Positions 1 to 64,000 of a DNA stretch of 64,000 bases are shown one piece after another. The DNA comes from Paenibacillus sp. 37. Lineage in GTDB: Bacteria > Bacillota > Bacilli > Paenibacillales > Paenibacillaceae. Made by a program: the position numbers and the translations under genes. Position 1 is the stretch's first letter. Each line of letters opens with the position of its first letter. The notes below the pieces were generated by a model. That model was not told the origin of the DNA and did no database searches. It saw only the letters and a program-made list of their open reading frames with translations. Location of the stretch: NCBI RefSeq assembly GCF_008386395.1, contig NZ_CP043761.1:6820001-6884000 (forward strand), written 5' to 3'.

Positions 1-842
1 AACATGCTTGACCCGGATGCTTCCAGATAGTTGCCTTTGCGGAAGCCCTGATCCAGTACCTGGAACCATAACCCACTCTCCTGCTCCTGCACGCGCACCA
101 AAGCATGACACATCCGTTCGAAGATACCGATGATGGTTCCGCGCTTTGGATGATTCACGGGAAAATGTTCCACGCTGTCCACAATCGCCATGGCATACCA
201 GCCCATCGCCCGGCTCCAGAAGTGTGGCGAGCACCCTGTCGATGAATCGGCCCAGACCTGCTCCTTTGATTCATCCCAACCATGATAGAGCAGTCCGGTC
301 CGGGGATCACGGGTCTGGCGTTCGATCAGCAGAATCTGGTGTGCCACTTCATCCCATAACTCGGGGTGATGAAATGTCTTCGCATACTCGGATAGAAAGG
401 GAGATGACATATACAGGCCGTCCAGCCACATCTGGAATGGATAGATTTTTTTGTGCCAGAAGCCACCCTCCGATGTTCGAGGTTGCCCTGCAAGCTGTGC
501 GGCCAAGAGATGTGCCGCTTCTGCGTAACGCTGATCTTCTGCACCATCCAGTAATGCAAACAGGTTTTTCCCCTGATTAATCTGATCCAGATTATATTCT
601 TCCAAAGTATACGTGCCAATAGAGCCGTCGGGCTGGATATACAGGTCCATATGTTTTTTCATAAAATCAACATACTCTTGCTTGCCATAATACTGCCCGG
701 TTCGTGCCATTGCCATCAAGGTCATGCCTTCCACGTATGCCCATCGTCCCGAAGGGAACGCATGATAACCGTCCCCGTCACATTGCTGGATGATCGTTGC
801 TGCAATTCGCTCAGACCAGGATAACTGCGTCTGTACCTGCAT
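1..842 (-). CDS. yteR: Unsaturated rhamnogalacturonyl hydrolase, GH105 (YteR-like), 3' end cut by window
   Basis: A continuous frame runs from an ATG at 842 to the window edge (280 codons seen; C-terminus missing). SD GGAGG lies 8 nt before the ATG. The GH105 region WADSSTG..PHFWSRAMGWYA is readable around residues 200-225, as are aromatic-rich segments typical of the alpha6/alpha6 barrel (for example YPFQMWLDGLYM). Family members hydrate and cleave the unsaturated galacturonyl residue left by pectate or rhamnogalacturonan lyases, in the cytoplasm. It is the last visible gene of the operon that starts at 5424, behind a LacI gene and an importer of the YteP-YtcP-YtcQ kind, which in Bacillus serves the same substrate. 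YesR is the other possible close homologue. Confidence 0.88.
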   Translation of the reverse strand, partial: MQVQTQLSWSERIAATIIQQCDGDGYHAFPSGRWAYVEGMTLMAMARTGQYYGKQEYVDFMKKHMDLYIQPDGSIGTYTLEEYNLDQINQGKNLFALLDGAEDQRYAEAAHLLAAQLAGQPRTSEGGFWHKKIYPFQMWLDGLYMSSPFLSEYAKTFHHPELWDEVAHQILLIERQTRDPRTGLLYHGWDESKEQVWADSSTGCSPHFWSRAMGWYAMAIVDSVEHFPVNHPKRGTIIGIFERMCHALVRVQEQESGLWFQVLDQGFRKGNYLEASGSSM

Positions 843-923
843 AAGCAATTCCTCCTTGAATGTTGTATCCACCTAATACATGTATGACTAACGGACCGCT
901 TCACTCTTCAAAGGTCGCTGTCC

Positions 924-1898
924 TTATTGCCGGCACATTGCCGTTGAACTGCGAAGGTTCAGCTTAGGCTGAATGACTACCGGAACATCGACCTGTTCAT
1001 CACGGATTAACGATACAATCAGCTCGGCTGCCTGCACGGCCAGTTCATCCAGAGACGGGCCAATCGTCGTCAAGGCCACTTCGGCATACTGCATATCCGG
1101 CAGATCATCATACCCGATTAACGAGATATCGCGCGGAACGCTGAACCCTGCCTCAAGCAAAGCCCGGAGCGCACCTCGGGTGACCAGGTTGTTAAGTCCA
1201 ATAAACGCTGTTGGCGACTCCGACCCAAACGCATGATTCCGTATGGCAAAATATCCGTCTTCCCAGGAGGAATACGCTGGCAGCACATGATCTTCGTTAA
1301 AAGCCAGACCCGTACGCTGCAACGCTTCCCGGTATCCCTCCAGTTTAATATTCTGCGAGTTGCCGATGAATCCGATTCGGCTGTGCCCCAGCGATTTTAG
1401 ATGCTCGACTGCTCTAAACAGTCCTTCTTTGCGATCAATCTTGATGTATGGAGAGTTCGGCGCTTCATCTGTACCTAGCACAAAACACGGCATGTTAAGT
1501 GTCGCGAACTTTTTCCAGAACATCTCCCGATTGTCCAGTGCGTAGTCCCACAGAATACATCCGTCCACACGCAGCTGGCTGAAGACATCTACCCCATCAT
1601 CCGCCACAACCAGGATCATCTGATATCCCCGCTTCTTCAGCTCGTTGTGCAGACGGCCGGAGATGTTCGAGAATAACGGATTGCTCAGTTCATCCAGCAC
1701 AAAACCGATGATGTTGCTCCTGCCCGTGGAAAGCTGCCGAGCCAACATATTTTTCCGATATTGATGTTTCTCCGCGACCGCAAGCACCTTCTGCTTTGTT
1801 GCCGGTTTGATTCGGGGATCATCATTCAGCGCCTTCGATACCGTGCTATAGCTCACCCCCGCCAGTTTTGCAATGTCTTTAATGGTTATCAAAATCAA
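924..1898 (-). CDS. LacI-family transcriptional regulator
   Basis: A LacI-family repressor of about 324 residues. The N-terminal helix-turn-helix reads TIKDIAKLAGVSYSTVSKAL, followed by a hinge and a periplasmic-binding-protein-like effector domain (YQMILVVADDG, then IGFIGNS near the middle). No ATG is available at the N-terminus: two in-frame TTG codons at 1898 and 1892 follow the SD GAGAGGTG, and the second has the better spacing. It sits inside the rhamnogalacturonan operon between the binding protein and the GH105 gene, so it probably senses the imported oligosaccharide or its product. The palindromes at 5451-5466 and 5626-5641 are its likely operators (inference). Confidence 0.9.
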   Translation of the reverse strand: MILITIKDIAKLAGVSYSTVSKALNDDPRIKPATKQKVLAVAEKHQYRKNMLARQLSTGRSNIIGFVLDELSNPLFSNISGRLHNELKKRGYQMILVVADDGVDVFSQLRVDGCILWDYALDNREMFWKKFATLNMPCFVLGTDEAPNSPYIKIDRKEGLFRAVEHLKSLGHSRIGFIGNSQNIKLEGYREALQRTGLAFNEDHVLPAYSSWEDGYFAIRNHAFGSESPTAFIGLNNLVTRGALRALLEAGFSVPRDISLIGYDDLPDMQYAEVALTTIGPSLDELAVQAAELIVSLIRDEQVDVPVVIQPKLNLRSSTAMCRQ

Positions 1899-1931
1899 TC
1901 AACACCTCTCATACGCCTAAAACCCTATTTC

Positions 1932-3527
1932 TTATTTCTGTGCAGATTTATAACGATCATATTGTGCCTGTCTGCCCGAAATAACCTGCTCTATGTTCAT
2001 CTTCTTCAACGTCTCAATATAACTGTCAAACTGGTCCAGACTGGCATCACCGCTAATAAACTTGAAATTCATCTCTTCCACATAGGTGGTGATGTCAGGC
2101 ATCGCCATGCTCTCCACGCTCGCTTCATCCGGCAGGGCATAGACAAACGGGAACGGTTCACGGACATATGGCTCCAGTTCCTTATCCATCTTTGCATGCC
2201 AAGGGGCCACGACGGAATCGGCAGAATCGGTCGATTGGATATTCGGCAGATTCACCGGACCGATGCCGAGCTTCTGAATGTATTCATTGTCCTTGCCTTT
2301 GTCCGTAAATGTCTTCACGCCATTCTCTTCCGTATACGTGTCATCCTTGATGCCCCACGTATAATACGTCTGTGCCTCTTCACTTACCGCATAATCCAGG
2401 AAGCGGAAAGCCAGCTCCGGATTTTTGCTATCCCGCGTGATACCGAAGATGCCGCTAACCGGGGTACGACCGATGTAGAACTGATCGCCATGCGGTCCTT
2501 TCAGTGGCAGAATGCCTTTGATGATTGGCTCTTCCGGATTGTAATCCTTGAACAGCGGGCTGTAGACCATCGACATGTACCAGCTGAAATTAAATGTGGC
2601 TCCTGTCACATCCTGAGAGATACGCGATGTGACCTGATCACTCGTAGTACTCGCATAATCCACCCCAAGCAGACCTTCCTTGTACAGTCCATTCAGATAG
2701 GTCAGGTATTCCTTGTACGCTGGCTCATAATAACTGAAATGCACCTTGCCCTGATCGTCTGCATAAAACTGGTTGGACAGATCGAGACCAAACGCGGGGC
2801 CAAAGGCCATTGACACAAATTTTGCTTCCATGGACAGCGGAATCTCATCGGCTTTTCCGTTGCCGTTCGGGTCGTCTGTCTTGAACTTGCGCAGCATCGC
2901 CGTAAATTCATCCAGCGTGGTTGGCTCGCTTAATCCCAGCTTATCAAGCCAGCGCACATTAACCATAAATACCGGCATGTAGTTGCGGGTTAACGTCTGC
3001 TGCGGGATATAATACATTTTACCATCTGGTGTTGTTAAACTGGCTTTGACCGAAGGCGACTTTTCATATATTTTTTTGAGATTCACGCCGTACTTCTCCA
3101 CCAGATCATTAATTGGAATGAACAGACCGCTGTTAATGTACTTCATCAGCTGATCCTGATCCGGCAGGTACACGATATCGGGCAAGCCGGTACCGGCAGC
3201 CAGCCTCGGATTGACGGCATCCGCATAATTCTGCGGCGGAATCAGATCCCAATCCACCGTCACACCGGCATTGCTCTCAATTTTCTTCACAATGGCGGCG
3301 GTAGACAGATCCACATTGGTCGTCCATGCGTTGGTTCCGAGAACAGACAACTTGGCATCCGTCTGATCCGTTACCGGTCCTGCTCCGGTATAATTGAAGG
3401 CTGGCTCCGAAGTGGACGGGGTACTCCCCGCATCGGTTCCCGCCCCTGTTCCGCCGCTACATCCCGCCAGGCTGATTGCCAGTATCGCTGCGATTACACT
3501 TTTTCTTCCTGCCCCTTTAAATCTCAT
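1932..3527 (-). CDS. Extracellular solute-binding lipoprotein (family 1; YtcQ/LplA-like)
   Basis: A 531-residue lipoprotein binding component of a carbohydrate ABC importer. The signal peptide ends in lipobox LAGC at about residues 20-23, followed by a Gly/Ser/Thr-rich linker. The body is a large family-1 binding protein (VLGTNAWTTN; GLPDIVYLPDQDQLMKYI; PEEPIIKGILPLKGPHGDQ). SD GGAGG lies 8 nt from the ATG. It lies downstream of the two permease genes in one minus-strand operon. Length and gene order match the YtcQ/LplA class that binds rhamnogalacturonan-type oligosaccharides. The substrate is inferred from the adjoining GH105 gene. No ATPase gene is present, so a shared MsmX-type ATPase presumably energises transport. 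Confidence 0.9.
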   Translation of the reverse strand: MRFKGAGRKSVIAAILAISLAGCSGGTGAGTDAGSTPSTSEPAFNYTGAGPVTDQTDAKLSVLGTNAWTTNVDLSTAAIVKKIESNAGVTVDWDLIPPQNYADAVNPRLAAGTGLPDIVYLPDQDQLMKYINSGLFIPINDLVEKYGVNLKKIYEKSPSVKASLTTPDGKMYYIPQQTLTRNYMPVFMVNVRWLDKLGLSEPTTLDEFTAMLRKFKTDDPNGNGKADEIPLSMEAKFVSMAFGPAFGLDLSNQFYADDQGKVHFSYYEPAYKEYLTYLNGLYKEGLLGVDYASTTSDQVTSRISQDVTGATFNFSWYMSMVYSPLFKDYNPEEPIIKGILPLKGPHGDQFYIGRTPVSGIFGITRDSKNPELAFRFLDYAVSEEAQTYYTWGIKDDTYTEENGVKTFTDKGKDNEYIQKLGIGPVNLPNIQSTDSADSVVAPWHAKMDKELEPYVREPFPFVYALPDEASVESMAMPDITTYVEEMNFKFISGDASLDQFDSYIETLKKMNIEQVISGRQAQYDRYKSAQK

Positions 3528-3595
3528 CCATCATTCCTCCTTGGTATGAACCATTCTGAACTCCCTTGAATGACATGACACTTAAGCAATAAAAG

Positions 3596-4477
3596 CTATC
3601 CTTTCACGGCTCCGAGGGTGATCCCCTTAACGAAGTACCGTTGGATAAACGGGTAGATCGTAACAATAGGCAGAATGCTGACCACAATGGATACATAACG
3701 AACCTGAAGGGAGGAGACCGCCAGCGCACCAGATGTCATCGTACCGCCCATCTTCTGCATCACTTCCGGCGAAGCCATGATCAGCACCCTTCGCAGGAAC
3801 ATCTGTAAGGGCTGCATATCCTGTTTGCCCAGATATAATAGGGCCGTGAAAAAGTTGTTCCAGTGGAATACCGCATAGTACAGCGTAAGCACAGCCAGTG
3901 TTGGCTTGATGATCGGAACCGCCAGACGATACAGCATTGTCATCTCATTGGCCCCGTCTATACTGGCACTTTCAAAAATCTCATTCGGAATGCCTTCAAA
4001 GGCCGAGCGGCAGATCATGACGTTAAACGTAATCACCAGCACAGGCAGCACCATGACCCAGCGGGTATTGTACAGCCCAAGCGAGGTAATCAGCATGTAG
4101 ACCGGAATGAGTCCACCCGAGAAATACATGGTGAAAGCGATGAAAAAGTTCAGCTTGCGACGCAAGAAAAACTGCTGTCTGGATAACGGAAACGCGGCAA
4201 GACATGTTGCCACAATATTCAACAGTGTACCTACAACGGTGTACCAGAGGGTGTTGTAGAACGATACCCATAACTCCTTGTATTGCAGTACCATTTGGTA
4301 ACCTGACAGGGTAAAGCCGACGGGCCACAATACAACTTTTTGTTTGTCGATGGCATCCACCGAGCTGAATGAAATGCTGATGACGTACAGAAAGGGATAC
4401 AACGTGACAACAACCGCCAGTATGGTCAGCAGGTAGACACATCCGTAGAACAAACGGTCACTTTTCGATTTTTGCAT
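3596..4477 (-). CDS. Carbohydrate ABC transporter permease (YtcP/LplC-like)
   Basis: A 293-residue inner-membrane permease of the binding-protein-dependent family, with six predicted hydrophobic segments starting LLTILAVVVTLYPFLYVI. The cytoplasmic EAA-type loop is readable as EIFESASIDGANEMTMLYRLAVPIIKP cut around residue 190, which docks the ATPase. It ends VKGITLGAVKG, the typical C-terminus of LplC/YtcP proteins. It lies 29 bp after the first permease and 68 bp before the binding protein. It forms a heterodimer with the product of 4507-5424 (family knowledge). Confidence 0.92.
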   Translation of the reverse strand: MQKSKSDRLFYGCVYLLTILAVVVTLYPFLYVISISFSSVDAIDKQKVVLWPVGFTLSGYQMVLQYKELWVSFYNTLWYTVVGTLLNIVATCLAAFPLSRQQFFLRRKLNFFIAFTMYFSGGLIPVYMLITSLGLYNTRWVMVLPVLVITFNVMICRSAFEGIPNEIFESASIDGANEMTMLYRLAVPIIKPTLAVLTLYYAVFHWNNFFTALLYLGKQDMQPLQMFLRRVLIMASPEVMQKMGGTMTSGALAVSSLQVRYVSIVVSILPIVTIYPFIQRYFVKGITLGAVKG

Positions 4478-4506
4478 ACAGGTCTCCTTTGGTCCGGGTT
4501 ATAGTC

Positions 4507-5424
4507 TTACCAGAGTGACATCTTGGTCAGGCGGCGGGTCATGGAATTGGCAGCAAACACAAGCACAAAAGTGATAATGGAATTAAACAGGCCGACCGCT
4601 GTGGCGAAGCCGTAATTCTGGCCCTCAATCCCCATCCGGTATACATAGGTGGACAGGACATCAGCCGTTTCGTAGGTGGCTCCGTTGTAGAGCAGATATA
4701 CTTTCTCGAAGCCTACGCTCATAATGCCGCCAAGCGACAGAAGCAGAAGAATGACAATGGTTGGTTTGATACTGGGAAGGGTCAGGTGCCATAGCTCCTG
4801 GAATTTGTTGACGCCGTCGATTTTGCCGGAATCGTACATTTCGGGATCAATGCCCATAATGGCTGCAATGTAGATGATGGAGCTGAAGCCAAAGCTCTGC
4901 CAGATGTCGGAACTTGTGAAGATGGTGCGGAACCAGCTGGCATCCATCATGAAGTTCACTTTTTCCATGCCCAGACTCGCGATGAGGGTGTTCACGATAC
5001 CGTCTGTTGGTGAAAGGAAGTTAATAATCATACCGGCTACAACAACAGTGGAGATGAAGTGAGGAAGGTACGTAACCGTCTGGGCAAATCGCTTGAATGT
5101 CCGGTTCTTGATCTCTACAATGCAGACAGCGAATAAAATCGGAATGGAGAAGCCGAACAGGAGTGGCAGAAATGCAAGCAAGAATGTGTTGCGCAGCAGC
5201 CGCCAGAAGTAAATGGAATTCACGAACTGTTCGAACCAGCGCAGTCCCACCCACTCCCCGCTGAGCATGCCCTGCCCCGGCAAGAAATTACGAAATGCCA
5301 ATAGCACGCCAGGCATCGGAAGGTACATGAAGATGAGGTAATACAGAAAAATAGGCGAAAACATCAGTAGCAAATATTTATCCCGTCTGATCAGGCTGAA
5401 CAGGGTGGACATGCGTTTTTTCAA
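4507..5424 (-). CDS. Carbohydrate ABC transporter permease (YteP/LplB-like), first gene of operon
   Basis: A 305-residue permease with about six membrane segments. It begins with a basic stretch (MKKRMSTLFSLIRRDK) and has an EAA loop around YDSGKIDGVNKFQELWHLTLPS. The start is a TTG at 5424, preceded by GGGGAG at 9 nt. The next ATG (5412) is too far from the SD. It is the first gene of the operon; the leader upstream carries two LacI-type palindromes and a cre-like box. It partners the permease at 3596-4477. Family members YteP/LplB import pectin-derived oligosaccharides; specificity here is inferred from context. Confidence 0.92.
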   Translation of the reverse strand: MKKRMSTLFSLIRRDKYLLLMFSPIFLYYLIFMYLPMPGVLLAFRNFLPGQGMLSGEWVGLRWFEQFVNSIYFWRLLRNTFLLAFLPLLFGFSIPILFAVCIVEIKNRTFKRFAQTVTYLPHFISTVVVAGMIINFLSPTDGIVNTLIASLGMEKVNFMMDASWFRTIFTSSDIWQSFGFSSIIYIAAIMGIDPEMYDSGKIDGVNKFQELWHLTLPSIKPTIVILLLLSLGGIMSVGFEKVYLLYNGATYETADVLSTYVYRMGIEGQNYGFATAVGLFNSIITFVLVFAANSMTRRLTKMSLW

Positions 5425-5450
5425 CGTGAAACACTCCCCTTCGCTACATA

Positions 5451-5466
5451 ATTACAACGTTTGAAT
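5451..5466. promoter_or_regulatory. Candidate LacI operator O1 (imperfect palindrome)
   Basis: ATTACAACGTTTGAAT lies 27 bp before the start codon of the permease gene at 5424. Its left 11 bases match the perfect palindrome at 5626-5641, including the CATA that precedes it. A central CG flanked by an inverted repeat is the normal shape of LacI-family operators. Assignment to the regulator at 924-1898 is inferred from gene linkage. Confidence 0.6.
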
Positions 5467-5625
5467 TTTTAAATAAAAAAGAATTGTCATTTCACTGATG
5501 TATTTATTATTATTTCATTCACATTTTGTAACAACCTATATTATTCTGCATAATAACAAGATATTAGCTTGGATTGGTCCTCCTCACACCGTATTTCTTT
5601 CTTTTTAAGACTTGCCATAAACATA

Positions 5626-5641
5626 ATTACAACGTTGTAAT
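5626..5641. promoter_or_regulatory. Candidate LacI operator O2 (perfect 16-bp palindrome)
   Basis: ATTACAACGTTGTAAT is self-complementary over all 16 bases with CG at its centre. Together with O1, 175 bp away, it brackets the probable promoter of the rhamnogalacturonan operon. Such an arrangement would allow repression by looping. Confidence 0.65.
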
Positions 5642-5652
5642 TTTAATCTAAA

Positions 5653-5666
5653 TGTATACGCTTACA
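5653..5666. promoter_or_regulatory. Candidate catabolite-responsive element (cre)
   Basis: TGTATACGCTTACA differs at one position from the CcpA consensus TGNAARCGNWWWCA. It lies 11 bp from operator O2, in the leader of a sugar-uptake operon, where CcpA repression would be expected. Binding is inferred. Confidence 0.5.
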
Positions 5667-5745
5667 TAAACTTTTTCCCATCTTAGCAAAGTCTCCATCG
5701 TTTGGCAACAACAAAAATCAGTGTCATGCTGTAACGTACTAAATA

Positions 5746-5767
5746 CAGTCTCGCATACGCGAGACTG
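5746..5767 (-). terminator. Hairpin after the AraC gene
   Basis: Perfect 9-bp stem CAGTCTCGC/GCGAGACTG with an ATAC loop, 12 bp beyond the AraC stop. The following tract on the minus strand is only TATTT, so termination may be partial and the downstream sugar operon could receive read-through. Confidence 0.55.
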
Positions 5768-5778
5768 CCCATTAAAAT

Positions 5779-6582
5779 CTACACCTGATTCCGATATTGC
5801 ATCGGTGTCATAACATACACTCGCTGAAAGGCTCTATATAACTGGCTGACGCTGGAGAATCCCAGATCATAACTGATGGTGGTTACCGAATCCGTCGTAT
5901 GGCGGAGCCTCCTGGACGCTTCTTCTACGCGCAAATTCAGCAGATATTGATACGGTGTTGTTCCCGTAAGAGCCTTGAAAGAACGCATAAAATGATGCCG
6001 ACTCTGATGCGCAACCATCGCCATCGAATCAATATCCATTGGACCTGTATAGGCACTGTGAATGTACTCCAGCACCCGGCGGAGATGAGGGTCCATACAT
6101 GTAGGATTATCTACAATCGCTTTTCCATTTTCCTGCCCCATCAACATGCGCCTTAGATACATCTCGACCGCCAGTTCTGTTTCCTGTACTTGGAGCGAAT
6201 CCGGCATGTCATCTACCAAAATGGAGTTCCAACCTCGGAACAGACTACTGATCTCCGTTGGATCAAAAGTATGGGTGGGTCGAAACTCAGCTTGTCCGCT
6301 ACTAATCTCCCCACTCGCGTAACTGCCTAATGGCGGTTTACGGAACTTGATCACGATGACAGCCGAATCCGAACCTATTTCAAAATAATGCTCAGTCTGA
6401 GGATGGGCAATAATCCCCATGCCTGCTTTCAGAGGATAATCATACCGTTCCTGCACCAGATAACATTTACCTCTGACCGGCAACGTTAGCTGATACCAGT
6501 CATCATGCACATGCGGTTCATTCGCGAACCCTCCGGTAGCTTTCCATAATTCCAACCCATTTAACGTCATGTTTAATTCCAT
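5779..6582 (-). CDS. AraC-family transcriptional regulator with cupin sensor
   Basis: About 267 residues. The N-terminal half is cupin-like (PHVHDDWYQLTLPV; GMGIIAHPQTEHYFEI). The C-terminal third carries the two AraC helix-turn-helix motifs (MAMVAHQSRHHFMRSF and ISYDLGFSSVSQLYRAF, ending MTPMQYRNQV). The start is the ATG at 6582, with SD GGTGAGG 5 nt away. An in-frame ATG at 6603 is unlikely because it overlaps the TATAAT box of the gene's own promoter. The gene is divergent from the MFS pump at 6700 and so is its probable activator. It could also act on the sugar operon downstream. Confidence 0.88.
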   Translation of the reverse strand: MELNMTLNGLELWKATGGFANEPHVHDDWYQLTLPVRGKCYLVQERYDYPLKAGMGIIAHPQTEHYFEIGSDSAVIVIKFRKPPLGSYASGEISSGQAEFRPTHTFDPTEISSLFRGWNSILVDDMPDSLQVQETELAVEMYLRRMLMGQENGKAIVDNPTCMDPHLRRVLEYIHSAYTGPMDIDSMAMVAHQSRHHFMRSFKALTGTTPYQYLLNLRVEEASRRLRHTTDSVTTISYDLGFSSVSQLYRAFQRVYVMTPMQYRNQV

Positions 6583-6601
6583 CGTTTCCTCACCTGCTGA
6601 C

Positions 6602-6629
6602 ATTATAGCAAATCGTGCTCACTTTCCAA
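6602..6629 (-). promoter_or_regulatory. Sigma-A promoter of the AraC gene
   Basis: Minus-strand -35 TTGGAA (6624-6629), 16-bp spacer, -10 TATAAT (6602-6607). It rules out the upstream ATG at 6603 as the AraC start. Confidence 0.6.
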
Positions 6630-6699
6630 GCACTTTTCACAAAGACATGATCTGCCCCCATCTTTTATCATAGAAAAAAATAATTCGAGGTGATCTCCC

Positions 6700-7923
6700 A
6701 TGGCTCAGGCCACTTTAAGCAAAATGCAAATCAACTCCTCCGCCAATTGGGCACTCGCCGGAGTCAGCTTCGCCCATCTGCTGAATGATGCGATGCAGAC
6801 CGTGGTTCCGTCTGCTTTCCCGTTATTCCAGCAGACCATGCAGCTCAGTTTCGCCCAGATGGGCTGGATTGCCTTCACCCTGAATATTACCGCATCCGTC
6901 CTTCAGCCCCTGGTCGGTTATATGTCAGATCGCAAACCCATGCCGATTCTGCTTCCCGGAGGCATGTTATTCTCCCTGATCGGTGTGCTCGGCTTAGCCT
7001 TGTCTTCCGAGTTATGGATGCTGCTTGTGTCTGCAGCACTGATTGGCATAGGCTCATCCATCCTACACCCCGAGTCCTCACGCGTGGCTCATATGGCAGC
7101 AGGCCGTGGACGTGGAATGGCGCAATCCATCTTCCAGGTGGGAGGCAACACGGGACAGGCTATTGCTCCATTACTGGTCGCCTTCATCCTGCTGCCGCAT
7201 GGGCAGCGTAGTTTTCTATGGCTGATGGGCTTTGCCCTGATCGGCATCTTCATTCAATCTATTGTCAGTCGTTGGTACAGAGACAAGCTTGCCGAGACTC
7301 GCATTCGTCAGCAACAACCTTTAAAATCAAGCGGCGCAGAACCAATAGCTCGACCTATGAGCAGGGGATTCATCGCTTTTACAATGGGAATTCTCATCCT
7401 GCTGTTATTCTCCAAATTCGTATATATTGCTGGCATGACCGGATATTACGCCTTCTATTACGCGGATGCATATGACTTGCCTCTCTCCCAGGCACAGATC
7501 TGTCTGTTTATCCTGCAATTTGCAGGTATGGTCGGAACCTTACTCGGCGGCCCACTCGCTGATCGTTATGGGCGTAAACCGATGATCTGGTTCTCCATTG
7601 CAGGCACTGCACCGTTTTCGCTCTTGTTGCCCTATGCAGGACCTGTCTTGTCCATGGTATTGTGCGGAATGATTGGACTAATCCTGATGTCCGGCTTCAG
7701 CGTCATCATTGTTTATGCACAGGAGCTGCTTCCTCGTCATATTGGAACGGTATCCGGGTTATTTTTTGGCCTGTCATTCGGAATGGCTGGACTTGGCTCG
7801 GTTGTGCTGGGTTCCTTAATTGACGTGACCAGCATTTCGTTTGTTATCAAGTTATGTTCGTTTCTGCCACTGCTTGGTGTGTGTGCTGTATTTCTGCGCA
7901 AGGACCAACCAAGAACAGCATGA
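6700..7923 (+). CDS. fsr: MFS efflux transporter, fosmidomycin-resistance (Fsr) type
   Basis: A 407-residue membrane protein with 12 predicted segments. The Fsr-family hallmarks are SFAHLLNDAMQTVVPSAFP near the N-terminus, the MFS loop GYMSDRK after TM2, SSILHPESSRVAHMAAG in the first half, and DRYGRKP in the second half. The family exports fosmidomycin and unrelated toxic compounds by proton antiport; the natural substrate here is unknown. SD GAGGTGAT lies 6 nt before the ATG. It is divergent from the AraC gene, which probably controls it. Confidence 0.85.
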   Translation: MAQATLSKMQINSSANWALAGVSFAHLLNDAMQTVVPSAFPLFQQTMQLSFAQMGWIAFTLNITASVLQPLVGYMSDRKPMPILLPGGMLFSLIGVLGLALSSELWMLLVSAALIGIGSSILHPESSRVAHMAAGRGRGMAQSIFQVGGNTGQAIAPLLVAFILLPHGQRSFLWLMGFALIGIFIQSIVSRWYRDKLAETRIRQQQPLKSSGAEPIARPMSRGFIAFTMGILILLLFSKFVYIAGMTGYYAFYYADAYDLPLSQAQICLFILQFAGMVGTLLGGPLADRYGRKPMIWFSIAGTAPFSLLLPYAGPVLSMVLCGMIGLILMSGFSVIIVYAQELLPRHIGTVSGLFFGLSFGMAGLGSVVLGSLIDVTSISFVIKLCSFLPLLGVCAVFLRKDQPRTA

Positions 7924-8001
7924 TAACCGTTGAAACCTTTTTCGTTTTGTGACTACAATACACCTAGGAGAATTGAGGATAACAGAAGGAAGGAATAACG
8001 C

Positions 8002-8784
8002 ATGATTATTGATGTACAGCATGTCACTTGGAAAAGGGGACCTCTTACCCTGCTGAACGATGTAAGCTGGCAGGTTAATGACGGTGAACACTGGGCGTTG
8101 CTTGGCCTGAATGGCTCTGGCAAAACAACACTCCTGAACATGATCACCGGGTATCTCTGGCCAACTGAAGGCAAGATATCCGTGCTGGGCCATGAATATG
8201 GCGATGTGGATCTGAGGCAGCTCCGCAAATCCATCGGCTGGGTCAGTTCGTCTCTGCAAGAGAAATTGTACGGCACGGATCGCACACAATATGTCGTAAT
8301 CAGCGGCAAACATGCCACCATTGGCTTGTATGACAAGCTATCGGATGATGATCTGGATGAGGCACAGGGATTGATGCAAACGCTGGGCTGTCAGCACCTG
8401 TGGGATCGCGAATATCGTACCTGTTCTCAAGGTGAGAAACAGAAACTTCTTATTGCCCGAGCACTCATGGCCAATCCGCGCGTACTCATTCTGGACGAGC
8501 CTTGCAATGGACTGGATCTGTTCTCAAGAGAGCGATTGCTGGACAGCATTCGTGAACTATCACAGCGTCCAGATACCCCTTCACTCATCTATGTCACCCA
8601 TCATACCGAAGAAATATTGCCCGTGTTTAGTCACAGTCTCTTGCTTCGTAGGGGTGAAATCGTGAATAGCGGACTAACGAGCGAGCTGATGAACACCGAA
8701 GTGCTGAGCAACTTCTTCGAGGCACCTGTGGAAGTTGATCGGCACGGGGAACGTGTGTATGTTAGAGCTGCGGCGGATTCATAA
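8002..8784 (+). CDS. ABC transporter ATP-binding protein, stand-alone (YlmA-like)
   Basis: A single nucleotide-binding domain of 260 residues. Walker A is GLNGSGKTT (about 34-42), the signature is CSQGEKQK (about 141), and Walker B is VLILDEP with D-loop NGLDL. The signature reads CSQGE rather than LSGGQ, as in the YlmA/ModF-like group. No permease gene adjoins it: MFS pump upstream, terminator downstream. Its partner and substrate cannot be named. SD GGAAGGA precedes the ATG. Confidence 0.85.
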   Translation: MIIDVQHVTWKRGPLTLLNDVSWQVNDGEHWALLGLNGSGKTTLLNMITGYLWPTEGKISVLGHEYGDVDLRQLRKSIGWVSSSLQEKLYGTDRTQYVVISGKHATIGLYDKLSDDDLDEAQGLMQTLGCQHLWDREYRTCSQGEKQKLLIARALMANPRVLILDEPCNGLDLFSRERLLDSIRELSQRPDTPSLIYVTHHTEEILPVFSHSLLLRRGEIVNSGLTSELMNTEVLSNFFEAPVEVDRHGERVYVRAAADS

Positions 8785-8834
8785 TTACGTGGTTATACAC
8801 AGCACACGCAGCATAGGTGCAGTAACTTAACAGT

Positions 8835-8880
8835 AAAAGCCCAATATCTTATCCACATGTGGATAGATTTTGGGCTTTTT
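8835..8880. terminator. Bidirectional intrinsic terminator
   Basis: AAAAGCCCA pairs with TGGGCTTTTT, with an inner TATCCACATGTGGATA stem. It serves the plus-strand ATPase gene, and the A-run on the left lets it also end the minus-strand methyltransferase transcript. Confidence 0.8.
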
Positions 8881-8973
8881 AATGCTATATCTAGTGTTAT
8901 CCACCGTTTTCTGTGTAGAACTTTCTACTTTTTGAGTATAACTCAGCTATTCCATCTGTTTCTTCTCCGCAAT

Positions 8974-9702
8974 CTATTTCCGGGCAGCCAGGAACAGAAA
9001 CAATGGAATGCGCTGCCTGCGCAGATAGGTTTCCTCGTTTACAAAATAAGCACGTTGTGGTGCTGACTCGCGCAAATGTTCTACACGGAACCCTGCCCGC
9101 TGCAATGCCATAAAGTAGGATTCAATGGAACGATGCATCTTTTTTACAGAACCGCCCAGCCACTGTTGCTCACGAAATCCTTCCACAAAATACTGATCAA
9201 CTACCCAGTCCGTTCGTGTCCCGGAAGGTTGCAGTGTGGACGTGATCACAGGATGTTCTACCGAGAACACAAATGTCCCGTTCTCTTTCAACGTATTGTA
9301 TATGTTCCGGAACAGGCTCTCCACATCCTCAATATAGTGAACAGCCAGTCTCGATATCACCAGATCGTACACTTCGGCCGGGTATGTCCAATCTTCCATG
9401 AACGCTTGCTCAATCCGGGCATTCCATCCTTTTACGGATTCGTTAGCTGCCTGAATCATATTCACCGAACCCTCAATTCCCGTATACGTCGCACCTTCGC
9501 GCTCCCTGCTCAGCAATTCTGCGGCGAACCTTGCATCTCCACAACCGAGGTCCAGTATATTCTTGCCAGAAACATCTCCGATCAACTCCAGCATCACCGG
9601 CTTCTCCAGTGTATCATTGGCGTTCTCCTGCCACTTGCGACGTTCCATATACTTCTCAAAGTTCGCCTGATCATCGTAAAAATCCGATCCTCTGTCCTTC
9701 AT
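8974..9702 (-). CDS. Class I SAM-dependent methyltransferase
   Basis: About 242 residues. SAM-binding motif I is ILDLGCGDARFA (about residue 48); further motifs are TGIEGS and DLVISRLAVHYIEDVE. The start is the ATG at 9702 (MKDRGSDF), because GGAGGG sits 8 nt before it. An ATG 15 bases upstream overlaps that SD. It resembles small-molecule methyltransferases of the UbiE/YcgJ kind; the substrate is unknown. It is a single-gene unit between terminators. Confidence 0.85.
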   Translation of the reverse strand: MKDRGSDFYDDQANFEKYMERRKWQENANDTLEKPVMLELIGDVSGKNILDLGCGDARFAAELLSREREGATYTGIEGSVNMIQAANESVKGWNARIEQAFMEDWTYPAEVYDLVISRLAVHYIEDVESLFRNIYNTLKENGTFVFSVEHPVITSTLQPSGTRTDWVVDQYFVEGFREQQWLGGSVKKMHRSIESYFMALQRAGFRVEHLRESAPQRAYFVNEETYLRRQRIPLFLFLAARK

Positions 9703-9784
9703 TCGGTGACCCTCCATTTCGGATAAGCATGATCCTCTTTACAGCCTGTATGAGTATACAGAATATGGATGTGCGTGGCTATAA

Positions 9785-9822
9785 CAAAAAAAGCTGTTGT
9801 CTGGAGTTATCCAGCAAACAGC
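9785..9822 (-). terminator. Terminator of the exopolysaccharide operon
   Basis: On the minus strand a GCTGTTTGCTGG/CCAGACAACAGC stem with one bulge is followed directly by seven T. It lies 34 bp beyond the GT2 stop. Confidence 0.8.
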
Positions 9823-9855
9823 CTTGCTGCCTTACACTTCTACAATTTTCGCCGC

Positions 9856-11151
9856 TTAGCCAAAACGTTCTGTTTTGTACCATTTGCTCTCGCGTTTCCG
9901 AATCTTGTCCATAATCAAGGAGTAGAATGCCTTGATCGAGATCAGGATGAACAGCTGTGCATACGTGAAGTAGGACACGCAGGCATAGATGAAATTACGA
10001 GTATTGCTCTGTCCAATATCTGCGGCAAGTGCCAGATTGATCTGTAACACGTAAATAAAGTACATGAGTGCCCAACCAATGACAAGGAAGACATACGCAT
10101 CGCCGGCAAACTGGAACGGTGAACTTACCTCTGGTTTAAATATAGCAATGACCTGATAGACCAGATTCACGAGAAATATAATATCCGATACAATAATCGC
10201 AAGCATAAACCAGAAATAACTGACGGCATAATAGATAACCAACAACTTATTACGCCAACTGGAGCGGTTAAACAGGTTATGGATATTATCCAGTACCACC
10301 TGGTAGTTCCCCTTGGCCCATCGTTCGCGCTGCTTCATGTATACACTAAGCTGTTCCGGCTCCTGCTGATAGGCTTCCGCTTGCGGCGCCAGTGCCACAA
10401 ACTGTCCGCGATTCAAAATCTCGAATGATAGTGCCGTATCTTCTGTGATGGCTGTCACATCCCAGCCGCCAATTTCCCGAATCAACTTGGTTTTGATAAT
10501 GTAATTCGTTCCCGGAATGGAACCCAGCTGGAACAATTCCCACAGGCCCGTGTGATACACACGTTGCGAAGTAATAATCTCCAGATTGATGCATTTGGAG
10601 AGGAAATTCTGCCCTCTGTTGCGTGCTTTGTTTCTGCCAAAAACCACGCCATATTGTTCAGGGTTCTCAAGCGATTTTTGGGTCAAAAACATTAATGAAT
10701 TCCGTTCAGGTGCGGCATCTGCATCAAAGATACAGATCCAATCACCCGTGGCAATTTCCAATCCGTCATTTAAAGCCCCGGACTTGCCACCTGTTCCTTT
10801 ACGCTCCATTACTGTCACATTGCGATGCATATAACTAGTCTGACTGAGAAATGATCTCAGCTTCTCTGCGGTATCATCTGTACAGTTATCCGCTATAACG
10901 ATGACCTGTACCTTGTCCTCCGGATAATTCAACCGCAGGATGTGCTCTACCGTCGCAACAATGACCAGACCCTCGTTGTGCGCAGGAACCATGACCGTAA
11001 CGGTTGGATAATGGTCCATATCTTCAGGGATCTGAATCCCTTTTTTGTCCTGTTTATTAATAAAGCGAATTGCACCTGCCATAATAACAATCGACTCGAA
11101 TACGGCAATCCAGATACTGAATATGGATAATATTAATATAAAATCAGCCAC
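9856..11151 (-). CDS. Processive family 2 glycosyltransferase, membrane-bound (PgaC/YdaM-like)
   Basis: A 431-residue polysaccharide synthase. One N-terminal membrane segment precedes a GT2 domain with IVIADNCTDDT, FDADAAP and ITEDTAL (nucleotide-sugar and acceptor aspartates) and QRERW (QxxRW motif, about residue 280). Four or five C-terminal membrane segments form the likely export channel. The start is GTG at 11151 with SD GGAGG. Family members polymerise and export beta-linked glycans such as poly-GlcNAc or the YdaLMN/Pss exopolysaccharide. It closes an operon behind a GH8-like protein and a degenerate GGDEF protein, so c-di-GMP control is likely. The sugar is not determinable. Confidence 0.88.
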   Translation of the reverse strand: MADFILILSIFSIWIAVFESIVIMAGAIRFINKQDKKGIQIPEDMDHYPTVTVMVPAHNEGLVIVATVEHILRLNYPEDKVQVIVIADNCTDDTAEKLRSFLSQTSYMHRNVTVMERKGTGGKSGALNDGLEIATGDWICIFDADAAPERNSLMFLTQKSLENPEQYGVVFGRNKARNRGQNFLSKCINLEIITSQRVYHTGLWELFQLGSIPGTNYIIKTKLIREIGGWDVTAITEDTALSFEILNRGQFVALAPQAEAYQQEPEQLSVYMKQRERWAKGNYQVVLDNIHNLFNRSSWRNKLLVIYYAVSYFWFMLAIIVSDIIFLVNLVYQVIAIFKPEVSSPFQFAGDAYVFLVIGWALMYFIYVLQINLALAADIGQSNTRNFIYACVSYFTYAQLFILISIKAFYSLIMDKIRKRESKWYKTERFG

Positions 11152-11287
11152 TTACCTTCCTCCGATCATACTTGCGAATAACTCTCGATCGAAAGCGAAG
11201 GGTTGCAATCGTTAACCAAATCGTAAATACCGCAAATATACCACTGACGGCGATACAGATCGGGATGAACCAGGACATATAGTCCAC
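11144..11287 (-). CDS. Small single-pass membrane protein (47 aa) coupled to the GT2 synthase
   Basis: GTG start at 11287 with SD AAGGAG, and the stop lies inside the first codons of the glycosyltransferase gene (8-bp overlap), so translation is coupled. The peptide has one hydrophobic helix (FIPICIAVSGIFAVFTIWL) and a strongly basic cytoplasmic tail (RFRSRVIRKYDRRK). No family is recognised. Position and size recall accessory subunits such as PgaD/IcaD that pair with PgaC-type synthases, although those have two helices; a role as synthase partner is inference. Confidence 0.7.
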   Translation of the reverse strand: MDYMSWFIPICIAVSGIFAVFTIWLTIATLRFRSRVIRKYDRRKVSG

Positions 11288-11305
11288 TGTGTATTCTCCT
11301 TCCCT

Positions 11306-12181
11306 TTATATATACTCTCCGATAAGATCGGTCTCCGTGTTTCGTTCTAGAGCTGCAATCACCGCATCAATGTCATCGTATTTGCTGAATTGCTCCTTCT
11401 GAAATACCAGAGCACCGGAGCGTATCACTGTTTGCAGCTCATTTCCCTTTTTATCAATAATTTGAAGATCCATGATGGCTTTTTTGATCCGCTGTGTCAG
11501 AAGTGGAAGATATTCCACATTCACCATTGGACATATGATGACAAAACGCCCACGATCCACGAAAAATTTGTAATCCTCATACCGAATCTGCTTCTGGATC
11601 GTACCCGAGATTTCAAGCAGAAACTGTGCATACCGGACTGAACCGAGAGATTCCATCACCAATGGCAAGAATTCAATCTTGAACATGGCAATGCTGAATC
11701 CATACTTTTCGGAGTATCGACGCGCAAGGTTACTATGTTTGATTAACGTATCTGCCAGAGCTCCTTTATTCCCAAGCGAGGTATCCAGATCGATTTCAGG
11801 GTTACGATCCTGCATATCCTGGAGACGCTCCACTACACGCGCACTGCGCAGCAGACTTGCCTTGATGAACGCAGCCACGGCAACGTTGGCCGGGATGAGC
11901 AACCACCAAGAGAATACAAGCACATTTGCATCAGCGTAAGTAACAAGCCACACAAAATATGAGACCAGATATACAAACCCCGCCACGACGGATACGCCAA
12001 CAGGCAGAAAAAGACCAAAAACCAAGGCACCCAGCGACACCATACTAAAAATCATATCCCCTGTAGTGTAGCTCTGATCCATGTACACTTTAAGATAAAT
12101 CATCAGTTGCTGCATGAGGGCTAGTCCAATTAAAAGGGCATATCCCCACGCAATACGACGGGTAGGTGCTTTATTCCTCAT
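11306..12181 (-). CDS. Membrane protein with degenerate GGDEF domain (c-di-GMP receptor type, YdaK-like)
   Basis: 291 residues: about four membrane segments (to residue about 110), a short linker, then a GGDEF fold starting DLDTSLGNKGAL. Where GGDEF should be the sequence reads DRGRF, so cyclase activity is not expected. Five residues before it stands RYED, matching the RxxD inhibitory site at exactly the canonical spacing. This combination marks c-di-GMP receptors such as YdaK and PelD. It lies between the GH8-like and synthase genes, suggesting it activates the synthase when c-di-GMP is bound. SD AGAAGGA precedes the ATG. Confidence 0.8.
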   Translation of the reverse strand: MRNKAPTRRIAWGYALLIGLALMQQLMIYLKVYMDQSYTTGDMIFSMVSLGALVFGLFLPVGVSVVAGFVYLVSYFVWLVTYADANVLVFSWWLLIPANVAVAAFIKASLLRSARVVERLQDMQDRNPEIDLDTSLGNKGALADTLIKHSNLARRYSEKYGFSIAMFKIEFLPLVMESLGSVRYAQFLLEISGTIQKQIRYEDYKFFVDRGRFVIICPMVNVEYLPLLTQRIKKAIMDLQIIDKKGNELQTVIRSGALVFQKEQFSKYDDIDAVIAALERNTETDLIGEYI

Positions 12182-12309
12182 AGTTCCTTCTCTCCGTTGA
12201 AGTTTTAGAACTCTCGTTCAAACGCACTTCTCTTAAATTGCAACAATTTATGACATGATTAGACAAAACTATGCTAACACATTGAAGAATTTATTAAATG
12301 ACAAAATCA

Positions 12310-13416
12310 TTACTTTTTAATGCTTTTCTGTAAATTAATTTCTCCCAACAAAGGAAACAGATTATCAAACAGATGTGTGTTGCCGTCAAATACATATCCA
12401 CCTGAATAACGAGAGTCCTGACTACGCAATGTAATCATATGGTTATACAGCTGTTTGGCCCACTTTGGATCACCTGAACGTACAGCCAGTAAGATGGCCA
12501 GGCCGTATACCGATGAAGATTCATACGAGACGGCAGGTGTGTGTGATTTTCGCTTATACTGTCCGGGCAGCTGATGCCGGGTGCTGAACTCCTTTTTCAA
12601 AAAAGAAATGAGCTTGTCCGGTTTGCGGTCGGTCACCGTTAGATGATTCGCCACGATTAACTGGTCGATCAGATTCACCGTATCATCATAAGTATATTCT
12701 TTACGGACCACATCGTAGGTCTTCGGATAGAACAATTCATCCTCAGGCATCTTCATCAGTATTGCTTCGTATTTCGCGTAGGTTCCGGGCTCCACCACTT
12801 GATGTTTTTCCATCGTCTGAAGAGACGGGAGATCAACATAAACCAGGCTTAACGTATCTGTGGAATGACCACTTGCAAAATCGTGGAAATCCACCAAATA
12901 TCCTCGCTGCTGAGCCGACTGTGTTAAGGCACGGGAAATGGCGGCTGCGGTCGTAAGCTTCGTCTCTCTCCCTTGCTCCCACTGATCTGCAGCCTGCAAT
13001 AGGGCACCAATGATACGAAGATCATCGCCAAGTGCATTGGTCGTTACATGGGATTCACCTTTGGCATCCAGCTTCCAGGCTATATAAGGATCTGGCGGCG
13101 TGAGAAAATAGGTCTTCAATTGCTCGTAGCTCTGCTCAAACAATACCTGATTATCACTATCTACGGCATACTGCATCCACAAGCCAAGGGACTCGGACAA
13201 TGCCTCTCTGCCTGCAACAGTATCTGCCTTCTCTGATGTTGCATCCTGCAAATACGTTGCCAGCGTACCGTTCGGGTTGGTCATATGATCTTCAATAAAA
13301 GAAACTGTCGGGGATACTCCATTCATCAGGAAGCGCTCCCTTAGTAACAATATGCTTGCCACTGTAACAGTAATCAGCAGCAACACCAGCCATGTTCGTT
13401 TTTTTCGGAATATCAT
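12310..13416 (-). CDS. GH8-like membrane-anchored glycosidase (YdaJ/PssZ-like)
   Basis: About 368 residues. An N-terminal anchor (KKRTWLVLLLITVTVASILLL) is followed by an alpha/alpha-barrel domain. SESLGLWMQYAV (about residues 75-86) aligns with the GH8 SEGxGYGM segment carrying the catalytic Glu, and ALGDDLRIIGALL with its Asp segment. YdaJ and PssZ, the relatives in Bacillus and Listeria exopolysaccharide operons, trim or release the polymer outside the cell. ATG at 13416 is chosen because the membrane anchor begins there; AGGAGG lies 12 nt upstream, a long spacing. First gene of the operon ending at 9856. Confidence 0.75.
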   Translation of the reverse strand: MIFRKKRTWLVLLLITVTVASILLLRERFLMNGVSPTVSFIEDHMTNPNGTLATYLQDATSEKADTVAGREALSESLGLWMQYAVDSDNQVLFEQSYEQLKTYFLTPPDPYIAWKLDAKGESHVTTNALGDDLRIIGALLQAADQWEQGRETKLTTAAAISRALTQSAQQRGYLVDFHDFASGHSTDTLSLVYVDLPSLQTMEKHQVVEPGTYAKYEAILMKMPEDELFYPKTYDVVRKEYTYDDTVNLIDQLIVANHLTVTDRKPDKLISFLKKEFSTRHQLPGQYKRKSHTPAVSYESSSVYGLAILLAVRSGDPKWAKQLYNHMITLRSQDSRYSGGYVFDGNTHLFDNLFPLLGEINLQKSIKK

Positions 13417-13500
13417 CCTAACGCCATTCCTCCTGCTTGTGTACGACAAAGAAACAACAACGCCCCTGGTTGAGGATTTCAACCTATCTAAAGTGTGCAC

Positions 13501-13980
13501 TTATTCTTCACTATCCATGTACGATCTTCGTCCACCCTTTTTGACAAATTTCCAGTCCACTTCAATATTATGACGCATCCGTCTAAGAAGATGGATGGCT
13601 GTCTCGATCTCTTTCTCGGTCAGACCATCCAGAGTCACCTGATCCGAATGTACGCCCTCTTTACGAATGAATTCCCATGCTTCAAGCCCAGCTTCGGTTG
13701 GAAACAACACTTTATTCTTTTTATTACCCATTGCCGGCTGTTTAATAATGAATCCATCGGATTCGAGTTTGCTAATGGCTCTGGCCGCCGTTGTACGATC
13801 CACTTTGATCAGTTCAGCAAGCTGATTCGGAATGATGCCCGGATTCTCACAGATTCGATACAGATAAAGATATTGTCCACGGGACAGGTTCAGATGCTGA
13901 AACTCGACATTACTGATTGAATCCAGACAGCGGGCAATCATACCAATTTCACGCAGCACTTCTTTTTTCTCAGTCAACAC
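13501..13980 (-). CDS. MarR-family transcriptional regulator
   Basis: About 159 residues from a GTG at 13980, 7 nt after SD AGGGG. An upstream in-frame ATG at 14052 would overlap the predicted promoter and operators and lacks an SD. The winged-helix region reads LSRGQYLYLYRICENPGIIPNQLAELIKVD cut at its DNA-recognition helix (RTTAARAISKLESDGFI). It ends 84 bp before the exopolysaccharide operon on the same strand and may be co-transcribed with it. Two inverted repeats in its promoter suggest autoregulation. Confidence 0.85.
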   Translation of the reverse strand: MLTEKKEVLREIGMIARCLDSISNVEFQHLNLSRGQYLYLYRICENPGIIPNQLAELIKVDRTTAARAISKLESDGFIIKQPAMGNKKNKVLFPTEAGLEAWEFIRKEGVHSDQVTLDGLTEKEIETAIHLLRRMRHNIEVDWKFVKKGGRRSYMDSEE

Positions 13981-14000
13981 GTTCACGCCCCTATAAAATT

Positions 14001-14014
14001 GTTGCATTCGCAAC
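14001..14014. promoter_or_regulatory. Inverted repeat in MarR leader
   Basis: GTTGCATTCGCAAC: 5-bp arms around ATTC, between the predicted -10 and the SD of the MarR gene. Candidate operator. Confidence 0.4.
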
Positions 14015-14023
14015 ATAAATGAT

Positions 14024-14052
14024 GGTATAACTACAGTTGAAATTGATTTCAA
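14024..14052 (-). promoter_or_regulatory. MarR gene promoter with overlapping operator
   Basis: Minus-strand -35 TTGAAA (14047-14052), 17-bp spacer, -10 TATACC (14024-14029). The -35 is embedded in TTGAAATTGATTTCAA (14037-14052), with 7-bp perfect arms, the size and shape of a MarR-family operator. Confidence 0.5.
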
Positions 14053-14081
14053 TTTTAAACATATATCTCAAACCGTATACA

Positions 14082-14100
14082 TGGAACGAAAATCGTTCCA
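14082..14100. promoter_or_regulatory. Perfect inverted repeat upstream of GNAT gene
   Basis: TGGAACGAAAATCGTTCCA: 8-bp perfect arms around AAA in the 186-bp gap between the MarR and GNAT genes. No T-run follows, so it looks like an operator rather than a terminator. Confidence 0.4.
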
Positions 14101-14166
14101 CATTCCTGTTATGTACCAGTTTATCACGTCAGGATAACATTACGATCACCCAAAGGAGAAACATTC

Positions 14167-14607
14167 ATGAATACAAGGATTGTTGAAGTTAATAATCAGG
14201 AATTGCTCGATGCCTGCTTCGCCATCCGTACCGCTATTTTCGTCGAAGAACAAGGCGTGCCCGCAACGGATGAATTCGATGCTTATGATACATTAGACGC
14301 GGAGGCGCGCCACATTCTGCTCTACGTGGACGGTGTGCCTGCTGCTTCCTCCAGACTGCGCATTGTGGAACAGGTCGCCAAATTGGAACGGATCTGTGTC
14401 ATGTTTGATTACCGCAAACACGGCCTGGGCCGCGTGCTGATCGACAAGCTGGAGCAGATGGCTGTTGCTGATGGTCTTGAGAAAGCAAAGCTGCACGCAC
14501 AGGTACAAGCTTCCGGTTTCTACGAACGTCTCGGATATGCACCAGCGTCGGAAGTATTTATGGAAGACGGCATTCCCCATCTGCTAATGACCAAAAAACT
14601 TAAATAA
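14167..14607 (+). CDS. GNAT-family N-acetyltransferase (YjcF/ElaA-like)
   Basis: 146 residues with the ElaA/YjcF layout: ACFAIRTAIFVEEQGVPATDEFD near the N-terminus, LERICVMFDYRKHGLGRVLIDKL as the acetyl-CoA loop (R/Q-x-x-G-x-G/A variant), and GFYERLGYAP near the end. It probably acetylates a small-molecule amine; the substrate is unknown. SD AAAGGAG lies about 7 nt from the ATG. It is divergent from the MarR gene and followed by its own terminator. Confidence 0.85.
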   Translation: MNTRIVEVNNQELLDACFAIRTAIFVEEQGVPATDEFDAYDTLDAEARHILLYVDGVPAASSRLRIVEQVAKLERICVMFDYRKHGLGRVLIDKLEQMAVADGLEKAKLHAQVQASGFYERLGYAPASEVFMEDGIPHLLMTKKLK

Positions 14608-14618
14608 TGACGCTCCAA

Positions 14619-14663
14619 AAAACGCCTCCGTCATCACTTCTCAGTGATATACAGAGGCGTTTT
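14619..14663 (+). terminator. Terminator after GNAT gene
   Basis: AAAACGCCTC pairs with GAGGCGTTTT, with a nested ATCACTTCTCAGTGAT hairpin. Both ends are A/T-rich, so it can work in both directions and may also end the minus-strand rlmN transcript. Confidence 0.8.
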
Positions 14664-14779
14664 GCATTCAGGCAACACATTCATTAGTGAATCAACAACG
14701 ATAAATGGCACGTACAAAGTAAAGGCACTAATTATAACAACCAAGTATCCTAACTTCCTTGCCAGATCCGCATTGTTTC

Positions 14780-15874
14780 TTATCCCAGTGCCAGACGGCC
14801 TGGCTCGGATTCGGCAGCGCTGTTCTTCATTTGTTTACTGCGCAACTGTCCGCAAGCAGCATCGATATCGGTACCATGTTCCATACGTACAGTGGAGTTG
14901 ATGTTGTTCTTTTTGAGCGTATCATAGAAGCCCAGAATTGATTCTTCTGTACTCCGTTGATACTGACTGTGCTCATCCACCGGGTTGTATGGGATCAGAT
15001 TCACACTGACCATACTTCTGCGACTGGACAACAGTTCAGCGAGCTCCGCGGCATGCTCACGTTGATCGTTAACATCACGTAGCAAGATGTACTCAAACAT
15101 GATGCGTTTGTTGGTTTTAGCCAGATAATAATCCACCGCATCCATCAATTGCTCAATCGGGAAAGCCCGGTTGATCTTCATGATGTGTGTACGCAGTTCA
15201 TTATTAGGTGCATGCAGAGAGATCGCCAGGTTGACCTGCAGACTGCTGTCTGCAAATTCCTTGATTTTGTCCGGAAGGCCGCTCGTGGATACAGTAATCC
15301 GTTTGGCGGCAAGTGCCAGCCCTTTGCGATCCTTGATGACTTCGATGAAATCACTCATGTGCTGGAAGTTATCGAATGGTTCACCAATACCCATCACTAC
15401 CACGTTGGTTACCCGCTCGTCTTGACCCGCTGCATCCAGATGTCGCTGCACATGCATAATCTGCTCCACAATCTCTCCAGCTGTCAGGTCACGGCTCTTC
15501 TTGATCAGACCGCTCGCACAGAAGCTACAGCCAATATTACAGCCCACTTGTGTGGTCACACAGACAGTAAGTCCGTATTTTTGCCGCATCAATACCGTCT
15601 CAATCAGGTTGCCGTCCTGCATCCGAAGCAGAAATTTCACGGTACCATCTGCCGATTCCTGCTTCACATGTTCGCTCAGCGAGTTCATTGTGAAATGCTC
15701 AGAGAGAACGTCCAGACATTCCTGACGGACATCGGACATCGCGGGAAAATCGTGTACACGCTCTTGATATAACCATTCCCAGATCCGGGATGCACGGGAT
15801 TTTTTCTGCCCATGCTCCGGTAGCCAGGAACGTAATTGCTCTAATGTTAATCCATATATGGATGATTTGTTCAT
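14780..15874 (-). CDS. rlmN: Radical-SAM rRNA/tRNA adenine-C2 methyltransferase RlmN
   Basis: 364 residues. The 4Fe-4S ligands are C112, C116 and C119 (GCNIGCSFC), with MGIGEPFDN (GEP motif), [11 protein letters not shown] and the catalytic C341 in DIDAACGQL. It methylates A2503 of 23S rRNA and A37 of some tRNAs. The start is ATG 15874, with SD AGAGGA 7 nt away; upstream in-frame codons lack an SD. It stands alone between terminators, unlike the stp-prkC-linked copy in Bacillus, so the genome may have another paralogue. The GEPFDN/SLHAPN wording follows RlmN rather than the Cfr resistance enzyme. Confidence 0.88.
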
Positions 15875-16053
15875 TGTATAATCCTCTTTTCGCAAGAAAG
15901 CATATGGCTTATCGGTCCTACCCAAAAAACCTCTACTCCGTATTGTCCCAAAATTGACGAGGGAAAACAAGGGCTTTTGCATTTCTTCCAAGAGGTTTTA
16001 TCCATGTTAAATCTGCACAATAGACCATATTTCACCCTATCGGGCCTTCACCA

Positions 16054-17409
16054 TTAGAAGTGAATGATGCCGGATGTGTGCAGTAGAACCAGCAGAACCA
16101 GGATCGGAGCTACATAACGCAGCATGAACAGCCACACCCGGAACCATCCGGAACGCAGGCCGGAAGCTTCAGCAGCCGTTTTCCAGAAGTATCCGGCAAA
16201 AATCGTCACAAGCAGTCCACCTACAGGCAGCAGGATGTTAGATGCTACAAAGTCCATCCAGTCGAACACACTCTTCGATCCAATCGTCCATTCAGGCAGC
16301 AAGCCAATCGACAATACCGAAGGGAGTCCCACGATGAAGACCGCTAGTGAAATAACCCATACCGCACGACTGCGGCTCCAGGACAAACGTTCCATGAAAT
16401 ATTTCACCGGAACTTCCAGCAAGGATACTGCTGACGTCAAAGCCGCAATAGCCAGCAGTATGAAGAACAATCCGCCAAACAGGAATCCAAGAGGCATAGC
16501 TGAGAAGGCTGCCGGAAGAGCCACAAAGATCAGTGACGGTCCTTGGTCCGGTGCAATACCAAACGAGAATGTTGTTGGGAAGATGATCAGACCCGCAATG
16601 AATGCATAGATCAGGTCACCTGCACCAACGGCGACGGTTGCCGCACCGAGAGATTGATTTTTATCCACATACGAACCGTAGGTTACCAGAATACCCATCC
16701 CGAGTGACAGGGAGAAGAAGGCATGTCCAAGCGCTACCAGTGCGGATTCTGTTGTAAGCTGCGAGAAGTCCGGATTCAGGAAGAAGGATACCCCAGCACC
16801 TGCACCCGGCAATGTAACTGCACGAATCATCAGGATAATAAGCAGTACAAGCATAGCTGGAATCAGAACTTTGTTGAATTTCTCGATTCCGTTGGATACC
16901 CCTTTGGCTACAATCCAGCCTGTAATTAGGACCGCGACCAGTTGCCATACAATCGGCATATAGCCACCTATAAAGGAGTCGAACTGACCGGCATAATCCG
17001 GATTGTCAAACAACGTGCCGCTGAAAGACGTAATCGCATATTGCAATGTCCAGCCAGCAATAATGACATAAAAGGACAGGATGATAAATGGCGTTAATAC
17101 TTGCAGCAATCCGGCTGCGAGCCAACCTTTATGTCCACCTGCTTTGATAAAAGCAGTAGCTGCACTACCTCTGCCACTGCGACCAATCGCAAGTTCAGCC
17201 AGGAGCACTGGCAGACCGATGAGTAACAAACAGACGATGAAGAGCAGGAAAAACGCTGCTCCTCCGTTCTCACCCGTAATGTACGGGAATTTCCACATGT
17301 TGCCCAGACCAACCGAACTACCAATGGCTGCAAGGATAAATCCAGCTTGGGAGAAGCGTTCTCCTTTGCCAGCGTTGTCTTGATTTAGATTAGGCTTACT
17401 AAAATTCAT
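16054..17409 (-). CDS. Sodium-dependent transporter, SNF/NSS family (YhdH/YocR-like)
   Basis: 451 residues and about 11-12 membrane segments. The NSS signature FILAAIGSSVGLGNMWKFPY is in TM1 (unwound Na+/substrate site) and GGAAFFLLFIVCLLLIGLPVLLAELAIG follows. Bacterial members co-transport amino acids with Na+ across the cytoplasmic membrane; the substrate cannot be told. SD GGAG lies 8 nt from the ATG. Monocistronic, with 180 bp of A/T-rich DNA separating it from rlmN. Confidence 0.9.
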   Translation of the reverse strand: MNFSKPNLNQDNAGKGERFSQAGFILAAIGSSVGLGNMWKFPYITGENGGAAFFLLFIVCLLLIGLPVLLAELAIGRSGRGSAATAFIKAGGHKGWLAAGLLQVLTPFIILSFYVIIAGWTLQYAITSFSGTLFDNPDYAGQFDSFIGGYMPIVWQLVAVLITGWIVAKGVSNGIEKFNKVLIPAMLVLLIILMIRAVTLPGAGAGVSFFLNPDFSQLTTESALVALGHAFFSLSLGMGILVTYGSYVDKNQSLGAATVAVGAGDLIYAFIAGLIIFPTTFSFGIAPDQGPSLIFVALPAAFSAMPLGFLFGGLFFILLAIAALTSAVSLLEVPVKYFMERLSWSRSRAVWVISLAVFIVGLPSVLSIGLLPEWTIGSKSVFDWMDFVASNILLPVGGLLVTIFAGYFWKTAAEASGLRSGWFRVWLFMLRYVAPILVLLVLLHTSGIIHF

Positions 17410-17636
17410 CGTATCTACTCCATCACTTTAAAGTTTTCCCGTAATTATATACTACTCACCTTGTCAGGTCATTCGAAATTCGAAATTTGTCGAAATGTTA
17501 TTTTTTTACATAAAAAACATACGGAAATCTTCATCTCATAAGTTCCTTAAACACAGTATGTGATAAAGTCCGTTAGTCCAACCGTATGAAGTTTCAACAA
17601 ATCCTTATTCCCAACCGTTCAAAGCCCAATAGAATT

Positions 17637-17689
17637 AAAAAGAGGTGTCCCCTCAGCCACTTGGATGACTGGGAGCACCTCTCTTTTTA
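17637..17689 (-). terminator. Terminator of greA
   Basis: Minus-strand AAAGAGAGGTGCTCCCAGT... closes with CACCTCTTTTTAATT, a long stem with internal bulges beginning 3 bp after the greA stop. The U-run suits greA, and the flanking A-run could also work on the other strand. Between 17410 and 17636, before the NSS gene, TTCGAAATTCGAA-type repeats near 17471-17495 are the only notable pattern. Confidence 0.75.
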
Positions 17690-17691
17690 AA

Positions 17692-18168
17692 TTACACTTT
17701 AATTTGAAGTAACTCGTACTTGATAACGCCCATCGGAGCATTGACATGAATGACACTGCCCACTTCTTTGCCCATTATCTCTTTGCCCAGCGGGCTCTCG
17801 TACGAAATTTTATTATTCGCAACATCCGCCTCGGCAGGGCCAACCACTTTATATTCAATCTTCTCGGCGAACTCAATGTCATTAAGCAACACCGTCGATC
17901 CAATGCTCACTTTGTTGGAGTCTATATTGTCTGAAGAGATGACTCTTGCTTTTGTCAGCATCTTCTCCAAGATCAAAATTCGGGTCTCCATAAAGGCCTG
18001 ATCATCTTTGGCTGAATGATACTCACTATTTTCCTTCAGGTCACCGTAACTGATCGCGAGTTTCAGACGAGCTGCCAATTCCTTACGCTTCACCGTCTTC
18101 AAATCCTTCAGTTCGTCCTCCAGCTTTTCCAAGCCTTCCTGTGTCAAAATCACTTCATCATTAGCCAT
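17692..18168 (-). CDS. greA: Transcription elongation factor GreA
   Basis: 158 residues. The N-terminal coiled coil (EVILTQEGLEKLEDELKDLKTVKRKE) and tip region ISYGDLKENSEYHSAKDDQ carry the acidic residues that reach the RNA polymerase active site. The C-terminal FKBP-like part reads GSTVLLND...SPLGKEIMGKEVGSVI. It stimulates cleavage of backtracked RNA. It is monocistronic with its own terminator. Paenibacillus genomes can hold more than one gre gene, so this need not be the only copy. Confidence 0.92.
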   Translation of the reverse strand: MANDEVILTQEGLEKLEDELKDLKTVKRKELAARLKLAISYGDLKENSEYHSAKDDQAFMETRILILEKMLTKARVISSDNIDSNKVSIGSTVLLNDIEFAEKIEYKVVGPAEADVANNKISYESPLGKEIMGKEVGSVIHVNAPMGVIKYELLQIKV

Positions 18169-18458
18169 TTTTCCATCTCCTAATCCTGCTATCTATCTAT
18201 ATTCTAACCTATATCCACTCCAAAGGGTTAGCATACCCCGGAAAAAGAAATAGCCCAACCATATATTGTATTTCAATGAAATCAGAACCATGTCCATCTC
18301 TTGAGATGAATTTCAAGGCTTTGTTCAATAATTGTACCGTTACAATTGGCTCAATTGATTATGTTGTTTTCATCCGTTCACTTTTACAATGAACTCAGGG
18401 CAGCAGAAGTTTATAAAGATTTGGGCTGCAGCCCACTATATGACGTGAGGTGATCTGT
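18169..18458. promoter_or_regulatory. Intergenic region between greA and the NAT gene with several inverted repeats
   Basis: No gene is visible. It holds ATTTCAATGAAAT (18270-18282, 6-bp arms), TTGAGATGAATTTCAA (18301-18316, one mismatch in 7-bp arms), AATTGTACCGTTACAATT (18330-18347, 7-bp perfect arms) and GGGCTGCAGCCC (18424-18435). The third has an operator-like shape and lies about 110 bp before the NAT start. Confidence 0.4.
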
Positions 18459-19331
18459 ATGAATGAACTATTGAATACAGCTGAAATACAGGCCTATCTG
18501 AAACGGATCGGCATAGATGATATAAAGGAACCTACACTGGAATTCTTATTTGAACTCCAGCGAGCACATGTACAATATTTATCTTGGCAAACGGTCGATA
18601 TTTTTGCAGGTCGTCCTGCGGGAATCAGTCTTCCAGATTCAACTCAGCTTATATTACAGGGACGCAGCGGCTACTGCTTTCATCTAAATGGTGCATTTAG
18701 TGTTCTTCTCCGATCACTGGGTTATACGGTTGATTGGCATCGCGGTGGAGTACAGCCTCATGGGGAACAACCCCGTGTGAACTCATTCCATCTCGGTCTT
18801 TCTGTGCTTCTGCCGGATGCTGACCCGACAGTTGAACGCTGGATTGTAGATGTAGGTCTCGGCGGAATGCCCTTTGAACCTCTGCCACTTCGTTATGGAG
18901 CCTATGGTTCAGCTCCGTTCACGTACCAATTGATGCCATCATCTGTTGTGGCGGGGGGATGGCGGCTTGAGTACGAGCCGAATGGGCCAAGTGAAGGTGT
19001 GGACTATGCTCCTGAAGCAATTACCAGCCTAGAAGAGTTCATTCCCAAACATGAATTCTACAGTCGGGCGGCCGAATCACCTTGGCATAACGCATTTTTG
19101 CTTCGTCAGCGAGATGAGATCCGCAGTCATGAACTACGTGGATGTATGCTTCGAACACATGATATCGAAGGAATCCGGAAAACGGAGATCCAGAGTTATA
19201 CCGAATGGCGTAACGTATTAACTGAAATATTCCATGAACCATTGGTGAACTACAGCGAACTGGAATGCCAGGACATGTGGGAACGAGTTCAGGCTGCGCA
19301 TACGGAATGGAAACGAGTACAGGAAGCATGA
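18459..19331 (+). CDS. nat: Arylamine N-acetyltransferase
   Basis: 290 residues with the NAT catalytic triad readable as Cys73 (GRSGYCFHLN), His111 (NSFHLGL) and Asp131 (WIVDVGLGG). It transfers acetyl groups from acetyl-CoA to arylamines or hydrazines in the cytoplasm; in Bacillus and Paenibacillus it detoxifies aromatic amines. The start is the ATG at 18459, placed by SD GTGAGGTGAT. An in-frame GTG at 18450 lies inside that SD. It is followed 160 bp later by a PPTase gene with no clear terminator between. Confidence 0.92.
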   Translation: MNELLNTAEIQAYLKRIGIDDIKEPTLEFLFELQRAHVQYLSWQTVDIFAGRPAGISLPDSTQLILQGRSGYCFHLNGAFSVLLRSLGYTVDWHRGGVQPHGEQPRVNSFHLGLSVLLPDADPTVERWIVDVGLGGMPFEPLPLRYGAYGSAPFTYQLMPSSVVAGGWRLEYEPNGPSEGVDYAPEAITSLEEFIPKHEFYSRAAESPWHNAFLLRQRDEIRSHELRGCMLRTHDIEGIRKTEIQSYTEWRNVLTEIFHEPLVNYSELECQDMWERVQAAHTEWKRVQEA

Positions 19332-19491
19332 AGAGGAAGATGCAGAATCTGAGGCCTTAACATGAAAAGCGACACAACCGGCTTGCTTATTAGGGGCATC
19401 CGTATAGTGATGATTTGGGAGGAAGAGTTGAGGGTCCGTTCCATATAAAGGAAAGTTATTGATCCACGCCGAATACGTACTCAGGTGATAA

Positions 19492-20178
19492 ATGATGATA
19501 ACTATTTGTGTGCTCCAAGTTCCAGAAGTATTGCCCGAGGCGAACTGGAACCAATTGCTGTCGCAAGTTTCTGGCGAGCGACGTGCCCAGGCTTCGCGTT
19601 TTTTGCGTCAGGCTGACGCGTATCGCTCCGTGCTGGGAGAGATATTGACTCGTGTGACTTTGAGCAAGTTGACTGGACTGAGACATGCTGAGCTTTCTTT
19701 TACCCATAACTCCTATGGCAAACCTTCGCTCATTCACCATTCGGATGTACCATTCAACGTCTCCCATTCTGGTGATTGGATTGCGCTAATCTCTGGCGGT
19801 ACAGATGAACTGGGCGTAGATGTGGAAAAAATAGCTCCAATTGACATGCAGATTGCTGAGCGTTTCTTCTCTCCTAAGGAGAGCCAGTTCTTGGCTGCCG
19901 AGCCTGACGACCGGCGGCTGGAGACCTTCTACCGTCTATGGACGCTGAAGGAAAGTTATATCAAGGCAGTCGGTATGGGCTTGTCCATACCGCTGGACTC
20001 CTTCGCCATCCTACCTAATGAACGGAAGGAATGGCATTGCAAACAGGCCGGGACATATCTCTTTCTCAGTCAGCGACTGGATGATGGACATATGCTTGCG
20101 GCATGTTCTGCTGGGGGAGAGCTGCCGAGCAAGACGGAGATTGTAACCTTGGAGGATCTGTATAAAGAGTTAGTATAG
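19492..20178 (+). CDS. sfp: 4'-phosphopantetheinyl transferase, Sfp type
   Basis: 228 residues with the Sfp signatures: FNVSHSGDWIALI (P-loop-like P2), LGVDVEKIAPID (Mg2+ ligands) and FYRLWTLKESYIKAVGMGL (W/KE motif). It loads the phosphopantetheine arm onto carrier proteins of non-ribosomal peptide and polyketide synthases and fatty-acid synthase. SD AGGTGAT precedes two tandem ATG codons (19492, 19495). No NRPS gene lies in the window, so it probably serves clusters elsewhere. Confidence 0.9.
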   Translation: MMITICVLQVPEVLPEANWNQLLSQVSGERRAQASRFLRQADAYRSVLGEILTRVTLSKLTGLRHAELSFTHNSYGKPSLIHHSDVPFNVSHSGDWIALISGGTDELGVDVEKIAPIDMQIAERFFSPKESQFLAAEPDDRRLETFYRLWTLKESYIKAVGMGLSIPLDSFAILPNERKEWHCKQAGTYLFLSQRLDDGHMLAACSAGGELPSKTEIVTLEDLYKELV

Positions 20179-20260
20179 AGTGGTGCTGGGCCTCAACGAG
20201 TTTGGATCAGCTGAGTTTTGTAAGAGGTTAACATCGAACATGCCCTGGCTAATGTTAATC

Positions 20261-20300
20261 AAAAAAGCTAACGACGTGAGTATCACGCGTTAGCTTTTTA
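20261..20300. terminator. Bidirectional terminator between sfp and the BI-1-like gene
   Basis: AAAAAAGCTAACG-A-CGTGA / TCACG-CGTTAGCTTTTT: a long near-perfect stem with A-run and T-run on opposite sides, between convergent genes. Confidence 0.85.
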
Positions 20301-20345
20301 GCTTTAAATCCACACTCCGTTTACGTCTCTGACGTATGGATAGAA

Positions 20346-21095
20346 CTAGTCCCGGCTCCGCAATTTTCCAAGCAGACGGATGATCTCAATGTACAACCAT
20401 ACCAGTGTAACCATCAATCCAAATGCACCGTACCACTCCATGTACTTGGGTGCCCCACGTTCAGCACCACCCTCGATGAAATCGAAATCAAGGACCAGAT
20501 TGAGGGCAGCCACAATGACGATAACGACCGAAATACCAATGCCGATCAAGCTGTTATCATGCAGATAAGGAATCGAAATTCCGAAGAAACTCAGTACAAA
20601 GCTCAGCAGATACATGATCATGATACCGCCGGTTGCAGCCACTACCCCAAGCTTGAAGTTCTCCGTAGCTTTGATCAATCTGGTTTTGTATGCCACCAGC
20701 AGAGCGATGAATACAGCCATGGTCAGCAGGGCCGCCTGCAAGGTAATTCCGTTATACAGGGACTCATAGGTTGCAGAGAGTGCTCCAAGGAACAGGCCTT
20801 CTGCCACGGCATAGACAGGTACGAGATAAGGTGCCGCTACGGGTTTGAACGAAATCACAAGTGCCAGAATGAAACCAACAATTAATCCGCCATAAGCAAG
20901 CGGCATTACTTGTTGTCCGTTAAAGAACATCATCCAGGTTGCAAATGCACTGCCCAGTAGAATCACAAGCGTAATAAACGCTTTGTTCACCGTGCCGTTG
21001 ATCGTCATGTAATTCTGATACCGATCTTCTCCATATCCTCTGTTTTCAAACGTGCTGTCTTTAAGTGTAGGGTTACCGCTACGACCGATCAACAC
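20346..21095 (-). CDS. Bax-inhibitor-1/YccA-family membrane protein
   Basis: About 249 residues with seven hydrophobic segments and the BaxI_1 N-terminus GRSGNPTLKDSTF; ends with WYGAFGLMVTLVWLYIEIIRLL. Family members are ion-leak or stress-related membrane proteins (the YetJ branch leaks Ca2+); the exact role is unknown. Starts considered are GTG 21095 and TTG 21092, both right after AGAGGTGATT. A TTG at 21158 has no SD. The 200 bp upstream hold no second gene. Confidence 0.85.
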   Translation of the reverse strand: MLIGRSGNPTLKDSTFENRGYGEDRYQNYMTINGTVNKAFITLVILLGSAFATWMMFFNGQQVMPLAYGGLIVGFILALVISFKPVAAPYLVPVYAVAEGLFLGALSATYESLYNGITLQAALLTMAVFIALLVAYKTRLIKATENFKLGVVAATGGIMIMYLLSFVLSFFGISIPYLHDNSLIGIGISVVIVIVAALNLVLDFDFIEGGAERGAPKYMEWYGAFGLMVTLVWLYIEIIRLLGKLRSRD

Positions 21096-21299
21096 AATCA
21101 CCTCTTCATATGTATTTGGTATATCTGTGATACTAAGTTTGGGTTTACTACGTTTCAAATTCTACAAGCTACTCCCTCAAAAAGATCGGGAGGCACCAGA
21201 AGGAATCGGATGCAATCCTTCGATTACATCCTTACCTACTGGCGCAACACTTAGGACATATGTCCCAGACATTGCATGTTCATGTGCTTTTTAAGCGTC

Positions 21300-21656
21300 T
21301 TATTTGTACAAGACTTTATCTACATTGTATTTCGCACGCATCGTGTTGATGATATACGTCTCATAAATTTCACGATCTACCGGATCTTCAACCAGGCATA
21401 CTTCAATCTTAGTTACTTCTTCGCGGTGATTCTTCATTGGTGATACCGTGTCTTCAAAATGCTTTTTGATACGTGGTCTTAATTTACGTGCTTTCCCGAC
21501 GAATAACAACTCTCCAGCGGCATTGTAAAACATGAAAATCCCGCCTAGTTCCCGGGTAATCAGGTGAAAATCAGTAAATCCATAAATGTGGCTAAGCTGT
21601 GGATCAACCTGCTTTGTAATGGTTACATCCGGTGTTGGCACGGTAATATTAATCAA
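21300..21656 (-). CDS. GIY-YIG nuclease-domain protein
   Basis: About 118 residues. The single domain shows GGIFMFYNAAGELLFVGKA (a GIY...YVG variant), RKLRPRIKKHF, and the C-terminal catalytic-type Glu with Asn in EIYETYIINTMRAKYN. Short GIY-YIG proteins like this are common in Firmicutes and have no settled function; nuclease activity is presumed. The start is uncertain: TTG 21656 follows GAGGAAGTGA at long spacing, and a GTG at 21698 lacks an SD. Confidence 0.75.
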   Translation of the reverse strand: MINITVPTPDVTITKQVDPQLSHIYGFTDFHLITRELGGIFMFYNAAGELLFVGKARKLRPRIKKHFEDTVSPMKNHREEVTKIEVCLVEDPVDREIYETYIINTMRAKYNVDKVLYK

Positions 21657-21783
21657 TAGGCTCACTTCCTCATTATCTATAGGTTTACATCCTATCACAT
21701 ATTATAAACGGACACCATTTCATTCTATATGAAGTACAATTCACGCAATTTTCGCTATTACGACAAATATTTCAAAAAAAAGG

Positions 21784-21812
21784 TTAACTTCCCTGATTCA
21801 AAGTGGTACTAT
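21784..21812 (+). promoter_or_regulatory. Promoter of candidate non-coding RNA
   Basis: -35 TTAACT (21784-21789), 17-bp spacer, -10 TACTAT (21807-21812). No open reading frame with an SD follows; the next signal on this strand is the terminator at 22199-22225. Confidence 0.5.
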
Positions 21813-21816
21813 AGGG

Positions 21817-22225
21817 GTATGAGGAAGAAATTGGGCACTGAGACATACGTCTTTATATCTACCTCCGTCTATTGTACCCTATGATTGAAACTCTTTTTCA
21901 TGCTGAATTCTGTTACGTGATCACGACAAGAGTACAGTTAGCAAGAACCCTAGCTTATAGATTGTAGATTCATCATCTAATCGACCCTTGCAGCAAGCAA
22001 ACCTAGAAAGACCTAGATTCATGATTCACTGTAGATTTTAAGTATCACCTAGAAAGCCTGCAATTATAGTCGTACTGAAGTTAATAGACACACGTAGAAG
22101 GTCAGATAGCTATCGATCCTAGAGAGACTAGTCATGCAATACAACTGTAGAAATTATAGCAGCAGTACTATAGAAAATGGATCAAGTTTCACCACCAGGC
22201 CCCGGCATACTGCCAGGGCTTTTTT
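21817..22225 (+). ncRNA. Candidate structured RNA of about 400 nt upstream of ddlR
   Basis: The region runs from the promoter at 21784 to the terminator at 22199 and contains no convincing gene. Near its 5' end GGGTATGAGG can pair with CCTC and TACCC about 60 nt later, enclosing an AGAC-ATAC-GTCT hairpin. From 21958 to 22171 the tetramer TAGA occurs 11 times, often as CTAGAAAG, CTAGATT or GTAGATT, giving a loose repeat. It is neither RNase P RNA nor tmRNA by their conserved ends, and no T-box (GGTGG) element is seen. It could be an independent RNA or an attenuated leader of ddlR, although ddlR has its own TATAAT downstream. Confidence 0.45.
22199..22225 (+). terminator. Strong plus-strand intrinsic terminator with no gene before it
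   Basis: GCCC-C-GGCA, TAC loop, TGCC-A-GGGC, then six T. The nearest upstream plus-strand gene ends more than 2 kb away, and everything between lies on the minus strand. A transcript must therefore begin in the 21.7-22.2 kb gap. Confidence 0.85.
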
Positions 22226-22292
22226 GCGTTTGTGCGAACACCCAACCACACGCTCAGGGAAACAGAGGTATCGTGGTTCTTTCTGCTGGGTT

Positions 22293-22298
22293 TATAAT
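22293..22298 (+). promoter_or_regulatory. -10 box of the ddlR operon
   Basis: TATAAT lies 32 bp before the ddlR start and downstream of the terminator at 22199. A matching -35 is poor (ATCGTG at about 17 bp), as is common for activator-dependent or autoregulated promoters. Confidence 0.45.
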
Positions 22299-22329
22299 AT
22301 GGCAAGATACCAATAGAGGGAGTGATGGG

Positions 22330-23781
22330 ATGTATTCCGATCTGCAACTGACGGAGGACCGCCCTGTATATATACAAGTCAAAGATTATATGAAGCGATT
22401 GATGCTCAAAGGCGGCCTGCAAGCCAAACAAAAGCTGCCCTCGACCCGTGAACTCAGTACACTCATGAAGGTTAGTCGCAGCACGGTCCTGCTCGCTTAT
22501 GCCGAGCTTGAAGATGAAGGTCTGATCTATGCAGTCAAAGGCAAGGGCAATTACGTCAGTGCCTCCATCGAAACACCTGAGGCAGCAGCGAACTGGGAAC
22601 TGGACTGGACGACAGAGGTAAGCGAGTATGCCATTCAGGCAGAGCAGTACGATCTGATGAAGCATGGCTCCGGTGCAGAGCGCGGTGAGATATCGTTTAC
22701 CAGCATAGCACCGGATGAAAAGCTGTTTGATCTGCACAACGTAAAGCGGGCTTTTCTGGATCGCATGTCACTTGAAGGCGAAGTACTGTTGAATTACGGA
22801 TATGCGCAGGGGTACAGACCGCTGATGAACTATTTACTACGTTATATGGAGAACAAAGGTGTCGATCTCCGTGGCAAGGACATCCTGATTACTAACGGAT
22901 TCACGGAAGGTTTCGATCTGGTGCTTGGAGCGTTGCGCAAAAAAAGCGGAAAAGCGCTCTGTGAGAATCCAACGCACCACACGGCGATTAAAAATCTAAA
23001 ATTGCACCAGTTTCAACTGACCGGTGTGAATATGGAGCCGGATGGCCTGGACTTGAAACAACTGGAACATGAACTCGAGACAAGTCCATATGATCTGGCG
23101 TATCTCGTGCCATCCTATCACAATCCAACCGGGATTGTGACGTCCCCTGCAAAACGGGTAGAGATCATCCGGTTGATGAACAAGTATCAGGTACCCATCA
23201 TTGAGGATGGATTCAACGAAGAATTACGCTATTCCGGTTCCCACGTATCTCCCCTGATTGCCAGCATGGGCAAAGGCAATGGACTGGTGTATCTGGGCAG
23301 CTTCTCCAAAGTCCTGTTCCCAGGCCTGCGGGTAGGTTGGATTATTGCGGATGCGGCGCTGATTGATTATCTGGAGAGTATGAAACGGGCACGCAGCATC
23401 CATACCTCCACGCTGGACCAATCGTTATTGTATCAATATCTGAGCAACGGTAATTTCGAGAAATATTTGAAGCGTGCTCGCACAGAGTATAAGCGAAAAT
23501 ATGAATTGGTTGTGCGTTGCCTGAAGCAGCATCTGCCAATGTGCCGGATTTCCGGTGCGGGTGGTCTGCATCTGTTCGTGCAGTTCCCTTCCCAATACAG
23601 AACCCGTGATCTGCTGGCGGCCTGTAAAGGAAAAGGTGTAACGTTCACACCAGGGGATACCTTCTATCTGGAACCCGGTCAGGGTGTAAACACGATGCGT
23701 CTGGGTTTCTCCAGAGTGAGCGATGAGAATATACGTAAAGGCATTCGCATCATTGGCGAGACAGCAGCTCAAATGAGATAA
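22330..23781 (+). CDS. ddlR: MocR-type regulator (GntR wHTH + PLP aminotransferase fold), DdlR-like
   Basis: 483 residues. The N-terminal GntR winged helix (PVYIQVKDYMKRLM; KLPSTRELSTLMKVSRSTVLLAYAELEDEG) is followed by a class-I aminotransferase domain with PLP lysine in YLGSFSKVLFPGLRVGW and the NPTG motif in PSYHNPTG. ATG 22330 has SD AGGGAG at 7-8 nt; a longer frame from 22177 would run through the terminator. The gene sits 12 bp before ddl. In Brevibacillus the MocR protein DdlR controls ddl, so the same role is inferred here, with a D-alanine-related ligand. Confidence 0.88.
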   Translation: MYSDLQLTEDRPVYIQVKDYMKRLMLKGGLQAKQKLPSTRELSTLMKVSRSTVLLAYAELEDEGLIYAVKGKGNYVSASIETPEAAANWELDWTTEVSEYAIQAEQYDLMKHGSGAERGEISFTSIAPDEKLFDLHNVKRAFLDRMSLEGEVLLNYGYAQGYRPLMNYLLRYMENKGVDLRGKDILITNGFTEGFDLVLGALRKKSGKALCENPTHHTAIKNLKLHQFQLTGVNMEPDGLDLKQLEHELETSPYDLAYLVPSYHNPTGIVTSPAKRVEIIRLMNKYQVPIIEDGFNEELRYSGSHVSPLIASMGKGNGLVYLGSFSKVLFPGLRVGWIIADAALIDYLESMKRARSIHTSTLDQSLLYQYLSNGNFEKYLKRARTEYKRKYELVVRCLKQHLPMCRISGAGGLHLFVQFPSQYRTRDLLAACKGKGVTFTPGDTFYLEPGQGVNTMRLGFSRVSDENIRKGIRIIGETAAQMR

Positions 23782-23793
23782 GGAGGATTTCAC

Positions 23794-24714
23794 ATGAAAG
23801 TTGGCGTGATTATGGGCGGTACATCTTCAGAGCGGGATATTTCCCTGCTCACCGGACAGGAGATGATTGCAAACCTGAATAGAGACAAATACGAGGTTAT
23901 ACCCATTGAGCTGAATACCAAGCGTGATCTAATCGACAAGTCAGCGGGGATCGATGTGGCACTGCTTGCCCTGCATGGCAAATACGGCGAAGACGGTACT
24001 GTCCAGGGCACATTAGAATCTCTGGGTATTCCCTACACAGGCTGTGGTGTGCTGGCAAGCAGTGTATGCATGGATAAAGACATGTCCAAACAGCTCATGC
24101 AGCATGCGGGTGTACTTACTGGAGAATGGCTGCGAGTGAGCCATATGGAGGAACTATCCTCTATTGCTGTTCAACAATTAACGTACCCCGTGGTGGTCAA
24201 ACCCAATTCAGGTGGTTCCAGCATTGGTACCCAAGTGGTTAAGGAGGCATCCACCCTACCCGCCGCTGTAGAGGCTGCCCTCGTCTGGGATGATACGGTG
24301 ATGATTGAACAGTATATCGAGGGTGAGGAGATCACCTGTGCCATTCTGGATGGTAAGATGCTGCCGGTGATCTCCATCCGTTCAAACGCTGCGTTTTTCG
24401 ACTATGCTTCCAAATACGATGACCACGGGGCCGATGAGCAGGTTGTACAATTGCCTTTGGACCTTCACAATCGCGTCGAAGCAGCGGCCTTAGCCTGTTA
24501 TCAGGTGCTCAAATGCAGCGTCTACGCTCGTGTGGATATGATGATTCGGGAAGGCATGCCGTATGTCCTTGAAGTGAACACGCTGCCGGGTCTTACCCGT
24601 AACAGTCTGCTGCCCAAAAGTGCAGCAGTTGCAGGCATTTCTTTTGCAGAGCTGCTGGATACCATTATTGAACTTTCATTGAAGGAAAGACCCAAGGAGG
24701 ATACAACATTATGA
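23794..24714 (+). CDS. ddl: D-alanine--D-alanine ligase
   Basis: 306 residues with the ATP-grasp layout: MGGTSSERDISLLTG at the N-terminus, LHGKYGEDGTVQG, VVVKPNSGGSSIGTQVV (phosphate-binding loop), VLEVNTLPGLTRNSLLPKSA (Mg2+ site). It makes the D-Ala-D-Ala dipeptide for peptidoglycan in the cytoplasm. SD AAGGAGG precedes the ATG. It is the second gene of a three-gene unit and overlaps the GNAT gene by 4 bp (ATGA). A separate ddl elsewhere, as in many Paenibacillus, is possible. Confidence 0.93.
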   Translation: MKVGVIMGGTSSERDISLLTGQEMIANLNRDKYEVIPIELNTKRDLIDKSAGIDVALLALHGKYGEDGTVQGTLESLGIPYTGCGVLASSVCMDKDMSKQLMQHAGVLTGEWLRVSHMEELSSIAVQQLTYPVVVKPNSGGSSIGTQVVKEASTLPAAVEAALVWDDTVMIEQYIEGEEITCAILDGKMLPVISIRSNAAFFDYASKYDDHGADEQVVQLPLDLHNRVEAAALACYQVLKCSVYARVDMMIREGMPYVLEVNTLPGLTRNSLLPKSAAVAGISFAELLDTIIELSLKERPKEDTTL

Positions 24715-25169
24715 GCCTGGATGTGACGATTAGACATAGTTCCACTACCGATCTGCAGGATATGGTCATTCTGATGGACCAACTTGGTTATCCCACCACG
24801 TACGCCGAGATGGAAGAGCGCTATACCCATATCTCTGCGGACGCAAACTTTACTACACTGGTTGCTGAAGCACGAGGCCGCGTAGTTGGACTGATCGGAT
24901 TACAGACGTCTTATCTATATGAAAAGAACGGAAGACACTGCCGTATCTTGGCATTGGTTGTACACGACCAGTTCAGGGGCTCAGGCATCGGCCGTCAGCT
25001 CATTCTTGAAGCCGAACAATGGGCAGCCACACATAACGTGGATTCCTTGTCTCTGAACAGTGGCAATCGCCCAGAACGTGAAGCTGCACATGAATTCTAT
25101 CGCCAGATGGGCTTTATAGCCGGGAGTACCGGGTTTAGCAAAAAGCCACAAATTCTACAGCACACTTAA
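24711..25169 (+). CDS. GNAT-family N-acetyltransferase
   Basis: 152 residues. Acetyl-CoA loop ALVVHDQFRGSGIGRQLILEAE carries the R/Q-x-x-G-x-G motif, and EFYRQMGF lies near the end. It overlaps ddl by ATGA, indicating translational coupling. Its substrate is unknown; coupling to ddl suggests an amino-acid, D-amino-acid or cell-wall-precursor target (inference only). Confidence 0.87.
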   Translation: MSLDVTIRHSSTTDLQDMVILMDQLGYPTTYAEMEERYTHISADANFTTLVAEARGRVVGLIGLQTSYLYEKNGRHCRILALVVHDQFRGSGIGRQLILEAEQWAATHNVDSLSLNSGNRPEREAAHEFYRQMGFIAGSTGFSKKPQILQHT

Positions 25170-25208
25170 CCTGCGGGATACGTGATACGCCCCCTTGAAT
25201 ATCAAACC

Positions 25209-25256
25209 AAAAAAAGAACGCCCCAATCCGCACATTGGCGAAAAAGGGCGTTCTTC
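25209..25256 (-). terminator. Terminator between GNAT and SDR genes
   Basis: GAACGCCC/GGGCGTTC stem with an inner CCAATCCGCACATTGG hairpin. The minus strand ends in a seven-base T-run, so it mainly serves the SDR gene at 25302; the plus strand has only a weak tract. Confidence 0.8.
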
Positions 25257-25301
25257 AGTATATATCTATGCTGCATCGATGTGCTGTTGATGATTATGGG
25301 A

Positions 25302-26087
25302 TCAATATTTGGCTGACTGCGCACCATCAATCGGAATAATGGCTCCATTGATGAATGGTGCTTCGCCAGACAGCAAGAAAGCAACGAGGCGCCCTACTTC
25401 CTTCGGTTCACCCAAGCGCTTCGCCGGGTTGTCCTTCACGAACTCTTTGGATGCTGACTCCCAGTCATTCGGATTGATCTGTTTGAACGAACCGATGACC
25501 ATATCTGTCAGAATGGCTCCAGGTGCAATTGCATTAACGCTGATTCCATGCTCGGCGTATTCAATCGCTGCATCTTTGGTCATGCCGGCTACGGCATGTT
25601 TGCTCGCTCCGTAGGCAACCAGGTTTGGCACGGCGCGAATCCCACCAACAGAGGATGCGTTCACGATGTAGCCTTCTCCCTGTTTTTTCATCACAGGTAG
25701 AACGTGCTTCAACCCAAAAAATACACCCTTCAGGTTGATGTCGATAACTTTATTGAACATCTCCGTCTCGTAGTTCTCGATCAGGTTCTGCTTGCCTTCA
25801 ATGCCTGCATTGTTGAAAAATGCATCGATACGCCCAAATTCATTGACCGTATCACTAACATACTTCTTTACAGCTTCTTCGTCCGATACGTCACCTTCAA
25901 TTAGCAGAAATTCGGCATGCTGTACCTCTTCCGAGATCACACGCTTGGTCTCTTCCAGCGCCTTCATGTTCACATCCACCAGGGCAAGCTTAGCCCCTTC
26001 ACGTGCAACTTCCACAGCAGCTGATCGTCCAAGACCGGAGCCACCGCCTGTAATCAGGACCACTTTACCCGCAAATCGTTCAGTCAT
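25302..26087 (-). CDS. Short-chain dehydrogenase/reductase (glucose-dehydrogenase/FabG-like)
   Basis: 261 residues, classical SDR. NAD(P) motif TGGGSGLG (about 13-20), acidic D after beta2 (ALVDVN) favouring NAD, NNAG, catalytic Ser in NASSVGG and YGASK. The C-terminus FINGAIIPIDGAQSAKY is typical. The substrate is not inferable. Monocistronic with a good terminator. Confidence 0.88.
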   Translation of the reverse strand: MTERFAGKVVLITGGGSGLGRSAAVEVAREGAKLALVDVNMKALEETKRVISEEVQHAEFLLIEGDVSDEEAVKKYVSDTVNEFGRIDAFFNNAGIEGKQNLIENYETEMFNKVIDINLKGVFFGLKHVLPVMKKQGEGYIVNASSVGGIRAVPNLVAYGASKHAVAGMTKDAAIEYAEHGISVNAIAPGAILTDMVIGSFKQINPNDWESASKEFVKDNPAKRLGEPKEVGRLVAFLLSGEAPFINGAIIPIDGAQSAKY

Positions 26088-26253
26088 AATCTATAGACCT
26101 CCCTTTGCTGTTCTGACATCCTCCATACGTAAATACCCATTTCTTTATTTGCTCTAATCTAACGGGGAACAGTTACAGCCATCATCTCAACCAGATTAGT
26201 ATGCTTCCGTATGTGCCCTGGCATTCCTCTGTCCGGGGACGACATGACAAAGA

Positions 26254-26278
26254 GGAGCACCTCTAATAGAGGCACTCC
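26254..26278 (-). terminator. Hairpin after the stalk-domain lipoprotein gene
   Basis: GGAGTGCCTCT/AGAGGTGCTCC on the minus strand (two G-U pairs, 3-nt loop), followed by a short TCTTTG tract. Weak terminator. Confidence 0.55.
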
Positions 26279-26310
26279 CCATGCATTTCATTATTTTAAG
26301 TCATAAAAAA

Positions 26311-27846
26311 TTAAGGACGGTCAATGTAAATCCAGCCTGTTTCTTGTTCCTTATCTACAGTAGCTCCAAGGGATTCAGCCACAAAGCGCAGCGGCACATA
26401 CGTCTTGCCGTCCTTGCCTACATAAGCGGATTCCACCATGGTTACTTCTTTACCAGCAACGGTTGCCTTCTTGGAACCTACGGTCAGGACAATCTCATCA
26501 CCAGTGATGTCGTCAATGACAACGATTTGGTTCGAGCCTTTGGTCCATTTCACTTCAGCATCCAATTCTTCAGACACGTAGCGAAGCGGAACAAATGTTG
26601 TGTTCTTAACGGTGATCGCCCCGGCGTATTCATCATCCGGGAAGAGCACTACACTTTTACTCGTGATTCCAGCTTCATCTTTCAGCAATTGGTATGCCAG
26701 TGAATTGGAATCAAAATTGCGCAGCATCTGTCCAGGCGTAATATCATCCTTCATCAGATCCATAACACCGCGGGATACATCCACTTCATCAACTGCAACT
26801 GTGCCACCGATATTCCACTGTTCACTGTTTCCACTCACGGTTACAGAGTTCACCGGCAGATCTTCGGAAGCTGGCAGCGCTACTTTCAGTTCAAAGTTTT
26901 GCTTGCGAATATCCAGCTTGCTGTCGAGATAAAAATCCATTTTCAGTTTGGTTTCTGTGCCAAATACCGTTTTGAATTCAGGGGTATCATTCAACAGGTT
27001 GGTCAGCTCCTGATCATAATTGACCAGCATAGTGTCCAGTCCCACTTTGATCATGGCATACAGTGAGGCCACGGCTTCATCTTTCGATTCAGGAACGATC
27101 GAATTCAGCGTGTCGTCTCCCCCACCTTCTACCTCATTCACTGCTTCCAGTACAGGGTAGAACACATCGTACAGATCGCCAATCAGGTCTTTCAGTCCTT
27201 GCTCATCCTTCGAAATACTCGTCAGGAACGGTTTAACCATGGCAAGCATCTCTTCACCACTAACTTCCAGATGCAGCTTGGAGAGGCTAAGTGCTTCGCC
27301 ATTCACGGATTCCTGTACCGGTGTAACGGAGATGTTCTTCGGATTGGACAGATGCTTCAGGACAAAAGAGAACAGTTTCGGGGAAAGTTCCTCGAGTTGT
27401 TTCTCCAGAGGCTTCGTATCTACCATTGGAAGCGCCTGTGCATCCTGGAACGTATCCAGAGACATGTACAGCGGTTTCTGGGCTCCGTCCAGATCAATGA
27501 CCAATTGGGACTCATTCATGGACAGGTGGAAAGGTAACTTCGTTCCCTCCATGCTCAGTGTACCTTTGATCGATGCTGTCTTCGCATCTTTCATTTTGGC
27601 TTGATCAATATCCAGGGATATGGAATTAATGAGTTCGATCATTTCAAGGTCTTTTTCTGTAGCAAATTCCTTAGCCGGTTCTATGTTTATATTCATGGAT
27701 TGTCTGGATTCACCGGACTTGATACTCGCGCCATTGGCCATTGCTTTGCCAACGTCTACTCCACCCACAGCCTGACATCCTGTAAGAACAACCATTAAGA
27801 GTACTAGTGGCACTGCCATCCATTGGACTAACTTCCGATTCGTAAT
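26311..27846 (-). CDS. Lipoprotein with C-terminal copper-amine-oxidase-N (stalk) domain; probable ATT start
   Basis: About 511 residues. The lipobox LTGC ends a signal peptide; a large middle region follows, and the C-terminal 110 residues show two stalk-domain repeats (NTTFVPLRYVSEELDAEV and GKTYVPLRFVAESLGATV). These domains are common on Paenibacillus surface proteins; function unknown. The only ATG near the signal (27819) has no SD and leaves no basic n-region. SD AAGGAGG lies 7 nt before an in-frame ATT at 27846, giving an N-terminus with NRK before the hydrophobic core. Confidence 0.75.
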   Translation of the reverse strand: MTNRKLVQWMAVPLVLLMVVLTGCQAVGGVDVGKAMANGASIKSGESRQSMNINIEPAKEFATEKDLEMIELINSISLDIDQAKMKDAKTASIKGTLSMEGTKLPFHLSMNESQLVIDLDGAQKPLYMSLDTFQDAQALPMVDTKPLEKQLEELSPKLFSFVLKHLSNPKNISVTPVQESVNGEALSLSKLHLEVSGEEMLAMVKPFLTSISKDEQGLKDLIGDLYDVFYPVLEAVNEVEGGGDDTLNSIVPESKDEAVASLYAMIKVGLDTMLVNYDQELTNLLNDTPEFKTVFGTETKLKMDFYLDSKLDIRKQNFELKVALPASEDLPVNSVTVSGNSEQWNIGGTVAVDEVDVSRGVMDLMKDDITPGQMLRNFDSNSLAYQLLKDEAGITSKSVVLFPDDEYAGAITVKNTTFVPLRYVSEELDAEVKWTKGSNQIVVIDDITGDEIVLTVGSKKATVAGKEVTMVESAYVGKDGKTYVPLRFVAESLGATVDKEQETGWIYIDRP

Positions 27847-27920
27847 ATGAACTCCTCCTTAGAAAAATATGGTTCATTTCCATTATGAAGGTATAGGTAA
27901 TTCTTGTAAACGGATACGCA

Positions 27921-27961
27921 AAAAAATAAACCAAAAGGCCGGAACATGTCCGACCTCTGGT
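27921..27961 (-). terminator. Terminator of the small acidic protein gene
   Basis: Minus-strand ACCA-G-AGGTCGGA, CATGT loop, TCCGGCCT-T-TTGGT, then TTATTTTTTT. One G-U pair. It lies 67 bp after the stop at 28028. Confidence 0.75.
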
Positions 27962-28027
27962 CTATCTATATTTCAGCATATCGTATGTTTCGATAAAACA
28001 TCCTGCTTCATTATGCAATGCTGGGAG

Positions 28028-28156
28028 TTATTCTTGCTCCTGATCTTCTGCGAGTTTCTCATCCGTTTCTTCATCTTCCGCAGTTGCGGGAGTCTCGAAT
28101 TGATCCGGCTCGTCCTCTTGAATCGCTTTGTTCTCTTCGTTCTGATCCTGTGTCAT
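28028..28156 (-). CDS. Small highly acidic protein (42 aa)
   Basis: ATG at 28156, 8 nt after SD GAGAGGG, encodes MTQDQNEENKAIQEDEPDQF and continues to a stop at 28028. Nearly half the residues are Asp or Glu, none is Cys, and no membrane segment exists, so it is probably disordered. It has its own terminator. No family is recognised. The frame with SD and terminator argue that it is real. The opposite-strand frame here has no SD. Confidence 0.6.
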   Translation of the reverse strand: MTQDQNEENKAIQEDEPDQFETPATAEDEETDEKLAEDQEQE

Positions 28157-28292
28157 ATCGCATTCCCTCTCTTCTACCGGATTGTCATGTCATCAAGGCC
28201 TGAGCCTTGTGTCTATCAATAACCCGAATAGGCACAGTTCAAACCTGCCTCAGTGTCGGCCATAGAATTCCCCTCATAATTTTAGTGCTCAT

Positions 28293-28760
28293 TTAGAAAA
28301 CATAAAAGATGATCCCGTTCCCACTTGCAGCCGTGGCCTGAAACAAGGCCTGAATATCATCCACGGTCTGAACGATCTCCTGAAATGTCTCTTCCGCGTC
28401 CCAATCTTCCATAACTGGATAGACACCTTCAGCGATCATTTGGTCCAGACTATACCGCTCCTTTAATTCTTCCGGTGTGAGCTGCTCCAATGCCATATAG
28501 GCTTCCAGCACCTGCTCGTTACTAAGCAAAAATAGATCCATATCCGAATAGTTTCCCACGTATTGCTCACCTGCGAGAGGCACCACATATCCCAGGGGAG
28601 GCTCCCCTTCTACCAAGTTACCGTTCAGCGTGAACTGCAGCATCTGCCACGTTTTATCGATATCCAGATCCACTGCACAATCATGCACACTGATCTCACC
28701 TGACTTGATGGATTCAACTAGCTCCTTTGTTACCACAAGATATCTGCCGGACATTCCCAT
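28293..28760 (-). CDS. DUF1877 (YfbM-like) protein
   Basis: 155 residues beginning MGMSGRYLVVTKELVESI, with LDIDKTWQMLQFTLNG and a GNYSDMDLFLLSNEQVLEAY region, the pattern of DUF1877 proteins such as E. coli YfbM. Function unknown. SD GGAGGGG lies 7 nt from the ATG. It is divergent from the DUF4385 gene across 96 bp. Confidence 0.82.
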   Translation of the reverse strand: MGMSGRYLVVTKELVESIKSGEISVHDCAVDLDIDKTWQMLQFTLNGNLVEGEPPLGYVVPLAGEQYVGNYSDMDLFLLSNEQVLEAYMALEQLTPEELKERYSLDQMIAEGVYPVMEDWDAEETFQEIVQTVDDIQALFQATAASGNGIIFYVF

Positions 28761-28856
28761 ACCGCTACCCCTCCTGTGTAATTCCTTCTATTGTTCCCCA
28801 TTAACCGTGCTTGTTGATTCAGAATCGGGGTAATCCCTATCAAGGAGGGTGTATAC

Positions 28857-29321
28857 ATGAAAAAATTTGATTACAGTCTCAATTATGATGAGTTGGATCT
28901 GCGCAAACATCCTGAGTTGTACACCGTAGGCCGGGGCGAGCAGGGTGTTCTGATGGTAGAGCCGTACAAAGGCGAGATTCTGCCACACTGGCGATTCAAA
29001 ACACCCGAGATTGCGACAGAGTCATCGGAGAAGATCTATGAGCTATTTGTGGAGTATAAGAAAAAGGGAGATTTCGTGGGTATGGATATGGCTCGCAAAT
29101 TTCTCCAGATGGGTTATACACGGGCCAGACGGTATACAAATCACAAAGGAGGACGCAAATACTCGAAGGAGGATGGCTCGATCCTGCCCTATCAGAATGA
29201 TAAGGTGAAGGCAGAAGCCGCGGCCATATTCAAAGCACAATGGGAGATTGCGAAGACGGATCCAGACTATGTGAAAATGAAGAAGGAGCATCGGGAAAAG
29301 TACGAGTCTGATGAGGCGTAG
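28857..29321 (+). CDS. DUF4385 protein
   Basis: 154 residues, hydrophilic and basic: FDYSLNYDELDLRKHPELY at the N-terminus and MGYTRARRYTNHKGGRKY in the middle, recognisable as DUF4385. Function unknown. SD AAGGAGGG precedes the ATG. It is followed by the TerD-VWA gene about 100 bp on; co-transcription is possible. Confidence 0.8.
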   Translation: MKKFDYSLNYDELDLRKHPELYTVGRGEQGVLMVEPYKGEILPHWRFKTPEIATESSEKIYELFVEYKKKGDFVGMDMARKFLQMGYTRARRYTNHKGGRKYSKEDGSILPYQNDKVKAEAAAIFKAQWEIAKTDPDYVKMKKEHREKYESDEA

Positions 29322-29425
29322 GAACAACGGTGAAAAGATTGACTTATGGAAACATTTGTCTCAGAATCGATCTTATTACTGTACATTTTCAACCATTATA
29401 TTGGAGAAGAGAGGCGCATCCGATT

Positions 29426-30733
29426 ATGACAGATTCGTTCATCCATTTAAACACAGGCCAGAATATCAGTATCAACGAATCCACCCAACTTCAGGTAACC
29501 ATTCAATGTACATCATCTCCTTCTCCCTTGGATGTTAGCTGCTTTATGGTGAACGAAGAGGGAAAAGTCCCATCCGACGACTATTTTGTTTTCTATAATC
29601 AGAAGGCCGATCCCCATCAAAGTGTGCTTTTGCAACAGGCAGAGGAACTGAAATCCTCTTTTGTACTGGATACAAATCAATTACAGCAGGCCCCTGTGGA
29701 AAAATGTGTGTTTACGGCTACTCTGGATGCGGGAGGCACCTTCGCCGATGTTCAGGCATGTCAGGCGATTGTACAAGCGGGTTCCCAGCAGATCACCTAT
29801 GAGATCACACAGGTCACTGCGGAAACAGCACTTATTCTCATTGAAATCTATAAGTATCGTGACGGGTTCAAAGTTCGTGCGATTGGGCGAGGTTTCTTTG
29901 GTGGATTGCAGCCGCTGGCGGAGTCATTCGGTGTTGAAATTGAGAGTAACGACACCTCGGAAGCCGAACAGGTTCTTCTCACCGCACAAGCTGAAGTAGC
30001 AGCGACCTCTCCAGAAGTCTTGGCACCTGTTGCTGCACCAAACACGATTCATCCGCCCCTTAACCTGACCAAGATCGATCTCCTCAAGCGTAAAGTAACC
30101 CTGTCTCTGCAAAAGAAAAAGATCGAACCTATACAGGCACGTGTTGCCGTTGTATTTGATGCATCAGGCTCCATGTACCATCTGTATCGCAAAGGCATCG
30201 TGCAAGAAGCCTTCGAGCGTATCCTGGCGATTGCATCAGCGTTTGATGATAACGGAGAGTTGGACGTCTGGTTCTTCGCCAAAGACTTCTTGCGTGCACC
30301 TAGCGTCACCGCCAGGGATTTCGAGAATTATATTGAACGCACATATACGCTGGGAAGCAAAGGCGGTACCAATAACGAACCTCCTGTGATGCAGGATGTC
30401 ATTCGCAAATACACGATCGAGGAACCCGATGTGAAGATGCCAACGTATATTATCTTTTTTAGCGATGGCGGGGTCAGTCAAAAAGGGAAAATTATGCGGC
30501 TTATTACCGAAAGCTCAACCAAAAACCTGTTCTGGCAATTTGTTGGCCTAGGCCAAGCCAATTACGGCATTCTCGAGAAACTCGATGACATGACAGGACG
30601 TTTCATCGATAATGCTGACTTTTTTGCTCTCGACGATATCTCCAAGATCAGCGATGAAGAATTGTACGATCGTCTCCTCACTGAATTTCCAGGTTGGATA
30701 AAGGAAGCTCGGGCCAAAGGTATTTTGGCCTAA
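29426..30733 (+). CDS. TerD-domain/VWA-domain protein (TerF-like)
   Basis: 435 residues. The N-terminal TerD-like domain (about 1-175) contains DVSCFMVNEEGKVPSDDYFVF cut at FYNQ, and KVRAIGRGFFGGLQPLAESFGV. After a Pro/Ala linker, a VWA domain (about 235-430) shows the MIDAS motif DASGSM with SKGGTNNEP and FFSDGG. Ter proteins form a stress module linked to tellurite and phage resistance, often metal- or Ca2+-dependent. Here it stands alone without terABCDE. The start is the ATG at 29426; GAGAGG lies 11 nt before it. Confidence 0.85.
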   Translation: MTDSFIHLNTGQNISINESTQLQVTIQCTSSPSPLDVSCFMVNEEGKVPSDDYFVFYNQKADPHQSVLLQQAEELKSSFVLDTNQLQQAPVEKCVFTATLDAGGTFADVQACQAIVQAGSQQITYEITQVTAETALILIEIYKYRDGFKVRAIGRGFFGGLQPLAESFGVEIESNDTSEAEQVLLTAQAEVAATSPEVLAPVAAPNTIHPPLNLTKIDLLKRKVTLSLQKKKIEPIQARVAVVFDASGSMYHLYRKGIVQEAFERILAIASAFDDNGELDVWFFAKDFLRAPSVTARDFENYIERTYTLGSKGGTNNEPPVMQDVIRKYTIEEPDVKMPTYIIFFSDGGVSQKGKIMRLITESSTKNLFWQFVGLGQANYGILEKLDDMTGRFIDNADFFALDDISKISDEELYDRLLTEFPGWIKEARAKGILA

Positions 30734-30777
30734 AGCTTTTAATCTATACCCCTAATCAGGCTTGTACTTTTTCTGCT

Positions 30778-31572
30778 TTACCATCCTTGGAACGTGGACG
30801 GAGCATACTTCCTACGATTCGCAACATCAACTTTGCGTGACACGAGGCGGGTGAACTGCGCTGTCCAGTAATTACCGGCCCCCGGCACAGCATAAGGTTT
30901 GCCTGACTCGAGTGCTCTCATGGCCACCGCCACGACATGCTCAGGTGTATCACGTTTACCCACCGAGGCTTCATCAGCGCCCACCACATCAAAGAACGAA
31001 GTCTCGGTTGAGCCTGGGCATAATGCCAAAAACTGAACGCCACGCTTCCTGTTTTCTTCGTATAATGCCTCTGTAAAAGAAAGTACAAATGCCTTCGTCG
31101 CTCCATACACAGCCATATACGGATCAGGTTGAAAGGCAGCCGTAGACGATACATTAATGACAGCACCATTTTTCTTTTGTAACATGCCTGGCAAGAAAAG
31201 ATGCGTCAGGTTTGTCAAGGCGAGCACGTTCAACATAATTTCCTCCTGCTGCCGGGAACCATCCACCTGTTCAAATAATCCATGGGTAGCAAATCCCGCA
31301 TTGTTGATCAGCATATCGATGTGTATTCCCCGATTCTGACATTCCTCATATACCCTCTGAGGTGCATCGACTTGAGACAAATCCGATACGATTACCTCCG
31401 CCCTTACTTGATATGCACGTTCTATACGTTCTGCCAATTGATTCAGTTTGGATTCTGTTCTGGCCACCAGCACAATATTTTTACCCTTGGAAGCCATTTC
31501 GAGTGCAAAAACTTCCCCAATACCTGAAGAAGCACCTGTAATAAGTACCCATTGACGCTGTTCCTTTATCAT
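30778..31572 (-). CDS. Short-chain dehydrogenase (DltE-like)
   Basis: 264 residues. NADP-type glycine motif TGASSGIG (about 13-20) with basic VARTESK, LINNAGF, catalytic VSSTAAF and YGATK, and an LCPGSTETSF loop. It belongs to the DltE/YqjQ-like SDR group; substrate unknown. It is divergent from a TetR gene, with similar inverted repeats in front of each, so TetR control is likely. Confidence 0.88.
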   Translation of the reverse strand: MIKEQRQWVLITGASSGIGEVFALEMASKGKNIVLVARTESKLNQLAERIERAYQVRAEVIVSDLSQVDAPQRVYEECQNRGIHIDMLINNAGFATHGLFEQVDGSRQQEEIMLNVLALTNLTHLFLPGMLQKKNGAVINVSSTAAFQPDPYMAVYGATKAFVLSFTEALYEENRKRGVQFLALCPGSTETSFFDVVGADEASVGKRDTPEHVVAVAMRALESGKPYAVPGAGNYWTAQFTRLVSRKVDVANRRKYAPSTFQGW

Positions 31573-31616
31573 CTCTCATCCATCCTCTACGTATAATTAG
31601 AACACTCGTTTTCAAT

Positions 31617-31633
31617 AAGAAACGTTGTTTCTT
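31617..31633. promoter_or_regulatory. Candidate TetR operator A (SDR side)
   Basis: AAGAAACGTTGTTTCTT: perfect 7-bp arms around GTT, 45 bp before the SDR start, next to its likely -35 (TTATTG, 17 bp from TATACG on the minus strand). Confidence 0.6.
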
Positions 31634-31769
31634 TATAGAATCATCGTAACCAGAATTCATGACGCTGTCAAATACATTTGTTAAATTTGAATCTAGAACG
31701 GGTTCTTACTTATTAAATTCGGATTAAATTGACGTCATCCGGCGTAAAACAGTAGAATGACCATAAAAG

Positions 31770-31782
31770 GAAACGTAGTTTC
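31770..31782. promoter_or_regulatory. Candidate TetR operator B (TetR side)
   Basis: GAAACGTAGTTTC: 5-bp arms around GTA, sharing GAAACGTNGTTTC with operator A. It lies 36 bp before the TetR start. Confidence 0.6.
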
Positions 31783-31817
31783 TGTTCAACAACAATACGG
31801 TTACGAGGATGAAATCA

Positions 31818-32477
31818 ATGAAGGATCTTAATTCAGGTTCCACAGAATCTGCACATACGGTAACAACCTTTCAGGAAGCCAGACTCCAGCACTCGGATAA
31901 TCTGCGGCAAAATATTGTGCATGCTGCTGCTGCTTTACTGCAAGAGCATGGACCGGAAGCCGTCACGGTACGCCGTGTAGCTGAGCGCATGGAGTGCTCC
32001 ACCAAAATCATATATAACCTCTTCGGCAAAAAAGAAGGGTTAGCCAAACATCTGTATTTAGAGGGATGCTCCCTCATGGCCCAGCGTTTTGAAGCTATGC
32101 CCCGGCAGGCATCGTTCGAACAATATTTCCGTGATCTGGCCTACGTCTACTGGGACTTCGGCATTTCTCAATCCAGCTTCTATCAGCTGATGTTTGGAGG
32201 ATCTTTTTCCGAGTTCAAACCAGATGGAGAGACCTTACAAGGAACAGCGACTGCACTGAAGCAAGTGTCTGCTTTGGTGGAGATAGCGATTAAACAGGGA
32301 ATGCTTCAGGTGCAGGATCCCCTGCTTGCGGTACGAATGATCTGGGCCCCCTTACACGGTGTTATTCATCTGTACCTGGGAGGCCATATTGAGAGCGAAG
32401 AAGCTGCCAAAACCCTCTATGATCATACGTTGTCTATGGTTATACACTCCCTTGTAAGTGCATCCGCGAATGGATAA
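31818..32477 (+). CDS. TetR-family transcriptional regulator
   Basis: 219 residues. The N-terminal TetR helix-turn-helix reads IVHAAAALLQEHGPEAVTVR cut at RVAERMECSTKIIYNLFGKKEGL, with a C-terminal ligand domain of the WHG type (GVIHLYLGGH). ATG 31818 is chosen because GAGG is 9 nt away; the ATG at 31809 abuts the SD. It is divergent from the SDR gene, with two similar palindromes between, so it likely represses both. Confidence 0.88.
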   Translation: MKDLNSGSTESAHTVTTFQEARLQHSDNLRQNIVHAAAALLQEHGPEAVTVRRVAERMECSTKIIYNLFGKKEGLAKHLYLEGCSLMAQRFEAMPRQASFEQYFRDLAYVYWDFGISQSSFYQLMFGGSFSEFKPDGETLQGTATALKQVSALVEIAIKQGMLQVQDPLLAVRMIWAPLHGVIHLYLGGHIESEEAAKTLYDHTLSMVIHSLVSASANG

Positions 32478-32522
32478 GCATTAAATCTGTGCTGTTTTAG
32501 ATACTTTTAGAAGATAAACGAA

Positions 32523-32568
32523 AAAGGAGCAGACCCATTGGCGTAATAAGCCTAGGGCATGCTCCTTT
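32523..32568. terminator. Bidirectional terminator between TetR and LLM genes
   Basis: AAAGGAGCA pairs with TGCTCCTTT across a partly paired interior, between convergent genes, with A/T tracts on both sides. Confidence 0.75.
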
Positions 32569-32609
32569 ATTTGGTTGACTTTATCTAATTCCGTAACAAT
32601 AACAGTCGA

Positions 32610-33671
32610 TTAACGGGCCTCTTCGTTCTCAGCTTCCCAACGTGCAATTTCCTTACGCACGATTGGAGCAACTTCTTTACCAAGCAGTTCGATCGCTCTC
32701 ATGACCTCGTTGTGAGGCATGGTTCCGAGTGGGGTGTGTAACATGAAGCGTGTAATCCCGACTTCTTTACGCAGATAAATAATTTTCTGAGCTACAGTAT
32801 CCACATCACCTACATACAATGCACCTTCCAGACTGCGCGCCGCATCAAATGTCGCACGGCCGTAGTGTCCCCATCCACGTTCACGACCTAGTATGTTCAT
32901 GACTGCTTGAGCTGGCGGGAAGAATTTCTCCACAGCTTCGTCTGTTGTATCGGCAATAAAGCCGTGAGAGTGAGAAGCAACAGTCAGCTTGGAAGCATCA
33001 TGTCCCGCATGTGCAGCTGCTTTCTTGTACAGCTCCACCAGTGGTGCGAATTGCACCGGACGACCACCGATAATGGCAAGCACCAGCGGCAAACCGAGCA
33101 GCCCTGCACGAACAACCGATTCCTGATTACCGCCACTGCCAATCCATACCGGAAGTTTTTCCTGTACCGGGCGCGGGTAGATGCCCAGATTGTTAAAGGA
33201 AGGACGGTGTTTTCCTTCCCAGGTTACTTTTTCAGAATCACGCAGCTTGAGCAGCAAATCCAGTTTCTCGTCAAATAGTTCATCATAATCATTCAAATCA
33301 TAGCCGAACAACGGGAAGGATTCGATAAATGATCCACGCCCTGCCATAATCTCTGCACGTCCGTTCGAAATGCCATCTAATGTCGCGAAATCTTGATATA
33401 CCCGTACCGGATCATGCGATGACAGCACCGTTACCGCACTCGTCAAGCGAATATTCTTGGTCTGTGAAGCTGCCGCGGCCAGAATGACAGCTGGTGATGA
33501 AGCAGCGTAGTCAGCACGATGATGTTCTCCCACGCCGTATACATCCAGACCCACCTGATCTGCCAAAACAATCTCTTCAACAACATCCCGAATACGCTGC
33601 GCATGACTGATAAGTTCTCCTGTTTTTACATCCGGGTTTGTCTCCACAAATGTACTAATTCCGATTTCCAT
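32610..33671 (-). CDS. Luciferase-like flavin monooxygenase (LLM)
   Basis: 353 residues, a TIM-barrel LLM-class oxidoreductase: MEIGISTFVET N-terminus, GVGEHHRADYAASSPAVILA, AEIMAGRGSF, PVWIGSGGNQESV (FMN phosphate contact) and FMLHTPLGTMPH near the end. Such proteins use FMNH2 or F420 to oxidise small substrates; the target is unknown. SD GGGAGG lies about 7 nt before ATG 33671; an upstream ATG at 33710 lacks one. Monocistronic. Confidence 0.87.
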   Translation of the reverse strand: MEIGISTFVETNPDVKTGELISHAQRIRDVVEEIVLADQVGLDVYGVGEHHRADYAASSPAVILAAAASQTKNIRLTSAVTVLSSHDPVRVYQDFATLDGISNGRAEIMAGRGSFIESFPLFGYDLNDYDELFDEKLDLLLKLRDSEKVTWEGKHRPSFNNLGIYPRPVQEKLPVWIGSGGNQESVVRAGLLGLPLVLAIIGGRPVQFAPLVELYKKAAAHAGHDASKLTVASHSHGFIADTTDEAVEKFFPPAQAVMNILGRERGWGHYGRATFDAARSLEGALYVGDVDTVAQKIIYLRKEVGITRFMLHTPLGTMPHNEVMRAIELLGKEVAPIVRKEIARWEAENEEAR

Positions 33672-33783
33672 TGTCTGTTCCTCCCTGGTATGAAGCGATC
33701 CGTTGTTCATCTAACCTATTGTAAGTAGATCACCTTTTGTTATATATCTTAATATTGAACTATTTTGATGAAAAACACAAGTA

Positions 33784-33801
33784 CCCTCTGTTTCCAGAGG
33801 G
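33784..33801 (-). terminator. Terminator after the retropepsin gene
   Basis: Stem CCCTCTG/CAGAGGG with a 4-nt loop on the minus strand, then TACTTGTGTTTTT. It lies 24 bp past the stop at 33825. Confidence 0.65.
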
Positions 33802-33824
33802 CACATTTATGTTTATTTCTATAA

Positions 33825-34211
33825 TTATGGCTTATCTATACTTAGTTCCATCAGGTTGGCATTAATTACAACACCGGTCTGTTTCATAAAATTAAATCCC
33901 AGAATTCCGTCAATCTCTAAACCATAATCCATATTTCCTATTTCAACTTGAAAATCATTAATCGTTGTTCCATCTACAGTTATAGAATCGAGTGACTTGG
34001 TATAAACATACTCTATACCGCCTACACCTCTTATAATATCAACGAGATCATCCTCTTCAGGAACCATTCCTACTTCCCGAACTGCATCTGCATTCAGCAA
34101 TGTACTAGCTGATCCGGTATCCAAAAGGACTTTTTCTAATTGTAGTACTTCTCCTCTAAATTCAAGTTTTATGCTTATGAAGGGTAGACCATAAATCTCT
34201 GAAATTTTCAT
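33825..34211 (-). CDS. Retropepsin-like aspartic protease (clan AA)
   Basis: 128 residues, about one retropepsin monomer. The catalytic motif is LLDTGSAST (Asp about 31), and a flap-like GVGGIEY and the hydrophobic IDGILGFNFM (clan AA ILG motif) follow. No signal peptide. Such proteins are expected to dimerise; targets in Firmicutes are unknown. It overlaps the upstream 85-aa gene by 4 bp (ATGA) and has SD GAGAGG, so the two form a tight unit ended by a hairpin. Confidence 0.82.
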   Translation of the reverse strand: MKISEIYGLPFISIKLEFRGEVLQLEKVLLDTGSASTLLNADAVREVGMVPEEDDLVDIIRGVGGIEYVYTKSLDSITVDGTTINDFQVEIGNMDYGLEIDGILGFNFMKQTGVVINANLMELSIDKP

Positions 34212-34465
34212 CGAGGACCTCTCATGCCAACATACCGTTCTCTTGCCACAACTTCTGGACGTGAAGTGTGAAAAAAGCAGTATTCCCGTCTGGGATCTTC
34301 TTGATGCAATTCACCATAACGTTTTAGTGCCTTTGTAGAATCATCAAATGAATCAATCACTGCCATCTCTTCAATGTAACGCTGGCCTTCTCTAGAGTAC
34401 GCCTTGGTTGCCTCAAAAACGACCCATTCATTAGGGAATCGCTCCTGAACTTCCTTCCATTGCAT
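34208..34465 (-). CDS. Conserved-type small protein upstream of retropepsin (85 aa)
   Basis: MQWKEVQERFPNEWVVFEAT at the N-terminus, then a charged body with CFFHTSRPEVVARERYVGMRGPR at the end. No membrane segment and no recognised family. SD GGAGGTG lies 5 nt before the ATG. Its 4-bp overlap with the protease gene suggests a partner, substrate or regulator of the protease (inference). Confidence 0.75.
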   Translation of the reverse strand: MQWKEVQERFPNEWVVFEATKAYSREGQRYIEEMAVIDSFDDSTKALKRYGELHQEDPRREYCFFHTSRPEVVARERYVGMRGPR

Positions 34466-34574
34466 AGTGACACCTCCAGACCATAAGATAGAAATATTAT
34501 ATCATGTGGAAACAGTATTCCACGGGCTGACATTCTAAAATACATAGATTTTTAGAGCATTGCCTGTAAATCTA

Positions 34575-35387
34575 TTATTTCTTCCTCCCGATGTACAGCA
34601 AATGAGACGAGATTCCCAATATAGAAGGGTCCTTAGCAGCATTTATCATATATTGCATGAGTTCATCATACTCGCCACGCTCTTTCCAGTATCGCTGCTG
34701 CTCGTCCGTGAGCATCGCTCTAAGGCTGGATGAACCAATCAAATCAATGGTTTCAAATCCATGTTGCTCCATGAAGGGCGTAACGTCCTGAATATTAAAA
34801 TAGTATGCTCCCGTAAATCGTCCTTGATCCTGATGATCGAAAATACCTTTTTCCACAAAAGAAGAGATGGCTGCCATATTATCATTCGGCTTCCAATGCT
34901 GCGGGGATTGCAGTGAATTGATACTCATGCGCATTCGGCTCTGCATGGCTACAAACACCACGCCCCCTCGCTTGGTCACACGGTACAACTCCCTTACAGC
35001 AGCCGTGCGCTCTTCGTCTGTCTGCAGATGATACAAAGGCCCCAGCATGAGGGACGCATCGTACGTCTCGTCAGCCACACCCGAGAGAGAAGTGGCATCG
35101 AGAACATGGAACCCATCGAATTGCTGTGCCAAACCAAACTCCTGAGCCTTTTGCCTCGCAGTATCCACGGAGGAAGGTGTCAGATCCGATAAAGTGACCT
35201 GATACCCCAGCTTCGCAAGCTCCATGGCATACTTTCCTGGTCCTGCGCCATTATCCAGAATACAACCAGTAGCGGGGAGATGTTCCCTGATGTAATGCAT
35301 GTTAATGATGAATTCAATTGGTTCCCGCTCCAGCCTGCCCCACTCATCAAACCCGGAATAATATTCAATAATATGATCTCTCTTCAT
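34575..35387 (-). CDS. Class I SAM-dependent methyltransferase
   Basis: 270 residues. Motif I is CILDNGAGPGKYAMELAKLG (about 42-61), then VTLSDLTP and ASLMLGPLYHLQ (motif IV region). It resembles UbiE-like small-molecule methyltransferases. Substrate unknown. Monocistronic; about 110 bp of A/T-rich DNA separate it from the retropepsin unit. Confidence 0.86.
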   Translation of the reverse strand: MKRDHIIEYYSGFDEWGRLEREPIEFIINMHYIREHLPATGCILDNGAGPGKYAMELAKLGYQVTLSDLTPSSVDTARQKAQEFGLAQQFDGFHVLDATSLSGVADETYDASLMLGPLYHLQTDEERTAAVRELYRVTKRGGVVFVAMQSRMRMSINSLQSPQHWKPNDNMAAISSFVEKGIFDHQDQGRFTGAYYFNIQDVTPFMEQHGFETIDLIGSSSLRAMLTDEQQRYWKERGEYDELMQYMINAAKDPSILGISSHLLYIGRKK

Positions 35388-35485
35388 CGCTCTGACACCT
35401 GCCTTTTCTTATATGTAGACTACTCCTCCATGTTCAAAAAATTAAATTCCAACCAGTATATATCCACTAAATATTTCCTGTCAAA

Positions 35486-35528
35486 CAAAAAACGTTCAAT
35501 TCCCGTTGAATGCGGAACTGAACGTTTC
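35486..35528 (-). terminator. Terminator after yjdM-like gene
   Basis: Minus-strand AAACGTTCA ... TTGAACGTTTTTTG stem with an interior bulge and T-run, 11 bp beyond the stop at 35540. The A-run at its other end gives some bidirectional character. Confidence 0.8.
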
Positions 35529-35539
35529 TCAATCATATC

Positions 35540-35881
35540 TTATATCTTTTTCACAAACTCAGACTTCAACTTCATTGCACCCAAGCTGTCGATCTTGCAA
35601 TCAATATCATGATCCCCATCAATCAGGCGGATATTCTTCACCTTGGTGCCCTGTTTGACCACAAGCGAACTACCTTTTACCTTCAGATCTTTAATGACCG
35701 TAACGGTATCCCCATCACTTAGCACATTTCCGTTGGCATCACGGATTACTTTTGCATCCTCAGCGTTATCATTGTCTGCTTCCAAAGACCATTCATGCGC
35801 GCACTCCGGGCAAACCAACAGGTTACCATCCTCGTACGTGTACTCTGAATTACATTTGGGGCAGTTAGGCAAATTAGACAT
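35540..35881 (-). CDS. yjdM: YjdM/PhnA-family zinc-ribbon protein
   Basis: 113 residues. The N-terminal zinc ribbon has CPKC (about 8-11) and CPEC (about 24-27), followed by the PhnA domain [40 protein letters not shown] and the C-terminus [11 protein letters not shown]. It was named for alkylphosphonate uptake but is not needed for it; its role is unclear. ATG 35881 has SD GGAGAG at 10 nt; an upstream frame from 35962 lacks an SD. Confidence 0.88.
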
Positions 35882-36117
35882 ATGTATTAAACTCTCCATT
35901 CTACGATTGGCATTCCCGCAAGTATACGGGATTTTGACGGTATATTCCATACGCTTGGTCACTGCATAGATGGATTTAAACCAAATTTAAGGTTCATGCA
36001 TCCCTCACTTTAAGGGTAACTACTTATGATGTAACTAATAGATACGCACTACACATAGATGAATTTTAATGTCTCTATGAATTGTTATTATATTTAATAC
36101 CAAAGGAGTTCCTACTC

Positions 36118-37269
36118 ATGTCCTCATATGTTTTCCCTGTGCAAACGGCTTTTTTTATATTTGTCGTCGCGGCCATGTTTTTGCTGGTGCCGTGGTTAAT
36201 CTATGGGTATCGTAAAGACGGCTTCTTTAGCTGGTCGCGGTTTGGCGTCAGCTTTTCCTTTATCTTTTATATTCTGGCTGCCTATTGCCTTGTCATTCTC
36301 CCTTTTCCGACCACGCGAGATACCTGTGCACAGCAAGCTGCTGACACGATCTACTACAATCTGGTTCCATTCACTTTTGTCAAAGACATCATGAAGGAAA
36401 CACCCATTGTATGGTCTCAGCCTTCCAGCTATCTGAGCATGATTCAGGGCAGAGCCTTTCTGCAAGTTCTATTTAACGTCCTGCTTCTCATGCCGCTAGG
36501 TGTATATATCCGTTATTTTTTTCAAAAGAGATCATTCTGGAAGTACGCCCTGCTTGGTGGATTAGGGCTTTCCCTATTCTTCGAGATCACTCAAATCACC
36601 GGATTCTACGGGTATTACAATTGTCCTTACCGCCTGTTCGATGTAGATGATCTGTTATTGAACACTTCGGGAGCAGTCATTGGATTCTTCACAGCGCCCA
36701 TCCTGCTTGCTTTATTCCCATCACGTGCAAGCATTCAGGCGAAGAGTGAACAGATCGTGGAGCAAAACCGAGTGTATGCTATGCCTCAATTGCTCGCGTT
36801 AATTATTGATGGAATCATTGTTGTCTTCCTTTCGAATCTAATCTCCATCTTTACAGCGTCTGATGTGATCAGTGATGCGCTAAGTACATCCATTGCTATG
36901 GTCATTGTGCTGTTCTTCATACCTTGGGTGCGAAATGGGGTAACTCCAGGCTCGGCCATCTTGCGATTCCGCTATGTGAATCGTCAGACCGGCACACCTA
37001 CCAGTGAATCGTTATTCAAAAGATTTGCCGCACTTTACACGCCTTGGTTCGTGATTACAATCATCGGCTGGGTCAATGATTATGCCTTCACCAGTAATGA
37101 GGATGTTATGCTCCGGCCTTATCAAATATTGCTTTCCCTAGGAACAGTCGGTGTCTATATGTTGGTCTATGCCGTGCTCTTTATTCATATTTTGATCGTG
37201 CTTTTCTCCCGTGGAAAACGTTCCTTCTACTTCGATGAGGTGTCCCGCACACGTGCCTCTCGTAAATAA
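36118..37269 (+). CDS. VanZ-RDD fusion membrane protein
   Basis: 383 residues. The N-terminal VanZ domain has five helices with NLVPF...NVLLLMPLGVYIRY and a GLGLSLFFEITQ..DVDDLLLNTSGAVIGF signature. The C-terminal RDD domain (about 205-350) starts QLLALIIDGIIVVFL and has GVTPGSAILRFRYVN. VanZ proteins confer low-level teicoplanin or lipoglycopeptide tolerance in some hosts; the role of the RDD part is unknown. Start from SD AAAGGAG 9 nt before ATG 36118. Confidence 0.87.
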   Translation: MSSYVFPVQTAFFIFVVAAMFLLVPWLIYGYRKDGFFSWSRFGVSFSFIFYILAAYCLVILPFPTTRDTCAQQAADTIYYNLVPFTFVKDIMKETPIVWSQPSSYLSMIQGRAFLQVLFNVLLLMPLGVYIRYFFQKRSFWKYALLGGLGLSLFFEITQITGFYGYYNCPYRLFDVDDLLLNTSGAVIGFFTAPILLALFPSRASIQAKSEQIVEQNRVYAMPQLLALIIDGIIVVFLSNLISIFTASDVISDALSTSIAMVIVLFFIPWVRNGVTPGSAILRFRYVNRQTGTPTSESLFKRFAALYTPWFVITIIGWVNDYAFTSNEDVMLRPYQILLSLGTVGVYMLVYAVLFIHILIVLFSRGKRSFYFDEVSRTRASRK

Positions 37270-37342
37270 TATTGGAGGATAACAAGGTATAATGTACCTC
37301 TAATTCGTGCTTACGTTCTGCTTACTTCGTTAGTCAGATTAC

Positions 37343-37382
37343 AAAAAGAGGACGTTCATTCTGAGAATGAACGTCCTCTTTT
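37343..37382. terminator. Perfect bidirectional terminator
   Basis: AAAAGAGGACGTTCATTC pairs fully with GAATGAACGTCCTCTTTT around a TGA loop, between the convergent VanZ-RDD and esterase genes. Confidence 0.92.
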
Positions 37383-37435
37383 GATTAGGCGCATAGCAGA
37401 TATTCAGAGTATTCAGACACAACAATCAACCTGGA

Positions 37436-38893
37436 TTATAACCCTAACAGCTCTCGCTTGGCTGCATCCGGATCATGTACAACCTCAATCTCATGGTTGA
37501 AAATTAGTGTCGCACGATCCTGCTCATATTCAGGCCAGTTCACACCTGCAACTTCAGGTTGGCCATTCTTGGCAAAGGAAATCCAGGCATCCTGTACCTT
37601 GAGAGCAAGTGCCGCCGCAGCTTCATCCGGCTCCGCATTCATGAATTTGAGGACATGTAGTGTATTAAACACAAAGAACATTTCAATGCTGTGAATCGCT
37701 CTTTTTAACAAGGGATGTTCCGGCATCACCCAATCAAATCGATACATCCACACCGGAGCATATTTCTGTTGTGCAGCAGCATATTGTAGCGCTGACCGCC
37801 AGAAGAACATATCGGTCATCACTTGGGCTTGTCCATCTGCCGTTTTTGGATAACTATCCGCGATGGCTACCCGGTTCTCCAGATCTGGCGTCATAAAGTC
37901 TACGCCCTGAACCATATCGATTTCTTTTGAAAAAGGTACATGTGGCTGGATGAACAGTGCACCCTCGTGTAATGTCGTACCAATCAACACTGGAATATCC
38001 TGCGCTGATCCTTCGCTCACTGCCTCAAGTGGCATCTGTGGTAGTGTCTGCCCATCCAATACAGGTTGGAACAATAATGCCATACCTGCCCCGCTCTGCT
38101 GTTTGACCGTTTCACCGGCTGCAATAATCTGCTCTACAGGAATTGTATTTAACTTCTGCAGGTTGTCCCGGTCCACCCCAAGAATCTTTAACATCCCTTC
38201 CCGCAACGCTGAAGCTTGCTCTGCCGGCATGAACTGGGATGCACCACTCTCCATAATGGCACGTTGGAACAGTCCTTTGGCCGCTGGCATCGCCATCAGT
38301 GCTGCAATGCTCATACTTCCCGCTGATTCGCCGAACACCGTAACTTGATCCGGGTTACCACCAAAAGCAGAGATATTATCCTTCACCCACTGTAATGCCG
38401 CAACCTGATCCAGCAGACCTGCATTGGATACATATGAATCACCTAATGGAGCCATATGCAGGAAACCTAAAGGTCCTAATCGGTAGTTGATCGTCACAAC
38501 GATGACGCCCCCCCGAACCGCTAACTGTGTACCATCATACATCGGCTGGCTACCCGAACCTGACACGAAGGAACCGCCGTGAATCCATACCATAACCGGC
38601 AGCGGTGTTGCTCCTTTTTCCTTAGGTGCCCAGATGTTCAGATATAAACTATCTTCTGACTCATTCGGAATTTCTGTCTGGCCTTCTGGTTGATGATTTC
38701 GTGGTTGTATATTCTCAGGTCCAAATTGAGTGGCCTGTCTGATTCCATCCCATGACTCGGGCTGTACCGGAGTCTTGAAACGCAGCTCACCTACCGGGGG
38801 TTTCGCATAGGGAATGCCTTTCCATACGCTTGCATCGTGCAAAAGTTCGCCTTGAACGGTACCATATGTCGTTTGAACCTGAAGTTCTCTCAT
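37436..38893 (-). CDS. pnbA: Type-B carboxylesterase (para-nitrobenzyl esterase-like)
   Basis: 485 residues, alpha/beta hydrolase. Oxyanion hole HGGSF (about 105-109), nucleophile Ser190 in FGESAGS, acid residue in TTLHEGALF and His in AIHSIEMFF near 400. PnbA-type enzymes hydrolyse short-chain esters in the cytoplasm; no signal peptide is present. The start ATG 38893 is preceded by GAGAGGAAG. Monocistronic with a strong terminator. Confidence 0.9.
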   Translation of the reverse strand: MRELQVQTTYGTVQGELLHDASVWKGIPYAKPPVGELRFKTPVQPESWDGIRQATQFGPENIQPRNHQPEGQTEIPNESEDSLYLNIWAPKEKGATPLPVMVWIHGGSFVSGSGSQPMYDGTQLAVRGGVIVVTINYRLGPLGFLHMAPLGDSYVSNAGLLDQVAALQWVKDNISAFGGNPDQVTVFGESAGSMSIAALMAMPAAKGLFQRAIMESGASQFMPAEQASALREGMLKILGVDRDNLQKLNTIPVEQIIAAGETVKQQSGAGMALLFQPVLDGQTLPQMPLEAVSEGSAQDIPVLIGTTLHEGALFIQPHVPFSKEIDMVQGVDFMTPDLENRVAIADSYPKTADGQAQVMTDMFFWRSALQYAAAQQKYAPVWMYRFDWVMPEHPLLKRAIHSIEMFFVFNTLHVLKFMNAEPDEAAAALALKVQDAWISFAKNGQPEVAGVNWPEYEQDRATLIFNHEIEVVHDPDAAKRELLGL

Positions 38894-39172
38894 GCCGCTT
38901 CTACTTCCTCTCCGTGAATAGGTTAATTAACGAGTAAGTGCATATCATGTGTACTTATTTGAGTATAGTTTGTTGTCATACCTATTTACAACTTTACCCA
39001 ACTCTAGCCTCCCCTGCTACGTTTCACGTGGAACTTTATGGGGTGGATGATCTGATACATACCTTTAAGATGGACACCAAAAAGGCCACCCATTGAGTAA
39101 TATCATCAAGTCTAACTTATCTTAATGACATTGACCCTTAGCATGACCCTTTCCCGTTAACTATCCAAATAA
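38894..39172. other. Gene-free gap holding a parS-like site
   Basis: This 279-bp stretch contains no frame with an SD. It holds the esterase promoter region and the parS-like site at 39020-39035; I see no terminator for the metallophosphoesterase gene beyond weak hairpins. Confidence 0.5.
39020..39035 (-). promoter_or_regulatory. Candidate parS site (ParB/Spo0J binding)
   Basis: The minus strand reads AGTTCCACGTGAAACG. It matches the Bacillus consensus TGTTNCACGTGAAACA at every position except the two outermost. The 13 fixed interior positions all agree. It lies in a non-coding gap, as a structural site can. If functional, it places this region within the origin domain. Confidence 0.55.
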
Positions 39173-40267
39173 CTACCCTTTTACAGGATAACGCACCGTA
39201 AACTCAATACCCTCAATCCATTCACCCGCGACAAAGTCCCGTCCCTTCACAACAACTCGATCCTTATAAACCTCCACATGAAGTCCTTCACTGCCCTCCA
39301 GATGCTCATCCTGATCTGTCCAGAGATAACCTACAGACGAAGCGTTAAACATGGTTGGCATGTGGCCCGCACCATCGTACATCGTATGCTGCGCCTCCAG
39401 TTGCCAATGAGTGTGACCCGAGAAGAGGATCGCTTGCGGATATTTGGCCAGAACAGCCTTCAGTTCTGCATCCTGATTCACACCATACCAGCCTTGTTCC
39501 TTCAACGATCCAGCTACTGTATCCATGAGTGGTTGGTGCAAGAACAAAAAGATGGGATGATCTGGCGTTGCATGCTCAGACAATTTGGCATCCAGCCACT
39601 CCAATTGTTCAGCCGACATATCGCAATCCTTCGGATGAGGTTGCTCGGTGCCCAGGAAAATATAATGATACCCATCAATCCAGTGATCGTGGTATGCACC
39701 CTTCATACCTGTTGTCCCTTCAAAATCACTTAATCGACGCTGCCATAACCCTGCGACTGTAATGGGGTCCACTCCTGAAGAGATCCGTCCCCCATCCTGA
39801 CCCTCCTGCTCCGAAGGTGCAGCAGACAACGTATAGGTTCCGCCGGATAGTTTCTCAATTAGAGCAGCTGATTCAGCAGCGGTTTGTTTAGTGACCCATT
39901 CCATATCTACTTCTTGCTCCAACAACTCGGCTACTTCATCTTCTTTCATCTCAAGCAAAACGATCGGCGGTTCTTGCCATACCACGGCTCCAATATCATG
40001 ATTACCTACCGTGTACCAAATGTCCGGCAAGCTCTCCGCATGTTGCTTCCATATGCGCTGCAACTCACGATATTCGCTCGGCAGCCCCCGATCCGTCACA
40101 TCACCCACATGCATAATCCCGCTGCTCCCCTGACTGAATGTAGCTATGTCGGCTAACGCTTGGTCCAGATGCCGGTTATGAATATGGTCTGCCTCATCTC
40201 GCACATGTGTGTCCGTAATAACCTGGAAGCTGGCAATAGGTTGCTCCGGTGTATGTTCATTTCCCAT
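39173..40267 (-). CDS. Calcineurin-like metallophosphoesterase
   Basis: 364 residues with all metal-binding motifs: ITDTHV (DxH), HVGDVTDRG (GDxxDRG), YTVGNHD (GNHD), FLFLHQP and FSGHTHW (GHxH). It is probably a cytoplasmic phosphodiesterase or phosphatase; there is no signal peptide. The start codon overlaps the stop of the SMR gene as TGATG, so it is the third gene of the HAD-SMR-phosphoesterase unit. Located downstream of an Ugp-like importer, it could hydrolyse an imported phosphodiester (inference). Confidence 0.85.
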   Translation of the reverse strand: MGNEHTPEQPIASFQVITDTHVRDEADHIHNRHLDQALADIATFSQGSSGIMHVGDVTDRGLPSEYRELQRIWKQHAESLPDIWYTVGNHDIGAVVWQEPPIVLLEMKEDEVAELLEQEVDMEWVTKQTAAESAALIEKLSGGTYTLSAAPSEQEGQDGGRISSGVDPITVAGLWQRRLSDFEGTTGMKGAYHDHWIDGYHYIFLGTEQPHPKDCDMSAEQLEWLDAKLSEHATPDHPIFLFLHQPLMDTVAGSLKEQGWYGVNQDAELKAVLAKYPQAILFSGHTHWQLEAQHTMYDGAGHMPTMFNASSVGYLWTDQDEHLEGSEGLHVEVYKDRVVVKGRDFVAGEWIEGIEFTVRYPVKG

Positions 40268-40605
40268 CAAGAATCACTCCATTTCAGTCCAATAATGCCA
40301 ATCAGAATAAATCCGATCCAGACCATCGACGTGAGCCGCAGACGTTCACCAAAAAAGTAATGCCCCACAACGCCAATGAGCGTAATGCCCACGCCAGACC
40401 AGATCGCATAGGCTACAGCCAGCGGCATATACTTCACTGCAAAATTAAGAAAGGTAAAACTTGCGCCATAACAGACAAACATCAACACCGAAGGCCATAA
40501 CCGCGAGAATCCATCCGATACTTTTAGCAAAATGGTAGCACTCAGCTCCAGCCCGATGGCCAGTGCCAACAGTACCCAGCCCAGGTAGGCATGACTGTTC
40601 GTCAT
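40267..40605 (-). CDS. Small multidrug resistance (SMR) transporter, EmrE/Qac type
   Basis: 112 residues, four helices. The essential Glu is in AIGLELSATILLK (about residue 20), and WPSVLMFVCYGASF and PLAVAYAIWSGVG match EmrE more than the guanidinium-specific Gdx group. Dimers exchange protons for quaternary ammonium compounds. It overlaps the HAD gene by ATGA upstream and the phosphoesterase by one base downstream. Export of a quaternary amine produced by this pathway is an inference supported by the GbsR-like regulator nearby. Confidence 0.88.
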   Translation of the reverse strand: MTNSHAYLGWVLLALAIGLELSATILLKVSDGFSRLWPSVLMFVCYGASFTFLNFAVKYMPLAVAYAIWSGVGITLIGVVGHYFFGERLRLTSMVWIGFILIGIIGLKWSDS

Positions 40606-41372
40606 CGATTCAGCCCACCATTCAGCAATTCATGGAAGGATTGAATCGTTCTGCCCGCCAAGCGGATTCTTCCCGGTTCTCCAATCCCAATCCGGTATCC
40701 TGCACCAGCGGCTCGTGCCATCTCCATATCTCCGTCCGTATCTCCAATGACCACCGTATTCTGCACGGATACACCCAACCGTTCACAGGCAAGCAGAAGC
40801 ATATCGGGAAATGGTTTGCCCCGCTCCACCAGATCCGTACCAATCACCACGTCAAAGAAGGAGTCCAGCCCCATCCACTGCAAATGTTTAACCGCACTTG
40901 GTGTATCATCTGCCGTCACTACACCCATAATCACGCCCTTGGTACGGCACTGTTCAAGGAATTCTCGAACACCCGGTAACGGATGTGCCGGACGATGCTG
41001 CTCCATCTCTTCCTCCGCTCGCGCCAAACACTCCCGGACCATAATCTTGGATTCCGCCCAGCTGAGACCCGCACGATATCCATGCCAAGTCAGTACGGCA
41101 TACATTTCATCCATCGTGCCCATCGCAAGTGGCCCACGCACATCATACCCATTCATTCGGCCTTGGTCATCGTGGAATGTACCCCATATCTGTGGGAATT
41201 CATCTGTGTCGATACGGAGTCCTTTGGTCGCTAACTGTTCTCTGAAATCGTTCAACACACAATCGGTCCAGAATCCCCACATGCCTGTAAAATCCAGCAA
41301 CGTCCCGTCCTTGTCGAACAAAACGGCCTTAATCGGATTTAGTAATTCATCCATATACGATTCATCTTGCAT
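40602..41372 (-). CDS. HAD-family phosphatase (Gph-like)
   Basis: 256 residues. HAD motifs: LFDKDGTLLDF (nucleophile Asp), VVTADDT (motif II), GKPFPD with Lys (motif III) and IGDTDGDMEMARAAGAG (motif IV). The cap domain is alpha-helical (C1). It resembles phosphoglycolate/sugar-phosphate phosphatases. SD AAGGAG lies 8 nt before the ATG. It is the first gene after a hairpin that follows the binding-protein gene, and is translationally coupled to the SMR gene. Confidence 0.87.
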   Translation of the reverse strand: MQDESYMDELLNPIKAVLFDKDGTLLDFTGMWGFWTDCVLNDFREQLATKGLRIDTDEFPQIWGTFHDDQGRMNGYDVRGPLAMGTMDEMYAVLTWHGYRAGLSWAESKIMVRECLARAEEEMEQHRPAHPLPGVREFLEQCRTKGVIMGVVTADDTPSAVKHLQWMGLDSFFDVVIGTDLVERGKPFPDMLLLACERLGVSVQNTVVIGDTDGDMEMARAAGAGYRIGIGEPGRIRLAGRTIQSFHELLNGGLNR

Positions 41373-41407
41373 CGGTTAAACTCCTTGTCTGCGATCTTTA
41401 TGAACGG

Positions 41408-41438
41408 AAAGGACGGTACAGCATATGTACCGCCCTTT
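41408..41438 (-). terminator. Hairpin between binding-protein and HAD genes
   Basis: Minus-strand GGGCGGTACA, TATGC loop, TGTACCGTCC, then TTTCCGTT. A good stem with a short T-tract, so it may attenuate rather than stop read-through into the HAD-SMR-phosphoesterase genes. Confidence 0.6.
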
Positions 41439-41525
41439 TCGCATGAGTTACTTATAGCAATACGTTTTGCTTGTTAGTCGAGCTGCTTCTCGACCAAATC
41501 ACGTGGAAACCGTTCATCACTATCA

Positions 41526-42902
41526 TTATTTCGTTACACGATCCAGTTCTTTCTGGGCTTTTTCCTTCGCTTCCTTCAGCGCCTGCTCCGCTGTCATATT
41601 ATTGATCTGCACCTGATCAGCTGCATCTTTCAATGCATCATTGATCTTGCCACCCGTTGGATCCTGGAATGGAGCCGAAGCGTGAGCTGCCTGTTGCAAT
41701 GGTACAGTGATCTGTGGATTCTCCTCACTGAATTTCATGAACTCTGGATCTTGTTGAGCCGATTGACGAACTGCAATATATCCGGTGTTCATGGACCATG
41801 AAGCTGTGTTTGAAGTCTCAGAGAAATACGTAAGCCATTGGTATGCTGCCTGTTGTTGTTCAGGCGTTGCAGCTGACGGAATACCTGCCGAAATGGCACT
41901 TGCTACCGGTTTTCCTTCACCAATACCTTCCCAGCCTGGTTGTTGCATTGCAGCGACTACGCTGAAGTCCAAGTCACCTTGGTCACCACTAGATCCCGTG
42001 TAACCTGCTGCTTTATTTTTCATCACATCATCAATCGTTTTGTACCAATACTCCCAGCCCTGACCTCCATAATGAATGCCCATAATCTTGTCTTCGTTAA
42101 TCCATTTACGGAACAGTTCCCATGTCTCGATCCATTCCGGGGAATCAATCATGACGGTTTTGCCATCGGCGCTAAGAATCTGTCCGCCCTTACCCAGCAC
42201 GGCATCAATCATATTGTCGCTACCCCACATCGGTTCCCAACCATAGAAGGTGGTCTTGCCATTCTCTTGCTTGCTCATCTTCGAAGCTGCCTCAGCCAGC
42301 TTCTCCCATGTCGTCAAACTTGCTGGGTCGATCCCATTCTCCTTGAACGTATCCATGCGGTAATACATGATCTGAGTTGTACCGTACATTGGCAAAAAGT
42401 ATTGCTTTCCATCCACCTGTCCCTGGTTCAGGAATGTCTGAATGAAATCGTCTTTCTTAAAATTCGGATCAGCGGCAATCATCTCATCCATGGGTGCATA
42501 ATATCCTTTGCGTGCCCAGTCTATATTGGAGCTGAGTACAGCGGCTGGAACCTTTTTGGAAGCAATTGCTGCTTGCAGCTTCTGTTCCGTTTCCGTGTAA
42601 TCTGCTTGTACAATCCCTTTTACAACGACTTCATTCTGTGAGGCGTTGAACGCATCAATCGTCTTTTTCATGTTATCGCCCAGATTACCACCCAGACCAT
42701 ACCAAAACTCAATCTCCACCGGATCTTTCGCCTGCGCTTCGGTTCCACTGGCAGCAGCCGTCGTGCCGCCTGATTCTGCGGGTGCTTGTGTTCCACAAGC
42801 GGTCAGCAGTGCAAAGCTGGTCGCGAGTACCAGCGACATGCCACTCTTCCAGTTCAACCTCAATCTCTTTTTCCATGTCACGCTTGCCTGACTCCAATTC
42901 AT
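41526..42902 (-). CDS. Extracellular solute-binding lipoprotein (family 1, UgpB-like)
   Basis: 458 residues. Basic n-region (KKRLRLNWK), hydrophobic core and lipobox LTAC, then a Gly/Ser/Ala linker. The family-1 binding fold starts IEFWYGLGGNLGDNMKKTID and includes YFLPMYGTTQIMYYRMDTF, resembling UgpB-type glycerophosphodiester binders more than maltose binders. The start ATG 42902 follows GGGAGG. It is the third gene of the importer, behind the two permeases. Confidence 0.85.
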   Translation of the reverse strand: MNWSQASVTWKKRLRLNWKSGMSLVLATSFALLTACGTQAPAESGGTTAAASGTEAQAKDPVEIEFWYGLGGNLGDNMKKTIDAFNASQNEVVVKGIVQADYTETEQKLQAAIASKKVPAAVLSSNIDWARKGYYAPMDEMIAADPNFKKDDFIQTFLNQGQVDGKQYFLPMYGTTQIMYYRMDTFKENGIDPASLTTWEKLAEAASKMSKQENGKTTFYGWEPMWGSDNMIDAVLGKGGQILSADGKTVMIDSPEWIETWELFRKWINEDKIMGIHYGGQGWEYWYKTIDDVMKNKAAGYTGSSGDQGDLDFSVVAAMQQPGWEGIGEGKPVASAISAGIPSAATPEQQQAAYQWLTYFSETSNTASWSMNTGYIAVRQSAQQDPEFMKFSEENPQITVPLQQAAHASAPFQDPTGGKINDALKDAADQVQINNMTAEQALKEAKEKAQKELDRVTK

Positions 42903-42939
42903 TGTTGTTCCTCCCGTTTTAGGTGAATGGTAATTCATA

Positions 42940-43845
42940 TCAGTTCTTGTTCACACCCGCCGTAATATTCACGCTCTGCATGATGGTCTTCTGGGTGAAC
43001 AGGAAGAGAATAAGTAGGGGGGCGATGGTAAAGGCACTCGCAGCCATAATCTGTGGCCAAGCAAGTCCATATGCCCCACCTTCTACAAAGAAACTGCGCA
43101 GACCCGCCGATACCAGCTGCAAGTCAGGGTCTTTGGTGATGAGCATAGGCCAGAAATAGTTGTTGTACTGTTCAATAAACGTAATCAGAACCATCACGGC
43201 AAAACTTGAGCGAACAAGCGGCGTGATAATTGTCCAGAGAATCCGGAAGTGGGAAGCACCGTCGAGCTGTCCAGCTTCCACCAATTCGTGAGATACCTGC
43301 ATAAACGCCTGCCGGATCAGGAAGATCGAGAACACGCTGACACAGTTGGATACAATCAAGCCTGTATAGGAATCCAGCAAGTTAAGTTCACTAAGTACCA
43401 GGTAACTAGGCAGATACACGGCTGTGCTCGGTATCATATAACCCACCAGAATCAGGGATGTCAGTACACCTTTGAGACGGAATTTCATATGTGTCAGGGC
43501 GTACGCCATCATACTGGAGTTGACGATCTGAAATAGACAGATGGCCAAGGCTACCCCGGTACTGTTCAGGATGTAACGGGCAAATGGTGCCGCATTCCAG
43601 GCATCCACATAGTTGCTCCACAGGAACGTCTCCGGCCAGAAGGTCGGCGGGAACTGCCAGATCTCATCATTGGTTTTGAATCCGCTAATGACCATCCAAT
43701 AGAAGGGAAAGGCTGTACCCAACGCGATAATGGCTAACAGAAGGTAGCGAATCAATTTACTTATTTTAAAATTCGGTTGTGACACGTTCTGCAACTCCTT
43801 GCGCTTCATCCGTTTAGACTTTTTGTTGGGCAATGTCATTGTCAT
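42940..43845 (-). CDS. ABC transporter permease (UgpE/MalG-like)
   Basis: 301 residues and six membrane segments. A basic N-terminus precedes LIRYLLLAIIALGTAFPFYW, and the EAA loop reads LVEAGQLDGASHFRILWTII near residue 195. It begins within the stop of the first permease (TAATG) and is followed after 37 bp by the binding protein. No ATPase gene adjoins, implying use of a shared MsmX/UgpC-type ATPase. Confidence 0.9.
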   Translation of the reverse strand: MTMTLPNKKSKRMKRKELQNVSQPNFKISKLIRYLLLAIIALGTAFPFYWMVISGFKTNDEIWQFPPTFWPETFLWSNYVDAWNAAPFARYILNSTGVALAICLFQIVNSSMMAYALTHMKFRLKGVLTSLILVGYMIPSTAVYLPSYLVLSELNLLDSYTGLIVSNCVSVFSIFLIRQAFMQVSHELVEAGQLDGASHFRILWTIITPLVRSSFAVMVLITFIEQYNNYFWPMLITKDPDLQLVSAGLRSFFVEGGAYGLAWPQIMAASAFTIAPLLILFLFTQKTIMQSVNITAGVNKN

Positions 43846-44720
43846 TAGTAGTGCACCAGACGTCTGCCAAGCAGGAAGGATACTCCCGACAGCAGCACGC
43901 AGATCAGAATAATCACAACGGCGATGGACGAAGCTTCACCTACGTTAAAGGATTCGAATGCAGACTGGTAATACATGTACAGCAACGTTCTCGTTGATCC
44001 CGCCGGTCCACCCTGCGTCATGACATTGATCTGGTCATAGGCTTGCAAGGACTGGATGGTTAGAATAATTGAGAGGAAAAATGTCGTTGGTGAGATCAGC
44101 GGCAGTGTGATACTTCTGAACTTGTCCCAACCGTTTGCCCCATCAATTGAAGCTGCTTCGAGCAGATCCGAAGGTAGATTTCGTAGCGCAACGAGATAAA
44201 ATACCATTGCCCACCCAATCGACTTCCAGAGCGTGACGATCAGAACGGCAACCAGTGCCCAGTCCGCGTCACGCAACCATCCGATCGGAGATACGCCTAC
44301 CCAGCCCAGCATAAGATTAGCGAGCCCCACTTCGGGCTCGAAGATCCAGGACCACGCAATGGACACCGCAACTGTAGGGGTGACCCAAGGTGAGAAGAGT
44401 AACGTCCGGAAGATGCCGGATGATTTGATCTTGCTATTCATGAGCATCGCAAGTGCCAATCCGCCCACAATGGTTGGGATTACACTTCCAAGTCCGAATA
44501 ACAAGGTGACTTTCAATGACCGATAGAATTCAGAGTTTGTCAGCAGATAACTGTAATTGTCCAACCCAACGAACAGCTTGTCCGGGCTCATGAAGTCCCA
44601 ATCGGTGAAACTGAGATAAACGATATATCCCAGAGGTCCCAGCCAGAAGATCAGCAACGGGATTAGAGCTGGCAGCGTAAATAGGACCGCCTCAGACTCC
44701 CTCCATAGTTTTAAACGCAA
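43845..44720 (-). CDS. ABC transporter permease (UgpA/MalF-like)
   Basis: 291 residues and six segments, with the EAA loop LLEAASIDGANGWDKFRSIT and the sugar-permease signature QAYDQINVMTQGGPAGSTRT. A TTG at 44720 lies 8 nt after AAGGAG and is the best start; a GTG at 44729 is adjacent to the SD and so too close. It is the first gene of the importer operon, with the palindrome at 44796-44815 in its promoter region. Confidence 0.88.
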   Translation of the reverse strand: MRLKLWRESEAVLFTLPALIPLLIFWLGPLGYIVYLSFTDWDFMSPDKLFVGLDNYSYLLTNSEFYRSLKVTLLFGLGSVIPTIVGGLALAMLMNSKIKSSGIFRTLLFSPWVTPTVAVSIAWSWIFEPEVGLANLMLGWVGVSPIGWLRDADWALVAVLIVTLWKSIGWAMVFYLVALRNLPSDLLEAASIDGANGWDKFRSITLPLISPTTFFLSIILTIQSLQAYDQINVMTQGGPAGSTRTLLYMYYQSAFESFNVGEASSIAVVIILICVLLSGVSFLLGRRLVHY

Positions 44721-44795
44721 ATCCCCCACTCCTTACTGTCCAATTTTTCTTTAATGATTGGGAATTTTTGAGTATAATCAGCTTTATATTTATTC

Positions 44796-44815
44796 TGTAC
44801 AAAATTGATTGTACA
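44796..44815. promoter_or_regulatory. Candidate operator of the GbsR-like regulator
   Basis: TGTACAAAATTGATTGTACA: perfect 7-bp arms TGTACAA/TTGTACA around a 6-bp spacer, in the middle of the 198-bp divergent promoter region between the importer and regulator genes. Confidence 0.6.
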
Positions 44816-44918
44816 CTCGTATTGAAAATTCTAATTCCGGCTTATGTTAAAATTGGAGCAAGTCATGTAAAATATGAGGCAGCTAGTGGGAACGCTATCA
44901 TAAACCAGAGGTGACATT

Positions 44919-45491
44919 GTGGGAAAAGAAACCGCCGGGAACCCGAATCATTCTTCGTTACCTGATCGGCATGCGCTGAGGGAGAGAGTTATTGAGGCCA
45001 TCGCCAATACGATGGATCTATATGGGGTTAATCATACGTTTGGCAAATTGTACGGCATCATGTATTTTGAGGATCGACCGATGACACTTGAAGAGATGAA
45101 GACCTCGATGAATATGAGCAAGAGTAACATGAGCTATGCGGTTCGTTCGCTTACAGAATCACAGATGATCTATAAACTGGAGGAAAAGAAGGATCGCCAG
45201 GATCAGTATCTGGCTGAGACTGACTTTTATCGCACATTCCAGAATTTCTTCGGAGCCAAGCTCCAACGGGAAGTAGATGTCATGTTAGAAGGCATTCATG
45301 AGGTCATTCCTGACCTGTCGGCAATGATCCTTTCGGAACATACCTCTTCTGAAGATCGAGACGATGCACTGCGTGATCTGCACAAACTCCAACATGCGGA
45401 GCAATACTACGTCTGGCTACAAGGATTTGTGGATCAGTTGCGGGACGGTAAGTTTTACGAGAATGCTGCACACACGCCCGATAAAGAGTAG
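44919..45491 (+). CDS. GbsR-like (MarR superfamily) regulator
   Basis: 190 residues. The helix-turn-helix region LYGVNHTFGKLYGIMYFEDR with MTLEEMKTSMNMSKSNMSYAVRSL is typical of GbsR-type repressors, which in Bacillus respond to choline. The start is GTG 44919 with SD GAGGTGAC. It is divergent from the Ugp-like importer and therefore probably its repressor. Ligand choline or a related quaternary amine is a guess from family and from the SMR gene in the target operon. Confidence 0.85.
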   Translation: MGKETAGNPNHSSLPDRHALRERVIEAIANTMDLYGVNHTFGKLYGIMYFEDRPMTLEEMKTSMNMSKSNMSYAVRSLTESQMIYKLEEKKDRQDQYLAETDFYRTFQNFFGAKLQREVDVMLEGIHEVIPDLSAMILSEHTSSEDRDDALRDLHKLQHAEQYYVWLQGFVDQLRDGKFYENAAHTPDKE

Positions 45492-45583
45492 TACAACTGC
45501 GTAAACAGAATAACTAATGGGTGACCCAGGCGCTAACGAACCTAGACGATCTGACGTACCAATGTTGAGTCACACTAAACCGC

Positions 45584-45635
45584 AAAAAGGAGCTGTTCCT
45601 AGCCAATGCATGGCTTTTGGAACAGCTCTTTTTTT
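45584..45635 (+). terminator. Terminator after the GbsR-like gene
   Basis: AAAAAGGAGCTGTTCC pairs with GGAACAGCTCTTTTTTTT around an inner CCAATGCATGG hairpin. Strong T-run on the plus strand. Confidence 0.88.
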
Positions 45636-45731
45636 TATTCTATCTATTGTATTGTCATATCCTATCCGTCATTAGGGGTTCTTTTTTTCTATGCTACTGC
45701 GTTAATGCCCCCTTTTTTTCTTTTAAAAATA

Positions 45732-48700
45732 TTACTTTTGCGCTGCAGCTTCGATATCTGCATATGCCCAGTGTGTAGCTGGTACATCACTGAACGTTGG
45801 CGTAACTGCGCCAGTTAGGGGTGTGCGGTTGAACAATACATTCAGCACTTTCACCGCTTCAGCACGGGTCAGCTTACTGTCCGGTTTGAATGTACCATCG
45901 TTGTAACCAACCATCAGGCCAGCAGATTGCACGTATGCAATCGCATCTGCTGCCCACAGGGCTGCGGATACATCTGTGAAGGAAACTACTGTTCCATTCA
46001 CGGTTGTTGAATTCGCTTGTTGCTGCATCCAGCGATACGCAATGGTAGCCATCTGTGCACGGGTGATCGAACCTTCCGGTGCAAATTGAGTGTTGCTCAT
46101 GCCATTCATGATGCCAGCGGATTGCGCTTTTTGAATCTCACTTGTTGCCCAGTGTGTCGCAGATACATCCTTGTAGCTCACACCATTAGTAGAACCTGCT
46201 GCCGGTTCAGTTGGAAGATTGCGAGCCAGCATAGCTGCCATCTGTGCACGGGTTACGAATGCATCTGGACGGAAGTCAGTACCGAAACCTTGGATGTACG
46301 GTTGATGTGTACTTTGTGAAGCTTTCAGTCCATCCACAACCACGAGGGTGAACGTACTGAATTTGGTTACGGTAAATTCGATGCCTTCGCTGTTATTCGC
46401 GAGTTGCACCAATTTGCCTTGAATCAATTCTTTTGTGCCGTCACTGTGTTCGATATAGATCGCCAGGTTGTCCAATGCTTGCTGACGAGCAGCCGGATCA
46501 GTTGGCAGACTGTCACGCAGTGGCAACGTAAGTGTCACTTCGCGGCTCTGCATATTCGTGTCGATCTCTACTGGACGAGCCAGTACGCGTACATTCGTGT
46601 TTGGAGCAACCTGTTGGATCAATTGCTCTTTCTTCGCACGTTCTTCGACTTCTTTGCGCTCCGATTCCTTTTTCAAAGGTACAACGCGGAAGTACAAGTC
46701 TTGATCGAATCCAGCGATGGAACTCGTCGGAACGGAAATCACTACATTTTCAGTAGAGATTTCAAGTTTCAGCGAACCCTCATTCAGTTCTTTCACCGCT
46801 GCCTTGGGTACTTCAATACGTGTCTCGGACACGGCATCTTTGGTGTCTGGAATCACGATGCGTGCGGTGTTCATATTCAATTGTTTTGCTTTTTCCACCG
46901 ATTCCTTGGCAATCGCTTCGGTCATTTTCACCAAGTCCTTGATCGTGCCGTTGGTTTCGGTTGTACGGGTAATTGGTGTCTTTGTCAGGTTGATGCCGTT
47001 TGTTCCATTAACGTCAACCACGATCTGCTCTTGTTTCGTTGTTGGTGCGGGTGTAGAGGTTACTGGTGTGGTCGTGGACGATCCGCCACCTGTGCTACCA
47101 CCCGGGTTAGGCGTTGGAGTATTGCCATTATCTGTGCTGCTATCACCATTCTGTGTAAAGACAAACTTCACAGCGCGGCCTGGCAGTTCATCGCTGATTG
47201 CTTTGTAACGAACCCATACCGTTTTGTTGCCGCTAAGGTCCATTTTTTGAATGAAGGCAACATCAATCCAGTGCAGCTTATTGTCAAAGGATATCTCCAT
47301 CGTGCTGTCCAAGCCCATTAGGGTGTTATTGATATCATTGCCCTTCACATCTGGAGCCGTAAAGAATCGGTTAAATACATATTGCAGATTCCCAACATCC
47401 TCGTAACTGTCTTGTTCATTTAGGACCCATTCAGCCAATTCCTTCTGGCCTTCAGGACTGAGTTCTGCCCTTTTGGATAAATCAAGAGCGCCTCTAAGAT
47501 TAAATTTGTATTTGCTGAAGAATGCTTCACCTTTAATCTGATTTTTCATTGCTACATCAAGCCACTGATCCATTCGTGGTATAGAGGTAGCTTGCTCAAA
47601 TGAATCGATAGGCATAGAGAGGAGATTCAGGACAATATCAGGATCAACAATATCCCCTTTAGACACTCCTTCCAACCTTTCGAATGCAACTAGATGCAAG
47701 TAATTATATGCCAGTACACCTTTATCTACTTTGCTACGTTCCAAATGTTGTTGTCCAAGGCTGCGTAACACATATGTCTGTTGGTCATTAAAGTGATTAG
47801 GTCCATTTACTAATTGCTGAGCGAGCAGATCCAGCTTATTCCTAAGAACACTGAGTTCCCTCTGCTCCCAAACAGATTGTGCCAATACACCAAGTTCAAT
47901 CATATATTGGACCTGTTCTTTGTTTTTATAATCTTTATTTACATAGTCGATCAGGAATCCCGCAATGAAATCTCTAACCTGTAAGGATAAAGCTCCGTAT
48001 CCGTTAGGCAGAGTAATACCCAGATCAGGATCTTCCATAGCCATTCGCATTGCTTCTATATTACTGTTGCTCTTTGCAGTATTTAAGACAGTTAATGGAT
48101 CTTCATTATCATCAGGGAAAAATTTATTAAATGCAGTCTGAATTGCTTCGAAACTTGCATATCCACCAAGTGGTCTTTCGGTAAGCATATGGTCTGCCAA
48201 TTGTTTTTGCTCTTCGGAAGTGAGATTATCCAATTTGCTGACATCCAAAGGGAATGTTCCAAGTGGAATCTCCACGTCTTCATCCGAATTATACCTCTCA
48301 ATATCTCCCTGAATTTCTAACATATTTATTAACTTTTTCAACATTTCTTCTGATGTTTCTACTTTGTTAATAAAAGGGGTTTCATCCAGTGCTGATTGCG
48401 TATAATTCAGTATCTCCGAGATATCGAGTTTTTTTGTGAGTTTACGCTCATATCTAAAAGCTGCCATACGTCTTTCAACTTCGGAGGAATCGAGATAATA
48501 GTGAATAAGTTCATAGTATTCATCATCTGCTTCTATATCATTGAATTGTTGCTGTATTCGTTCGGCTTGCTTATTAAAAAATGCATCAAGGATTTCTCTG
48601 GAGTCAGTTCCTCCAATTTTGTGAGGAAGCTCCATGGCTTGCAAGGCTAACTGCACTACATATTGGACTTGTTCCTTACTCTTATACCTACTAGATGCTG

Positions 48701-49766
48701 GCGGACTTGATTCCTCCAACATATACTTTGCAATTTCAGATTGTTCTTCTTCAGATAATGATTCAAAATCCGGAGTAGCAATGAAATTTTTGTTACTAAG
48801 CAGCTCTATTACTTCTGGGATGAAATCGGTAATAGGATCCTGATCTTTTTTCTCTTTGATATCGTTAAATTGCTCCAACAAGGCTGAACTATTGGGTTCG
48901 AAAAACGCATCAAATTCTTTCTGAACTTCGGATACCGTTTCATAACCGTTTTGCGGCTTATGATCAATCATCCATTGAGCCAGTTCTTCTCTCTTTTGAT
49001 CATTTTCTTCAATGGCCTCCATTTTCTCCATCTGAACTGGAAAAGGGACTATACTGGAGTCCATGGTACTCATCATTCTGGTCATTCGATTATGTTTCAT
49101 CATGGAGTTTAGTGCTTCGTCCATATCCGATACATTGTTAGGAGTATTAATTGGTCGATATTCATCGATTAATGTTTTCATAAAATTAAGCTGTGAACCG
49201 TAAGGTACAGAATCTTGTGATCTGTTTATGGAAGCCCCAAACATAGCAATATTCATATACATTGGTTTATCGACACCGCTCAACATGTTATAGACAACGC
49301 TTGCCTCAACCATTGGCTGTGCTTCGTCATACGGTAGAAAACCTCCCGCCTGACTATACAATCCATATACCTCATCCAAAAGATATTCTGCATTATTTGA
49401 ATTCATCACTTTAGGCATTTTTAACAAGTTATATAGGAGTGCAAAAACATACTCAACTTGGCTTTGACTCTCATAATCTACCTCCCGTGGTAGCAAAAGA
49501 ATTATTCCTCGAGTCAGTTCTTTCTTTTGCTCATCATTCAGCAGGTTATAGGTGGTGGAAATATCGGTCATATCTATCAAACTGCCGCTCTCCAACATAC
49601 CCTGAACTTCTGGAATAGCTACTTCAATATCCTTATCTGAACTTCTGATTTGGTTAAGTTGGTCCAACGGAGTAAATGGGTCAGCACTTGCAATCCCACC
49701 AACACTAACCACCTGTAATAACAAAACAGCAATTAAAAGGTAGCTTATAAGCTTTTTGTAAACCAT
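45732..49766 (-). CDS. Surface protein with three ~257-residue repeats and three SLH domains
   Basis: 1344 residues. Signal peptide to about residue 28 (GGIASADP). Residues about 31-802 form three tandem repeats of about 257 residues, each with a module A (LNDEQKKEL...QSQVEYVFALL; 77, 337, 593) and a module B (QKREELAQWM...VQKEFDAFF; 257, 515, 770). A Ser/Thr/Pro/Gly linker lies at about 875-912, then a beta-rich region of the kind seen in Paenibacillus surface proteins, and SLH domains from about 1160 to the end (FRPDAFVTRAQMAAMLAR, ITRAQMATIAYRW, LTRAEAVKVLNVLF). SLH domains bind pyruvylated wall polymer. The repeat family is not recognised. Monocistronic. Confidence 0.85.
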   Translation of the reverse strand: MVYKKLISYLLIAVLLLQVVSVGGIASADPFTPLDQLNQIRSSDKDIEVAIPEVQGMLESGSLIDMTDISTTYNLLNDEQKKELTRGIILLLPREVDYESQSQVEYVFALLYNLLKMPKVMNSNNAEYLLDEVYGLYSQAGGFLPYDEAQPMVEASVVYNMLSGVDKPMYMNIAMFGASINRSQDSVPYGSQLNFMKTLIDEYRPINTPNNVSDMDEALNSMMKHNRMTRMMSTMDSSIVPFPVQMEKMEAIEENDQKREELAQWMIDHKPQNGYETVSEVQKEFDAFFEPNSSALLEQFNDIKEKKDQDPITDFIPEVIELLSNKNFIATPDFESLSEEEQSEIAKYMLEESSPPASSRYKSKEQVQYVVQLALQAMELPHKIGGTDSREILDAFFNKQAERIQQQFNDIEADDEYYELIHYYLDSSEVERRMAAFRYERKLTKKLDISEILNYTQSALDETPFINKVETSEEMLKKLINMLEIQGDIERYNSDEDVEIPLGTFPLDVSKLDNLTSEEQKQLADHMLTERPLGGYASFEAIQTAFNKFFPDDNEDPLTVLNTAKSNSNIEAMRMAMEDPDLGITLPNGYGALSLQVRDFIAGFLIDYVNKDYKNKEQVQYMIELGVLAQSVWEQRELSVLRNKLDLLAQQLVNGPNHFNDQQTYVLRSLGQQHLERSKVDKGVLAYNYLHLVAFERLEGVSKGDIVDPDIVLNLLSMPIDSFEQATSIPRMDQWLDVAMKNQIKGEAFFSKYKFNLRGALDLSKRAELSPEGQKELAEWVLNEQDSYEDVGNLQYVFNRFFTAPDVKGNDINNTLMGLDSTMEISFDNKLHWIDVAFIQKMDLSGNKTVWVRYKAISDELPGRAVKFVFTQNGDSSTDNGNTPTPNPGGSTGGGSSTTTPVTSTPAPTTKQEQIVVDVNGTNGINLTKTPITRTTETNGTIKDLVKMTEAIAKESVEKAKQLNMNTARIVIPDTKDAVSETRIEVPKAAVKELNEGSLKLEISTENVVISVPTSSIAGFDQDLYFRVVPLKKESERKEVEERAKKEQLIQQVAPNTNVRVLARPVEIDTNMQSREVTLTLPLRDSLPTDPAARQQALDNLAIYIEHSDGTKELIQGKLVQLANNSEGIEFTVTKFSTFTLVVVDGLKASQSTHQPYIQGFGTDFRPDAFVTRAQMAAMLARNLPTEPAAGSTNGVSYKDVSATHWATSEIQKAQSAGIMNGMSNTQFAPEGSITRAQMATIAYRWMQQQANSTTVNGTVVSFTDVSAALWAADAIAYVQSAGLMVGYNDGTFKPDSKLTRAEAVKVLNVLFNRTPLTGAVTPTFSDVPATHWAYADIEAAAQK

Positions 49767-50146
49767 GTAATCTGTTCCTCCCTATCTCATGTTTTTTTAC
49801 ATATAAATTCAATCTATCTGATACGTAAGGCCTATTGTAGTGCACTGCAATAAACAGAATCTAAACAAAAAAAGTAAATAAAAGGAAAAAGATCCACCCT
49901 GTAGTGCAAAAACAGGATAGATCTCAATTTTTTTCGCCAAAATTCATCATTTTATTTTTAAAAAAAGTATTCTTTTGGACCTATATAACTCTGGCTCTTA
50001 AATCAGGGTGTACCCGCCATCCACATACAATGGAACTTCACAGCAAAAAAACGAGAGACAGATCACCTGATATCAGGCATATCTGCATCCCGTCTTTGTC
50101 ACATCACATTCCAATCTGACCCCATACGATCTCAATGGTCGCCTAC
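49767..50146. promoter_or_regulatory. Intergenic region between SLH gene and glycerate kinase gene
   Basis: No gene is seen. It holds the SLH gene leader and two hairpins. One at about 49889-49933 (GATCTATCCTGT/ACAGGGTGGATC on the minus strand followed by TTTTTCC) may be a second minus-strand terminator; the other is at 50043-50093. Confidence 0.5.
50043..50093 (-). terminator. Terminator of the glycerate kinase operon
   Basis: Minus-strand stem AGACGGGA..CAGAT..CCTGA / TCAGG..ATCTG..TCTCTCG, then seven T. Mostly paired over 40 bases, with a few G-U pairs. Confidence 0.75.
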
Positions 50147-51304
50147 CTAAGAAAGTAGACCCAGCCTCAGTACTCTTGCAATATTCTCGATGGTACGTTC
50201 CACATTCTCCGGGCCTTCTCGCAATAGTCGATCCAGATCTGCTGCCCCAGGCACAATACCAAATATGGCATCGATGCCTTCCGCGTAGAGGGTGTCGATC
50301 CCTTCGCCCACATAGCCTGCAAGAGCAATCACAGGTTTACCCGCTTCCTTGGCTGCCCGAGCAACACCATAGGGGGTTTTGCCAAATTTCGTTTGGAAGT
50401 CGATACCGCCTTCGCCCGTAAATACCACATCCGCAGCAATCAACTTTTCACGCAACTCAGTATATTCAATGACAATCTCAATCCCTTTACGTAATACAGC
50501 CTGTGTAAAAATCAAGAGTCCTGCGCCCAATCCACCCGCCGCTCCCGCTCCTTGTACATCTCGGATATCTTTGTGTAGCTGCTGTTTCACCACATCTGCA
50601 TAATGGGACAGATTCACATCCAGCTGTTCAACCATCTCTGGAGTTGCCCCTTTTTGTGGTCCAAACACCCTTGATGCGCCATGCTCCCCACATAGGGGAT
50701 TGGTCACATCACAGGCCACAATGAACTCCACTTCCTGCAAACGCTCATCCAGACCGGATACATCAATCTGAGCCAGTTGATCCAGAGCCCCGCCACCACG
50801 CGCAAGCGGCTGACCCTGTGCATTCAGAAACTTCGCACCAAGTGCTTCAGCCATGCCAGCCCCACCATCGTTGGTCGCGCTACCACCAATGCCAATGATG
50901 ATCTTGCGTATGCCAAGGTCTAGACATGCGCGAATCAACTCGCCTGTTCCATAGGTTGTCGTCCGGAGCGGGTCCCGGGTGTCCTTGGCAACCAAGTGGA
51001 TGCCGCTGGCCGACGCCATTTCGATGGCCGCCATGGTTCCGCCACCCAGAATGCCATACTGCGCAGTGACTGTCTGACCCAATGGTCCGCTCACCTCGTG
51101 CTGGTGAAGGACCCCGCCGGAAGCGTCCACAAGGGACTGCACCGTACCTTCCCCACCATCTGCCATAGGTACATGAATATAGCTTGCCGTCGGGTATATT
51201 TTACGCAACCCTTTTTCCATCGCAATACATACTTCTTTCGCTGTCATGCTTTCTTTGAACGAATCCGGTGCCAGAACAAATGTCTTCTCTCTAGTCTCTC
51301 TCAT
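50147..51304 (-). CDS. glxK: Glycerate kinase (GlxK/GarK family)
   Basis: 385 residues. Family signatures: FVLAPDSFKESMTAKEV at the N-terminus, PMADGGEGTVQSLVDA, IGIGGSATNDGGAGMAEALG (phosphate loop), FTGEGGIDFQTKFGKTPYGV. It phosphorylates D-glycerate to 2- or 3-phosphoglycerate in the cytoplasm. It starts 3 bp after the Lrp gene stop with only a weak SD (AGGAT), so it is probably translated by coupling. Regulation by the adjoining Lrp protein is likely. Confidence 0.9.
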   Translation of the reverse strand: MRETREKTFVLAPDSFKESMTAKEVCIAMEKGLRKIYPTASYIHVPMADGGEGTVQSLVDASGGVLHQHEVSGPLGQTVTAQYGILGGGTMAAIEMASASGIHLVAKDTRDPLRTTTYGTGELIRACLDLGIRKIIIGIGGSATNDGGAGMAEALGAKFLNAQGQPLARGGGALDQLAQIDVSGLDERLQEVEFIVACDVTNPLCGEHGASRVFGPQKGATPEMVEQLDVNLSHYADVVKQQLHKDIRDVQGAGAAGGLGAGLLIFTQAVLRKGIEIVIEYTELREKLIAADVVFTGEGGIDFQTKFGKTPYGVARAAKEAGKPVIALAGYVGEGIDTLYAEGIDAIFGIVPGAADLDRLLREGPENVERTIENIARVLRLGLLS

Positions 51305-51307
51305 ATC

Positions 51308-51742
51308 CTAAAGGAGAACACGGTTTTCCATAATATTTTTCATGCTGATATGGGATTTGGAGGGTCCCAGCTTCACCAGTGAATCCTGAAATCCGGCAAG
51401 TTCTTCAATGGACGCCGTCTGCACTTTGATCAGATAGTTATACTCACCGCTAATCCGATAGACATCCGTGACTTCGATAGCCTGTTCACAGAACTGGACC
51501 AACTCGTCGCAATGCTCTGTTTTGAGCAAAATAAACGTCGTGGTTCCACGGTTTAATTGGGCTAAATTATAGATGGTTGAATATCCTGTTATCACACCTC
51601 TCTCCTCCAGTTTCAGGATTCTTTCCTTAACCGAAGGTTGGGACATGTTAATTTCTTTGCTTATCTGTGCAACGGGAATACGTGCATGATGTTGCAGCAA
51701 GCGCATAATCTGCTGATCGATTTCATCTATCATGTGTTCCAT
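51308..51742 (-). CDS. Lrp/AsnC-family transcriptional regulator
   Basis: 144 residues. The N-terminal HTH reads DEIDQQIMRLLQHHARIPVA with EINMSQPSVKERILKLEERGVI, and the C-terminal RAM domain IEVTDVYRISGEYNYLIKVQ. SD GGAGG lies 7 nt from the ATG. First gene of the lrp-glxK unit and divergent from a VOC gene. The effector is probably an amino acid (family knowledge); glycine or serine would fit glycerate metabolism, but this is a guess. Confidence 0.9.
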   Translation of the reverse strand: MEHMIDEIDQQIMRLLQHHARIPVAQISKEINMSQPSVKERILKLEERGVITGYSTIYNLAQLNRGTTTFILLKTEHCDELVQFCEQAIEVTDVYRISGEYNYLIKVQTASIEELAGFQDSLVKLGPSKSHISMKNIMENRVLL

Positions 51743-51902
51743 TTGTAAACCTCCGAATCGTTGGCTTATTTAATAAGGTTTTCCTGATAAATTAGCTAAA
51801 AATAGTTAGATTTCATCTCATTATATCCTTTGATATTGTATGGTTCCAATGCGATATCAACCCTATACTTTAGAATACAATCTGAAGAAGGAGCGATGTA
51901 AT

Positions 51903-52370
51903 GTGAGTGTTATTGGACTTGCACATGTAGCCATTCAGGCTCGTAATTACGAAGATACTCTGGCGTTTTATACAAAAGTATTGGGATTCAAGGTAGGTCA
52001 CTCCTGGAGCTTGCCTTCCTTCCACATTACCGAGGCATGTATGCTGATCTCTCCGGATCAGCGTACATGTATTGAGGTATTTGATCCAAAAGCAGTCATT
52101 CCCGCCGAGGGTGAACCTGCCACCTCTCCCGAAGCGGTCCGGCACGGCGCACTGTTACATTTCGCCTTTTACGTGCATGATGTAGAAGATATCTATGAGC
52201 GAGCGCTCGCCCATGGAGCCAAGTCCTATGTTGAACCGGATTGGATATCGCTTGGCGAACCTGCACTTCAGGTTAGAAATGCGCTTGTTCACAGCCCCAA
52301 TGGTGAAGTGATCGAATTCCTTGAAGAGATTAATTTCGACAGATCCTCATCCTCACCATCATCCATATGA
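51903..52370 (+). CDS. VOC-superfamily (glyoxalase-like) protein
   Basis: 155 residues from GTG 51903, with GGAG 9 nt upstream. Two beta-alpha-beta-beta-beta modules: VIGLAHVAIQARNYEDTLAFY (metal His first), CIEVFDPK, HFAFYVHDVEDIYERALAHG and PNGEVIEFLE (terminal metal Glu). It may be a lyase, dioxygenase or resistance protein; the function is not resolvable. Divergent from the Lrp gene. Confidence 0.82.
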   Translation: MSVIGLAHVAIQARNYEDTLAFYTKVLGFKVGHSWSLPSFHITEACMLISPDQRTCIEVFDPKAVIPAEGEPATSPEAVRHGALLHFAFYVHDVEDIYERALAHGAKSYVEPDWISLGEPALQVRNALVHSPNGEVIEFLEEINFDRSSSSPSSI

Positions 52371-52381
52371 AGTACACAAAC

Positions 52382-52415
52382 AGCCTGTTGCCTCGTCATC
52401 CGTGGCAGCAGGCTA
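52382..52415 (+). terminator. Hairpin after the VOC gene
   Basis: AGCCTG-T-TGCC / GGCA-G-CAGGCT with an 11-nt loop, followed by ATTTC. The T-tract is poor; moderate terminator. Confidence 0.55.
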
Positions 52416-52459
52416 TTTCATGGTTGAGTTTCCTTGGAGCATCAGCATACGCACCTACC

Positions 52460-53014
52460 CTACTCCTGCTCTGTATTCCCCAGTGTATACTCGCTCAATT
52501 TCCCTTCATAGACCAGTTGCAATCGTTCACTCTGGCGAAAATCATCCGGTGTCACCAGCGCAGGCAGCTTGTTCCACAGCTTGATGCCTGAACGCTGTAG
52601 AATCTCGGCTACAAATTGGGAGCAGAAGTAGGAGTTGCTGAACTCCACCGGCTCCTTGAGCGTAATACCAATCACGCCGAGCAGATTGTACATATATTTC
52701 TGGCGGCTGCGGATGAAGATGTGCAGCACGCGTTTCATCTTTTCCACTTCACGATCCGTCACCTGAAGCTTGTATATGACACATGTGGTATTGGGATACT
52801 TGCTGTATGTACCTGTCTGAATATTTTCCTTCACAAACCCGCCATTCAGCGGATTACTCGGATGCTTGCGGCCGAAGCTGTACAGCTCGGTTAACTCCCG
52901 GTCAAATGAGATCGATGCGTGATTATATGGCGCTCGGGTATAGCTCTGAATAACCTTGGTAAACAGCGTTCCTGTATTCGTAAGCAGGATATAGATGGAG
53001 CGTTCATCTGTCAT
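52460..53014 (-). CDS. Permuted NlpC/P60-like (YiiX/YebB-type) cysteine hydrolase
   Basis: 184 residues. His in APYNHASISFD (about residue 38) precedes the Cys in SYFCSQFVAEIL (about 132), the permuted order of papain-like YiiX-type enzymes. No signal peptide. Members cleave amide or thioester bonds; the substrate is unknown. ATG 53014 has AAGGGG 10 nt upstream; an earlier ATG at 53035 lacks an SD. Confidence 0.75.
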   Translation of the reverse strand: MTDERSIYILLTNTGTLFTKVIQSYTRAPYNHASISFDRELTELYSFGRKHPSNPLNGGFVKENIQTGTYSKYPNTTCVIYKLQVTDREVEKMKRVLHIFIRSRQKYMYNLLGVIGITLKEPVEFSNSYFCSQFVAEILQRSGIKLWNKLPALVTPDDFRQSERLQLVYEGKLSEYTLGNTEQE

Positions 53015-53110
53015 AGCAAAATTTCCCCTTATCAAGTTGGCACTATTCCTTCATAATAACATAGGTACCCTATAATGGAATCTTACTTTGAATAAGCAGG
53101 TGATCGGTAC

Positions 53111-54028
53111 GTGAGCAGTTCACTCTTTACACTAACGTTAATCTTCACAGCTTTACTTGTGATACATATCGTGTACAAAATTATTGCAAAGCTTCAGCCA
53201 AGCAAAGACTATTCAGGCATCGGCCAAAAAATCAAAACCTGGTGGGGTATGTTTGTGATCTTCTGCCTCGCCACCCTTTTTAACCCCATCGTGTCCCTCA
53301 TCTCCCTCATGGTGCTTGCATTCTTCTCACTCAAAGAATACTTCTCCATGATTCGCAGTACACGCAAAGCCGACCGCAGACTGTTCCTGTGGGCATATCT
53401 GGCGATTCCGGTTCAGTTCTACTGGATCTATATTGGATGGTATGGCATGTTTATCGTGTTTATTCCCCTATATGTGTTCCTGGTGTTGCCCTTGCCACGT
53501 CTGATTAACAAAGGTACGGTCGGTTTCCTGCGCAGTGTCAGCTCCACACAATGGGGACTAATGCTGATGGTGTTTGGACTGAGCCACCTGGCCTATTTTC
53601 CATTTGCCACACCGGAGTACGGGTCCAAGCTGGTGTTGTTCTTGGTCGTGTTAACACAGCTTAATGATGTGGTGCACTATCTGGTCTCTCTCTATCTGGG
53701 CAAACGAAAAGTGGTGCCTACCGCCAATCCTTTTGTCACCTGGGAAGGGTTCGCGTGTGCGTTCATTGTAACGACAGCATCGTCTTATTTCATCCATCCC
53801 TACCTGACGCCATTTGATTGGAAATTCTCGCTATTCATCGGGGTGTTGATCAGTCTGGCCGGATTCTTCGGCAGTCTGACGGTGTCTGTACTGAAGCGCG
53901 ATCTGTTAATCGGGGATGACAACAAGTTTGATTCGCTCAAAAAAAGCTACCTGAGCCGGGTCGACAGCCTGACCTATACCTCTCCGGTTATGTTCCACGT
54001 GGTCCGTTATTTCTTTGACTTTATGTAG
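53111..54028 (+). CDS. Phosphatidate cytidylyltransferase-like membrane protein (CdsA family)
   Basis: 305 residues with eight or more membrane segments. The C-terminal region SVLKRDLLIGDDNKFDSLKK cut at SYLSRVDSLTYTSPVMF matches the CdsA signature (SxxKR...D...RxDSL). CdsA makes CDP-diacylglycerol from phosphatidate and CTP. The tail diverges from housekeeping CdsA (DDNKFDSLKK instead of the usual DR-rich stretch), so this is probably a paralogue. GTG start with SD AGGTGATC. Confidence 0.8.
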   Translation: MSSSLFTLTLIFTALLVIHIVYKIIAKLQPSKDYSGIGQKIKTWWGMFVIFCLATLFNPIVSLISLMVLAFFSLKEYFSMIRSTRKADRRLFLWAYLAIPVQFYWIYIGWYGMFIVFIPLYVFLVLPLPRLINKGTVGFLRSVSSTQWGLMLMVFGLSHLAYFPFATPEYGSKLVLFLVVLTQLNDVVHYLVSLYLGKRKVVPTANPFVTWEGFACAFIVTTASSYFIHPYLTPFDWKFSLFIGVLISLAGFFGSLTVSVLKRDLLIGDDNKFDSLKKSYLSRVDSLTYTSPVMFHVVRYFFDFM

Positions 54029-54065
54029 CAACAGATAGATCGGCGATCTTGTAATTAAGTATGTC

Positions 54066-54095
54066 AAAAAAAGCAGCCACTTAGGCTGCTTTTCC
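54066..54095. terminator. Terminator between CdsA-like and lipoprotein genes
   Basis: AAAAAGCAGCC pairs with GGCTGCTTTT around ACTTA. A- and T-runs on both sides make it bidirectional for the convergent genes. Confidence 0.88.
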
Positions 54096-54135
54096 TGTTC
54101 AACAGGCCCTAGACGGAGCCTTCATGATGTGCCTG

Positions 54136-54714
54136 CTACTTCAACGTAATTTCTTTTTCGGACATGATTTCGTTCCCCTCATCATTTGTGAAGACAAATG
54201 TGGCTTTGCCCCGCTCGCCCTTCATCTCATCCGAGTAGATAAAGCCGGAAAATTGTCCATTGCCGCTAAAGTAAAACCCCTCTTCACCATTCCCACCATG
54301 TTCAATGGCTTCCTGTAGTGAATTCACAATCGTCACCGTGTTAGACGTCCATCGCATCTCCGTTAGTGCATAACCCTTCGGAACCTGTTTAATTCCAAAA
54401 TCAAAACTGTTACCCTCGCTCGGTTTCTCCGACTGGTCAATAACGATATCAATCTGTTCAGACGGTTCAGTGGATTCCGATTGAGCCGTAGGCTTGCCCT
54501 CATCACCACTGGCACTGCCTTGGCTATTGTTATTCTTCGCATCCGCATTCGGAACAGAGTTTTCTCCGGCTTCCTCTACAGGTTGCTTCGATTGCGGATA
54601 GGCGTGCTCCTGAACAGATTCATTATTATTCTTGGCGCCACAGGCACTGACGAATAGCGAAATACAGAGCACAGACATGCAAAGTACAGATTTCTTTATA
54701 TTCATGATCATCAT
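54136..54714 (-). CDS. Lipoprotein of unknown function
   Basis: 192 residues. Signal peptide with lipobox VSAC (Cys about 25), a long Asn/Glu/Ser-rich disordered linker to about residue 95, then a compact C-terminal domain (QVPKGYALTEMRWTSNTVTI; GKATFVFTNDEGNEIMSEKE). No family is recognised. Clustered ATG codons follow GGGAG; the exact start is uncertain within 9 bases. It faces the CdsA-like gene convergently. Confidence 0.75.
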   Translation of the reverse strand: MMIMNIKKSVLCMSVLCISLFVSACGAKNNNESVQEHAYPQSKQPVEEAGENSVPNADAKNNNSQGSASGDEGKPTAQSESTEPSEQIDIVIDQSEKPSEGNSFDFGIKQVPKGYALTEMRWTSNTVTIVNSLQEAIEHGGNGEEGFYFSGNGQFSGFIYSDEMKGERGKATFVFTNDEGNEIMSEKEITLK

Positions 54715-54790
54715 CTCATTCTCCCTTCATCCATTTACAGCACATATATCTATGTCAGTTGAACTAATCATTTACACGATAACGGAGAGG

Positions 54791-54900
54791 ACAGAAAAAA
54801 CCTGAAAAAGCGAAGCGTTCGCCTTTATCCCCGGATTTTCCCTTTAAGAAAGGGGAATCAAAAAATCTGGGGATAACAGCGATTGGAAGGTTATTCTGTC
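54791..54900. repeat. 110-bp nested inverted repeat (REP/MITE-like element)
   Basis: Outer arms GACAGAA/TTCTGTC and AACCT/AGGTT frame an inner long palindrome at 54825-54876 (TTATCCCC-G-GATT...TTCCCTTT / AAAGGGGAA...AATC-T-GGGGATAA). No frame lies inside and it is not immediately behind a gene (76 bp upstream of the lipoprotein start, 180 bp from the LysM stop). It looks like a dispersed intergenic palindromic unit; copies elsewhere cannot be checked here. The rest of 54715-55081 holds CATGACGTCATG (55059-55070) and no gene. Confidence 0.6.
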
Positions 54901-55081
54901 ATCGTAGTGTCAGTGTAAATATTCTTTAGTTCAACTTATATAGCACACCACTTACTAATCACTACACCATATCGTCCCACATGAAGCTCCATTATATGTA
55001 AATGATTAATAAATTCAATATGTAACTGCACCTCGATGAGTAAAAAAAGAACTCTATTCATGACGTCATGCACCGTTTATT

Positions 55082-55459
55082 TTATCGATCAAACCCAGGC
55101 AAGACCAACACTTGTCCAATCTGAATGGCGTTATGCTCAATTTTGTTCACTTTCTTGATAGCTTCTACATACACACGAGTGTCCATCTGCTGAGGTTTAT
55201 GTGCCAATGAAATGCCCCACAGTGTATCTCCCTGAGATACAACGATCTGGTCCCCCGACAGTAATTGCTCATCTCCGGCAAATGCAGTGAATACAGCACT
55301 ACACCCTATGATTATAATTAGAGTTATAGTGACGATCTTCATTAGCCAGGTTGGCGTCTTCACACGCTGCATGAATTGATCTTTAACATACACGGTGGGA
55401 GACTCGGACGTTTTGGTATAAACGGATTCATAAATACTTTTGTACGTAGAATATCTCAT
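55082..55459 (-). CDS. LysM-domain single-pass protein (YneA-like)
   Basis: 125 residues. A cytoplasmic N-terminus of about 35 residues, a membrane segment (WLMKIVTITLIIIIGCSAVF), and one LysM domain at the C-terminus (VVSQGDTLWGISLAHKPQQM...GQVLVLPGF). The layout matches YneA, the SOS-induced division inhibitor, but no lexA gene lies next to it and no CGAAC-N4-GTTCG box is seen upstream. SD GGAGG lies 9 nt from ATG 55459. Confidence 0.8.
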   Translation of the reverse strand: MRYSTYKSIYESVYTKTSESPTVYVKDQFMQRVKTPTWLMKIVTITLIIIIGCSAVFTAFAGDEQLLSGDQIVVSQGDTLWGISLAHKPQQMDTRVYVEAIKKVNKIEHNAIQIGQVLVLPGFDR

Positions 55460-55763
55460 TCTAGTCGACCTCCAGACTTTCATTCCGCTAATCTTTAATT
55501 TCATGTTTACCTATGTATTTTTCCTATAACAATGAATGATCAATAATTAACTCTTTCACTATATAGGTATCTTTGCCTAAGTGTCCCTAGCCTGATAGGT
55601 CTATACTACCAGTTCACTCTAAACAAATTCTGAACAACCGAATTTCAATGTTATATCCGATTTAATCTATCCAATATTCATGCCTGATTTTCGGCGATGC
55701 TTGCTGCAACGTTTTTCTATAATAGGTATAGACAAAGATTCTAATGAGTAAGGACGTGCCCCC

Positions 55764-56816
55764 ATGATTTCTGCTGATCTAAAGGAACAATATTACGAGG
55801 CACTTGTGGCCAAGGATTCGGAATACGAGGGTTTATTCTATGTTGGAGTCCGAACCACGGGTGTGTTCTGTCGTCCCACATGTCCTGCGCGAAAGCCAAA
55901 ATTTGAAAACTGCGAATTCTATGAGACGGCTCAGCAGGCACTTCTGGCCTCTTATCGCCCTTGCCAGCGCTGTCGCCCGCTCTCTCACCCTAACCAAGTA
56001 TCCGATGTCGTTCGCATATTAGTGGAAGCTGTGGAGAAAAATCCGGAGAAACGCTGGAAAGGACAGGATTTCAAGGCCCTCTCCATCGACGAATCCACTG
56101 CTCGCCGTCAGTTTAAGAAGCGGTTCGGCATGACCTTTGTTGAATATGCTCGCGCTCGCCGCATGGGACTTGCCCTGAAAAATATTCGCTCCGGCCGCAC
56201 CGTGATTGATAGCCAATTATCTACCGGATATGAATCAAGCAGTGGCTTCCGCGATGCCTTTTCACGGATCATGGGAGCCGCCCCTACACAAGTCGATGAA
56301 GGACATATCCTGAAAGCGTCCTGGATTGACACCCGCCTCGGCCCGATGATGGCCATTGCTGATGAGGAGTCGCTATATTTACTGGAATTTGTAGACCGCA
56401 GAGGTCTGGAACGCGAAGTTGAGCGTCTGCGTAAACGAACCAAATCAGCGATTGTGCCCGGCACTACAGCTCCCATCCAGTCCATTGAGCGTGAACTAAA
56501 CGAGTACTTTCAAGGTATTCGGACAGCATTCGACACACCGTTGTTCTGTTTAGGAACACTATTCCAAAAACTTGTGTGGGAACAGCTGACGGCCATTCCG
56601 GCTGGTGAAACGAGGTCATATCAAGAGATAGCAAATGCACTGGGAAAACCGACTGCGTGCCGAGCTGTAGCACAGGCAAATGGGGCCAATCAGCTTGCGA
56701 TTGTGATTCCATGTCACCGTGTAATCAATGCCAGTGGTGAGCTGGGCGGATACGGCGGAGGATTAACTCGCAAAAACTGGCTGTTGACTCACGAGAAACA
56801 AAAAAAGGGTAGCTGA
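55764..56816 (+). CDS. ada: Ada: bifunctional methylphosphotriester/O6-methylguanine methyltransferase and regulator
   Basis: 350 residues. The N-terminal zinc site has C36, C40, C67 and C70 (FCRPTC...PCQRC; C36 is the methyl-acceptor position). An AraC-type HTH (TARRQFKKRFGMTFVEYARARRMG cut across two helices) follows, then the MGMT domain with IPCHRVI near residue 315. It repairs alkylated DNA and activates the adaptive response. In Bacillus these functions are split between AdaA and AdaB; here they are fused as in enteric Ada. TATAAT at 55718-55723 is a likely -10; SD AAGGA is modest. Confidence 0.92.
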   Translation: MISADLKEQYYEALVAKDSEYEGLFYVGVRTTGVFCRPTCPARKPKFENCEFYETAQQALLASYRPCQRCRPLSHPNQVSDVVRILVEAVEKNPEKRWKGQDFKALSIDESTARRQFKKRFGMTFVEYARARRMGLALKNIRSGRTVIDSQLSTGYESSSGFRDAFSRIMGAAPTQVDEGHILKASWIDTRLGPMMAIADEESLYLLEFVDRRGLEREVERLRKRTKSAIVPGTTAPIQSIERELNEYFQGIRTAFDTPLFCLGTLFQKLVWEQLTAIPAGETRSYQEIANALGKPTACRAVAQANGANQLAIVIPCHRVINASGELGGYGGGLTRKNWLLTHEKQKKGS

Positions 56817-56893
56817 AAAACAGAATAAAGTAATGAAGTACGCATCAAATATCCAAAGAAATGCATGATATAACAAAGGAGAGTCAACATAAT

Positions 56894-57667
56894 ATGAGTA
56901 ACTTAGAAGAAAAAGCAGCGTTGTTCCAACAATACCATGTGAAAGGAAAACCACTTGTTCTGGTCAATGTGTGGGATGCCGGAAGTGCGCAAGCCATTCA
57001 ATCCGCTGGAGCAACGGCCATTGCTACCGGAAGCTGGTCCGTTGCTGCGGCCCACGGTGAACGCGATGGTGAAGCCATGCCATTCCATCTGGTGCTTGCC
57101 AATCTTGCACGGATTACAGCAAGCGTGGATCTGCCTGTAACGATCGATATAGAGGGAGGGTATGGGAGGTCTGTGTCAGAAGTGAAGCAAAATATCCTGC
57201 AAGTCATCGATCATGGTGCTGTAGGAATCAACATGGAAGATCAACTTCCCGCTGGCTTGGGATTGTACACTGTGGAGGAGCAATGCCCGAGATTGTCCGC
57301 CGCCCGGGAATCTGCGGAGCAGGCAGGCATCCCGTTGTTCATTAACGCCCGCACAGATATTTTCCTGCAACATGCACCTGAACACCATAACCACTCTCTC
57401 CTGGAGGAAGCACTTATACGTTCGAGCCATTATGCAGATGCAGGAGCCAGTGGTCTGTTTGTACCCGGTTTGCAGGATCACCAACTGATTCAGGAATTGT
57501 GTGAGCGTTCACCGCTGCCAATTAACGTCATGGTTACGTCTCCTGAGCCTTCACCAAAACAGCTTGCCACACTGGGTGTAGCACGTGTAAGCTATGGGCC
57601 ATATCCCTATCTGCAAGTTATGGAACACCTGAAAGAACTGGGGAGAAACATTTTATCGGGAAATTAA
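56894..57667 (+). CDS. Isocitrate lyase/PEP-mutase superfamily protein
   Basis: 257 residues, TIM barrel. LVLVNVWDAGSAQAIQSAGA, PVTIDIEGGYG (metal and substrate loop), VGINMEDQ and FINARTDIFL are the superfamily motifs. Close relatives are annotated as oxaloacetate decarboxylase- or 2-methylisocitrate-lyase-like; the reaction is uncertain. The start at ATG 56894 has GGAG 12 nt away; the ATG at 56861 has none. It follows ada after 77 bp and may share its transcript. Confidence 0.82.
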   Translation: MSNLEEKAALFQQYHVKGKPLVLVNVWDAGSAQAIQSAGATAIATGSWSVAAAHGERDGEAMPFHLVLANLARITASVDLPVTIDIEGGYGRSVSEVKQNILQVIDHGAVGINMEDQLPAGLGLYTVEEQCPRLSAARESAEQAGIPLFINARTDIFLQHAPEHHNHSLLEEALIRSSHYADAGASGLFVPGLQDHQLIQELCERSPLPINVMVTSPEPSPKQLATLGVARVSYGPYPYLQVMEHLKELGRNILSGN

Positions 57668-57717
57668 CAGGAGGGCATGTTATAATCACCTCTATTGAAC
57701 ATTTACAGGAGGCAATT

Positions 57718-58236
57718 ATGCTTAACGTGGAACAAAAGCTTGAAGTGCTACAATCGTATCCCCAACTACAACGCAAAGATGTTTCTCTCGGTCGTGTTAA
57801 TTTCCACTACGAGGATAGTGCGTATGATAAAAAGATTGTTGCTCTCCATATTCATCCTAACGGTAACGGTTATATCTATGCAGGACTACTAACTAACTAT
57901 GAGACCGATGCTAAAGGATTCGTCAATATTCGTGATTACTCCGAAACAGATCTGCGCACATTGTTAGATGAAACGATCCAAGCGATGTCTCACAATCCCA
58001 ACGCAGTTGAATTTAAAGAACCAGAACAAGTAAAAGCTGCTGCTCCTGCATTGTCTACAACCTCTACGAGTGGCGGAACGTGGATCGATGAAGATGGACA
58101 TACACTGACTTTAAAATACGAAGATGACATGTGGTATGTGTATTCCGGTGATAATCTGGATATGGCATTTGAAACGCGTAGCGAAGCTGGCGAGTACCTC
58201 AAAGACGAAGGATTCAAACCGCAGGCTCAGGCTTAG
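57718..58236 (+). CDS. Hypothetical protein (172 aa)
   Basis: No family recognised. The N-terminal part (about 1-100) is a mixed alpha/beta domain (FHYEDSAYDKKIVALHIHPNG cut at NGYIYAGLL). An Ala/Pro/Ser/Thr linker (about 105-120) follows, then a small beta domain (GGTWIDEDGHTLTLKYEDDM with WYVYSGDN). No signal or membrane segment. SD CAGGAGG precedes the ATG and a terminator follows, so it is a good gene. Confidence 0.8.
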   Translation: MLNVEQKLEVLQSYPQLQRKDVSLGRVNFHYEDSAYDKKIVALHIHPNGNGYIYAGLLTNYETDAKGFVNIRDYSETDLRTLLDETIQAMSHNPNAVEFKEPEQVKAAAPALSTTSTSGGTWIDEDGHTLTLKYEDDMWYVYSGDNLDMAFETRSEAGEYLKDEGFKPQAQA

Positions 58237-58263
58237 CGCATACAGATTCATTTTGGATTGCAG

Positions 58264-58300
58264 AAAAAACACGAGGCGTGTTCGCACTCGTGTTTTTTGT
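58264..58300. terminator. Bidirectional terminator
   Basis: AAAAAACACGAG pairs with CTCGTGTTTTTT around GCGTGTTCGCA, between convergent genes. Confidence 0.9.
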
Positions 58301-58355
58301 ATTACAGGAAGTTTCGCTTAGATTCCTTACCCAGTTCCTTTATAACTGTTTCCTG

Positions 58356-59054
58356 TCAGTCTTTTTTGGATTTCATGGTAAGCGGTGCATTCTTCATCAT
58401 CGGGTACGTAGACAGAAGTAGCGCACCGCCAATGCATCCCAGAACGGTGAACAATGTCATGCGATTGATCCTAGCAATCCACAACATAAACTCACCAAGA
58501 TCGCCCAATGTAATGATCAGCGTAAAGACCAAGCCAACCCCAAAGAACATAATGAAGAAGTTACGCATCCCCAAGCGCATCCAACAAACCGTTGGGAAGA
58601 ATGAGATTCCCAGTACGAGAAAGCCGCACATCAGATCGATCCACAGATAGGATAAGAAATGATATTCACTTGAATACAACATGCCCGGTTGATAAAGGGT
58701 TACGCCAACAATTCCTTTTTCCTGAAGCAGGTGTATGAGGAAATACGCCACATGCAGAATGACCATGGTGCCTGCAACCATCCATACCGAGTTCATATAG
58801 AAAGATTTCATGAATTGAATTCGTGTACTGCCCATACCGATCGCAACCGGAAACAGTGTAATAATTCCCCCGATTGCAAATGTACATATCCCTCCGTACA
58901 TTGGACCAAACAGTTGCGTAGCATACGAGACATCAAATATGAAGCCAATGGCCAGATATACAACGGCGAGCATCAGAGCGATGGATGAAAATATGCTCAG
59001 ATACAAACGCATATCATCGCGAATCAGTCGGTTCGTACCTTTTACTGCGTTCAT
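58356..59054 (-). CDS. ABC transporter membrane subunit of a YtrABC-like operon
   Basis: 232 residues with about six membrane segments (SIFSSIALMLAVVYLAIGFI at the N-terminus, FTLIITLGDLGEFMLWIARI, and FTVLGCIGGALLLSTYPMM). It overlaps the ATPase gene by 4 bp. No sequence family is named from memory, but position and topology match the permease of YtrA-regulated ABC systems. Confidence 0.8.
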   Translation of the reverse strand: MNAVKGTNRLIRDDMRLYLSIFSSIALMLAVVYLAIGFIFDVSYATQLFGPMYGGICTFAIGGIITLFPVAIGMGSTRIQFMKSFYMNSVWMVAGTMVILHVAYFLIHLLQEKGIVGVTLYQPGMLYSSEYHFLSYLWIDLMCGFLVLGISFFPTVCWMRLGMRNFFIMFFGVGLVFTLIITLGDLGEFMLWIARINRMTLFTVLGCIGGALLLSTYPMMKNAPLTMKSKKD

Positions 59055-59926
59055 GGTTTAACCCCCTCTTGATTACGGGTCCTGTTAACCAAATAATCTT
59101 GTAATGTCGCTTTCTCAATGGAAAGCCCCTGCGAATGAGCGATATCCTTCCACATTTTCGAGTAGGGCTCATCAATCATCACTTTCACAGTCGATCCCAT
59201 CTGGGAAGACTCTATAACTTTAACACCTGCTGTGACTCGGTTGATATCGTTAATTGCCCCTGTTAGAAGAACTCCTTTTTCGCGCATCTCTTCCATCGGT
59301 TGATTTAACAACACCTCTCCAGCTTGCAAAACGATAATGGACTCACATAAAGGCTGAATCTCCTCAATATGATGGCTGGATATCAGAATCAGACGCGGGT
59401 TATCTTCATAACTTTCCAGTAGCGCATTGTAGAAGAACTTACGCTTCTCAGCATCGAGCCCATTGGTGGGTTCATCCAGAATGGTTATCTTTGCATTACT
59501 GGCAAGACCTAATATAATCTGGGTGGCAGTCTTCATGCCTTTCGAAAATTTAATGATTTTCTTCTTCTCCGGTAGTTCGAACACATTGATTAAACGTTCC
59601 GCCAAATCCTGATTCCACTGCGGATGAAAATATTGCCCCATTTGGACCATGTCACTAACCGTCCAGTTTTTTCCCAGGGGATGATTCTCCTGGATGTAGC
59701 ACAGATGCTCTTGGGCAGCCAGATTATTATAGGGGTCTTGACCCATGATCTGAACGGTTCCACTGTCCGGGCGGTTATGCCCTGCCAGTAAACTCATCAT
59801 GGTTGTTTTGCCCGCTCCATTTCTTCCCCAGATTGCACCAATGATTGGCTCACTCTCATGTAGCGTAACCTGGTTCAGAACGGGCGTCTTCTGGTAGCTG
59901 TAGTTGACCTGCTCCATATGAATCAT
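59051..59926 (-). CDS. ABC transporter ATP-binding protein (YtrB-like)
   Basis: 291 residues. Walker A WGRNGAGKTTM (about 33-43), Q-loop IQENHPLG, signature KFSKGMKTA (degenerate LSGGQ, as in YtrB and YxlF relatives), Walker B ITILDEPTNGLD and H-loop SSHHIEE. A C-terminal extension of about 80 residues follows. It overlaps the GntR gene and the permease gene by ATGA each. Related systems respond to cell-wall antibiotics. Confidence 0.88.
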   Translation of the reverse strand: MIHMEQVNYSYQKTPVLNQVTLHESEPIIGAIWGRNGAGKTTMMSLLAGHNRPDSGTVQIMGQDPYNNLAAQEHLCYIQENHPLGKNWTVSDMVQMGQYFHPQWNQDLAERLINVFELPEKKKIIKFSKGMKTATQIILGLASNAKITILDEPTNGLDAEKRKFFYNALLESYEDNPRLILISSHHIEEIQPLCESIIVLQAGEVLLNQPMEEMREKGVLLTGAINDINRVTAGVKVIESSQMGSTVKVMIDEPYSKMWKDIAHSQGLSIEKATLQDYLVNRTRNQEGVKP

Positions 59927-60303
59927 AACTCACTCTCCTTATCCTTCTTGCCGCGAATCAGATCAATAATCATGTCTTCATTCATGTGAATCCGTCTGGC
60001 TTCTTCAAGTAAAGGCTTGATGTATTCTTCATAAAAATCTTGCTTCCGTTCAACGAGCAATGCTTCTCTTGCTCCCTTTGCAACAAACATTCCAACACCT
60101 CGCTGTTTGTATATAATCCCCTTGTCCACGAGTTCCTGCAGTCCTTTGCGGGCTGTAGCCGGATTGATATTGTAGAAGCGCGACAGTTCATTGGTTGAGG
60201 GAACCTGTTCTTCCACCTTCAATCTGCCTTCCACAATATCGTCCATAATCATCGTAGCAATCTGATGAAAAATAGGCTGAGATTCATCCAAAGTCGATTT
60301 CAT
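59923..60303 (-). CDS. GntR-family repressor (YtrA subfamily)
   Basis: 126 residues: a winged helix (PIFHQIATMIMDDIVEGRLK; PSTNELSRFYNINPATARKG LQELVDKG with break) and a short helical tail, the YtrA size class. ATG 60303 follows GGAGG at only 3 nt. ATG 60330 has no SD. First gene of a three-gene operon overlapping by ATGA; it probably represses it through the repeats at 60345-60366. Confidence 0.85.
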   Translation of the reverse strand: MKSTLDESQPIFHQIATMIMDDIVEGRLKVEEQVPSTNELSRFYNINPATARKGLQELVDKGIIYKQRGVGMFVAKGAREALLVERKQDFYEEYIKPLLEEARRIHMNEDMIIDLIRGKKDKESEL

Positions 60304-60344
60304 GTGCCTCCAACTTTCATACGTATTCATTAGTGAGTTAGTCG

Positions 60345-60393
60345 GTTAGTTACTCATGTGACTAACTATAGTATACAAAGACGCAAATGTAAA
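60345..60393 (-). promoter_or_regulatory. Promoter and operator of the YtrABC-like operon
   Basis: Minus-strand -35 TTTACA (60388-60393), 17-bp spacer, -10 TATAGT (60365-60370). The inverted repeat GTTAGT-N10-ACTAAC (60345-60366) overlaps the -10 and start point. Further GTTAGT-like half-sites lie at 60337-60342. This suits GntR autorepression. Confidence 0.55.
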
Positions 60394-60402
60394 TAGGCGA
60401 AC

Positions 60403-60573
60403 TTAATTCATCGCCTTTCCTACCTTGACTCTATTGTATTGATTAATAAGCCTGTCCAGGACTACGGATTGCTGGATCACTTCCGGATGAAGCAGACTAC
60501 CGTATTCCATATGCATGCGATATAACAACTGTCTGGCATCTTCGATCCGTGATATCAAATCCAGGCGATCCAT
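60403..60573 (-). CDS. Spo0E-like aspartyl-phosphate phosphatase
   Basis: 56 residues, two helices, with the Spo0E-family motif SVVLD (SxxxD) before RLINQYNR. Such proteins dephosphorylate Spo0A~P and delay sporulation. ATG 60573 has SD GGAGGG 5 nt away; an upstream ATG at 60594 has none. It stands between the YtrA-type operon and the pro-peptide gene with its own leader. Confidence 0.85.
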   Translation of the reverse strand: MDRLDLISRIEDARQLLYRMHMEYGSLLHPEVIQQSVVLDRLINQYNRVKVGKAMN

Positions 60574-60664
60574 AGTATCCCTCCTTTTTGTCATATTTTA
60601 GTGTATTATGCCAATCATAAGCGCATGTGAGATACGACATACTTATTCTTCCACTTTGATACAC

Positions 60665-60703
60665 AAAAAAAGAACGCTTCTGATTTATTCAGAAGCGTTC
60701 TTT
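60665..60703 (-). terminator. Terminator of the RRNPP-peptide operon
   Basis: GAACGCTTCTGA/TCAGAAGCGTTC with a 6-nt loop, then seven T on the minus strand, 8 bp after the pro-peptide stop. Confidence 0.92.
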
Positions 60704-60710
60704 ACTTTTA

Positions 60711-60851
60711 TTAAGTTCCAAATCCATGATCAGCGGGTCTCATAATTTCGGGGTTCGGGATTTCCTTGCCTGGGACAGGTTCCGTAGCAGGGGCTACGAT
60801 GGATACAACGATACTACAGGTAGCTATCAGCAAAGCCAACTTTCTCTTCAT
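60711..60851 (-). CDS. Secreted pro-peptide of an RRNPP quorum-sensing pair (46 aa)
   Basis: ATG at 60851 encodes MKRKLALLIATCSIVVSIVA then a hydrophilic tail ending PADHGFGT. A basic n-region, hydrophobic core and short Pro-rich C-terminal part are the form of Phr, NprX and AloP-type pro-peptides. The gene starts inside the last 38 bases of the receptor gene in another frame and is followed by a strong terminator. The mature signal should be the C-terminal 5-8 residues (inference). SD GAGG is 12 nt away, so coupling to receptor translation is likely. Confidence 0.8.
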   Translation of the reverse strand: MKRKLALLIATCSIVVSIVAPATEPVPGKEIPNPEIMRPADHGFGT

Positions 60852-62196
60852 TGAGTTTCTGCACCTCACTAATTATCATTTTGTATTGCTGTTTCGCCGT
60901 CTCAGATGCAAATTCCCGATATTGCTCGAACAGTCCGACACCTCTAAGCATACCTCGTCCACTGCTAATTTCAATAGAAAATTTTAAACTATCCAGCACA
61001 AATTCTATCCCTAAATGATACTCGTCTTTCTTTAGATAATATGCACCCAAATCTGCTAAAAGTCTTAAATATCGATCATCCGTAACCTGACTGCTCACTT
61101 TGCCAATTCGGTTACTCTGTTCCTGATAAGTGAAGTACGATTCATACTGTTTGAGAACATGATCAATATCCTTATCATAACGATTAGCCGCTGTTACAAT
61201 ATCACACAGCGCTGGGAATATTTCATTTTCCTTCGTCGAGATATACGCCAGATAATCAGGTAACACCTCAAAATGACCACCCATTAAATGATATATATAT
61301 CGATTCGCTTCAGCCCATTCCTGAAACTGATTCATAACAACGATTTCATCTTTATCCGGGTTCCTCACCCAGCGATTATCCGAATATAAAGAAACATATT
61401 TAAGTGCCCCAGTGTAGTCCTTCAATTGATAACAGGCACTTCCTGCAGCTAGATCGGAGTATAGAATATAGAAAACAATTGGTCTTTTTGTCTCTTCTTG
61501 TTTCCGTCGGCCATTCATCTCATAGTGGATGGACGCTTTTATTTTCAATTTTTCAGATAACTCCTGAACCTTGTCCCATCTATGCAATGCTCCAAAAGCA
61601 TTAATCAGTTCGTTAAGCGCATCCAACTGGAAGCGTTCATCCAGCCGATCCACATAATATTCGAACCGAGATGCAATAATCAGATTCCGGTGCTGATCAT
61701 TGCTCAGTCCCAACCTGAACAGTCGGTACTGACAGAGTGCAAGCCGCTCGGAATGTTGCATTTTCTCGCTTTCAGCAATGTTTTCATATAGAAGAATGGC
61801 TGGTTTGAATTTACCCGCTTGGTAGAATTCTTCAGCCACATCAAATAACAAAGGAATATAGGATAGATTATCCATCATCAGACGAATAACCTCTTCAATA
61901 CAGTCCAACTTGTCCAACTCGGCACAGCGATGAAGGAAGGGTCCCAGTCTTCGCCAGTCCGGGGTCGCGTGTACAAAACACTCGTCTATGTATAACTCAT
62001 AGAAGTAACCTTCTTCCAGTCTCATGGCAGAAGTGATGCGATCCAACTGCTGCATGGCAATAGGCCGATTTTTATTCAAAATATTGCTGAGCGTACCCGA
62101 ATTAATCCCTGACGTTTCCGAAAAATGACTAATGGACATCTGTTCACGCTTCAGATAACTTTCCAAGTGATCGCGTATCGTGGTTGTCGACTCCAA
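60814..62196 (-). CDS. RRNPP-family peptide receptor/transcription regulator (HTH + TPR)
   Basis: About 460 residues. The N-terminal Cro/CI-type HTH (MSISHFSETSGINSGTLSNI, about 18-40) is followed by about 400 residues of helical repeats of TPR type (FKPAILLYENIAESEKM; ALKYVSLYSDNRW; YHLGIEFVLDSLKFSIEISS). This is the plan of PlcR/NprR/AimR/AloR receptors that bind a re-imported peptide. The best start is TTG 62196 after GGAGGG; ATG 62226 has no SD. The overlapping downstream gene encodes the likely cognate peptide. Paenibacillus has many such pairs. Confidence 0.88.
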   Translation of the reverse strand: MESTTTIRDHLESYLKREQMSISHFSETSGINSGTLSNILNKNRPIAMQQLDRITSAMRLEEGYFYELYIDECFVHATPDWRRLGPFLHRCAELDKLDCIEEVIRLMMDNLSYIPLLFDVAEEFYQAGKFKPAILLYENIAESEKMQHSERLALCQYRLFRLGLSNDQHRNLIIASRFEYYVDRLDERFQLDALNELINAFGALHRWDKVQELSEKLKIKASIHYEMNGRRKQEETKRPIVFYILYSDLAAGSACYQLKDYTGALKYVSLYSDNRWVRNPDKDEIVVMNQFQEWAEANRYIYHLMGGHFEVLPDYLAYISTKENEIFPALCDIVTAANRYDKDIDHVLKQYESYFTYQEQSNRIGKVSSQVTDDRYLRLLADLGAYYLKKDEYHLGIEFVLDSLKFSIEISSGRGMLRGVGLFEQYREFASETAKQQYKMIISEVQKLNEEKVGFADSYL

Positions 62197-62253
62197 ACGA
62201 ACACCACCCTCCAAAATAAAAAACATAAACGGGATTATCGGTATGCAAAAGTA

Positions 62254-62282
62254 ATTATATGTAATTAGAAAGTATCGGTCAA
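62254..62282 (-). promoter_or_regulatory. Strong promoter of the RRNPP receptor gene
   Basis: Minus-strand -35 TTGACC (62277-62282), 17-bp spacer, -10 TATAAT (62254-62259). A direct repeat TATCGGT occurs near 62235 and 62275, on either side of the -10, and TAATTATATGTAATTA overlaps the -10; both are candidate receptor sites. Confidence 0.65.
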
Positions 62283-62394
62283 TATAATAATTTCAACTAA
62301 TTTGTATTAAAACCATTTTAATCCTTTTATAAAACGGACAATCCTATCCTTATTTTATATCGGAAACGTGCCTGACATCAAACCTGAAAATAGG

Positions 62395-62424
62395 CAAAAA
62401 ACACGAGCCATTCACGGGCTCGTG
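62395..62424 (-). terminator. Terminator of the aldo/keto reductase gene
   Basis: CACGAGCC/GGCTCGTG with a 7-nt loop, followed on the minus strand by six T. It lies about 45 bp past the stop at 62469. Confidence 0.85.
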
Positions 62425-62468
62425 TCCTCAACTGACTCAGCAGTCAGCATGCTCACTATAACTTGGAT

Positions 62469-63386
62469 TTAAGGCAGTATATTGCCTGCTGCACGGTAAA
62501 TTTCATACCACTCTGGACGAGTGAGATGAACATCTCCTGCTTTTACACAGTCTTGCAGACGTTCAATATTCATCGTGCCTGTCACAGGTTGCATCTGCGC
62601 AGGGTGACGAAGCAACCATGCGATTGCAATCGTTGTATTGCTCACGTCATATTTCGCAGCAATCTCGTCAATCTTTGCATTCAATTCCGGGAACTTGTCG
62701 CTACCCAGAAATACACCTTCGAAGAATCCGTACTGGAACGGGGACCACGGCTGAATGGTGATATCATGCAGACGACAATAATCAAGGATACTGCCGTCAC
62801 GGTTAACCGCAGCTTCGTTCTCCATGTTCACGTTGATTCCACTGTCAATCATCGTGGTATTGGTAATACTCATCTGCAACTGGTTGGCTACCAGTGGCTG
62901 TTTCACGTATTTTTTCAACAATTCGATCTGGTTCGGATTCTGGTTGGATACCCCGAAGTGACGCACTTTACCTTCGCGCTCCAGTTGATCAAAGGCTTCA
63001 GCCACTTCCTCCGGCTCAACCAATGCATCAGGACGATGCAGAAGCAGAACATCAAGATATTCCGTTTTCAGACGTTGCAGGATGCCATCGACTGAATTCA
63101 GGATGTGCTCTTTGGAGAAATCAAACATGCCTTTGCGGATACCGCATTTGGATTGAAGAATCATATTTTCACGAACTTGGGGATTCATCTGTACCGCTTC
63201 GGCGAAGATTTCCTCACATGTTCCTGTACCATAAATGTCGGCATGGTCAAAGAAATTCGCGCCAACCTCCATTGCAGAACGAACAAAATGTTCGGCTTCC
63301 TTACCGTCTAGTGAATTAATACGCATGCAACCCACCGCGACTACAGGTACTTCTAGTGCACTGCTGCCCAATTTAATCGTTCTCAA
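62469..63386 (-). CDS. Aldo/keto reductase (YdhF/YcsN-like)
   Basis: 305 residues from a TTG at 63386, 8 nt after GGAGGG. Upstream in-frame ATG codons lie before the SD. AKR barrel motifs: ANFFDHADIYG (catalytic Asp and Tyr), ILQSKCGIR (Lys) and LDVLLLHRPDA (His), then HFGVSNQNPNQIELL and ITIQPWSPFQYG. An NADPH-dependent oxidoreductase of unknown substrate. Monocistronic. Confidence 0.88.
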   Translation of the reverse strand: MRTIKLGSSALEVPVVAVGCMRINSLDGKEAEHFVRSAMEVGANFFDHADIYGTGTCEEIFAEAVQMNPQVRENMILQSKCGIRKGMFDFSKEHILNSVDGILQRLKTEYLDVLLLHRPDALVEPEEVAEAFDQLEREGKVRHFGVSNQNPNQIELLKKYVKQPLVANQLQMSITNTTMIDSGINVNMENEAAVNRDGSILDYCRLHDITIQPWSPFQYGFFEGVFLGSDKFPELNAKIDEIAAKYDVSNTTIAIAWLLRHPAQMQPVTGTMNIERLQDCVKAGDVHLTRPEWYEIYRAAGNILP

Positions 63387-63533
63387 GATGTTTTCCCTCC
63401 ATATTCGAATATTATCGTGTATCTTACCTTTGATTGTGACATATATCTGCAATCGGTTTCAATAGCTTTATCCTACATTCATATGGAGAAATGATAGGTT
63501 CTTCATTCCAGCCTATATATCCAAAAGAATAAG

Positions 63534-64000
63534 TTATACTTCTTCCGGTATGATAACCTCAATGTGCCTTGGCAGGACACCGATATGAATCGGCAGGGCA
63601 GGACCTTCTTCCCCATCTACATTGGTGCGAATGGCTTCGTCTGAGCGAACATGAACTTCTTTGGCTGTAAAATAGTCCACGTCCTTATGGTCTTTCAGAC
63701 TACCAAAGAAAAGGGAAGTGCCAAGGGTCAGACTGTTGAACACACTGATATTACGAACAACAAAACAATGTATCAAACCATCGTCCACCTCTGCATCCGG
63801 GGACAACTTCTCGAATCCTCCGACCGAGTTGGTCAGCGCCGCCAGAAAAAGTGGCGATTCCCCCTCCCAGAACTGTCCGTCATATTCGATGGTTAGATGA
63901 TTGGCTGGTGTATTCACCAGGTCTTTCAAGCCTTCTTTGAGATATGCGAATGATCCCAACTTCGACTTCTCTTCCGAGGATACGGAGAACAAAGCTTCTG
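63534..64000 (-). CDS. Diacylglycerol/lipid kinase (YegS/DgkB family), C-terminal part
   Basis: The frame is open to the window edge, so the N-terminal catalytic domain is outside. The visible 155 residues are the family's beta-sandwich half: LTIEYDGQFWEGESPLFLAA, SVGGFEKLSPDAEVDDGLIH and TNVDGEEGPALPIHIGVLPR, all typical of DgkB/YegS/BmrU proteins. Family enzymes phosphorylate diacylglycerol or related lipids at the membrane. Which paralogue cannot be decided. Confidence 0.85.
   Translation of the reverse strand, partial: EALFSVSSEEKSKLGSFAYLKEGLKDLVNTPANHLTIEYDGQFWEGESPLFLAALTNSVGGFEKLSPDAEVDDGLIHCFVVRNISVFNSLTLGTSLFFGSLKDHKDVDYFTAKEVHVRSDEAIRTNVDGEEGPALPIHIGVLPRHIEVIIPEEV

Follow-up and report, generated by a model that had tools for sequence, protein, structure and literature searches.

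Layout of the cassette and its pro-peptide

The window is a stretch of 64,000 nt from Paenibacillus sp. 37 (NZ_CP043761.1, positions 6,820,001 to 6,884,000), in which a receptor gene (aloR), a short pro-peptide gene (aloP) and a spo0E-like gene follow one another on the minus strand. Their features, in window coordinates and from the promoter onwards, are as follows.

62254..62282, minus: promoter-like site of aloR, TTGACC-17-TATAAT, 11 of 12 positions matching
60814..62196, minus: aloR receptor gene, 460 aa from TTG 62196 (62226..60814, 470 aa, from ATG 62226)
61610..62196, minus: constant half of aloR, from the HTH to residue ~205 (counted from ATG 62226), by sequence comparison
60690..61610, minus (edges ± 30 nt): exchangeable block, sensing half of aloR and aloP, ending near the terminator, by sequence comparison
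60711..60851, minus: aloP pro-peptide gene, 46 aa, ATG 60851, overlapping aloR by 38 nt
60714..60731, minus: last six codons of aloP (pN/pS 0.066), encoding DHGFGT as the likely mature signal
60669..60703, minus: intrinsic terminator 3' of aloP, hairpin of 15 pairs
60589..60653, minus: conserved promoter region of the spo0E-like gene with a −10-like box (TAAAAT, 60595-60600), candidate AloR target
60403..60594, minus: spo0E-like gene, 63 aa, PF09388 match with 45.3 bits (cut-off 23)

The promoter and the terminator had been proposed from the letters alone in an earlier reading of this DNA (the sequence-only reading), and both were recovered at their places; among the matches listed, the TATAAT box is conserved and the hairpin is visible in the ortholog alignment. 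TTG 62196 is the likelier start of aloR than ATG 62226, because 460 aa is the length of many database homologs. For the spo0E-like gene, the likelier start is not ATG 60594 but ATG 60573, which stands behind GGAGG and gives 56 aa. Further downstream (58356-60330) lie a GntR-family regulator (PF00392), then frames resembling an ABC-type ATPase and a membrane protein, the last two named by eye.

A relative of the receptor (E ≤ 1e-20) was found in at least 68 of 75 genomes of the genus and an ortholog (≥ 75% identity) in at least 48 of them; the 75 ortholog loci were collapsed to 48 distinct ones. In every one of these 48, an ATG stands at exactly −38, i.e., 38 nt ahead of the end of the aloR stop codon, followed by an open frame, and this constancy, together with codon-structured substitutions, argues that the aloP frame is more than chance. 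A 46-residue pro-peptide beginning in the last 38 bases of the receptor gene was what the sequence-only reading had claimed; as a test it asked whether the small frame is also conserved beside other such receptors, which is the case in 48 of 48 orthologs. The −38 register is also the commonest one in more distant Alo-like loci (34 of 64, the next register 11 of 64; the 64 include some repeats but not L004, L044, and L141). AloP begins with MKRKLALLIATCSIVVSIV; with its 46 aa and a probable N-terminal hydrophobic helix it resembles the short ORFs immediately downstream of Alo receptors, described as 32–50 aa long (PMC7425212). No family in Pfam or NCBIfam matched the peptide. Its earlier description as unannotated is only partly true, because 11 AloP homologs stand in protein databases, two of which are named there by their source, as “hypothetical protein”.

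The last six codons of aloP are under strong purifying selection (pS 0.717, pN/pS 0.066, 48 orthologs) and the middle of the gene, outside the overlap, evolves loosely (pN/pS 0.60), a pattern by which the C-terminal hexapeptide DHGFGT, already suspected as the signal, would most likely be the signal of this locus. The hexamers of the 48 orthologs are DHGFGT (24), DHGLGT (20), and DHGFGS (4). The suggestion that the signal may be new therefore stands in one respect, as it differs from the characterized SHGRGG, and falls in another, since a signal common to 24 of 48 orthologs is not special to this strain. In the 108 loci for which a peptide ORF was picked, the xHGxGx hexamer takes 24 different forms and x is filled by 12 different residues; HGxG was absent in 21 of the 108, some of which may reflect a wrong choice of ORF. 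In L046 and L047, five residues (ESPNP) are tandemly duplicated in the middle of AloP, with the C-terminal hexapeptide unchanged.

No family of Pfam or NCBIfam matched AloR above its cut-off. In Pfam, HTH_26 matched below its threshold (E 6.9e-4, 20.3 bits, cut-off 22), PHROGs gave weak matches to the HTH region only, and a profile built from AloR matched HTH regulators but, among solved structures, only short HTH and chance matches. The AlphaFold2 model is confident and all-helical (pLDDT 89.3, pTM 0.80, 51 sequences), with an HTH (helices 17-67) followed by helical repeats. NprR and Rap structures were among its best fold matches (Foldseek, VIA-align), tied with generic TPR proteins; as the latter rank equal to RRNPP receptors, the fold alone was not used to assign membership.

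Alo systems were described in Paenibacillus by Voichek 2020 (PMC7425212). In the Alo13 system of P. polymyxa, AloR activates the downstream spo0E-like gene and SHGRGG shuts it off (PMC7425212). We located AloR13 in three genomes through its SHGRGG peptide, where three published primers match within 3 mismatches. The codon-pattern search for SHGRGG hit 18 places in 13 of 75 genomes and, since a reversed control pattern also matched many genomes, most single matches are due to chance; only those adjoining an Alo receptor (L143, L145, L146) were followed. AloR is 33–34% identical over ~460 aa to these AloR13-type receptors that precede SHGRGG peptides. Both loci have a receptor with an HTH and a (here putative) TPR-like half, an overlapping downstream pro-peptide with an N-terminal hydrophobic helix, an xHGxGx C-terminal hexapeptide and a spo0E-like gene next, so the resemblance to AloR-AloP pairs noticed earlier extends to the whole layout. 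They differ in the low identity of the receptors, in the hexapeptide (DHGFGT vs. SHGRGG) and in the overlap (38 nt vs. 50 nt). The cassette is thus a genuine AloR-AloP system of the Paenibacillaceae RRNPP quorum-sensing type, known in kind. The polymorphism and the exchange of the receptor's sensing half with aloP, treated below, go beyond the first reading.

Signal types and divergence of the sensing half

The orthologs fall into two trans-species signal types, defined by the peptide (fourth hexamer residue): DHGFGT/S (F, n = 28) and DHGLGT (L, n = 20). Both flanks are ≥ 94% identical in 87 of 1128 ortholog pairs, which have genomes in common and hence are not independent. Same-type pairs (41) remain similar through the block (median 97%, minimum 88.7% identity), and different-type pairs (46) reach only 76.7–81.8% identity in this stretch between mid-aloR and the aloP stop. 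When the 46 pairs were compared in bins of 20 residues, receptor residues 1-200 averaged 97–100% identity and later bins 58–94%. In five finely profiled pairs, divergence begins near 61,610 and stops near 60,690. Within the block of the W/L058 pair, about 150 nt return to 92–98% identity, and therefore the block is not always exchanged whole. The joint (~205) falls at helix 197-213 of the AloR model, and all nine receptor positions with disjoint residues between the types (212, 213, 255, 257, 266, 269, 270, 445, and 463, counted from ATG 62226) are located behind it.

The divergence is also silent: over the 46 pairs, 314 of 3171 fourfold sites differ in the front half, compared with 1521 of 2974 in the sensing half, which points to imported or long-separated DNA and not to fast amino-acid change. 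A single change of the F/L label is needed on the tree of the sensing half, against 12 on the upstream tree, 12 on that of the receptor front half and 11 on that of spo0E plus downstream DNA; shuffled labels need 15.4–15.5 changes on average, with minima of 10–12 (200 shuffles). A single clade of the 20 L-type loci was rejected with p-AU values of 4.9e-5 for the front half and 4.8e-63 for the upstream DNA. Reciprocally, the sensing half rejects (p 4.6e-4) the monophyly of a species cluster that forms one clade upstream and was named after inspection of the trees. The trees of flanks and sensing half, taken together, indicate two old allelic modules that are common to several species and seated on local flanks. 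That the sensing half of aloR and aloP were replaced together as one block, with the DNA-binding half and the neighbouring gene constant, is well supported by these comparisons, which also strongly suggest that signalling languages are switched by block exchange.

A second Alo locus of the same genome (locus II; L163 4221-5609, G000:C1:459217-460608), with a receptor 44% identical to AloR and a peptide ending in NHGAGGY, was examined after the spo0E locus had revealed the pattern. The sample comprised part of the listed places at 41–45% identity (20 regions) and L031-L041, without L165, L168, L170, L173, and L181 (35–38% identical, neighbour gene not found) and without the repeats L167, L175, and L183 (of L031, L032, and L034). 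A luciferase-like monooxygenase neighbour was matched in 22 of the 24 loci, our own included (20 of them at ≥ 86%), and 13 different C-terminal heptapeptides were counted. Upstream DNA is ≥ 90% identical in 58 of the 276 pairs. The 45 of these with different peptides are 96.8–100% identical over receptor residues 1-190 and 39–74% (median 47%) from residue 206 on, whereas the 13 with the same peptide showed no drop in receptor identity past the joint. Five loci of a different type were profiled against our own; past aloP the sequences become similar again for L184 and L176, but not for the other three. The joint lies where it does at the spo0E locus, near receptor residue 205, and the contrast is stronger; Alo receptors therefore seem to combine a DNA-binding half that stays the same with a sensing half that can be exchanged and moves together with its signal. 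One match to the SHGRGG pattern in our own genome, 5.6 kb behind locus II, within the span of a 239-aa frame and with no adjoining Alo receptor, was set aside.

Candidate target, proposed working and alternatives

A Spo0E-like gene just downstream had been noted from the start, and it follows directly in 43 of 48 orthologs, 217-287 nt behind the receptor stop. The remaining five (L059-L063, the illinoisensis/xylanilyticus group) have no such gene within 1.5 kb behind aloP (2.5 kb in three same-species loci) and retain aloR-aloP and DHGFGT/S, hence spo0E is not the only possible target. The promoter block before the spo0E-like gene was seen in most of the 43 orthologs (divergent in L085, L090, and L091) and, in the ortholog alignment, not in the five without the gene. 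Its 28-nt core occurs once in the genome at ≤ 3 mismatches, and its upstream element has one further match there (3 mismatches). The spo0E promoters of 50–62% relatives have only a loose layout in common with this locus. By eye, TGNCATA-like repeats were seen in spo0E promoters, for which no operator is claimed. The earlier ATG (60594) of the spo0E-like frame overlaps the promoter-like region.

The locus is best explained as a quorum-sensing system of the AloR-AloP type whose specificity module can be exchanged, a reading that we regard as probable. AloP would be made together with AloR, secreted, trimmed to DHGFGT (processing suggested by conservation and by Alo13) and re-imported, and the TPR-like half of AloR would then capture the peptide. 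If the locus works as Alo13 does, AloR without peptide would activate the adjacent spo0E-like gene at low density and the peptide would turn it off, so that high cell density might lift a brake on Spo0A and sporulation. The constant DNA-binding half of AloR would keep the target, and the sensing half from ~205 on is, as sequence comparison shows, exchanged between relatives together with aloP, an exchange expected to create distinct signal groups with no cross-talk. We infer that the F and L types are mutually deaf; as F and L are both hydrophobic, however, the two signals may be cross-recognized.

Considered jointly, the two loci probably follow one scheme, in which the constant DNA-binding half fixes the targets and the variable sensing half, from a fixed joint at ~205, is inherited as a unit with the signal gene. 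Through homologous recombination, with one crossover in the shared front half and another past aloP, “languages” would be swapped without rewiring of the regulon, balancing selection would maintain the alleles in several species (two for the spo0E locus and no fewer than 13 C-termini for locus II), and the hexamer residue x would serve as the main address.

It is rather unlikely that we are dealing with an ordinary Alo system with one functional signal, whose F/L difference and divergent block would be old recombined DNA of unchanged specificity. Such a system would accommodate the conservative nature of an F to L change, the mere nine receptor positions at which residues are wholly disjoint between the types, and the partial block in at least one pair (W/L058), but not so easily that sensing half and peptide type change together (1 change vs. 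11–12 on the flank trees) or that the same joint at locus II separates receptors with strongly different peptides. Still less does the evidence favour divergence of the second receptor half by fast adaptive point mutation instead of exchange. Arms-race-like diversification of signal and receptor is conceivable in communication systems generally, yet within the same pairs the silent fourfold sites of the sensing half are five times as divergent as those of the front half, the sharp edges are common to five pairs and the tree topology switches within one gene, which makes this account very improbable.

Another doubt concerns the target, which could mainly lie elsewhere if spo0E were merely a frequent neighbour. 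The persistence of aloR-aloP in the 5 of 48 orthologs with no spo0E in the searched range speaks for this, as does the report that AloP13 also reduced the expression of other aloP genes (PMC7425212). We nevertheless think it improbable, given that spo0E with its conserved promoter block is located close behind in 43 of 48, that the 28-nt promoter core is single in the genome at ≤ 3 mismatches, and that Alo13 acts directly on its own spo0E in B. subtilis (PMC7425212).

If the reading of an exchangeable specificity module is true, the many peptide signals within one genus could stem from ready-made cassettes of receptor half and peptide plugged onto an existing DNA-binding half, and a block swap is predicted to change the language while the target stays. 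Neighbouring Paenibacillus strains with the same sporulation switch might then be mutually deaf, and the alleles would offer natural matched sensing modules for asking what determines RRNPP specificity.

Relation to known systems and further Alo receptors

Joint polymorphism of signal and sensor is already known as a kind, because the two vary jointly in ComQXPA and in agr; ComP is internally split into constant and variable parts, and the Rap receptors are not known to carry an HTH. In ComQXPA of Bacillus subtilis, the signal gene and the sensor vary together in a polymorphic block and strains fall into signal groups, as described in PMC4408185, but the sensor is a membrane histidine kinase and the peptide is modified, while here the receptor is a cytoplasmic RRNPP protein with a constant DNA-binding half. 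Rap-Phr, comparable through the putative TPR-like half of AloR, pairs a TPR receptor with an adjoining secreted pro-peptide, with divergence centred on one variable peptide residue; in contrast to the block exchange seen here, Even-Tov 2016 (PMC5199041) reports no evidence of recombination-driven divergence between Rap homologs. In the arbitrium system (AimR-AimP-AimX), AimR turns on the gene that follows and the peptide silences it again (according to PMC7425212), a circuit that for this locus is only proposed; arbitrium is phage-borne and controls lysogeny, whereas the next gene here is spo0E-like. ComR-ComS of streptococci, with signal groups and an RRNPP-type receptor of HTH and TPR halves, is comparable to the layout proposed for AloR, but its divergence is between species and by coevolution, with no block exchange described in the consulted portion of PMC8605241.

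The main text of the Alo paper (PMC7425212) makes no mention of pherotypes, of which this locus has two exchangeable types; polymorphism and diversification are unmentioned there and recombination appears in a reference only. No description of exchangeable Alo modules was found in the open-access literature, searched at the level of listings and abstracts. Within that literature, the new element appears to be the form seen here, in which the RRNPP receptor is cytoplasmic, its DNA-binding half is constant and the joint is fixed.

Some genomes of the genus carry ~20 or more Alo receptors (e.g., G006, 15–21 matches each), and the window's genome has three at E ≤ 1e-20 among the matches listed. 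Its third Alo-like receptor (L003, G000:C1:575286-576665) is 39% identical to AloR; no downstream peptide was found for it, and it is possibly an orphan receptor. L004 (G000:C1:6963476-6964273) and several other places hold weak relatives (22–33%) of the receptor's sensing half only, aligning from query residue ~195-245 on, i.e., near the joint, and are perhaps free-standing sensing-half proteins.
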